32,663 bases of DNA from Bacteroidota bacterium (lineage in GTDB: Bacteria; Bacteroidota; Bacteroidia; Palsa-948), in the NCBI GenBank assembly GCA_003164895.1, contig PLUL01000007.1, forward strand, positions 1-32,663. The letters are read 5' to 3'. Positions 1 through 32,663 of this stretch are shown here, one piece after another. Numbering within the stretch: the first letter of the stretch is position 1; each line of letters opens with the position of its first letter. The notes under the pieces were generated by a model. It did no database searches, was not told the DNA's origin, and saw only the letters and a program-made list of their open reading frames with translations. Made by a program: the position numbers and the translations under genes.

Positions 1-59
1 ATTGGATAGAACGTTGGTTTCCTAAACCGATGATCCCAGTTCGATTCTGGGCGAGACTA
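1..59 (+). tRNA. tRNA-Arg(CCT), 5' end cut by window edge
   Basis: The window opens inside the D-loop of a tRNA. The anticodon arm has stem TTGGT/ACCGA and loop TTCCTAA, giving anticodon CCT (Arg, codon AGG). The T-arm is CCCAG-TTCGATT-CTGGG at 35-51, followed by acceptor strand CGAGACT (52-58) and discriminator A59. CCA is not encoded. Both visible stems pair well, so this looks like a functional gene whose first 14 or so bases lie to the left. A tRNA-Arg(CCT) 5' half lies inverted at 5752-5795 and shares the D-loop stretch and the anticodon loop. Confidence 0.88.
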
Positions 60-96
60 CTAAAGCTGAAAGAGTTCGATAATTCGGGGGTTCGGG

Positions 97-264
97 CTAC
101 TCAAGTGTATGTGGTTCTAATTTTTTTTCTTCCTTGCTTGATGCGGGGGCATCTTGTTCGCTAAGTATTCTTACTGCTACTATCCCTAACAATAGAAGTC
201 CTAAAATTAATAATACTCCATTATTGTCTTCGTTAGGCAGTTTTGGTGTTATATATGTGGTCAT
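97..264 (-). CDS. Small single-pass membrane protein, 55 aa
   Basis: This short frame runs from ATG at 264 to TAG at 97. It has a polar N-terminus, one strongly hydrophobic helix at about residues 16-34 (VLLILGLLLLGIVAV), then a charged tail rich in Glu and Lys. That layout is typical of a real small inner-membrane protein and unlikely by chance in this AT-rich DNA. It lies 33 bp downstream of the RHH gene on the same strand, so the two may be cotranscribed. I recognise no family. It could serve conjugation, entry exclusion or maintenance of the element, but nothing in the sequence decides this. Confidence 0.6.
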   Translation of the reverse strand: MTTYITPKLPNEDNNGVLLILGLLLLGIVAVRILSEQDAPASSKEEKKLEPHTLE

Positions 265-297
265 AGTTAAATGGGTTTAATCAATACTTAGTTAGCA

Positions 298-735
298 TTA
301 TACTCTTGCTAATTTATATTCATTCGTTTCACAATCTTTTTCAAATACAAAATTTGTTGTGATAATGCCTGATTCATCGTTCAGCAGTAAATCAATTGGA
401 AAATTATTTTTCTTCAATTCATCCATTGTAAATCGCACCTTTTTTTCTTTAAAGAAAATTTCCAACATTTTATCAGCTTTGCAGGCTTCGTCAAACAATA
501 GCCCTTTTTCATCAATGATAACAGGTGAGGTTTTATTTGGTGGTTCTACATTTGATTCTTGTTGAACAGTTGTCTCCTTTTTATTTTGATTGATTGAAGG
601 ATAGATTAATGAATGTAAATAATCCGTAATAGAAACCCCCATGCCATCGGCTTTTTGCACAACCCGAATATAATCGGGTACGGGCAGTCGAAACCCTATA
701 TGTTTTTTCTTGTACTCGCTTTGTTCGTTAAACAT
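298..735 (-). CDS. Ribbon-helix-helix DNA-binding protein, 145 aa
   Basis: Residues about 12-48 fit a ribbon-helix-helix fold: a strand (HIGFRLP), helix 1 (DYIRVVQKADGMG), a tight turn and helix 2 (SITDYLHSLIY). The rest is acidic and polar without a recognised domain. RHH proteins of mobile elements are usually autorepressors, relaxosome accessory proteins or partition proteins, and they bind direct repeats spaced by about one helical turn. Four 10-bp repeats lie over this gene's own start (724-763), so autoregulation is likely. The membrane peptide at 97-264 follows on the same strand. Whether it acts in transfer, partition or only repression cannot be told from the sequence. Confidence 0.72.
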   Translation of the reverse strand: MFNEQSEYKKKHIGFRLPVPDYIRVVQKADGMGVSITDYLHSLIYPSINQNKKETTVQQESNVEPPNKTSPVIIDEKGLLFDEACKADKMLEIFFKEKKVRFTMDELKKNNFPIDLLLNDESGIITTNFVFEKDCETNEYKLARV

Positions 736-763
736 TGTTTTACTGTGTTAAACTGCGTTATAC
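724..763. repeat. Four tandem 10-bp repeats over the RHH gene start (operator-like)
   Basis: On the plus strand the units are TTCGTTAAAC (724), ATTGTTTTAC (734), TGTGTTAAAC (744) and TGCGTTATAC (754). They are exactly in 10-bp phase and share nnnGTTnnAC. The first unit includes the start codon of the RHH gene (733-735). The phasing fits binding of an RHH protein array on one face of the helix. Confidence 0.65.
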
Positions 764-834
764 ATTAATGTTTTACAATTCTTCGATTATTTCAATACTA
801 AATTACTGCATAGATGTAATATGAAAAATGATAA

Positions 835-864
835 TTCGAGATAGCTTGAGATAGTTCGAGATAA
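835..864. repeat. Three tandem 10-bp repeats, TTCGAGATAG type
   Basis: Units are TTCGAGATAG (835), CTTGAGATAG (845) and TTCGAGATAA (855), head to tail without gaps, 6 bp downstream of the small HTH gene's stop codon and about 100 bp upstream of the RHH gene. They could be an operator, an iteron set or an origin/partition site. Confidence 0.7.
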
Positions 865-870
865 TATTTT

Positions 871-1053
871 TTATTGGTCAGGCATCCCGATATGCTCAAT
901 AATTGTTTCGAGTTGCTTTGGCGATAAGAGCCTTTGTTTTGGAGATATTTTTAGACCGGGAATGTCCTTTATCCAGTCGTTTAGTGTCGGCAGGGACACA
1001 CCTAATTTTTTTGCGAGTGCCGATTTATACATTGCTTTATAGATGATAGTCAT
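871..1053 (-). CDS. Small helix-turn-helix protein, 60 aa
   Basis: The core KSALAKKLGVSLPTLNDWIKD (about residues 10-30) reads as a helix-turn-helix in which the second helix would recognise DNA. Small HTH proteins of this kind, often around 55-70 aa, are common in Bacteroidetes mobile elements and usually have no assigned role. The conserved part begins at MYKSALAK, so the start may be the internal ATG at 1030-1032 (53 aa) and not the first ATG. The TTCGAGATAG repeats lie directly past its stop. A role as an element regulator is inference. Confidence 0.6.
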   Translation of the reverse strand: MTIIYKAMYKSALAKKLGVSLPTLNDWIKDIPGLKISPKQRLLSPKQLETIIEHIGMPDQ

Positions 1054-1135
1054 TTTAAAATGAAGATTTGAGAATTAAGTTGATATTTATAACGTGATGA
1101 TTGCCTGTAACACCTCCTGAGAGTAATGGAATATG

Positions 1136-1143
1136 TATGTTTG
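1136..1143 (+). promoter_or_regulatory. -7 box TATGTTTG
   Basis: Matches the Bacteroidetes TAnnTTTG element on the plus strand and ends 14 nt before the ATG at 1158. No clear -33 box is seen. Confidence 0.45.
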
Positions 1144-1157
1144 TAAAAAATAAAAAA

Positions 1158-1376
1158 ATGGAAACGAACAACAATGTATCTGTTAGATATAAACTAAAAG
1201 GAATTGTTCTCAGCACAAAAGAAGTTGAGGCAAACAAACATTTGTTTAATCCTAAGTGTTTTAATAGCAATGAAAAAACATCCGCTATTTTAGAATTGCG
1301 AGAATCTACACCGATTGGTAAAACGTCTATTTTATACATACATGAAGATTGTACCTTTTCGACAGAGCGAGATTAA
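1158..1376 (+). CDS. Hypothetical protein, 72 aa
   Basis: This is the only plus-strand gene of the left element. The start chosen is the ATG at 1158, because a TATGTTTG -7 box lies just before it; an in-frame TTG at 1101 and ATG at 1137 are upstream alternatives, the latter inside the promoter box. The protein is Lys-rich with alternating hydrophobic residues (VSVRYKLKGIVLS, then LELRESTPIG) and may form a small beta-rich domain. It has no family I recognise. It is convergent with the next gene and the two overlap by 4 bp. The frame on the opposite strand is hydrophobic and looks like its shadow. Confidence 0.45.
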   Translation: METNNNVSVRYKLKGIVLSTKEVEANKHLFNPKCFNSNEKTSAILELRESTPIGKTSILYIHEDCTFSTERD

Positions 1377-1570
1377 TATGGTTCTTCAACCATTGCAGTA
1401 AAAACTATTTTTGAATTTTCAATGATAGCTTTTACCGAAAAATCACCATTATGAATATTTGTTCCCAATTCATTGGTGATTTTATCAATCTGATTTTTGA
1501 CTCTTTTAGATAATTCCGATGGAATCTCAAAAGAATATTTTTCCGTTTGTAGAAATTTAATGTTGCTCAT
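1373..1570 (-). CDS. Hypothetical protein, 65 aa
   Basis: The protein has an amphipathic central helix (SELSKRVKNQIDKITNELG) between two likely beta strands (KYSFEIP and KIVFTAMVEE). The composition is that of a soluble folded protein, not a shadow frame. I recognise no family. It is convergent with and overlaps the plus-strand gene at 1158-1376 by 4 bp. It is one of a series of short minus-strand genes of the element. Confidence 0.5.
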   Translation of the reverse strand: MSNIKFLQTEKYSFEIPSELSKRVKNQIDKITNELGTNIHNGDFSVKAIIENSKIVFTAMVEEPY

Positions 1571-1641
1571 TTGTTTTTATTTATTGTTAATGAGATGATA
1601 GTATGAACTTTAATTTGAACATTAATACGATTTTTTATCCT

Positions 1642-1938
1642 TTAGCGTAAAGATTTTTTGATTTGTTTAGTGCGCTGGTCAGCCCATTCATTAAACTGAT
1701 CTATCAGGTTTAATTTGGTATTCTCAATGACTTCTTTTGTTCTGCAATCAATTTTCTCGTACCAAGCAGAGCGAATGTGCCACCCCTTGTCAAAGAACCG
1801 CCATAATGCTTCCTTTAGCATCAGGATTGATGTAAGTGTCCAACAGAAATATTTATTGCGTCCCTGCGGAGTGTCAGCGTAAAACTTTAGTCGCTCCAAA
1901 TATTTTTTTTCTTCACTCAATGTTGGTTTGCTTTGCAT
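1642..1938 (-). CDS. Hypothetical protein, 98 aa
   Basis: A basic, Trp- and Lys-rich, mainly helical protein. Its ATG lies within the last codons of the RepL-like gene in another frame, a 26-bp overlap that suggests translational coupling and one transcript. No domain is recognised. Its place directly after a replication-type protein makes a helper role in replication or copy control possible, but this is only inference from position. Confidence 0.55.
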   Translation of the reverse strand: MQSKPTLSEEKKYLERLKFYADTPQGRNKYFCWTLTSILMLKEALWRFFDKGWHIRSAWYEKIDCRTKEVIENTKLNLIDQFNEWADQRTKQIKKSLR

Positions 1939-2473
1939 TAGGGGTCGTATTAGTGGGTCGCATTAATAGAGATTCACGTTTTGGTAAAGCAAATAAATCT
2001 TTTTCACATTCTTTACTACCTTCAAACGTGCCAAAAAGTCCATATAGTTCTTTTCGCATTTCTACATGTCCTTTCCAACTGCTCATAGGATTTAGATAAT
2101 AAATTTTCCGCCTTTTGTCTTCAGGTGATTTGTTTGTTGCAATAATATTGTACTCTTTTAATTCATTGATTGCTGTAATAATAGCCCTCCGGCACAACCC
2201 ACAATGATTAGTAATCTCGGAAATATCTTTGCTAATACGATTTTTATATTCACTCATCGCACGAAAAAACATCAACACTTTACAGGTGTTGGGTTTTAAA
2301 ATTTGAACGAGGTAAGATTCAGAATCTTGGAAAACAAGTACAAAAGGTGTACGAATTTTCTTTTTTTTGCCATTCGGATAAACTGCAACAGTTACCAAAG
2401 AATCTACCCCCATGTTTTCTTGCACTACATTAGTAATATCTTTTTGTATTTTATATAGCTCCTGTTTTCTCAT
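1913..2473 (-). CDS. RepL-like winged-helix replication protein, 186 aa
   Basis: Residues about 63-128 look like a winged helix: a helical start (TCKVLMFFRAMSEYKNRI), a helix-turn-helix (DISEITNHCGLCRRAIITAI) and a wing ending in YYLNP (125-129), then WKG (133-135). The order 'conserved wHTH, Y-Y-x-N-P, W-K-G' resembles the RepL family of plasmid replication initiators, where the pattern is Y-x-I-N-P followed by a Trp-Lys-Gly. The C-terminal 45 residues are polar and unassigned. In an integrative element such a protein could start replication of the excised circle or act as a regulator. The match is by eye; a general MarR/GntR-type regulator is the alternative. Confidence 0.6.
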   Translation of the reverse strand: MRKQELYKIQKDITNVVQENMGVDSLVTVAVYPNGKKKKIRTPFVLVFQDSESYLVQILKPNTCKVLMFFRAMSEYKNRISKDISEITNHCGLCRRAIITAINELKEYNIIATNKSPEDKRRKIYYLNPMSSWKGHVEMRKELYGLFGTFEGSKECEKDLFALPKRESLLMRPTNTTPNAKQTNIE

Positions 2474-2582
2474 TATATAGAATATAAAATAAGCAATGCT
2501 TTTTAAATTATTGTTTTGCAGTTACTTATCAAATAAATATGTGCATACCTGTACACCTACCTTGCTTTTGTTTGCACCTATT

Positions 2583-2753
2583 TTATAATTTTTTATTCTC
2601 AATAACAACGCTAATAAGTGATGATAAAACAGAAGGAGTTAAATAAAACCGTTTTGATAATCTCCATATCAATGAATAACTTAATGGTTGCTGTATATAA
2701 GGCATCACCTTAAGCATGGCAATTAATTTTTCATTCATGTTTTGTGTGTTCAT
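2583..2753 (-). CDS. Small protein coupled to the excisionase-like gene, 56 aa
   Basis: The ATG (2751-2753) overlaps the TGA of the upstream excisionase-like gene as ATGA, the classic layout for translational coupling. The frame runs 56 codons to TAA at 2583. The product begins with a polar stretch, then has a helical core with Pro, Tyr and Trp (QQPLSYSLIWRLSKRF) and a hydrophobic C-terminal part (LSSLISVVIENKK). No family is recognised. The coupling and the balanced composition make it likely to be expressed. Co-translation with a putative Xis suggests a role in excision control, but that is inference. Confidence 0.55.
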   Translation of the reverse strand: MNTQNMNEKLIAMLKVMPYIQQPLSYSLIWRLSKRFYLTPSVLSSLISVVIENKKL

Positions 2754-3070
2754 TTTTTTTCTTTTTTATGTGATTTCAAGTCGCCAGTATAAATCTCAGT
2801 AGCTTCATTCCGAAAACGGTCAATCTCTGATGCGTGGATGAACCACGTACACCCTGGGGCATCTTGTCGCGCCTTTAAGAGTCCACATTTGCACTTATAT
2901 ATAATGGTAGAATATTTCTGACCTGTCGAATGGGCAAATTCCTTAGACGTTAAAAATTCTTTATGCGAATTTTTACTATCTAAAATTTCTTTTATTGCCT
3001 TGATAAGAATTTGATTTGAGGTTTGCAAATCCCCTTTTGTTACGAGTTGATTGTAGTCTTCTTTGTACAT
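2750..3070 (-). CDS. Excisionase-like helix-turn-helix protein, 106 aa
   Basis: Residues about 41-90 have the layout of an excisionase/MerR-type winged helix: FLTSKEFAHSTGQKYSTIIYKC (helix-turn-helix), then GLLKARQDAPGCTWFIHASEIDRF, where a short wing is followed by the typical 'x-W-x-I-x-x-x-E-I-x-x-F' ending. The N-terminal 40 residues are helical and the tail is Lys-rich. In Bacteroidetes elements such proteins steer integrase toward excision or regulate it. It lies between the RepL-like gene and the integrase, as expected. A 9-bp inverted repeat (3078-3120) just upstream could be its operator. Confidence 0.65.
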   Translation of the reverse strand: MYKEDYNQLVTKGDLQTSNQILIKAIKEILDSKNSHKEFLTSKEFAHSTGQKYSTIIYKCKCGLLKARQDAPGCTWFIHASEIDRFRNEATEIYTGDLKSHKKEKK

Positions 3071-3077
3071 AATTCAA

Positions 3078-3120
3078 CGATTTAGTTAAACTGATGTACA
3101 AATTAACGAACACTAAATCG
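3078..3120. promoter_or_regulatory. Inverted repeat CGATTTAGT / ACTAAATCG
   Basis: The 9-bp arms at 3078-3086 and 3112-3120 are perfect inverted repeats with a 25-bp spacer; an inner GTTAA/TTAAC pair extends the dyad imperfectly. It lies right upstream of the excisionase-like gene's ATG, a position suited to an operator. Confidence 0.45.
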
Positions 3121-3134
3121 GGTAGTTATTTACC

Positions 3135-3173
3135 AAAACTACCACTTGCAGAAAATAAAGTTTTGGTAGTTTT
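3135..3173 (-). terminator. Hairpin after the 313-aa gene
   Basis: AAAACTACC (3135-3143) and GGTAGTTTT (3165-3173) form a 9-bp stem with a 21-nt loop at the stop codon of the 313-aa gene. It lacks a long U-run, so it may be a weak terminator or an mRNA 3' structure. Confidence 0.35.
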
Positions 3174-4113
3174 AATCTTTAAGGGAGAGCAATATTTCTT
3201 GCTTTATTGTCTGAATATCTTTGTTTAGCATATTGTCAGTTGAAATTAAACTTCTTTTAAATGCTGTATTATAACATGATTCTATTTTCTTTTCTTCTGA
3301 AATTCCGAAATAGCTACAAACAGCACCACATAATTCATGTTGGCTACCGAATTTTTGGCAATATGGTTTTAAAAAATCTTTATCCTTCCATATTTCAGTA
3401 ATGGCAGCTAAATATTTCCAACTCTTACCCAACCATTCGTAAGATTTATCGCCTTTCTTTATGTACCCTTTCTTTTCAAGTAAAGCAATTTCGACTGTCA
3501 TTTCAGTAATCTTTTCATTACTCCAAATTTCAGATAAAGTCGTTTGTTTCTTCTTAACTTTCTTCTTTCGTATTTTATTTACAATAACCTTTTCAGAAAC
3601 AGGAATAGATTTAATCGTCTTTTCCCGATTAGCTTGAATCCATTCCGATATTTTAATTAATCGTTCATCCGTTTTATAAACAGATATATTTCTAACCATC
3701 TTTAAGACCGTATGCTCTATCAATCCATTGAAATCATTTTTTTTCGCATACTGACTTCCCTTAAAATGTTTTTTTTGATAATTGAGATAAAAGTTAATCT
3801 TGTATAAGTCTGTAATAGCCAACAGGTAAGCTAAGAACAAATGATAATTGTTGTGTGTGGATTTTATAATTATTGGATAGTTTCTCGCTAATAATGTAAA
3901 ATCATTCCCTGACGATTTGCAGTAATCTTTGATTTTCTCCTTTAGTATTAATAATTTTTCATCCTTTCTTTCATCGTTTATTTTTGAATATGATTCTTCT
4001 GCATTAAAGTATATTTCACTACCATCTACATCGTAGGGTTCTTTTTTAATAGTATGCTCATTTGTATAAATATGATTTACTTCTTTGGACATTCTCCAAA
4101 GATAATAATTCAA
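3172..4113 (-). CDS. Unknown Lys-rich protein of the integrative element, 313 aa
   Basis: No family is recognised. The protein is soluble, strongly basic and mostly helical, with a Lys/Arg patch near the middle (NKIRKKKVKKKQTTL) that splits it into an N-terminal helical part (about 1-190) and a C-terminal part (about 205-313). The C-terminal part includes WLGKSWKYLAAITEIWKD and a region (HELCGAVCSYFGISEEKKI) that reads like a helix-turn-helix. It lies 60 bp downstream of the integrase on the same strand, the slot where Bacteroidetes elements often carry regulators of excision such as RteC-like proteins. That comparison rests on position and general character only. The start could also be the Met at residue 8. 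Confidence 0.6.
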   Translation of the reverse strand: MNYYLWRMSKEVNHIYTNEHTIKKEPYDVDGSEIYFNAEESYSKINDERKDEKLLILKEKIKDYCKSSGNDFTLLARNYPIIIKSTHNNYHLFLAYLLAITDLYKINFYLNYQKKHFKGSQYAKKNDFNGLIEHTVLKMVRNISVYKTDERLIKISEWIQANREKTIKSIPVSEKVIVNKIRKKKVKKKQTTLSEIWSNEKITEMTVEIALLEKKGYIKKGDKSYEWLGKSWKYLAAITEIWKDKDFLKPYCQKFGSQHELCGAVCSYFGISEEKKIESCYNTAFKRSLISTDNMLNKDIQTIKQEILLSLKD

Positions 4114-4173
4114 ATAATTCGATAAAATGAGTGGATTAGTGTAATAGTGTTCCGAATGGGAACAGGATTATTA

Positions 4174-5595
4174 TCAGGCGACCGCAAGCACCTTCTGTGG
4201 TGCGATTGATTTGCTAAAATTTAACTTATGCAAAAACGATTTGGAGCAATAGGGGCAAATAATAGGTATATTTTTAAGAGCAATAACACCCTTTTCAAAT
4301 TGCAAAACTGTATTTTCGCAATCAGGGCAAATAATCTCTTCTTTATTATCTAATTCAAATTTCTCCTTGACTGGTTCATCCCACTTATTCATTTCTTGTT
4401 CTCTCAATCTATCTACAACTCTTGCATAACGCTGTGTGGTCGTTAATTCAGAATGTCCTAAAATATCGCTTACTACCACAATAGATATTCCTAACAAAAG
4501 CGAAATTATTGCGAAAGTATGCCGAGCGCAATGAAAAGTAATATGCTTATCTATTTTTGCCACGCGCATAATATCTTTTAGATATTTATTCGTTTGAGAA
4601 TCTTCCATTACAGGATTTTCAAACAATACCCCTTTTGAGTTTTCCAATTCAAGCAGAGATAAAAGTCTTTTGCGAATAGGTATTCTCACAGTTTTTTTTC
4701 TCTCTAATCTACCTTTCTGCATTTCCTTAACGATGAAATCACCCTGTATATCTGCTCTGCAAAGAGTTTTAATATCAGAGTGTCTAAGACCACAGTAGCA
4801 AGCAACAAGAAAGTATCTTAAAACCTCCTGATATTTTTCACCTATATTGAAATCTTGGGCGTGTTTGCTTTTTGCTTTTTTTACGACTTTAAGTAGTTCT
4901 TTACTGTCGTATAAATCGTGAAGTTGTTTTAATTCTTCGGGTTCTAAATAATCTCGATTTGCTTCAAAAGGACTTCCTACTTTAAATTTTGAAAACGGAT
5001 AGGGCTTTATCTTACCATCGTCAAATAATTTTTTAGTGTACTTCCGCAAAAAACACATCGCATGATAGGCAGTATTATTAGCTTGCTTTAAATCACCTAA
5101 GATGTATTGCTTGTATGTTTCAAGAAATTTTTTGTCAATGTCGTGGATTGAAAGTTTAGCTCTGTACGCTTGTAGATTTCTAAGATAGTTGCTGTAATTA
5201 TCTAAAGTCTTCTTTGCTATTGCTGAATTATTTCTTTCCCATTCGATTGTTGTCGCAACGAAATCATAAAAACTATCAGACTTTACTTTCCCTGTTTCTT
5301 GCGAATAGATTTCTTTTACTTTAGAGATTGTAGCAGTTTCTCCTCTTCTTTCAAATTCACTGATTATAGTATCAATTTTTACTTTTTGTCTATTTATAAA
5401 TGAGGCAATAGCAGTACCTCCATTTATTCCCGACTTGACCGATTTTTTTTCTTTATCATAGTGTTCTATTTTGATTTTTTTGCCAGTATTAAAGTAATCG
5501 TGGTCGCCATTAATAGAAACACGAAGGAGAATAGGAACTTCTCCGTTCCTATCAACGTGATGGGTTTTGCAGTCAAGATTTATTGTGTATCTCAT
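4174..5595 (-). CDS. Tyrosine recombinase (integrase) with C-terminal zinc ribbon, 473 aa
   Basis: It catalyses site-specific integration and excision through a 3'-phosphotyrosine intermediate. The N-terminal 60 or so residues (RYTINLDCKTHHVDRNGEVP onward) are the arm-binding domain seen in Bacteroidetes integrases, about 105-200 is the SAM-like core-binding domain and about 215-400 the catalytic domain. Catalytic residues seen: Arg271 (CGLRHSD), a beta-hairpin Lys near 300, His355 and Arg358 (HCARHT), His381 (LGHSE) and Tyr390 (TTQRYARV). The unusual part is a C-terminal extension with two CxxC pairs, Cys423/426 and Cys447/450, that should fold as a zinc ribbon. The gene begins about 155 bp from the interrupted tRNA-Arg and reads away from it. 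Confidence 0.95.
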   Translation of the reverse strand: MRYTINLDCKTHHVDRNGEVPILLRVSINGDHDYFNTGKKIKIEHYDKEKKSVKSGINGGTAIASFINRQKVKIDTIISEFERRGETATISKVKEIYSQETGKVKSDSFYDFVATTIEWERNNSAIAKKTLDNYSNYLRNLQAYRAKLSIHDIDKKFLETYKQYILGDLKQANNTAYHAMCFLRKYTKKLFDDGKIKPYPFSKFKVGSPFEANRDYLEPEELKQLHDLYDSKELLKVVKKAKSKHAQDFNIGEKYQEVLRYFLVACYCGLRHSDIKTLCRADIQGDFIVKEMQKGRLERKKTVRIPIRKRLLSLLELENSKGVLFENPVMEDSQTNKYLKDIMRVAKIDKHITFHCARHTFAIISLLLGISIVVVSDILGHSELTTTQRYARVVDRLREQEMNKWDEPVKEKFELDNKEEIICPDCENTVLQFEKGVIALKNIPIICPYCSKSFLHKLNFSKSIAPQKVLAVA

Positions 5596-5614
5596 TGTTT
5601 TTACTGTGAAAATC

Positions 5615-5645
5615 AGTTCACAAATTTGTGAGATATTTGTGAGAT
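5615..5645. repeat. Integrase arm-type repeat candidates
   Basis: ATTTGTGAGAT occurs twice head to tail (5624-5634 and 5635-5645), and an inverted copy of its first part, TTCACAAAT, precedes them. They lie between the integrase start and the att-like core, where arm-type integrase sites are expected. A second pair, TTTTAGAG at 5707 and 5716, lies closer to the core. Confidence 0.45.
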
Positions 5646-5751
5646 TGATTTACAACTAACAGAGTAATCACTTCAAAATTTCTAAAATAGACTCAAAATC
5701 AGTCAATTTTAGAGCTTTTAGAGTTATAGCTCTATTCAGTAAAAATAAGTT

Positions 5752-5795
5752 AAAGTTTAGGAAACTTCCGTTCTATCCAATTGAACTACGGGACC
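5752..5795 (-). pseudogene. 5' half of tRNA-Arg(CCT) interrupted at the anticodon arm (att site)
   Basis: Read on the minus strand this starts with acceptor strand GGTCCCG (5795-5789), then a normal D-arm and an anticodon arm with stem GAAGT/ACTTT and loop TTCCTAA (anticodon CCT at 5761-5759). After the anticodon stem the sequence becomes AT-rich element DNA with no T-arm or 3' acceptor strand. The loop region AAGTTTCCTAAACTT is nearly palindromic, as expected for the two core sites of a tyrosine recombinase. This is the junction of chromosome and element. The missing 3' half should lie at the far end of the element. Confidence 0.85.
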
Positions 5796-5865
5796 TTACT
5801 TTTTCATCAATATCCTTCCGCTTTCGGCTAAAATGCCAAAACGCACAAAAGCCGATAAAGAAAAT

Positions 5866-7215
5866 TTATTTTATCCTCGAAATGAAAATATCCTGTGCTC
5901 CCCATCCTGAGAATTTCATTCTGCCGAATGTAGCATTCGAAATAAAAGTGCCTCCAACATAACAGTTGCCTGATTGATCTGCTGATATGGTTATTCCTTC
6001 GTCATTTTCTTCGCCTCCGCCTTGTAGTACCCACATTAAAGTTCCTTTAGGATCATATTTTGCAATACAAACATCTTTTGCTCCCGCACTTGTAAGTTCG
6101 ATGTTTCCAAACTTCACTTTATCGCTGATGCTTCCCACAACATAACTATTGCCTGCTGCATCAGTAGAAACTTGTTTGAACTCATTGTTACTTGATCCGC
6201 TCGTATTTTTTGTCCACGTTAATTTTCCGTTTGCATCAAATTTTGCCAAGAATCCGTTTGTTCCGAACGCTTTAGTAAGAGTATTGTCCCCAAATATTTT
6301 TGTTCCTTTAAAAACTCCGGAAATAATAATTTGTCCATTGGATGTAACATCAATTCCGGTTCCATAATCATTTCCTGTTCCACCTGCCCGTTTTGCCATC
6401 ATAAGTTCTCCGCTCGGGTTATATTTTAATAAAAAAACATCTGTATCAAAATATCCGGCACTGGCAAGAATCGTTTTATTAAATATTGCATTGCCTGTAA
6501 AATATCCTGTGATGTAACAGTTGCCAGCAGCATCTGTGGCAATCGCATAAGCTTCGTCTTGATAAGGGCCTCCCGCTGTTCGCACCCAAACTAAATTGCC
6601 GGCGGCATCGTATTTGGCGACAAAAATATCGCTGTATCCAATGCTTGTAACTTTAGTTGTTCCAAATAAAGCGGTTCCGCTGAAATATCCTGTGATGTAG
6701 CTGTTACCAGACACATCTGTTGCAATGGCATAACTCGCGTCATCACTCCGGCCTCCGGCATTTCGCACCCACAAAAAATTTCCTGTAGAACTAAATTTTG
6801 AAATAAAAATATCTGCATCGCCCGATTCGGTGATAGTGGTGCTTCCGAAAGTATTTACGTTTCCTGAAATGAAAAAATATCCTGTAACGTAGCAATTCCC
6901 GGTAATATCCGTGCTGATTCCCGAAGAGTAATCATCATTTTGTCCGCCAACTTGTTTTGCCCAAAGTAATACTCCATCAATATCATATTTTGCGATGAAC
7001 ACATCGGTGCCTCCTGCGCTTACCAAGCGTGTGCTGTCAAAAACAATGGTACTGTCAAAATATCCGGTAATGAATAAATTTCCGGTATGGTCGTGAGCGA
7101 TGCCGGTTATCTTGTCCACCGAAGGACCACCGGCAATTTTTGTCCAATCCCATTCCTGAGAAAAAGTAGTTCCAAAGAAAAGGATAGAGATGAGGGTAAA
7201 CAGTATACTTTTCAT
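5866..7215 (-). CDS. Secreted SBBP-type beta-propeller repeat protein, 449 aa
   Basis: A signal peptide (KSILFTLISILFFGTTFSQ) leads into seven or eight repeats of about 50 residues with the pattern A-G-G, D-x-A-x-x-I-A-T-D, G-N-x-Y-x-T-G-Y-F, then D-x-F-x-x-K-Y and G-x-L-x-W. This is the SBBP/WD-like beta-propeller repeat common in secreted Bacteroidetes proteins. Such proteins usually carry a C-terminal type IX sorting domain, but this one stops right after the last repeat (DIFISRIK), so it should stay in the periplasm or be exported differently, unless it lost the tail. The ATG at 7215 is preferred to the in-frame TTG at 7221, which lies in the -7 box. The gene is the first one beside the integration site. 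Confidence 0.85.
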   Translation of the reverse strand: MKSILFTLISILFFGTTFSQEWDWTKIAGGPSVDKITGIAHDHTGNLFITGYFDSTIVFDSTRLVSAGGTDVFIAKYDIDGVLLWAKQVGGQNDDYSSGISTDITGNCYVTGYFFISGNVNTFGSTTITESGDADIFISKFSSTGNFLWVRNAGGRSDDASYAIATDVSGNSYITGYFSGTALFGTTKVTSIGYSDIFVAKYDAAGNLVWVRTAGGPYQDEAYAIATDAAGNCYITGYFTGNAIFNKTILASAGYFDTDVFLLKYNPSGELMMAKRAGGTGNDYGTGIDVTSNGQIIISGVFKGTKIFGDNTLTKAFGTNGFLAKFDANGKLTWTKNTSGSSNNEFKQVSTDAAGNSYVVGSISDKVKFGNIELTSAGAKDVCIAKYDPKGTLMWVLQGGGEENDEGITISADQSGNCYVGGTFISNATFGRMKFSGWGAQDIFISRIK

Positions 7216-7218
7216 TTC

Positions 7219-7226
7219 CAAAAATA
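7219..7226 (-). promoter_or_regulatory. -7 box TATTTTTG 3 nt before the start codon
   Basis: A TAnnTTTG match on the minus strand ends 3 nt before the ATG at 7215, which predicts a leaderless or nearly leaderless message. Confidence 0.5.
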
Positions 7227-7265
7227 AGATGGCAAAAATAATGTTTTTCCCACAGACGTAATGAT

Positions 7266-8273
7266 TTATTTTTTATCTGCTAAGAAATGGTTTGCAGTCT
7301 CTAAAACAGACTTTGAAATGGGGATAAAATCTATGCGGATTGAATCTTTTATTTTTTTATTTGAATAGGAAAGATTCATAGTAGCGTATTTTGCAATTTC
7401 TTTTGTTAAGAGATTACGACAGCCTCTTAATTTACTCAAGATTGCATCTAACCGCCAAACAAATTCGAGTATCAAATTTCCGGCTTTTTTATTTGGAAGC
7501 GGTTTTCCAAGCGAGGCACAAACTAATTCAATAATTTTTTTGTAAGGCAAATTTTCTGAAGAAACAATAAATCGTTCATTTCTGATTTCGCTTTCAGTTA
7601 ACATTATCATGGCTTTGGAAACATCGCGAACATCTACGTAAGCGATGCTGCCGCTGGTGTACCAACTCATTCCTTTATTTGCCAAGTTGAAAATATCTCC
7701 GCTACTACGTTTCCAGTTGCCTGGACCGATGACTACCGCAGGATTCACAATCACCACTGGCAATCCTTCCTGTGATGCGCGCCATACTTCATTCTCAGAA
7801 AGGTATTTGCTGATCGCGTAAGCAGAAAAGTTTGTCTTGTCGTTCCAATGCGTCTCTTCCGAAATTTCTTTCTCTGATTCAATTCCAAGTGCGGCGACGG
7901 AACTTACATGACAAAATTTTTGTATTTTTTTTTCAATCGCAGCATTCACCGTATTAGCAGTACCGGTAACATTATTAAAGATCATTTTTTCTCCATCTTT
8001 CGGATTTAGCGAGACAATGGCAGCACAGTGATACACTTTAGTAACTCCCTCCATTGCTTCCGACAAAGAAAAAATATCCAGCAGATCTCCTTCTTTCCAT
8101 TCTATCTTTGAAAAAAGCTCGTCTGCTTGATCAGTGTAATAAGAAAATATTTTTCTGACCTCATCAATATTGCTGTTCTTTCTTCGCAACGCTCTGACAC
8201 GCTCGCCCTTTTTGATAAGATCAAATAAAAGATGCGAGCCAACCAATCCTGTTCCTCCTGTAACTAAAATCAT
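7266..8273 (-). CDS. NAD(P)-dependent epimerase/dehydratase family protein, 335 aa
   Basis: An extended short-chain dehydrogenase. The N-terminus [16 protein letters not shown] is the Rossmann G-x-x-G-x-x-G motif, D-L-L-D comes at about 63-66, HCAA follows for the cofactor pocket, then catalytic Ser/Tyr/Lys with Y152-x-x-x-K156 (YAISK) and N-P-A-x-V-I-G-P-G. These fit the dihydroflavonol-reductase/hopanoid-associated epimerase group, but the substrate cannot be told. The start is set at the ATG 8273, where the family begins; an upstream in-frame ATG at 8291 adds six residues. TACTTTTA, a near -7 box, ends 4 nt before 8273. The gene is divergent from tyrS. Confidence 0.9.
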
Positions 8274-8292
8274 GGCGTAAAAGTAAATCATT

Positions 8293-8300
8293 TACCTTTG
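8293..8300 (+). promoter_or_regulatory. -7 box TACCTTTG of tyrS
   Basis: Perfect TAnnTTTG, 6 nt before the tyrS ATG at 8307. It would give a transcript that starts at or a few bases before the ATG. Confidence 0.6.
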
Positions 8301-8306
8301 ACGATT

Positions 8307-9590
8307 ATGAAAAAGAATTTTGTACAAGAGTTGAAATGGCGTGGTATGCTTCAGGATGCAATGCCCGACACAGAAGAATTATTGAATAAAGAAACTGTAA
8401 CCGGATACATCGGTTTTGATCCAACTTCTGATTCACTTGGTGTTGGCAATCTTGTGCAGATAATGACTCTGCTTCATTTTCAGCGAGCCGGTCATAAGCC
8501 GATCGCGCTTATTGGCGGTGCCACCGGAATGGTGGGCGATCCCTCAGGTAAATCACAGGAAAGGAATTTGCTGAGCGAAGAAATATTAAATCATAATCTT
8601 GCCTGTCAGAAAAAGCAATTAGAAAAGTTTTTGGATTTTAATTGCGGAGCTACTTCGGCAGAGATCGTCAATAATTACGATTGGTTTAAAAACTTTTCTT
8701 TCCTCGATTTTATTCGCGATGTTGGCAAACACATTACCGTGAATTACATGATGGCAAAAGATTCCGTAAAGAGCAGACTGGAAAGCGGAATGTCATTTAC
8801 AGAATTTTCATATCAACTGGTTCAGGGTTTTGATTTTTATTATTTGTGGAAAAACAAAAATGTAAAATTGCAAATGGGAGGTTCTGACCAATGGGGAAAT
8901 ATTGTTACCGGCACAGAACTTATCCGTAGAAAGGAAGGAGGCGAAGCATTTGCAATTGTTACTCCGCTCATTAAAAAAGCGGACGGAACAAAATTCGGAA
9001 AAACTGAAAGCGGAAATGTTTGGCTTGATCCTGCAAAGACTTCACCCTATCAGTTCTACCAATTCTGGCTGAATTCTTCAGATGAAGATGCAAAAACATA
9101 CATCCGCATTTTTACTTTACTCACGAAAGAAGAAATAGAATCGCTGGAACAAAAACACAACGAAGCACCTCATCTCCGCACTTTGCAAAAAGCGCTGGCA
9201 AAAGATGTAACGTGTCGTGTTCATTCCGAAAACGATTACAATGCTGCGGTGGATGCCTCTGAAATTCTTTTTGGCGAAGGAACGACTGATTCGCTTAAAA
9301 AACTTTCCGAAAGCGATTTGCTTTCGGCATTTGAAGGTGTTCCTCAAGTAGGAATTTCAAAAATGGAATTAGAAAACGGAATTAATGCGGTAGATTTTTT
9401 CTCCGACAAAACGAAAATATGCTCATCGAAGGGAGAAGCGCGAAAAATGATCCAGGCAGGTGGAGTTTCTGTTAACAAAGCTAAGATATCGGATATTGCT
9501 TCCAGCATTACGAAAAAGCATTTGTTGAACGGAAAATATATTCTTGCACAAAAAGGCAAGAAAAATTATTTTTTGATCAAGGCGGAATAA
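8307..9590 (+). CDS. tyrS: Tyrosyl-tRNA synthetase, 427 aa
   Basis: A class I synthetase that charges tRNA-Tyr. [12 protein letters not shown] leads into the nucleotide-binding signature, followed by [14 protein letters not shown], the Gln/Asp tyrosine pocket and SDQWGN. KFGKT at 229-233 is the KMSKS loop. An S4 RNA-binding domain closes the protein ([18 protein letters not shown]). The HIGH motif is GVGN at 45-48, so its first His is Gly and its last is Asn. Other Bacteroidetes TyrRS are also known to vary here. The ATG at 8307 is chosen because the in-frame TTG at 8298 lies inside the -7 box. prfB follows 52 bp downstream. Confidence 0.97.
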
Positions 9591-9642
9591 TGCTTCTGTC
9601 AATTGATTACATTCGCCTTCCGAAAAAACAAACAAGAACAAT

Positions 9643-10735
9643 ATGATCACCATAGAACAGATCCGTGACCTCCAGGGACGCAGGGAAGCGTTAAGGAGGC
9701 ATCTTTGACGTTGATAGAAAATCTATTGAGATATCTGAACTGGAAGCGCGCACTCAAGCGCCTGATTTCTGGAGCAATCCTAAAAAAGCAGAAGAGATCC
9801 TTCGCGAGATAAAACAGATAAAATTCTGGACAGCTTCTTTTCATAAACTTTCTCAGGACATTGACGACCTTGAAGTGCTTTTTGATTTCTGCAAGCAAGG
9901 CGAAGCTACCGAGCAGGATGTAGATAATCAATTCTCTAAAACGATGAAAGCCGTTGAAGAACTGGAATTCAAAAACATGCTCGGAGAAAAAGAAGATTCT
10001 TTGAGTGCAGTCCTTCAGATAAATTCCGGAGCAGGCGGAACAGAGTCTTGCGACTGGGCGGGCATGCTCATGCGTATGTATATTATGTGGGGCGAAAAAA
10101 ATGGCTACAAAGTTACGGAACAGGACAGGCAATCAGATGATATTGCAGGAGTGAAATCTGTAACGCTTCAGTTTGATGGTGATTTTTCTTATGGTTATCT
10201 GAAAGGCGAAAACGGCGTGCATCGCTTAGTCAGAATTTCTCCTTTTGATTCCAACGCGCGAAGGCATACTTCCTTTGCTTCTGTGTATGTGTATCCGCTG
10301 GTGGATGACACAATAGAAATAGAAGTGAAAGATTCTGATTTAGAAGTGCAAACCTCTCGTTCAGGAGGTGCAGGCGGACAAAATGTAAATAAAGTGGAAT
10401 CCAAAGTGCAGATGAAACATATTCCTTCGGGAATTGTGGTGGTTTGTCAGGTAGAACGCACGCAAATTGGTAACCGTGCACGTGCACTTACGATGCTTAA
10501 ATCCCAGTTGTACGAATTGGAAATGCGCAAGCGCAAAGAAAAATCTGATGCTGTTGAAGCAGGCAAGAAAAAAATTGAATGGGGCTCGCAAATACGCAAC
10601 TATGTTTTGCATCCTTACAAGTTAGTGAAAGATATTCGGACAGGTTACGAAACATCGAATGCCCAGGGAGTATTGGATGGAGATTTGGATGGATTTATAA
10701 AAGCGTATCTGATGGAATTTGGAGGCAAACAATAA
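9643..10735 (+). CDS. prfB: Peptide chain release factor 2, made by programmed +1 frameshift, 363 aa
   Basis: RF2 reads UAA and UGA stops and triggers peptide release. The gene starts in one frame at ATG 9643, meets TGA at 9706-9708 after 21 codons and continues in the +1 frame from GAC at 9707 to the stop at 10735. The SPF tripeptide that recognises the stop codon is at 199-201 and the GGQ peptidyl-hydrolase motif at 244-246, close to their E. coli positions. The length is normal for RF2. The frameshift lets RF2 limit its own synthesis. It lies just after tyrS; the ArsC-like gene follows 9 bp downstream. The 9875 ATG that a simple frame search picks is internal. Confidence 0.96.
9694..9709 (+). 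promoter_or_regulatory. prfB programmed +1 frameshift site
   Basis: AGGAGG (9694-9699), CAT, CTT TGA C. The order Shine-Dalgarno-like hexamer, one codon, CUU slippery codon, UGA, C is the same as in E. coli prfB. It is a rare strong anti-SD match in a genome with little use of SD for initiation. Confidence 0.95.
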
Positions 10736-10744
10736 ATAGTTAAG

Positions 10745-11092
10745 ATGGAAAAAACAATTATCTATCATAATAATCGCTGCACAAAAAGCAGATGTGCGTT
10801 GGAACTTATTAAAAAGAAAACAAAAGATTTTTCCGTAATTGAATATTTGAAAACTTCTCCTTCTGAAAAAGAATTGAAAGAAATTTTGAAAAAACTTGGA
10901 ATGAAAGCGGAGGAGATTATCCGTAAAAAGGAACCTTTATTCAGAGAAAAATTTGAAAGAAAGAAATTCTCGGAAAATGAATGGATAAAAATTCTGGCAA
11001 AGAATCCTATCCTGATCGAACGCCCGATTGTAGTGAAGGGAAACAAAGCTGTAATTGGTCGCCCGACTGAAAACATTCTAAAATTATTTTAA
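10745..11092 (+). CDS. ArsC/Spx-family thioredoxin-fold protein (arsenate reductase-like), 115 aa
   Basis: The protein has the ArsC fold: a beta strand TIIYHNNRC, active-site Cys12 with a second Cys17 (C-T-K-S-R-C), the family region EYLKTSPSEKELKEIL, and near the end ILIERPIVVKGNKAVIGRP, which holds the conserved Arg and the cis-Pro region of ArsC. In E. coli ArsC the Cys12 thiol attacks arsenate and glutaredoxin reduces the product. Many family members beside housekeeping genes have no arsenate role, and no ars genes are nearby, so the function stays open. It begins 9 bp after prfB and is probably cotranscribed. Confidence 0.85.
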   Translation: MEKTIIYHNNRCTKSRCALELIKKKTKDFSVIEYLKTSPSEKELKEILKKLGMKAEEIIRKKEPLFREKFERKKFSENEWIKILAKNPILIERPIVVKGNKAVIGRPTENILKLF

Positions 11093-11096
11093 TTTC

Positions 11097-11124
11097 TTTG
11101 GACAAGAAATTTTCTATACCTTTG
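11097..11124 (+). promoter_or_regulatory. Promoter TTTG-N16-TACCTTTG
   Basis: A -33 TTTG (11097-11100) and -7 TACCTTTG (11117-11124) on the plus strand with a 16-nt spacer, 44 nt before the ATG at 11168. A good Bacteroidetes promoter with a real leader. Confidence 0.6.
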
Positions 11125-11167
11125 GTTACTTTAAAAGCAAAAACACAAACAAATTAATATTTTAACT

Positions 11168-11395
11168 ATGAAAAAATTATTTTTTACGCTTGCGCTCACA
11201 GGAATTGTTGGCGCAGTTTCCATCAATACTGCTTCTGCTTCAACTTTCAGAGGAGATGAAAAGAAAGACAAAAAAGAATGCAAGAAGGATGCTAAATGTT
11301 CTTCGGGAGATAAAAAATGCTGTCATTCAAAAGATGCAAAGACATCTTCAGCGACTGACAAATCGGACACAAAGAAAACAACGGAGCAGAAATAA
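11168..11395 (+). CDS. Small exported Lys/Cys-rich protein, 75 aa
   Basis: A clear signal peptide (KKLFFTLALTGIVGAVSINTA, cut near residue 24) precedes a mature part of about 50 residues that is almost only Lys, Asp, Ser, Thr and five Cys (KKECKKDAKC, DKKCCHSK). There is no room for a normal hydrophobic core, so the mature part is likely disordered or held together by metal or disulfides. It has its own promoter and a strong terminator, so it is a monocistronic gene. A periplasmic metal-binding role is a guess from the Cys and His content. No family is recognised. Confidence 0.75.
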   Translation: MKKLFFTLALTGIVGAVSINTASASTFRGDEKKDKKECKKDAKCSSGDKKCCHSKDAKTSSATDKSDTKKTTEQK

Positions 11396-11410
11396 TCAAA
11401 TTCTACTTCT

Positions 11411-11445
11411 AAAAAAAATCCAGGCAAATCGTCTGGATTTTTTAT
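11411..11445. terminator. Bidirectional rho-independent terminator
   Basis: AATCCAG (11417-11423) pairs with CTGGATT (11433-11439), with an A-run before and a T-run after, so it can work on both strands. It ends the 11168-11395 gene and, from the other side, the minus-strand cluster that stops at 11442. Confidence 0.85.
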
Positions 11446-11930
11446 TTTGGGATATACTGGGATAAATGCAAATATTGTGCAACGCCATTCAGTATTAGCG
11501 ACCAGAAAATCAGAGAGATTGTGAGAAATAAAATATTTCTGTATTTGTTTTTGTAAAGGCGGTGAATTACAAAAGCTCCTATGGGAATTGAAATGATAGA
11601 AGGAGTAGTGATAACCAGACCAAAAATTCCAAATCGCATTTTTGTTCGAATGATAAATCTTTTAAACCAGGTAAATTTCTTTTTTGGCTTTTCCTGAATA
11701 TGTAAAGGCTTTTCAAAAAAAAGAATTGTTTTTCTCCAGCCAAATGCGATGACTTCTCCAACAAGTGAAAAAAGAATTATTCCAATCGTTCCTCCGGTTG
11801 TTGTGATCAGAAAAGCTTCCTTGAAATTAAATCCGTAACGCTCGGCTTCGAATGGGGAGATGGCAAATTTTACGCTGGCGATGAGAGCTACTTCAAAAAT
11901 TTTGAGCAGATGAAGTACATCGTCATTCAT
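11442..11930 (-). CDS. Integral membrane protein of unknown function, 162 aa
   Basis: About four membrane segments are visible: near 8-25, 40-65 (TTTGGTIGIILFSLVGEVIAF), 100-122 (FGIFGLVITTPSIISIPIGAFV) and 133-152. Between the second and third lies a strongly basic loop (EKPKKKFTWFKRFIIRTKMRF) that should face the cytoplasm. The TTPSIISIPIGAF stretch is conserved-looking and could line a pore, but I cannot assign a family with confidence. It is the last gene of the minus-strand cluster, 3 bp after upp, so it is probably coexpressed with it. Confidence 0.7.
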   Translation of the reverse strand: MNDDVLHLLKIFEVALIASVKFAISPFEAERYGFNFKEAFLITTTGGTIGIILFSLVGEVIAFGWRKTILFFEKPLHIQEKPKKKFTWFKRFIIRTKMRFGIFGLVITTPSIISIPIGAFVIHRLYKNKYRNILFLTISLIFWSLILNGVAQYLHLSQYIPK

Positions 11931-11933
11931 TTT

Positions 11934-12581
11934 TTATAGTTTGTTTCCGAAAGCAAGGTCGCCCGCATCGCCTAAGCCGGGCACAATGTACGCCTGTGCG
12001 GTGAGTTCTTCATCAATGGCGCACGCCCAAATAATTGTATTGTTAGGCAAATGTTTTTTTACATGCTCAATGCCTTCGTCACTTGCAATTACAGTTGCGA
12101 TATGAATATTTTTTGGAACTCCGTTCCGCTTCATCGCTTTGTAAACAAGTTCGATTGAATTTCCCGTTGCAAGCATTGGGTCGCAAAGAATTAAAGTTTT
12201 TCCATTCAAATCAGGACACGCCATGTATTCCACCTGAACTTCGAATGTTCCGTCAGGATGATGTTTACGGTAAGCGGAGAGAAAAGCGTTTTCGGCTTTG
12301 TCAAAAACATTCAGCAATCCCTGATGAAAAGGCAATCCTGCTCTGAGAATGGTGGCGATCACCGGTTGTTGTTTCAGCACCGGAACTTTTGCAACGCCAA
12401 GAGGTGTGTTTACTTCTTTTTTTATCCATTCTAGTTTTTTGCTTATCTCATAAGCGCAAATTTCTCCGGCGCGTTCAAGATTTCTTCGGAAACGCATGCT
12501 ATCTTTCTGCACTTCCACATCGCGCATTTCAGAAATGAATTCGTTGAGAATGGAATTTTCTTTTCCTAATTCGTAAATCAT
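11934..12581 (-). CDS. upp: Uracil phosphoribosyltransferase, 215 aa
   Basis: The enzyme makes UMP from uracil and PRPP in pyrimidine salvage. The PRPP-binding loop LILCDPMLATGNS lies near residues 130-142, and the uracil-binding end has Y-I-V-P-G-L-G-D-A-G-D. The RAGLPFHQG and R-K-H regions of the family are also present. The length is normal. It starts with ATG and sits 4 bp after the acetyltransferase gene, inside the wecB-led cluster, a link of convenience with no obvious pathway reason. Confidence 0.96.
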   Translation of the reverse strand: MIYELGKENSILNEFISEMRDVEVQKDSMRFRRNLERAGEICAYEISKKLEWIKKEVNTPLGVAKVPVLKQQPVIATILRAGLPFHQGLLNVFDKAENAFLSAYRKHHPDGTFEVQVEYMACPDLNGKTLILCDPMLATGNSIELVYKAMKRNGVPKNIHIATVIASDEGIEHVKKHLPNNTIIWACAIDEELTAQAYIVPGLGDAGDLAFGNKL

Positions 12582-12585
12582 ATTT

Positions 12586-13500
12586 TTATCTTTTTAGCCA
12601 GCGTACAAGTTTCGGAAGATTATTTTTTTTCACCTGTAAATATACAAATTCATCCGAGCCAAATCCTTTGTAAAACCTTGCAAGTCCAGGCAAATTCGAA
12701 CCTTCAAAATCAAGAATTATATTTTCTCCGGCATGTTCCTGAATAAATTTATCAATCAGAAAAAACATTGCCCCTAATTTTTTTGCCTCAGCATCTGTTG
12801 CGGAGAAAAGAAAAATGGATCTGTTATTTTTAATGAGCCAGACAACTCCTGCACACAGTTTATTTTCTTTGGTATATGCACCCCAAACTTCAGCGTATTT
12901 TTTTTCAATGCAGATATTAATAAGGTTTGCTAGGACTTTATAATTTTTATCAGTGAGGTTGCTGATTTTTTTTCCCGTATTTTTTCTGAAAATGTTTATC
13001 AAAAGAGAAGGAGAGATATTTTTTTTGACTGATACTTCGTGTTTAATTGCTTTCTTGATATTCCTTTTTGTGTCTTCTGAAAAGTTTTTTCTGAGAGATT
13101 CGTAAGGTGAATCCAAAGAAAGTTCAATGTTGATGTTTTTTTTAACGGGGAATCCCGACAACTCAAACGTATTTAGTTTGTTCAGATTGATTTCAAGAAA
13201 TTTAAAGTGAGATGGAATTACATTCAAGAATTCTTCAACTTTTTCCTGTGATAATTTTTCTTTTGAAAAAACCCCAAGCTGCTGTGCGAAATAAGGCGGA
13301 TACAAATAATTTATACCATATTTTTTATTTCTCGTAAGAGGCATCACTGATTTGTAATCGCCTTCAATCAATGCTTCCCATTTCGGACTCACAACATCCA
13401 AATACCAAGAGTAAGCATAGATTAAATTATGCGTAGAATTATCAATGTAGCTATCCCATTTACTTTTGTCAATCTCGTTATGTTTCAAATATGAAATCAT
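12586..13500 (-). CDS. FemAB/GNAT-like acetyltransferase, 304 aa
   Basis: The protein has two GNAT-type halves in the manner of FemAB-like enzymes: an N-terminal part with YAYSWYLDVVSPKWEAL, then GVVWLIKNNRSIFLFSATDAEA and a C-terminal part ending ILDFEGSNLPGLARFYKGFG. The GSN-x-x-G-x-x-x-F-x-K-x-F-G ending is typical of the GNAT domain in cell-surface sugar or peptide modification enzymes. It lies between a polysaccharide deacetylase and upp with 4-bp gaps, so it probably acts on the same surface glycan as the deacetylase and WecB. The substrate is unknown. Confidence 0.8.
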   Translation of the reverse strand: MISYLKHNEIDKSKWDSYIDNSTHNLIYAYSWYLDVVSPKWEALIEGDYKSVMPLTRNKKYGINYLYPPYFAQQLGVFSKEKLSQEKVEEFLNVIPSHFKFLEINLNKLNTFELSGFPVKKNINIELSLDSPYESLRKNFSEDTKRNIKKAIKHEVSVKKNISPSLLINIFRKNTGKKISNLTDKNYKVLANLINICIEKKYAEVWGAYTKENKLCAGVVWLIKNNRSIFLFSATDAEAKKLGAMFFLIDKFIQEHAGENIILDFEGSNLPGLARFYKGFGSDEFVYLQVKKNNLPKLVRWLKR

Positions 13501-13504
13501 TTTT

Positions 13505-14779
13505 CTAAATCGCCAGTTTTATCATTTCTTCATATATGTTTTTCCAACCTTTCCAATCTCTCCAATCGCCCAGCGTTTCATTATGCCAGATAGAAATAAA
13601 TTCTCCATTCACATTTTTTATTTCAGCAACAATTAGCTTGATTTTTTCTATTGCTTTTTCGGGTGAAAGTTTCAGATAATTATTCAGTGTACCATCCATC
13701 ACGGCAAAAGGATGAAGGGTCAAATTTGTTTCTTCTTCCTTTTCCAGATCATACCATTTATAAGGCGTGCAAGTCCCAGACCTAAAACCGATTTCATCTG
13801 CAAAGCCCATCGTGTAATCATCCGTAATTCCCGAAGCAACGAGGTTTTGATAAGTTTGCGGAAAACGAAGCATCAAAAAATGCTGACGGCTTTTTGTTAT
13901 GGGAGAATTTCTAATTATTTCAAGCCGTTCTTTTTCAATTTTAATTTTTTCAGAATATTGATTGGATGCGAAGGACGGATGAATTCCTGTTTCTGCATTT
14001 TGAGAAATATTTTTAATCAGCGCTTGCATCTGTTGGTTTGTATGCGGAAGATTTTTATCGTTGGTATCCCAATCGCCCATCAGTAAAAAATAAACAGGTT
14101 TAAGGCGGTACTTTTTATGAATCTCCATTTGAAAATCATACGTGTCATAAGGATCTTTTTCTTTTTTAAGCAACACATTTTTTCTTTTTCCGAAATCATC
14201 CCAATCGGATTTTGCAATCGCTCTTGCAAAACCGCCAAGAGTTCTCGCAAAACTTTTTCCAAGATACGCGTAAGCATTATCAATGTCAATAGTTGGAGTG
14301 TAAGAATATTTTTTCTCAGGGAAGATAAAATTTGGATAATGCTCAGAAATCATTTTCTGAATTTTCTTTGCCCAGATACTTACAATTGGTTTTTGCAGAA
14401 AATTATTTTTATACGCAAGAGATTTTTTTGCAGAAAACCTTCCGTATTTATCTCCATTGAATGGCAAATATTCCTCGTATCTGGTAGTAAGGAAAAATGC
14501 AAGTGCAAAAAAGTCAACGAATAAATCATTTTCGTTTTTTGGAAAAGAAATTGTTAATGCTTCTTTTTTTATTCCGGTTTCAAATAATAAATTATTGCTT
14601 TGAAAAAATAATTCATCTCCGACAGGTTTTTTCGTGTAAGATATTTTTGCTCCTTCAAATTGCTTGAACGAATCCGCATTTGTTGTCAACTCGCAATCAA
14701 TTCCAAGAACAGATTTAAAAATCAAATTGAAAGTGTACTTGACACGATTGGTAACCTGATGTGTATAGATAAGAAGCAT
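13505..14779 (-). CDS. Polysaccharide deacetylase family protein, 424 aa
   Basis: The C-terminal two thirds carry a NodB-like deacetylase: PTIDIDNAY gives the first catalytic/metal Asp, GIHPSF the metal His, and the tail has SIWHNETLGDW. A long N-terminal region is of the type seen in Bacteroidetes surface polysaccharide deacetylases. Such enzymes remove N-acetyl groups from glycans. The first in-frame ATG at 14830 overlaps wecB by 37 bp. The internal ATG at 14779 (MLLIYTHQ) lies 15 bp past wecB and fits the family better, so I chose it. It is the second gene of the wecB cluster. Confidence 0.85.
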   Translation of the reverse strand: MLLIYTHQVTNRVKYTFNLIFKSVLGIDCELTTNADSFKQFEGAKISYTKKPVGDELFFQSNNLLFETGIKKEALTISFPKNENDLFVDFFALAFFLTTRYEEYLPFNGDKYGRFSAKKSLAYKNNFLQKPIVSIWAKKIQKMISEHYPNFIFPEKKYSYTPTIDIDNAYAYLGKSFARTLGGFARAIAKSDWDDFGKRKNVLLKKEKDPYDTYDFQMEIHKKYRLKPVYFLLMGDWDTNDKNLPHTNQQMQALIKNISQNAETGIHPSFASNQYSEKIKIEKERLEIIRNSPITKSRQHFLMLRFPQTYQNLVASGITDDYTMGFADEIGFRSGTCTPYKWYDLEKEEETNLTLHPFAVMDGTLNNYLKLSPEKAIEKIKLIVAEIKNVNGEFISIWHNETLGDWRDWKGWKNIYEEMIKLAI

Positions 14780-14793
14780 TGCGTAAGGAACGA

Positions 14794-15948
14794 TTAACCC
14801 TTTTGGAAATTTTTTACTAATTCCTGACAAATAAATTCCGAGGCGTGACCATCACCAAAAATAGGTGGAAATGAAAGATTCTTTTTATTTTTAAACTGAA
14901 GAAATGCATTAAGTATTTTAAACTCGTCTACATCAGCAAGAATGGCAGTGCCGCTCTCAACCAGTTCTACCCATTCTGTTTCAGGGCGAAGAATGATGCA
15001 GGGCTTTTTGAAAAAGAAAGATTCTTTCTGCACGCCGCCGGAATCAGTACAAACCAGCATCGAGTTTTTTTCAAGCACAACCATTTCAAGAAAAGAAGCA
15101 GGAGGCATCAAAACAAAATTCGGGTTGGAACGCATCGCATCGTACACTTCTTTTTTCAGATTGCTTTGCAAAGCTTTTGAAGTTCTCGGATGAAGCGGAA
15201 GAACAATCTTTAATTTATTTTCAATGGAAATTTTGTTTAGCGCCAAAAAAATTGAAGCAAATCGCTCGGAATCATCGGTATTATTATCGCGGTGAATGGT
15301 GGTGAGAATGTAATTATTGGGAGTGAGTTCGTATTGTTTTAGAATATCCGTTTTTTTTTCAGCTATCTGTGAAAAATAAATTGCATTATCATACATCACA
15401 TCTCCGCAGCGATAAATTTTTGGATTGTCTGCCGTGAAAGGCGCTTTGGTAAATTCTGAAAAACCTTCTTTTGTAAGATTAACATATCCGTTTTTCGTAG
15501 GGGAAAACAGCAAAGTAGAACAATGGTCGCAAATAATTCTGTTAATTTCTTCGGGCATACTTTTGTTGAAAGAACGAAGCCCGGCTTCAATATGAACAAT
15601 CGGAATATGAATTTTCGCAGCGGCAACAGAGCCTGCAAGAGTTGAATTCGTATCTCCGTAAAGCACAACACAGTCGGGTTTTTCTTTCAGCAAAAGTTCT
15701 TCAATTCCAGAAATCATGGAAGCCGTTTGTTTTCCGTGAGAATCAGAACCGACTTCCAAATTATAATCTTCTTTAGGAATTTCCATTTCTTCAAAAAAAA
15801 TACGCGACATATTATCATCGTAATGCTGTCCGGTATGCACAATCACTTCTTTTATTTTATCAGAAAATTTATTGCGGATAGCACGGCTCAGTGCAGCAGC
15901 TTTGATGAACTGCGGACGAGCTCCAATTATGGTGAGAATTTTAATCAA
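14794..15948 (-). CDS. wecB: UDP-N-acetylglucosamine 2-epimerase (non-hydrolysing), 384 aa
   Basis: It converts UDP-GlcNAc to UDP-ManNAc for surface polysaccharides. GARPQFIKAA at the N-terminus, GQHYDDNMSRIFFEEM, HIEAGLRSFNKSMPEEINR with the catalytic Glu and His, and CTDSGGVQKE near the C-terminus are all intact, and the length is normal. The start is a TTG at 15948: the conserved family N-terminus begins here, and a TAA stop lies 18 nt upstream in frame with no ATG between. It leads the five-gene minus-strand cluster down to 11442. The 7-bp repeat block lies in its upstream region. Confidence 0.95.
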   Translation of the reverse strand: MIKILTIIGARPQFIKAAALSRAIRNKFSDKIKEVIVHTGQHYDDNMSRIFFEEMEIPKEDYNLEVGSDSHGKQTASMISGIEELLLKEKPDCVVLYGDTNSTLAGSVAAAKIHIPIVHIEAGLRSFNKSMPEEINRIICDHCSTLLFSPTKNGYVNLTKEGFSEFTKAPFTADNPKIYRCGDVMYDNAIYFSQIAEKKTDILKQYELTPNNYILTTIHRDNNTDDSERFASIFLALNKISIENKLKIVLPLHPRTSKALQSNLKKEVYDAMRSNPNFVLMPPASFLEMVVLEKNSMLVCTDSGGVQKESFFFKKPCIILRPETEWVELVESGTAILADVDEFKILNAFLQFKNKKNLSFPPIFGDGHASEFICQELVKNFQKG

Positions 15949-15990
15949 CGAAAACCGAATTTGTTACGAATGTACGAAAGAGTGAAGTTC

Positions 15991-16025
15991 CATCTGCCAT
16001 TTGCCATCATACATTTTACATTTAA
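15991..16025. repeat. Degenerate 7-bp tandem repeats (five units)
   Basis: CATCTGC (15991), CATTTGC (15998), CATCATA (16005), CATTTTA (16012) and CATTTAA (16019), in perfect 7-bp phase, between wecB and the radC remnant. The common part is CATNNNN with T mostly at position 4. Confidence 0.75.
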
Positions 16026-16026
16026 A

Positions 16027-16725
16027 TTACATCATGCCTTCATCAGCAAAACTAAAATATCCTGAATCCGAAATAATAAGATGGTCAAGTATCGGAATTT
16101 CTAAAAGTTTTCCGGCTTCTTTAATTTTTTTTGTGAGGGAAATGTCTTCGTTGCTTGGTTTAAGATTTCCCGAAGGATGATTGTGACAAAGTATGATTGA
16201 ACTCGCCAAATGTTCCACTGCAATCTTAAAAATTATTTTTAAATCTACTATTGTTCCCGAAACTCCACCGCGGCTTACAAATTCTTTTCGGATGATTGTG
16301 TTTGAGCGGCTTAAAAGCAGCACATGAAATTCTTCGTGCGGCAAATCTAAAAAATGAGGTCTGAAAATTTCAAAAGTATCTTTGCTCGAAATTATTTTTT
16401 AGCGTTTTACTATTTCAGTTTCTTTTCTTCTTCTTCCTAACTCCAGTGCTGCCACGATAGAAATCGCTTTTGCTTCGCCAATACCTTTAAATTTCATTAA
16501 ATCCTGAACAGATAATTTTGCGATTGCATTCAAATTATTTTCAAACTGAGAAAGAATTCTTTTTGCTAATTCAACGGCAGTTTCATTTCTGCTTCCTGAA
16601 CCGATAAGAATGGCGATGAGTTCCGCATCGGTGAGAACATGCCTGCCTTTGCTGAGCAATTTTTCACGCGGGCGGTCTTCTTCTGCCCAAGATTTTATTG
16701 TAAAAGATTTCCCCTCTAATTCCAT
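16027..16725 (-). pseudogene. radC: RadC family protein broken by one in-frame TAA
   Basis: The N-terminal part (16725-16402) has the helix-hairpin-helix region with MKFKGIGEAKA and ALELGRRRKE. The C-terminal part has the JAB-type metal motif, here HNHPSGNLKPS then D, in the same frame. Between them lies TAA at 16401-16399, reading KR-stop-KIISSKDTFEIFRPH; RadC normally reads straight through here. One base change explains the break, and no frame change is involved. The downstream part has no good own ATG (only TTG). So the gene is probably inactive or split, unless this is a sequencing error. A TATATTCG -7 box lies 5 nt before the ATG. Confidence 0.85.
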
Positions 16726-16740
16726 CGAAACGAATATAAA

Positions 16741-16775
16741 TAAAAAATCCCCTCCGATAAGTCAGAGAGGATTTT
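16741..16775 (-). terminator. Rho-independent terminator of rpsT
   Basis: AAAATCCTCTC (16775-16765) and GAGGGGATTTT (16754-16744) pair over 11 bp with one G-U, followed by a T-run. It follows the rpsT stop by about 20 bp and precedes radC on the minus strand. It is nearly the same as the terminator at 18271-18307. Confidence 0.9.
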
Positions 16776-16794
16776 CAAAGATTTTCATGAACTT

Positions 16795-17049
16795 TTATTT
16801 CAAAGCAGTAACGTGCTTAGTAAGTTTTGATTTAAGGTTAGCCGCTTTGTTCTTATGAATGTAATTATTCTTTGCAAGTTTATCGAGCAAGGAAGTGACT
16901 TTTAAAAGCTGCTCGCCTGCGCTTTTTTTATCTTTGTTCAGACGTAGTTTTTTCACTGCGTTCTTTACTGCGTTCTTGCGTACACGGTTTCTTGCGCGTT
17001 TTGCCTCGCTGGAGCGATTGCGTTTTTTTGCTGACTTATGATTTGCCAT
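16795..17049 (-). CDS. rpsT: 30S ribosomal protein S20, 84 aa
   Basis: MANHKSAKKRNRSSEAKRARN is the unmistakable S20 start, and the protein is Lys/Arg-rich and helical, as expected for a 16S rRNA-binding protein. The longer frame adds ten residues upstream (from 17079) that do not fit the family, so the ATG at 17049 is used. Its -7 box is at 17077-17084 and its terminator at 16741-16775, so it is a single-gene unit. Confidence 0.97.
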   Translation of the reverse strand: MANHKSAKKRNRSSEAKRARNRVRKNAVKNAVKKLRLNKDKKSAGEQLLKVTSLLDKLAKNNYIHKNKAANLKSKLTKHVTALK

Positions 17050-17076
17050 TTTTGTTTTACTGTTTATTAAGGGTGG

Positions 17077-17084
17077 CAAAGATA
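17077..17084 (-). promoter_or_regulatory. -7 box TATCTTTG of rpsT
   Basis: TAnnTTTG on the minus strand, ending 27 nt before the rpsT ATG, between mqnE and rpsT. Confidence 0.6.
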
Positions 17085-17099
17085 GAAAGTTTTCAATTC

Positions 17100-18242
17100 C
17101 TAACCTTGAACGGCAGGAATTTCTTTGGAATAATCAGTTATGACATTATATAAGGTATCCCGCTCGGCAGGAATCTTTCCTGCCTGTTTTATAAGATCAA
17201 CAAGTTGTTCGGTATTCATAGATGGATTCTGATCTTCGGCTCCTGCCATGGAATAAATTTTTGTAGAGTCATTAATTGTCCCGTCTAAATCATCCACACC
17301 AAATTGCAGTGCAAGTTGCGCAGTACTTTTTCCAATCATGGGCCAGTATGCTTTGAGGTGAGGTATATTGTCCAGAAAAATTCTGGAGATAGCATAGTTT
17401 CTCAAATCTTCAATCACGCTTATTTCTTTGATGTGAGACATTTGATTATTTGCATTTCTGAATTTTAAAGGGATGAAGCAATTAAATCCTTTTGTTTTAT
17501 CCTGAAGTTTTCTCAGTCGTTCCATGTGATTAATACGGTTTTCAAACGATTCAATATGTCCGTACAAAACAGTAGCGTTTGAATGAATGCCAAGCTCGTG
17601 AGCAGTTTCATGAATGTCCAGCCATTGTTCGGAAGTGCATTTATCTTCGCATATCTGTTTGCGAATTTTAGTATCAAAAATTTCTGCTCCTCCTCCTGGA
17701 ATGGAATCAAGCCCGTGTTCTTTTAGAATCTGAAATCCTTTTTTGTAATCCACTTTCGCTTTGCGAAACATATATTCAACTTCTACTGCGGTAAATGCTT
17801 TTATGTGTAAATCAGGGCGAAAAGATTTTATTTGCTTGAATAGATTAGCGAAGTAATATAAATCCATTTTTGGATGAACGCCTCCAACAATATGAACTTC
17901 CGTAATATTTTGATTATGATTTTTTATTGTTTCAAGAATTTGTTCATCGGTCATTTCCCATGAATCTGCATCTCCTTTTTGTTTGAGAAGTCGCGAGTAA
18001 GAACAAAATTTACAATCAAACACGCAGAGATTGGTTGGTTCAATGTGAAGATTGCGATTGAAGTAAACATAACTGCCATTTTTATTTTCCCGCACATGAT
18101 TGGCAAGAATTCCAAGAAAGCCAGGTTCTCCTTCCTTATAAAGAGTGATTCCATCTTCGGAAGAAATTCTTTTTCCTTCAAAAATTTTTTCAGCAATTGA
18201 ACGAAGATGCTTTGGCGATTTTTCAATAATTGACATTTCCAT
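17100..18242 (-). CDS. mqnE: Aminofutalosine synthase (radical SAM), 380 aa
   Basis: MqnE joins the carboxyvinyl product of chorismate with adenosine to give aminodeoxyfutalosine, an early step of menaquinone synthesis by the futalosine route. The radical-SAM cluster motif C-x-x-x-C-x-x-C is in NLCVFDCKFCSYSR, preceded by HIEPTNL. VHIVGGVHPKMDLYY, SIPGGGAEIFD and the C-terminal SMAGAEDQNPSMNTE are features of the MqnE/MqnC group. The length is normal. The ATG at 18242 is used rather than the TTG at 18248. No other mqn gene is in the window. It is one of two separate genes ahead of rpsT on this strand. Confidence 0.93.
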   Translation of the reverse strand: MEMSIIEKSPKHLRSIAEKIFEGKRISSEDGITLYKEGEPGFLGILANHVRENKNGSYVYFNRNLHIEPTNLCVFDCKFCSYSRLLKQKGDADSWEMTDEQILETIKNHNQNITEVHIVGGVHPKMDLYYFANLFKQIKSFRPDLHIKAFTAVEVEYMFRKAKVDYKKGFQILKEHGLDSIPGGGAEIFDTKIRKQICEDKCTSEQWLDIHETAHELGIHSNATVLYGHIESFENRINHMERLRKLQDKTKGFNCFIPLKFRNANNQMSHIKEISVIEDLRNYAISRIFLDNIPHLKAYWPMIGKSTAQLALQFGVDDLDGTINDSTKIYSMAGAEDQNPSMNTEQLVDLIKQAGKIPAERDTLYNVITDYSKEIPAVQG

Positions 18243-18270
18243 ATTCAATATTTTTCTATGGTAAAGTTAA

Positions 18271-18307
18271 AATAAAAAACCCCCTCCGAATTACCAGAGA
18301 GGGTTTT
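18271..18307 (-). terminator. Rho-independent terminator of the metalloprotease gene
   Basis: AAAACCCTCTC (18307-18297) and GAGGGGGTTTT (18286-18276) form an 11-bp stem with one G-U pair, then TTTTTTATTTT. The loop starts with TGG and ends with TTCG. It ends the metalloprotease gene, whose stop is at 18326. Confidence 0.9.
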
Positions 18308-18325
18308 AGTAACAAATTAGTTATG

Positions 18326-19777
18326 TTATCTATTTAGAATAACTTTTTTTGTAATTGTCCCTTCAGATGTTTTCATTTGGATGAGGTACATTCCATCTGG
18401 ATGATTAATCATATCAAATTTCACAGCACTGCCTGAAGAAATAGGAACTCTTTTCTGAAGAACTGCATCCCCTATTGCATTGAAAATAGTAATATCAGCC
18501 GAAGAGATAGTAGTAGAATTCACATTCATGAAAATATCTCCTGATGAAGGATTTGGATAAATGGAAATATTATTTGATAAATTATTTTCTAAGATACCGG
18601 TAGTACATAATAGTGCTGCACTTGAATTTAACCCTATCCGGTAGGTGCCACTCTGCATACAGGTTTGGATACGTGAAGTTTGATCCACAGTAAACATATA
18701 CATGCAAGCATCATTGGTGTAATCCATAAAGTTCATTGTCATTTCTCCGTCAGGTGAGTTGCTTGGGCTGGGGCAAGTACCAGAGTTAAAAGGGTAAACT
18801 TGTGGGCAATTGGCATAATTAGCAGTAGATTCTGTAGGAGTATCATTACAATAATCAGTTAAGCAGGTACCATCTCCCCAAGTGTGGCGCAATCCCAAGT
18901 AGTGACCTATTTCATGTGTACATGTGCGACCATAGCAATAAGTAGGGTCATATGTTCCAGAAGTGCAAATATTTTTCGAACCAAAAGCCATAGCGTATGC
19001 CCAAAATCCATCGGTGGTGGCAGTTCCACCAGCTGAAAGCCCTGTTAGAGTTGCACCTGCCGGGAAGGTTGCATATCCTAATAAACCAACACTGCTATTT
19101 TCATCAGTTACCCACATGTTTAAATATTTGGATGGATCCCAGATTGTTCCAGGTTTTATTGTTCCATCAATATAATTCATAAAAGTAGTAGTTGAATTAT
19201 AAGAAGCAGAGTTGGGGTTGGTCCAACCTTTTGTTGTATAATTAACACGATCAATTCCCGGTTCTGCCAGTACATTTCCACTAGGATCTTTTGTTGCCAA
19301 ACAAAACTGGATACCTGTATTAGCTATAGCAACACGTCCGTTAGCGTCTTTATTTGCCGCGGGCAAAGCTTGCGCTGTAGCCCAATGTGTATAAGCAGTT
19401 GAGGGATAAGTGCTGGTATTATACCCTGTTCCGCTATAATCTTGATTCAACACAGTAATTTGAGAATTAATTTGCGCCTGCGATAAATTGGGAAAAGTAC
19501 CAACTGCTTGACCACCTTCAATAATATGAACAACAACAGGAATAGTATAATTAGTAACCGCCATTTTTCCGGTTTCAAGTCCTTTTTTGAACTCTTCCAC
19601 TTTTGCGTTAAACCAAGCATCCCATTCTGGAGGAGGAGGAGGAGTGGCGCAACGAATCATTCCCGATGGACCTCTTTCAAGTTGAGTGTTAGAAGTTGTT
19701 TGTGCATTTGCAAATTGCGAAAACGCAATTCCTGCAACAAACAGTAAGCAAAAAAGTGGAGTAGAAATTTTTTTCAT
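18326..19777 (-). CDS. Secreted M43-type zinc metalloprotease with type IX sorting domain, 483 aa
   Basis: A signal peptide (STPLFCLLFVAGIAFSQFANA) is followed by a pro-region and a metzincin catalytic domain with HEIGHYLGLRH at about 288-298, giving three zinc His and the catalytic Glu. NFMDY near 345 provides the Met-turn; nearby Cys residues suggest disulfides. This is the pattern of MEROPS M43 (cytophagalysin). The last 75 or so residues (IYPNPSSGDIFMNV to GMYLIQMKTSEGTITKKVILNR) are a type A T9SS sorting domain, so the enzyme should be exported across the outer membrane and anchored or released. The ATG at 19777 gives a proper signal peptide; the upstream ATG at 19804 adds nine residues. 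Confidence 0.92.
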   Translation of the reverse strand: MKKISTPLFCLLFVAGIAFSQFANAQTTSNTQLERGPSGMIRCATPPPPPEWDAWFNAKVEEFKKGLETGKMAVTNYTIPVVVHIIEGGQAVGTFPNLSQAQINSQITVLNQDYSGTGYNTSTYPSTAYTHWATAQALPAANKDANGRVAIANTGIQFCLATKDPSGNVLAEPGIDRVNYTTKGWTNPNSASYNSTTTFMNYIDGTIKPGTIWDPSKYLNMWVTDENSSVGLLGYATFPAGATLTGLSAGGTATTDGFWAYAMAFGSKNICTSGTYDPTYCYGRTCTHEIGHYLGLRHTWGDGTCLTDYCNDTPTESTANYANCPQVYPFNSGTCPSPSNSPDGEMTMNFMDYTNDACMYMFTVDQTSRIQTCMQSGTYRIGLNSSAALLCTTGILENNLSNNISIYPNPSSGDIFMNVNSTTISSADITIFNAIGDAVLQKRVPISSGSAVKFDMINHPDGMYLIQMKTSEGTITKKVILNR

Positions 19778-19920
19778 AAAACTGATTTTTTTTATTTCCA
19801 ACATAAACTGGAAACGTGTGGTTTTATTATTTGAATTGCGATCGTAAAGGTAGAAACAAAAATTGGATTTGCCAAATTATTATATATGTTTTTCAACGTA
19901 AAAAAATAGTATATAAAGTA

Positions 19921-20610
19921 TTATTTTCCTAATAGAATATTAATATAAATTGTAGATGGTAAATAGTAAGTAGTGTTAAATCCTTTGGTCGTTGATCTGG
20001 TATTTTGAGCAGGTGTGAGATCAAAGGTGGTGCTATTAATTGTATTTAGAAACAGAAAATTTACAAATGTTTCGGTGGATAAAGAGATTCGACTAAATAA
20101 AAACAATTTAAACCCCATAAAAGCAGATGCTCCATAATATGTATTATGAACAGTATTGGTTTGAATCACAAAACCGGGACTACTGGTGGCAGGTAGCGGT
20201 TGCTCGGTTTTATTATATGTGGGTTGCAATAGAGCTTCTCCTCCATAAAAGAATGCAAAACGTTTGGAAATTTTCGTTTCTCTTCCTAACCCGATCCCAT
20301 AACTTTGCTCAACATCTGTATATGTGGATTTAGGTACGGTATCTTTTTTTGTATTGCTGCTGCTATATCCAGCTCCAAGGTCAATTCTTAAAAAAGTCTT
20401 CTCCGAAAGGAATCTGCATCCCGATAGAGAGAATAAAGTTGTGGACGGCAGATTGGTTTGGTTTTTAAATAAATCCAAAAAATAATTAAGATCAATCCGA
20501 ATTTCACTTTTTGGATCATGACTTTTAGAAGTATCGGCTAATGCGGTTTGTGAGAAAGCTCGTCCGCCGATAAAAGCCACTAATGCAAGAAATAATAGGT
20601 ATTTTTTCAT
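19921..20610 (-). CDS. Outer-membrane beta-barrel-like protein A, 229 aa
   Basis: A signal peptide (KKYLLFLALVAFIGGRAFSQ) precedes a mature chain of alternating hydrophobic and polar residues with aromatic ends, the look of an 8-stranded porin-like barrel (IDLNYFLDLF, SLSGCRFLSEKTFLRIDLGAGYS, YYGASAFMGFKLFLFSRISLSTETF). It ends LPSTIYINILLGK, with a short final strand. The gene next to it (20614-21285) has the same layout, strand order and closing PxxINLLFKF-like end, so the two are tandem paralogs. The function is unknown; such proteins may be porins or structural barrels. Confidence 0.75.
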   Translation of the reverse strand: MKKYLLFLALVAFIGGRAFSQTALADTSKSHDPKSEIRIDLNYFLDLFKNQTNLPSTTLFSLSGCRFLSEKTFLRIDLGAGYSSSNTKKDTVPKSTYTDVEQSYGIGLGRETKISKRFAFFYGGEALLQPTYNKTEQPLPATSSPGFVIQTNTVHNTYYGASAFMGFKLFLFSRISLSTETFVNFLFLNTINSTTFDLTPAQNTRSTTKGFNTTYYLPSTIYINILLGK

Positions 20611-20613
20611 AAT

Positions 20614-21285
20614 TTAAAATTTAAATAAAAGATTTATATCGTTAGGTGGAAAAAAGGAAGTATTAAATCCATGACTCAGGAGAGATGAATTTTCTTTGGG
20701 ATTTATTTTATATGAACTATTATCCGAATTATAAAAATACGATATATAAAAATCCATTTCGGTGGAAAGAATAATGCGGGGTGTGATAAAATATTTCACA
20801 CCTGCAAGAGGTACAATTCCATAACTTGTATTGTTTTGATTATCGGTAATTATTTCTGACCCGCTTGGCTGAATTGTTTGAATTAAATCCTTATTAAAAA
20901 ACATATCAGCTCCATAAAAAAACATCCATCTGTTATTACAGAACACTTCTTTTTCCAAACCAAATCTGAATCTATAACTAGTTGTATTAGAACTATTGGA
21001 AGGAAGCGAGTTGTTTTGAATGGTATAATCTAACTTACCCATTCCGGCAATGACTCGCATTTCTATTTCGGGCTCTAAATGATGAATGATAGTGAATGAA
21101 AAAATAGGAGTTTCGATTTCGGGAGAATAGGTTCTGCGAAACACATTTAGAAAAAAAAACATATCAAAACCCGCTTCGAATTTTAAAAGAGAAGTTTCGG
21201 TTGAATCGGAATGAAATGTATTTGCAAGTACAGTGGAATGAAAAAAACCAACTATACAAAACAAGAGAATGGTTTTTTTGAACAT
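20614..21285 (-). CDS. Outer-membrane beta-barrel-like protein B, 223 aa
   Basis: A signal peptide starts at MFKKTILLFCIVGFFHSTVLA, so I use the ATG at 21285; ATGs at 21294 and 21309 lie upstream in frame. The mature part shows beta-barrel strands (FEAGFDMFFFLNVFRRTYSPE, YRFRFGLEKEVFCNNRWMFFYG, KYFITPRIILSTEMDFYISYFY) and closes with NDINLLFKF. It has the same arrangement as the next gene, with a 3-bp gap, so both are probably one transcript. An AATATTTG near -7 box lies upstream around 21330. The function is unknown. Confidence 0.72.
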   Translation of the reverse strand: MFKKTILLFCIVGFFHSTVLANTFHSDSTETSLLKFEAGFDMFFFLNVFRRTYSPEIETPIFSFTIIHHLEPEIEMRVIAGMGKLDYTIQNNSLPSNSSNTTSYRFRFGLEKEVFCNNRWMFFYGADMFFNKDLIQTIQPSGSEIITDNQNNTSYGIVPLAGVKYFITPRIILSTEMDFYISYFYNSDNSSYKINPKENSSLLSHGFNTSFFPPNDINLLFKF

Positions 21286-21409
21286 GCACCACATTGCGCG
21301 AATGTACATTTTTTATTATTTAACAAATATTGCTATACAATAAATTTCTTGTATTATACGGGAAGACGAAAGGAGTCCGTTAAATAAAAACTAAAAGTGA
21401 AAAAATCTC

Positions 21410-22363
21410 TTAAACGTATTCAAAAGCGTTTTTAATTTTCTCCGCAAGTTTTGTTTCGGCAACGTTTTTGGAAAGCAAAACCATATTTTTTATTGCCAGT
21501 TCGCTGGAGATTCCATGTCCCACAATTACTGCTCCATTCACTCCAAGAATCGGACTTCCTCCATGAAATTCATAATTAAAATTCTGAAAGAATGTATCCG
21601 TAGAATTTATCATGTGGCGCTTGCTCAATATTTTATAAATAGATTCTGCCTGTTTGATAATTACGTTTCCGGTGAATCCTTCGCAGACAATCACATCGGC
21701 TTTGTGATTGAATATATCGCAACCTTCAATATTGCCGATGAAATGAAATTGCTTCGTGCTCTTCATAATTTCGTAAGCCGCCTGCGTAACTAAATTTCCT
21801 TTACCGCCTTCTTCACCAAGATTCATCAATCCTACTTTCGGATGTTTTATACCGAAAACATTTTCAACATAAAGCGAACCAAGTATTCCGAATTGATACA
21901 ACACATCGGGTTTACAATCTGCATTAGCGCCAACATCTAAAATAACTCCCATCTTTCCATTTTCTTTTGGAACCACAGAAGTGATACCTGGTCGTATAAC
22001 ACCGGGAATTGTTTTTATAGAATACATGGAACCAACCAACATGGCACCGGTGTTTCCTGCGCTTGAGAAAGCAGAAATTTTTTTCTCTGCCAGCAGATGA
22101 AATCCGATGGAGATACTTGAGTGAGGTTTTTGGGTGAATGCTTTAATTGGAGATTCGCCCATCCCAATTACATCAGGAGCGTGAACGATTTCATATTTAT
22201 CGTGTGGCGCATCCAGTTTTTTTAATTCGTCCTGAATTTTTTTCTTGTCGCCAATAAGAACTATTACAGAACCTCTATGAAGTTCTTTCATAGCGAGAAC
22301 AGCACCGGCAACCGTTGCCTTGGGTGCATAATCTCCGCCCATTACATCGAGCCCGATTCTCAT
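21410..22363 (-). CDS. plsX: Phosphate acyltransferase PlsX, 317 aa
   Basis: PlsX makes acyl-phosphate from acyl-ACP for phospholipid synthesis. The N-terminus MRIGLDVMGGDYAP is the family hallmark, with the ISIGF, SAGNTGAML and VNLGEEGGKGN-like stretches following and CEGFTGNVIIK near residue 225. The length is normal (about 320). The longer frame from 22462 reads through rpmF and is wrong; the true ATG is at 22363, 9 bp after the rpmF stop. It closes the canonical yceD-rpmF-plsX cluster. Confidence 0.96.
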   Translation of the reverse strand: MRIGLDVMGGDYAPKATVAGAVLAMKELHRGSVIVLIGDKKKIQDELKKLDAPHDKYEIVHAPDVIGMGESPIKAFTQKPHSSISIGFHLLAEKKISAFSSAGNTGAMLVGSMYSIKTIPGVIRPGITSVVPKENGKMGVILDVGANADCKPDVLYQFGILGSLYVENVFGIKHPKVGLMNLGEEGGKGNLVTQAAYEIMKSTKQFHFIGNIEGCDIFNHKADVIVCEGFTGNVIIKQAESIYKILSKRHMINSTDTFFQNFNYEFHGGSPILGVNGAVIVGHGISSELAIKNMVLLSKNVAETKLAEKIKNAFEYV

Positions 22364-22371
22364 AAAAAAAA

Positions 22372-22557
22372 TTACGCTGCGATTGTTTTCTCGATCACTT
22401 GTTTTCCGCGATAGTAACCGCAGTCTTGACACACACGGTGCATCAAAATTGGCGCTCCGCAATTAGAACATTTTGTGATGGCTGGTGCAATCGCTTTGTA
22501 ATGTGTTCTGCGTTTGCGGCTTCGGCTTGTTGAGTGCCTTCGTTTTGGATTTGGCAT
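22372..22557 (-). CDS. rpmF: 50S ribosomal protein L32, 61 aa
   Basis: MPNPKRRHSTSRSRKRRTHYK at the N-terminus and two CxxC pairs (CSNCG and CQDCG) that bind zinc identify L32. The length is normal. The gene sits between the DUF177 gene and plsX on the same strand, an arrangement conserved across many bacteria. Confidence 0.97.
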   Translation of the reverse strand: MPNPKRRHSTSRSRKRRTHYKAIAPAITKCSNCGAPILMHRVCQDCGYYRGKQVIEKTIAA

Positions 22558-22560
22558 GAT

Positions 22561-22606
22561 AAATAGAAATTAAAAATTATGAATTATAGATTATAAATTT
22601 ACAACA
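22561..22606. repeat. Degenerate 7-bp tandem repeats (six to seven units)
   Basis: In 7-bp phase from 22561: AAATAGA, AATTAAA, AATTATG (22575), AATTATA (22582), GATTATA (22589), AATTTAC (22596), AACATTA (22603). They fill the gap between the DUF177 gene and rpmF almost entirely. Confidence 0.65.
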
Positions 22607-23131
22607 TTAATTTTGTTTGATGTTTTTTAGCGCATCCCATCGTGGGTCGGTTTTTTTTTCTGTTTCTTTCGAAAAATTTTCTAATCTTTTCAGCGCATCT
22701 TGATTACATCCGTTCTTGCCATCTTTTGTATCAGGATGAATTCTTCGCTGAGGAAGAAGTAAAGTAGTGTATTCATACAAATGCTGAGAGATGTCAATTT
22801 CGGAAGATTCAAAAGGCATGGAAACAATATCGTCCTCTTCAAATTTATCGTTGGTCAAACTTACAATAAGTTTTTGTTCTCCCCAAACAGGAAAATCAAA
22901 AGGATCTCCGCAGCGGTCGCATAAAACATTTATAGTTCCTTCCATTTTTATATCGAACACAAGCAAGTGCGATTCGTTGATAAGCGTTACTTCCGTATTA
23001 ATTTGTGCTTGCTGAATTTCCGAATATGCTCTGTCCTTGAAAAAAGAATCATCAATAACATAGAAAAATTTATGCTCTCCGGTTTTGAGACCAGCAAATT
23101 GTATGAGATATGGATTGCTTAACTTTTTCAT
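22607..23131 (-). CDS. yceD: DUF177/YceD family protein, 174 aa
   Basis: The protein has the DUF177 layout: an N-terminal strand-rich part (IQFAGLKTGEHKFFYVIDDSFF), then VLCDRCGDPFDFPV, a CxxC motif, and an acidic middle (DKFEEDDIV). In many bacteria this protein is encoded just before rpmF and has been linked to 23S rRNA accumulation. Here the gap to rpmF is 49 bp and filled by 7-bp repeats. The operon position supports the call strongly. The family function is not settled. Confidence 0.9.
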   Translation of the reverse strand: MKKLSNPYLIQFAGLKTGEHKFFYVIDDSFFKDRAYSEIQQAQINTEVTLINESHLLVFDIKMEGTINVLCDRCGDPFDFPVWGEQKLIVSLTNDKFEEDDIVSMPFESSEIDISQHLYEYTTLLLPQRRIHPDTKDGKNGCNQDALKRLENFSKETEKKTDPRWDALKNIKQN

Positions 23132-23231
23132 GGCTGCTTCGCGTCATTTACCTTGTGAAGATACGATTCAAAGTAATTAGTGCCTCGATAACAAATGAAA
23201 ACCAATGACTATTTAGTCTCGGATGTTTGAA

Positions 23232-23390
23232 TTATTTTTTGTGACGCTTCACGCTCGAAATAGTGAGGCGTTTTCTTCCTTTTCTTCTGCGGGCTCTAAC
23301 CACTCTGCGTCCGTTGGGAGTTGACATGCGCTCACGGAAACCGTGTTTGTTTCTTCTTTTTCTTTGTGAGGGCTGAAATGTACGTTTCAT
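23232..23390 (-). CDS. rpmH: 50S ribosomal protein L34, 52 aa
   Basis: [21 protein letters not shown], then M[20 protein letters not shown] are diagnostic of L34. The ATG at 23390 is used; the longer frame upstream (from 23645) reads through the divergent ABC gene and is not coding. The L34 promoter and the ABC exporter promoter face away from each other within about 75 bp. Confidence 0.97.
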
Positions 23391-23411
23391 ATTAATTCGT
23401 TTTAAGGGACG

Positions 23412-23419
23412 CAAAGATA
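23412..23419 (-). promoter_or_regulatory. -7 box TATCTTTG of rpmH
   Basis: TAnnTTTG on the minus strand, ending 21 nt before the rpmH ATG. No clear -33 box is seen. Confidence 0.6.
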
Positions 23420-23450
23420 GAAATGTTTTCAAACCAATGGCTTTTTCAAA

Positions 23451-23458
23451 TACCTTTG
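23451..23458 (+). promoter_or_regulatory. -7 box TACCTTTG of the ABC exporter
   Basis: TAnnTTTG on the plus strand, 8 nt before the ATG at 23467. It overlaps the upstream region of rpmH in a divergent arrangement and predicts a leaderless or very short-leader message. Confidence 0.6.
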
Positions 23459-23466
23459 TAATCCGT

Positions 23467-25275
23467 ATGGCAACCATCAAAAAAGAAGACCTCCCCAAGG
23501 CAAAACTCAATAAAGAATCACTCCGCAGGGCAACCCGAATTTTCAAGTTCATAGGTCCACATAAATGGAAGTTTGTTATTGGGATGCTTTTTCTTATAGG
23601 AACAGGTAGTACAGGGCTGATTTTTCCAAAACTTCTTGGCAACATGATGGGACTTATCGGGAGAGCAGATACTTCAAACGAACAACTTCTTGCGATAGCT
23701 AATAAAGTAGGAGTTCAATTGCTAATACTTTTTGCCTTTCAGGCATTTTTTTCATTCTTCAGGGTGGTGCTTTTTGTAAACGTGACAGAAAATATGCTCG
23801 CAGCACTAAGGCAGGCAACTTATAACCGTCTCATCAGAATGCCGATGAGTTTTTTTTCAAGCCGTCAGGTTTCTGAATTGAACAGCCGTGTAAGTGCGGA
23901 TATTTCCCAGATACAAGATACATTTACGACCAGCATTGCTGAATTCATCCGCCAGAGTATGATAATTGTTGGCGGAATCAGCATTATTTGTTTTACATCT
24001 TGGCGACTGGCATTAATGATGCTTGCCATTATTCCGGTACTTGCACTTCTTGCCGTTTTCTTTGGCAGAAAGATCAGAAAAATATCCAAAGGAGTTCAAG
24101 ACAGCGTGGCTGACTCAAATATTATTGTGGGTGAAACTTTGCAGGGAATTGCCAATGTAAAATCATTTACAAATGAGAAACACGAAAACGAGCGGTACAG
24201 AAATACGACAATTGCAATTGTAAAACAGGCAATCAAAGGCGGATTAGCAAGAGGTTCGTTTTTTTCATTCATCATTTTTTGTATGGGTGGCGGAATCGTT
24301 TACCTTATTTATTATGTAGTGAAGATGAAAGTAGAAGGACTAATTCAGCCGGAAGAAATGGTTTCATTTCTTTTTTATACTGTAATGGTGGCAGCTTCCA
24401 TAGGTGGTTTGCCGGAACAGTACGCACAAATTCAGCGTGCGGTGGGAGCAACCGAACGGGTGTTTGATCTGCTCGATGAACCGATTGAAGACATTGCTCT
24501 GGAAAAAGCTACGATTGTTTCTTCCAAGCGTTTTAACGGAGAAGTTTTATTTGAAAATGTTTCTTTTGCTTATCCATCGAGAAAAGATTTTCAGGTTCTG
24601 AAAAATATTTCTTTCAAGGCAACTAAAGGTGAGACTATTGCCATTGTGGGTCCCAGCGGAGCAGGAAAATCAACCATCACTGCGCTGATACTTCGCTTTT
24701 ATGATCCGAACAGCGGAAAAATTATCATTGACGGAAAGAACGCAATGGATTATTCTCTCACCGAACTTCGCTCGCAGATGGCAATTGTTCCGCAGGATGT
24801 TTTGCTTTTTGGCGGAACGATAAAAGAAAATATCGGCTACGGAAAATCAAATGCCACGCTGGAAGAAATAAAAGACGCAGCACGAAAAGCAAACGCATTA
24901 GACTTCATTGAAAGTTTCCCTGATAAGTTTGAAACCAAAGTAGGAGAAAGAGGAATTCAATTATCGGGCGGACAACGGCAGCGCATTGCCATCGCGCGCG
25001 CGGTGCTGAAAGACCCTTCCATCCTTTTATTGGATGAAGCCACTTCTTCTCTCGACAGCGAAAGTGAACGCTTAGTTCAGGAAGCTTTGGACAAACTCAT
25101 GAAAGGCAGAACATCTCTGGTAATTGCTCATCGCCTCAGCACCATCCGCAAAGCGGATAAAATAATTGTGATCGACAAAGGCGAAGTGAAAGAAAGCGGC
25201 TCGCACGAAGAACTCATCGCCATCCATGATGGACTTTACAGAAGTTTGAGCAAGCTACAGTTTGAGTTGAATTAG
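23467..25275 (+). CDS. ABC exporter, fused permease and ATPase (MsbA-like), 602 aa
   Basis: A half-transporter with six membrane helices in the first 320 or so residues and one ATPase domain. Walker [10 protein letters not shown] is near 395, the signature [14 protein letters not shown] near 499, Walker [13 protein letters not shown] near 519 and the switch His in AHRLST near 557. The homodimer should export lipids, drugs or peptides. MsbA-type lipid flipping and multidrug export both fit, and the substrate is unknown. The ATG at 23467 is used rather than the one at 23437, which lies upstream of the -7 box. It is divergent from rpmH and convergent with lysS. Confidence 0.9.
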
Positions 25276-25284
25276 AGTTCCTTC

Positions 25285-27021
25285 CTATTTGGCTACAGAA
25301 AACAATTTTCCTTCTCTCTCCAATCGTTTGCTTTCGGTAAGCTGGTTGAGAAATTTTTCCAACTTTGTTTTTGACATGCTGGCATCTCCGTATTCCGCAA
25401 GGATCTCGACAGAAGTTTTTCCGGCAGTGGCAGATTTTAATATTTGTAAAATCTTTTGTACTTCAACTGGATCTGCATTTGCGGGAGCAGTTTTTTCTAC
25501 AGGAACTTCTACCGCTTTCGCTTCCGGTCGCATTTGCGGGAAGAGAAGTACATCTTGAATACTTGGAGAATTTGTCATGAGCATGCAAAGGCGGTCAATT
25601 CCGATTCCAATCCCTGCCGTTGGCGGCATGCCGTATTCCAGCGAGCGTAAAAAATCCTGATCGATGAACATGGCTTCGTCATCGCCACGCTCCATGAGTT
25701 TTACCTGTTCTTCAAAACGTGCACGCTGATCAAGCGGATCGTTCAACTCAGTATATGCGTTGGCAAGTTCCTTGCCGTTCACCATCAATTCAAAACGTTC
25801 CACCAAACCTTCTTTCGTTCTGTGTTTTTTTGTGAGCGGGCTCATTTCCACCGGGTAATCAATAATGAATGTCGGCTGAATGAATTTCGCTTCGCACTTT
25901 GCTCCGAAAATTTCGTCAACTAATTTTCCTTTTCCCATGGAATCTTCGGTATGAATTCCAAGTTGATTGCAAACCTCTCGCAATTGCTTTTCTTCCATCT
26001 GACTGATATCAATTCCCGTTTCTTCCTTGATTGCATCAAAAATGGAAATTCGTTTGAAAGGCGCTTTGAAAGAAATTGTTTTGTCGCCAACGGTTACTTC
26101 GGTGGTGCCGTGCAGATCATCGGCAACTTTTTCCAACATCTTTTCTGTGAAATCCATCATCCAGAAATAATCTTTGTATGCCACGTAAAATTCCAGGATG
26201 GTAAATTCGGGATTGTGTGTGCGGTCCATTCCTTCGTTGCGGAAGTTGCGCGAAAATTCATAGACAAAATCAAAACCTCCAACGATCAGTCGCTTCAAAT
26301 AAAGTTCATTCGCAATTCGTAAATAGAACGGAACATCCAGCGCATTGTGATGCGTGATGAACGGACGAGCCGTTGCGCCTCCGGGAATATTTTGCAGCAC
26401 AGGTGTGTCTACTTCCAGCGCTCCGCTTTCATTCAGAAAATCGCGGATCGTTTTGATCATCTGAGTGCGTTTCACAAATGTTTCTTTCACCTGTGTATTC
26501 AAAATAAGATCGGCATAGCGCTGACGGTATTTGAATTCAGGATCGGTTACTTCATCGTGAGCAACGCCTTCAGCATCGGTTTTTACAACCGGAAGTGGCT
26601 TCAATGATTTGCACAACATCTTCAGCGAAGTAACGTGAATGGAAATTTCTCCGGTCTTGGTAGTGAACACAAATCCGGTTACGCCAATAATATCACCTAT
26701 GTCGGTATATTTTTTCCAAAGCTGATCGTACAACGATTTATCCTCGCCCGGACAAAGATCATCGCGCTTGATATATAACTGAATTCTTCCTGTAGTATCC
26801 TGAAGTGAAGTGAACGAAGCTTTTCCCATATCGCGCACGGTCATTACGCGACCTGCGATTGAAATATTTTTGTAATCGGTTTTGTTGCGATCGTAATTTT
26901 CAAGAATGTCTTTTGCCGAAGCGTTTACTTCAAACAGTTCTGGCGGAAAAGGGTTGATCCCGAGTTTGATTATTTCACTGAGCTTTTCCCTGCGGATGAC
27001 TTCTTGTTCTGATAATTGCAT
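25285..27021 (-). CDS. lysS: Lysyl-tRNA synthetase with C-terminal extension, 578 aa
   Basis: A class II synthetase charging tRNA-Lys. An OB-fold anticodon-binding domain (SIAGRVMTVRDMGKASF) is followed by motif 2 (FRNEGMDRTHNPEFTILE) and motif 3 (GIGIGIDRL). After the catalytic core the chain continues about 75 residues (APANADPVEVQKILQ to EREGKLFSVAK), a helical extension also seen in Bacteroidetes LysRS of about 575 aa. The promoter lies in the gap to the response regulator gene (27068-27097), with 7-bp repeats on both sides. The stop at 25285 is 9 bp from that of the ABC exporter, tail to tail. Confidence 0.96.
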   Translation of the reverse strand: MQLSEQEVIRREKLSEIIKLGINPFPPELFEVNASAKDILENYDRNKTDYKNISIAGRVMTVRDMGKASFTSLQDTTGRIQLYIKRDDLCPGEDKSLYDQLWKKYTDIGDIIGVTGFVFTTKTGEISIHVTSLKMLCKSLKPLPVVKTDAEGVAHDEVTDPEFKYRQRYADLILNTQVKETFVKRTQMIKTIRDFLNESGALEVDTPVLQNIPGGATARPFITHHNALDVPFYLRIANELYLKRLIVGGFDFVYEFSRNFRNEGMDRTHNPEFTILEFYVAYKDYFWMMDFTEKMLEKVADDLHGTTEVTVGDKTISFKAPFKRISIFDAIKEETGIDISQMEEKQLREVCNQLGIHTEDSMGKGKLVDEIFGAKCEAKFIQPTFIIDYPVEMSPLTKKHRTKEGLVERFELMVNGKELANAYTELNDPLDQRARFEEQVKLMERGDDEAMFIDQDFLRSLEYGMPPTAGIGIGIDRLCMLMTNSPSIQDVLLFPQMRPEAKAVEVPVEKTAPANADPVEVQKILQILKSATAGKTSVEILAEYGDASMSKTKLEKFLNQLTESKRLEREGKLFSVAK

Positions 27022-27026
27022 AATCC

Positions 27027-27056
27027 TACGAATTACGAATGAAATGAATTACTAAT
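27027..27056. repeat. Degenerate 7-bp tandem repeats in the lysS leader
   Basis: TACGAAT (27027), TACGAAT (27034), then after a 2-nt slip AATGAAT (27043) and TACTAAT (27050). They lie between the lysS -7 box and the lysS ATG, so they are transcribed. Confidence 0.6.
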
Positions 27057-27067
27057 TTTTTGGAAAG

Positions 27068-27097
27068 CAAATATAAGTGTAAACTGTAAACCGCAAA
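27068..27097 (-). promoter_or_regulatory. lysS promoter TTTG-N18-TATATTTG
   Basis: On the minus strand a -33 TTTG (27097-27094), an 18-nt spacer and -7 TATATTTG (27075-27068), a good fit to the Bacteroidetes consensus. The predicted leader is about 40 nt. Confidence 0.65.
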
Positions 27098-27107
27098 CTT
27101 TAAACTC
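27080..27107. repeat. Degenerate 7-bp tandem repeats upstream of lysS
   Basis: TAAACTG (27080), TAAACCG (27087), CAAACTT (27094) and TAAACTC (27101), in perfect 7-bp phase. They overlap the -33 region and spacer of the lysS promoter and end 3 bp from the rprY stop. Confidence 0.75.
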
Positions 27108-27110
27108 TCT

Positions 27111-27812
27111 TCAGGAAAGAAGTTTGAATCCTCTTCCGTGAATATTTAGAATTTCAACTTTCGAATCTTCCTTAAGATATTTTCTAAGCTTGGCAATGTA
27201 AACATCCATGCTTCGCGCAGAAAAATAGGAGTCGTTCTGCCATACGGAACGCAGCGCGAAATTTCTATCAAGCACATCGTTGGAGTTGAGACAAAGAAGT
27301 TTCAGCAGGTCGGATTCTTTCGTTGTGAGTTCGGTCTTTTTTCCTTTTATCTCCAGTGTGCGCTCGGTGGAATTGAATTTATATTTCCCGACTTTGAATT
27401 CATCCGTTTCGTTCTGAATGAGCGTTTGATTTTTTACTCTGCGCAGGATGGCATTAATTCTCAACAGCAATTCCTCCATGCTGAACGGCTTTGTGATATA
27501 GTCATCTGCTCCTGCGGTAAATCCTTCGATCGCATCTTCCTTCATTGATTTCGCAGTAAGAAAAACAATAGGAACATTTTTGTCTGATGCCCGAATTTCT
27601 TTTGCGAGCGTAAATCCATCCTTCACGGGCATCATCACATCCAGCAGACACATATCAAATTTATTTTTGGAGTTAGAGAAGAAATCGTATGCCTCTTTCC
27701 CGTTTACAGCAAGTTTTACATTATACCCTTTTGCTTCAAGATATTCCCGAAGCAGATTCCCAAGATTGCGATCGTCCTCTGCAAGGAGGACTGAAATTTT
27801 TTCTGTGCTCAT
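27111..27812 (-). CDS. rprY: RprY-like response regulator (OmpR/PhoB family), 233 aa
   Basis: The receiver domain has the acidic pair in AEDD (11-14), phospho-acceptor Asp58 in CLLDVMMP, Thr near 86 (FLTAKS) and Lys near 108 (YITKPFS). The C-terminal winged helix has KGKKTELTTKESDLLKLLCLN and MDVYIAKLRKYLKED. The receiver sequence, with NLGNLLREYLEAKGY and KDGFTLAKEIRA, is very close to RprY of Bacteroides and Porphyromonas. The gene starts inside the kinase stop (ATGA overlap, 27809-27812), so the two are translated together. The TTAAC array at 29421-29457 upstream of the kinase is a likely target. Confidence 0.9.
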   Translation of the reverse strand: MSTEKISVLLAEDDRNLGNLLREYLEAKGYNVKLAVNGKEAYDFFSNSKNKFDMCLLDVMMPVKDGFTLAKEIRASDKNVPIVFLTAKSMKEDAIEGFTAGADDYITKPFSMEELLLRINAILRRVKNQTLIQNETDEFKVGKYKFNSTERTLEIKGKKTELTTKESDLLKLLCLNSNDVLDRNFALRSVWQNDSYFSARSMDVYIAKLRKYLKEDSKVEILNIHGRGFKLLS

Positions 27813-29380
27813 ATTTTTTGATTTTCCCCTTCAGAGAAGGGCATAAATATTTTAAACGTACTTCCTTTTCCAACTTCACTTTCCACCGTAATAGTTCCTC
27901 CGTGTTTTTCCGCAGCGGCTTTCACATAACTCAAACCAAGTCCGAATCCTTTCACGTTATGAATATTTCCGGTTGGAACGCGGTAAAATGTTTCAAATAT
28001 TTTTTTCTGGTTTTCTTTGCTGATGCCTATGCCGTTATCTGCAACAGAAATTTGAATTCCATTGTTTATATTTTCAGTGGAAATTTTTATCATGGGTTTG
28101 TGTTCAGAATATTTCAAGGCATTGTCAACCAGATTGTAAATGATATTCGTAAGGTGTACTTTGTCTGCATTTAAAATATTTTTTTTTGCATTTTTCTCAA
28201 GACGAATTTCTCCTTCGCGTTTTTCAACCTGTAAGCGAATATTGCTAATGGCTCGGTCAATAATTTCATGAACATCCACTTCCTGAGGGCGAAGTTTGAA
28301 TTGCCCTTTATCCAGCACTGCGGTTTGCAGAATATTTTCAACGAGCAACCCAAGTCGTTGATTTTCTTCTTTAATGATACGAACGTAGTGATTCACATTT
28401 TCTTTTGATTTTTCTATGGAAGAATCACTTAGCATTTCGCTGGCAAGAGAAACAGTTGAAATGGGAGTTTTCAGTTCATGCGTCATGTTATTGATAAAAT
28501 CATTTTTTATGTCTGAAAGTTTTTTCTGTTTCAAAATAGTGGTAACGGTAAAGTAAAAAGAAAAAACAATAATCAAAACTAATATTCCTGAACCGGTAAG
28601 CATCAGCCACATGGTTTGCAGGATGTAATTTTTTTCTGAAGCAAAATATACTGCAAGATATTTTGGCGCAACAAATACATTGTTCGGAGAAAGGTTGACC
28701 TTATATGAAGAATTCAGAATTTCCTTTTGAGATTCTTCTTTGGTGTTGATCGGAAAATATTTGTAGGTATTATTGAATATTCCAAATTCATATTTCGCTT
28801 TTATGCCATTGTCCAAAAGTTCCGCCCTAAGCATAGAATCAATTTCAAGTGTATCAATTTTGTCATTGTATCCTTTGTAAATATTTATGCTCACGAGTTC
28901 GTCAAAAATATCACTCACCATATCGGATTGTTTTATCATCCATCGAAAGCGGTCATCCGAAGAATCAACTCGCGTGATGGTGAACGGTTCTCCAGCTCCG
29001 GCATTTACATTCACTCCAATTTCCGATGAATCTTTCGTTACAATTTTATTTCTTGTTTTATGCAGAACAACTCCTGCGGAATCGGTGGTAAGGTCTTCAA
29101 AAATTTTTATTGATTTCGTACTGTCGCCTCGCAGGGAATCGGCATGCGTCATCCAGCGCATTCCTTGTTTGCGGAAGCTCATGCGCCTTTTAATTTTTGT
29201 AGCTTCATTTTGTTTTTCCAGTTTATATTCCAAACTGTTTAATGCCTCATTTACTCCGAGAGAAAAGTGTTGCTGCTTTAACGTGAAAGCATTGTTGATC
29301 CAGTAAAGTTGAGTAACTATTAAACCCACCAGTGCAATGGCGGTAAGTGCAGTGATCAAACGGATGCTGAGGTTTCCCAT
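27809..29380 (-). CDS. rprX: RprX-like sensor histidine kinase, 523 aa
   Basis: Two membrane segments (about 9-28 and 254-279) flank a periplasmic region of about 225 residues that may sense a signal. The kinase core follows: H-box FINNMTHELKTPISTV with phospho-acceptor His301, N-box NLVDNALKYS, G1 DNGIGIS and G2 GFGLGLSYV, ending in VGKGSTFKIFMP. It pairs with rprY through the 4-bp overlap. A -7 box TACATTTG ends 5 nt before the ATG. The signal of this system is unknown here; RprXY in Bacteroidetes is tied to stress responses in a few studied species. Confidence 0.9.
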   Translation of the reverse strand: MGNLSIRLITALTAIALVGLIVTQLYWINNAFTLKQQHFSLGVNEALNSLEYKLEKQNEATKIKRRMSFRKQGMRWMTHADSLRGDSTKSIKIFEDLTTDSAGVVLHKTRNKIVTKDSSEIGVNVNAGAGEPFTITRVDSSDDRFRWMIKQSDMVSDIFDELVSINIYKGYNDKIDTLEIDSMLRAELLDNGIKAKYEFGIFNNTYKYFPINTKEESQKEILNSSYKVNLSPNNVFVAPKYLAVYFASEKNYILQTMWLMLTGSGILVLIIVFSFYFTVTTILKQKKLSDIKNDFINNMTHELKTPISTVSLASEMLSDSSIEKSKENVNHYVRIIKEENQRLGLLVENILQTAVLDKGQFKLRPQEVDVHEIIDRAISNIRLQVEKREGEIRLEKNAKKNILNADKVHLTNIIYNLVDNALKYSEHKPMIKISTENINNGIQISVADNGIGISKENQKKIFETFYRVPTGNIHNVKGFGLGLSYVKAAAEKHGGTITVESEVGKGSTFKIFMPFSEGENQKI

Positions 29381-29385
29381 CAGTA

Positions 29386-29393
29386 CAAATGTA
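29386..29393 (-). promoter_or_regulatory. -7 box TACATTTG of rprX
   Basis: TAnnTTTG on the minus strand, 5 nt before the rprX ATG (29380), predicting a leaderless or near-leaderless message. The TTAAC array lies 28 bp further upstream. Confidence 0.6.
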
Positions 29394-29420
29394 AGAGATA
29401 GTACACGATTCGCCTATCCA

Positions 29421-29457
29421 TTAACATTTTTTAACATTCATTAACGGAGCGTTAACA
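29421..29457. promoter_or_regulatory. Four TTAAC direct repeats, 10-11 bp apart (response-regulator binding array)
   Basis: On the plus strand TTAACA (29421), TTAACA (29431), TTAACG (29441) and TTAACA (29452). OmpR/PhoB-type regulators bind such repeats side by side, one helical turn apart; the unit is close to the TTAACA Pho box of Bacillus PhoP. It lies between rprX and the promoter at 29479, with the last unit at the -33 position of that promoter. Confidence 0.65.
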
Positions 29458-29478
29458 TGCAATAGCCAACTTGCACTG

Positions 29479-29486
29479 TATGTTTG
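29479..29486 (+). promoter_or_regulatory. -7 box TATGTTTG of the structured RNA
   Basis: TAnnTTTG on the plus strand, 21 nt after the last TTAACA unit. No ordinary -33 TTTG is seen, which fits a promoter needing an activator bound at the TTAAC array. Confidence 0.55.
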
Positions 29487-29490
29487 TACT

Positions 29491-29609
29491 GAAGAACAAA
29501 AGAAATGCAACAGCAAAAAAGTCATCATTGAAAATTTATCCCACCTAAAAAGAGCAATCAATGATGTGAGTAGTCCCGCACATAACTATGTGCGGGATTT
29601 TCTTTTTTA
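29491..29609 (+). ncRNA. Candidate small RNA or attenuating leader, about 115 nt
   Basis: The region between the -7 box at 29479 and the terminator at 29574 has no long frame but can fold. CATCATTGA (29523-29531) pairs with TCAATGATG (29558-29566), leaving a 26-nt loop containing CCCACCT, and a strong terminator hairpin follows. An eight-codon frame MQQQKSHH (29505-29531) ends inside the first stem, so a leader-peptide attenuator is possible. The aldehyde dehydrogenase ATG (29623) comes 13 nt after the T-run, so the element is either a separate sRNA or a leader controlling that gene. Confidence 0.5.
29574..29609 (+). terminator. Strong rho-independent terminator
   Basis: TCCCGCACA (29574-29582) pairs with TGTGCGGGA (29589-29597) with a 6-nt loop, followed by TTTTCTTTTTT. 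It stands directly before the aldehyde dehydrogenase start. Confidence 0.9.
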
Positions 29610-29622
29610 CTAAATTTACTTT

Positions 29623-31065
29623 ATGCAAAAAATTAAAAATTATATCAACGGAGAATTAATTGAACCGGTTGGAAAAAAATATCTGAATAATTATAATCCT
29701 GCTACAGGAAAAGCATATTCATTAATTCCTGATTCGGATGAAAAAGATGTTCAGAGGGCAGTCGATGTTGCGGAGGCAGCTTTTCCAAAATGGTCACATA
29801 CTTCAAAAGAGGAACGATCAAAAGTGATGATGAAAATTGCCGATCTCATTGATGAAAATTTTGAAAAACTTGCCGTTGCTGAATCTACCGATCACGGCAA
29901 ACCGATATGGTTGGCAAAAATGGTTGACATTCCTCGCGCCTCTGCCAATATGCGTTTTTATGCAACTGGCATTTTGCATTTTGCATCGGAAGCACATTCA
30001 ATGGAAGATTCGGCAATCAATTATACGTTGCGTGAACCCATCGGAGTTGTCGGTTGTATTTCTCCATGGAATTTTCCATTATATCTTTTCACATGGAAAA
30101 TTGCACCAGCACTTGCATCGGGATGCACCGTGATTGCAAAGCCAACAGAAATTACTCCGATGACCGCTTATCTTTTTTCCGAGCTATGCATCGAAGCCGG
30201 ATTGCCGAAAGGAGTTTTAAATATTGTTCACGGATTGGGAAGTAAAGCAGGAGCTGCTATTGTTTCTCATTCTAAGATTTCCGCCATTTCATTTACCGGT
30301 GGAACAAAAACAGGAGCAGAAATCGCACGGACTGCTGCACCGATGTTCAAAAAGCTTTCGCTCGAACTTGGAGGAAAAAATCCAAACATCATTTTTGCGG
30401 ATTGTAATTTTGATAATGCAGTAAAGACAAGTCTTAACTCTTCTTTCTCCAATCAAGGTGAAATTTGTTTGTGCGGTTCCAGGATATTTATTGAAAAACC
30501 CATTTACGAAAAATTCAAAACAGAATTTGTTGCAAAAACAAAAGCGATGAAGGTTGGAAACCCTTCGGACGATTCTAACAAACTCGGAGCAATCGTTTCA
30601 AAGCAACATTTCGAAAAGATCCTTTCATATATCGAACTTGCGAAAAAAGAAGGCGGCAAAATTTTATGCGGAGGAAATGCAGTGAAACCGGGAGAAGAAT
30701 TTTCAAACGGCTGGTTCATCGAACCTACCGTGATCGAAGGATTGTCTTATGATTGCAGAACCAATCAGGAAGAAATTTTCGGACCGGTTGTTACGCTCAC
30801 TCCTTTTGAAACTGAAGAAGAAGTTTTGAAATACGCTAACTCCACTGTTTACGGTTTATCTGCCACCATCTGGACGGAAAATCTGACGCGTGCACATCGC
30901 ATGGCTGCAAAAATTCAATCAGGAATTATCTGGATCAACTGCTGGCTGGTGCGAGATTTAAGAACTCCATTTGGCGGCATGAAAGGAAGCGGGGTGGGAC
31001 GTGAGGGCGGTTTTGAAGCGCTTCGCTTTTTCACCGAGCCCAAAAATGTGTGTGTGAAATTATAA
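29623..31065 (+). CDS. Aldehyde dehydrogenase, muconic-semialdehyde dehydrogenase-like, 480 aa
   Basis: An NAD(P)-dependent enzyme that oxidises an aldehyde to an acid. ISPWNFPLYLFTWKIAPALASG forms part of the cofactor site, SFTGGTKTG the Rossmann turn, LELGGKNPN the catalytic Glu, and FSNQGEICLCGSR the catalytic Cys (Cys282). The C-terminus WLVRDLRTPFGGMKGSGVGREGGFEALRFF matches 2-aminomuconate/2-hydroxymuconate semialdehyde dehydrogenases (ALDH8 group). No kynurenine or meta-cleavage genes are nearby, so the true substrate is uncertain. A TAAATTTA near -7 box ends 4 nt before the ATG. Confidence 0.9.
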   Translation: MQKIKNYINGELIEPVGKKYLNNYNPATGKAYSLIPDSDEKDVQRAVDVAEAAFPKWSHTSKEERSKVMMKIADLIDENFEKLAVAESTDHGKPIWLAKMVDIPRASANMRFYATGILHFASEAHSMEDSAINYTLREPIGVVGCISPWNFPLYLFTWKIAPALASGCTVIAKPTEITPMTAYLFSELCIEAGLPKGVLNIVHGLGSKAGAAIVSHSKISAISFTGGTKTGAEIARTAAPMFKKLSLELGGKNPNIIFADCNFDNAVKTSLNSSFSNQGEICLCGSRIFIEKPIYEKFKTEFVAKTKAMKVGNPSDDSNKLGAIVSKQHFEKILSYIELAKKEGGKILCGGNAVKPGEEFSNGWFIEPTVIEGLSYDCRTNQEEIFGPVVTLTPFETEEEVLKYANSTVYGLSATIWTENLTRAHRMAAKIQSGIIWINCWLVRDLRTPFGGMKGSGVGREGGFEALRFFTEPKNVCVKL

Positions 31066-31098
31066 TTCTTTTTTTGTTTTCCGATTTTAAAATCAAAC

Positions 31099-31611
31099 AT
31101 GCCTTCCATCTCCAGAAATTTTTTACTGACATTATTGATTGTTAATTTATTTTACGATTTTTCTTTCGCTCAAAAATTTCTTGCACTGGATATTTATCAT
31201 GTTACGGGAAATATGAAAAGGATACGATTTCACGAGAATGATAATTTAACCTTACGAATTCATGGCAGCAGGAAATTTTTCACTCATATCATTACGTTTC
31301 TCGGCGACAGTTCTATTGTGCTGGATGGCAATTGGATTCTTCCGCTCAGCGAAATTGATAAAGTAAGAATTGACAAATCAAATTCCCTCGTTCATACACT
31401 GTCGCGTGGTTTGGTTGATTGCGGTATAGGATTTTTTGTGCTGGATTCATTTAATTCTTTGGTGAACAACGATTTTCCAATAATTAAAATTCAGGCGGTA
31501 AAAGAAAGTGCCGTCTTGATTCTCTCAGGAATAATTCTTCAGCGTGTAATGATTAGAAAATATAGGATCAATTCAAAAAGAAGATTGAAAATTATAGATG
31601 TAACATTTTAA
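31099..31611 (+). CDS. Exported protein of unknown function, 170 aa
   Basis: A signal peptide (RNFLLTLLIVNLFYDFSFAQ) precedes a soluble part with a possible beta-rich region (RIHGSRKFFTHIITFLGDSSIVLDG then WILPLSEIDKVRI), a hydrophobic stretch near 140-150 (SAVLILSGIIL) that could be a membrane segment, and a basic C-terminus (KYRINSKRRLKI). No family is recognised. It lies 33 bp after the aldehyde dehydrogenase on the same strand and may be cotranscribed with it. Confidence 0.65.
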   Translation: MPSISRNFLLTLLIVNLFYDFSFAQKFLALDIYHVTGNMKRIRFHENDNLTLRIHGSRKFFTHIITFLGDSSIVLDGNWILPLSEIDKVRIDKSNSLVHTLSRGLVDCGIGFFVLDSFNSLVNNDFPIIKIQAVKESAVLILSGIILQRVMIRKYRINSKRRLKIIDVTF

Positions 31612-31627
31612 AAAAATGTGGACGTAG

Positions 31628-31912
31628 TTATAACAACTCTGAAAAAAAATATTCTTCCTTCAAAAATTCTTTATAATCAGCAACATTTGACATGATCTGA
31701 AGTTCGCAATAACGGGCGTTAAATTCGAAATCACTTTTCAGTTTGTTCAGTTCCGACAAACGATAGCGATCAAAATTTAAAATCGCCTGTGATTCTTCTT
31801 CCGAAAGCGATTCGTTTCGGAATTCCTTATCGCGCAAATCGCTGATGCTTATTGTTTCGCCGGCATCTTTATTGGCGAAATAATTTTTATAAATATCTCG
31901 TCTGGTTTCCAT
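31628..31912 (-). CDS. Hypothetical protein, 94 aa
   Basis: An acidic, charged, helical soluble protein without a recognised domain (DLRDKEFRNESLSEEESQAIL, LNKLKSDFEFNARYC). The ATG at 31912 has a TAGTTTTG -7 box only 4 nt before it, which supports the start. It is convergent with the exported protein gene (17-bp gap) and is the last clearly chromosomal gene before the right-hand mobile region. Confidence 0.6.
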   Translation of the reverse strand: METRRDIYKNYFANKDAGETISISDLRDKEFRNESLSEEESQAILNFDRYRLSELNKLKSDFEFNARYCELQIMSNVADYKEFLKEEYFFSELL

Positions 31913-31916
31913 GATA

Positions 31917-31924
31917 CAAAACTA
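31917..31924 (-). promoter_or_regulatory. -7 box TAGTTTTG
   Basis: TAnnTTTG on the minus strand, 4 nt before the ATG at 31912, predicting a leaderless or near-leaderless message. Confidence 0.55.
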
Positions 31925-32037
31925 CCTTTGGAAACAAAGCCGATAAAAGCAAACGATAAGATTTATTAACAAGAGAAAGTTAGAAAAGATTTACCGATTG
32001 GCGGTCATACTTCTATGTAGGTCGAACCTATTTTGAG

Positions 32038-32045
32038 CAAAGGTA
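32038..32045 (-). promoter_or_regulatory. -7 box TACCTTTG in the junction region
   Basis: TAnnTTTG on the minus strand in a gene-free stretch (31925-32075), about 125 nt before the gene at 31912. Just downstream on that strand lies the short dyad TAGGTTCGACCTA (32020-32032). I see no frame in this stretch, so it may be a second promoter, a small RNA start or part of an element end. Confidence 0.35.
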
Positions 32046-32075
32046 AATTTTTATTTATCGGGATTATTTTTTTCT

Positions 32076-32603
32076 TTAAAAAAGTTTACTTTTTAGTTTT
32101 GTTTCTATGACTTCTTTTATTGCTTTTTGTTCTACCTGCAAACTACCAATGGCTTTGGTTAAAGCTGTCAGTTCCTGTTTGCTTTCATCATTGATTTTTT
32201 GTTGGGACTGGCGTAAAAAATCCATCTGTTTTTTGTGGTTATCCACTTGAAGATTTGCATGATGATTGACACCTTTTATCACTTGATCGAAGCGTTCGGA
32301 CTTGGGTAATATATTTAACGCTTCGTCTAATTTTCGGGTTAAAATAATCAACTGATCGAGCAGCGGATTCAATTTTTCCTGCTCATGCGTTTTGATATAA
32401 GCGACAACTTGTCCGACTCTTGTTACTAATTCTTTCATCACTTTGTGCGGACTTTCATTCTCGGATTTGCTTGGGTCTATACCCGTTTTTTTAAAGTACA
32501 CCGCGCTGTGTTTTACAAATTCTCCTAACTCCATATTAAGAGTTTTGCTGAGTGTTTTTACGTCAGCGTGGGTTTGTGCATTAACGGCTATTGTTCTCCT
32601 CAT
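32076..32603 (-). CDS. BfmA/BtgA-like mobilization protein, 175 aa
   Basis: The N-terminus (RRTIAVNAQTHADVKTLSKTLNMELGEFVKHSAVYFKKTGIDP) has the compact, RHH-like start of the BfmA/BtgA family, proteins that help a relaxase at oriT of Bacteroidetes mobilizable transposons. The rest is a long coiled-coil-like helical part (LDQLIILTRKLDEALN, QELTALTKAIGSLQVEQKAIKE). It overlaps the end of the gene to the right by 23 bp in another frame, so the two are coupled. The match is by family character and not by a search. Confidence 0.7.
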   Translation of the reverse strand: MRRTIAVNAQTHADVKTLSKTLNMELGEFVKHSAVYFKKTGIDPSKSENESPHKVMKELVTRVGQVVAYIKTHEQEKLNPLLDQLIILTRKLDEALNILPKSERFDQVIKGVNHHANLQVDNHKKQMDFLRQSQQKINDESKQELTALTKAIGSLQVEQKAIKEVIETKLKSKLF

Positions 32604-32663
32604 TATACTGAAAAAGTTTCAGAAAATCTTCGTAGTTCATTAGACCTCTTTCATAATTAACAA
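32581..32663 (-). CDS. C-terminal end of an unidentified protein, partial
   Basis: The last 26 or so residues of a frame that enters from the right edge (NYERGLMNYEDFLKLFQYN, then EENNSR and TAA at 32581). It overlaps the start of the BfmA/BtgA-like gene by 23 bp, as in translationally coupled mobilization genes. An ATG inside it (32638) would allow only a short peptide, so a longer protein from outside is more likely. The family cannot be told. Confidence 0.5.
   Translation of the reverse strand, partial: VNYERGLMNYEDFLKLFQYNEENNSR

Follow-up and report, generated by a model that had tools for sequence, protein, structure and literature searches.

A conserved TTAAC repeat array as the probable operator of a bidirectional promoter beside rprXY-type genes in Bacteroidota

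An array of four TTAAC repeats, situated between an rprX-like sensor kinase gene and a divergent promoter, very probably serves as operator for a bidirectional promoter under the control of the adjacent RprY-like response regulator. Comparison across genomes establishes the conservation of the array, its spacing, its modularity, its linkage to rprX and the deletion of a gene behind it in the lineage studied here; binding by RprY, activation as the direction of control, autoregulation and a function of the product are what we infer. In the proposed arrangement, the four half-sites, lying one helical turn apart, would accommodate two dimers of the regulator. One of them, on repeats 1 and 2, would act on the rprXY promoter, whose -7 box is 27 nt away, thereby providing autoregulation, and the other, on repeats 3 and 4, would cover the place of a missing -33 element and bring RNA polymerase to the divergent TATGTTTG promoter. 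A secreted or surface protein would be made from this divergent promoter in most relatives, plausibly an output or feedback partner of envelope sensing, comparable to cpxP beside cpxRA. In the lineage of the window (the whole stretch of 32,663 nucleotides that was analysed), from which the coding part of this gene has been lost, the promoter would now make a short terminated RNA from the gene's 3' end. The array and the divergent promoter comprise the following elements:

29421-29425, forward strand: repeat 1, TTAAC, assigned to the putative rprXY-side module from the sequence and relatives
29431-29435, forward strand: repeat 2, TTAAC, assigned to the same module, the pair of repeats 1 and 2 being kept at loci without a divergent promoter
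29441-29445, forward strand: repeat 3, TTAAC, assigned to the putative divergent-promoter module from the sequence and relatives
29452-29456, forward strand: repeat 4, TTAAC, standing where a -33 element would be expected, with 22 nt between it and the -7 box
29479-29486, forward strand: divergent -7 box TATGTTTG, recognized from the sequence and from a 22-nt gap at all nine four-repeat rprX loci

The four in-phase repeats described in an earlier note on this DNA were confirmed at these positions and found to be conserved in relatives. Spaced by 10/10/11 bp and running head-to-tail, they form direct repeats about one helical turn apart, as in the tandem operators of OmpR/PhoB-type regulators. 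The gap between repeat 4 and TATGTTTG is 22 nt when counted from TTAAC and 21 nt when counted from TTAACA, the latter being the count originally given. In Bacteroidota, the main sigma factor uses TAnnTTTG as its -7 box (PMC9723704). No TTTG-type -33 element is visible before TATGTTTG, in line with the absence already remarked upon, and repeat 4 is found there instead. Across the window, TTAAC is rarer than expected, with 55 sites compared with 92 in shuffled sequence. Within the genome itself, three TTAAC spaced by 4-6 nt gave a single other match, whose spacing differs from that of the array, and the reversed control pattern gave one match as well. The array itself occurs nowhere else in this genome. 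An Rfam search of the window returned no match at the array locus. A two-repeat site with a -7 box at G000:C59:22414-22458, at the end of rnpA and before a yidD look-alike, was set aside as probably a product of chance.

The operon on the other side of the array is organized as follows:

27809-29380, reverse strand: rprX-like sensor histidine kinase, 523 aa, with HisKA and HATPase_c domains
27111-27812, reverse strand: rprY-like OmpR/PhoB-type response regulator, 233 aa, with Response_reg and Trans_reg_C domains
29386-29393, reverse strand: rprX -7 box TACATTTG, 27 nt from repeat 1 and at the same place in relatives

The rprX and rprY reading frames overlap by 4 nt, and an RprX-type kinase thus adjoins the regulator, as is characteristic of RprY. 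The best NCBIfam model for the regulator is RprY itself (NF051850); since its score of 329.5 bits lies below the cut-off of 370, which no more than 8 of the 295 genomes sampled from the class exceed, the protein is here named RprY-like. Among 36 RprY proteins from array-bearing loci, the recognition-helix motif RSMDV...RK was found to be at least 95% invariant. Between TACATTTG and the rprX start codon there are 5 nt, a distance that makes the rprXY mRNA probably leaderless or nearly so, and short distances are common in relatives. In Porphyromonas gingivalis, RprY binds its own promoter, which fits autoregulation; it has also been described chiefly as repressing stress genes, which counts against the activation model (PMC3646045). 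No RprY consensus, operator or TTAAC site was found in the literature searched. Near the contig end, positions 32076-32603 of the window encode a BfmA/BtgA-type mobilisation protein (NF041200, 45 bits against a cut-off of 24), a hint of an integrated mobile element.

Conservation of the array before rprX in relatives, which the earlier note had named as a check, was assessed on rprX homologues that were picked from diverse families by protein similarity only, and 28 loci had enough upstream DNA. In-phase TTAAC repeats, defined as two or more repeats set at intervals of 10 or 11 bp in the 250 bp upstream, were present at 23 of these loci, as compared with 0.33% of shuffles, and were lacking at the other five. 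TTAAC is a short A+T-rich word and could as such recur through base composition; nevertheless, a chance or compositional origin of the array is excluded for all practical purposes by the shuffles, by the reversed control pattern and by the conservation. Loci with two repeats mostly keep 26-29 nt between repeat 1 and the rprX -7 box, and on the opposite side they lack a TAnnTTTG at 22 nt. Four exact repeats spaced 10/10/11 occur at nine loci, every one of which carries a divergent TAnnTTTG exactly 22 nt past repeat 4; at locus L022 the third repeat is degenerate and the 22-nt gap is retained. The array thus keeps a set position relative to the core promoters, 22 nt from the divergent -7 box and, at most loci, 26-29 nt from that of rprX, as expected of a tandem operator that covers the upstream promoter element or lies shortly before it. 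This modularity provides the strongest argument that repeats 1 and 2 serve rprXY and repeats 3 and 4 the divergent promoter, and it backs the original proposal that one array controls both the regulator operon and a divergent transcript. Bacteroides-like genomes have at most a TTAAC pair or a differently spaced pair upstream of rprX, namely in-phase TTAACCTGAATTAAC (L253) or TTAACCTGATTTAAC (L254), and at neither of these two loci was a divergent promoter found at 22 nt.

The same architecture was recovered by genome scans. When 295 Bacteroidia genomes were scanned for a three-repeat pattern followed by a -7 box, with the gap left free at 5-40 nt, the pattern was found in 49 genomes, the reversed control pattern matched once, and the gap was exactly 22 nt at about 40 of 54 sites. 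All 49 array genomes are among the 242 that have an RprY-type regulator and none is among the 53 without one (hypergeometric 2e-5, a value that is indicative only, the species being related). A GTDB-wide scan, in which 84,980 species were represented by a single genome each, revealed at least 118 stretches with the array architecture. Among the 80 matches listed, all belong to Bacteroidota save one labelled Chlorobiota, the genera include Pedobacter, Pontibacter, Roseivirga, Flagellimonas, Carboxylicivirga and Alistipes, and 47 have an rprX homologue no more than 150 bp away. The genome scan suggested in the earlier note has thus yielded TTAAC arrays at a fixed distance from TAnnTTTG boxes. 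Furthermore, among 113 distinct cores that show canonical spacing, 96 have an exact repeat 1, on which the scan pattern made no demand, 10 or 11 bp away from repeat 2. Of the 113 cores, 82 are linked to rprX and have its -7 box at an almost constant distance, and the remaining 31 have no detectable rprX adjoining. Comparison of the canonical cores revealed no conserved -33 element at either promoter, as expected for activator-dependent promoters.

That about a quarter of the canonical cores are unlinked to rprX, that some arrays precede dapF or lipoprotein genes, and that TTAACa resembles the Bacillus PhoP box would all accord with a site for another OmpR/PhoB-type regulator (e.g., PhoB-like), or for a factor outside the two-component systems, that controls rprXY from without. 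We regard this alternative as quite improbable, since the site tracks rprX in most canonical cores (82/113) and at most similarity-chosen rprX loci (23/28), since the array is absent from the 53 sampled genomes lacking an RprY-type match, and since autoregulation by an adjacent regulator is the usual arrangement, P. gingivalis RprY itself binding its own promoter (PMC3646045). Control by the adjacent RprY-like regulator is therefore preferred. As to the unlinked arrays, Flagellimonas-type and related genomes (L148, L150, L158, L168) carry a canonical array before a lipoprotein-like gene away from rprX, and such genes are candidates for further members of the regulon. In family f54 (L078, L079, L080, L081, L083), a TTAAC array with another distance to the -7 box precedes a gene that we take, judging by its sequence, to be dapF.

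An exported protein is the product of the first divergent gene in most relatives. Such proteins typically combine a signal peptide with a motif resembling VKxIxIxNGDTTIxE, and several also have a type A sorting domain of the T9SS; in some cases the next gene is the aldehyde dehydrogenase that is also seen in the window. In the window, the corresponding region contains the following features:

29491-29613, forward strand: predicted short terminated RNA, in which the divergent start region is joined to the 3' end of the deleted gene
29512-29535, forward strand: what is left of the final codons (S K K V I I E) of the deleted secreted-protein gene, from alignment with the genomes G003 and G006
29539-29545, forward strand: UCCCACC in the loop of a hairpin whose stem pairs 29523-29531 with 29558-29566, shared with G003 and G006, where it belongs to the 3'UTR of the intact gene
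29574-29608, forward strand: intrinsic terminator, a GC stem and T run, from sequence and fold
29623-31065, forward strand: aldehyde dehydrogenase gene, behind the terminator; it adjoins the array in several other families too

The RNA start at 29491 was placed by reference to the -7 box, and the fold of the RNA has a z-score of -5.2, mostly owed to the terminator. The secreted-protein gene is intact in G003 and G006, which belong to the genus of the window, and the window RNA aligns with its last codons, 3'UTR and terminator. This alignment indicates that the coding part of the gene has been deleted in the window lineage and that the promoter reads into the old 3' end. No copy of the gene was found elsewhere in the window genome, where only the common sorting domain gave matches, and a search for paralogues of the RNA in the same genome gave none that convinced. 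The structured RNA that the earlier note had placed under control of the array holds as a predicted divergent transcript; the original product was a secreted protein, and the RNA is what the deletion of its gene left behind.

Comparison with the sister genome G005, which shares the deletion, bears on whether this RNA still matters. There, repeat 4 and the divergent -7 box have been lost, and identity to the window is 100% over repeats 1-3, 66% from repeat 4 to the start of the aldehyde dehydrogenase gene and 85% within that gene. A UCCYACC segment near the terminator, conserved in G003, G006 and the window, has decayed in G005. Taken with the origin of the RNA in the terminal codons and 3'UTR of a gene that is intact elsewhere in the genus, these differences make us lean slightly towards a relic, that is, a divergent promoter that in the window makes a non-functional RNA, with only repeats 1 and 2 still of importance, for rprXY. 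Against this stand the intact repeats 3 and 4, 22-nt gap, -7 box and terminator of the window, the conservation of the UCCYACC segment in G003 and G006, and the recurrence in other families of stand-alone RNAs behind the same promoter. A decaying remnant is the simplest reading of the comparison between the window and G005, although the promoter, hairpin and terminator are intact in the window. Such a relic adds to the operator explanation and does not exclude it.

In several other families, the array promoter leads into no gene; a short stretch closed by a terminator comes after it, and stand-alone RNAs are predicted there. Within one Flavobacteriales family, the predicted RNAs have UUCCUGUUUAGUUAGUGCAA in common next to the terminator. 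When ten Flavobacteriales genomes were compared, perfect complementarity of 17-26 nt was found between this RNA and the 3'UTR of a gene that we take to be dnaA, named by its sequence rather than by family search. By contrast with these genomes, no complementarity longer than 9 nt exists between the window RNA and dnaA of its own genus. It might be that the RprY-controlled promoter drives a regulatory RNA, either as a 3' mRNA end or free-standing, that has outlived the protein gene in several lineages, and that in one Flavobacteriales group its conserved core of 16-21 nt pairs perfectly with the 3'UTR and terminator of the dnaA mRNA; we consider this reading possible but rather unlikely. If true, the pairing would couple the sensing of envelope stress to the initiation of replication; the complementarity is seen at the level of sequence, and any function assigned to it is a guess.

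Several observations on these sequence elements deserve a record of their own. The dnaA 3'UTR/terminator has UUGCACUAACUAAACAGG(AA), a perfect complement, over 17-26 nt, of the array-promoter RNA in the same genomes (L263, L264, L265, L267, L273, L277, L281, L286, L296, L306 and L309-L324). In addition, the 16-nt element of these RNAs, TGTTTAGTTAGTGCAA, lies beside terminators in the 3'UTRs of genes that, judging by eye, we take to be PspC-like and outer-membrane-protein-like (L269, L270, L272, L278, L279, L282, L289, L299, L303, L305), with at most seven exact copies per genome. These copies suggest a possible family of 3'UTR-derived RNAs. In the order of G172, the element occurs reversed in the dnaA 3'UTR in 16 of 46 genomes, representing three genera, and all of them carry the element elsewhere too.

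Known systems offer partial parallels. In Bacillus subtilis, PhoP, a member of the OmpR/PhoB family, recognizes a Pho box of TTAACA direct repeats, four of which lie upstream of activated promoters. The regulator family is shared with the window, as are direct repeats resembling TTAACA at intervals of about one helical turn; the phylum, the sigma-factor promoter type (here a -7 TAnnTTTG) and the pitch (11 there, 10/10/11 here) differ, and PhoP is not an orthologue of RprY. The resemblance to the Pho box pointed out previously hence extends to sequence and spacing and stops short of ancestry, the window regulator scoring best on the RprY model. The cpxRA/cpxP system of Escherichia coli is similar in layout, as a two-component operon and a divergent envelope-protein gene are expressed from a common intergenic region. 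There, the 3' end of the divergent cpxP mRNA yields the RNA CpxQ (PMC4817254), an example of how such an end can give rise to an RNA. Unlike cpxP, the divergent gene here often codes for a protein bearing a T9SS sorting domain, or else a stand-alone RNA stands in for it, and four TTAAC half-sites take the place of the CpxR box. The pairing of regulator and kinase is of the same type as in RprXY of Bacteroides fragilis, where rprX/rprY were found essential (PMC4072883), and as with RprY of P. gingivalis; the Bacteroides-like genomes checked differ in having a pair of repeats at most, without the four-repeat array and divergent target.

Altogether, the arrangement would work like a tandem operator of the OmpR/PhoB family set in an operon layout like that of cpxRA/cpxP. 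RprXY-type systems are widespread in Bacteroidota, and no operator sequence for them was found in the literature searched. The spacing rule TTAAC-N5/6-TTAAC-N5-TTAAC-N6-TTAAC-N22-TAnnTTTG offers a directly testable candidate for the RprY site, and, for many species, it points to the gene that would serve as the system's output, be it one for a secreted protein or for a short RNA.
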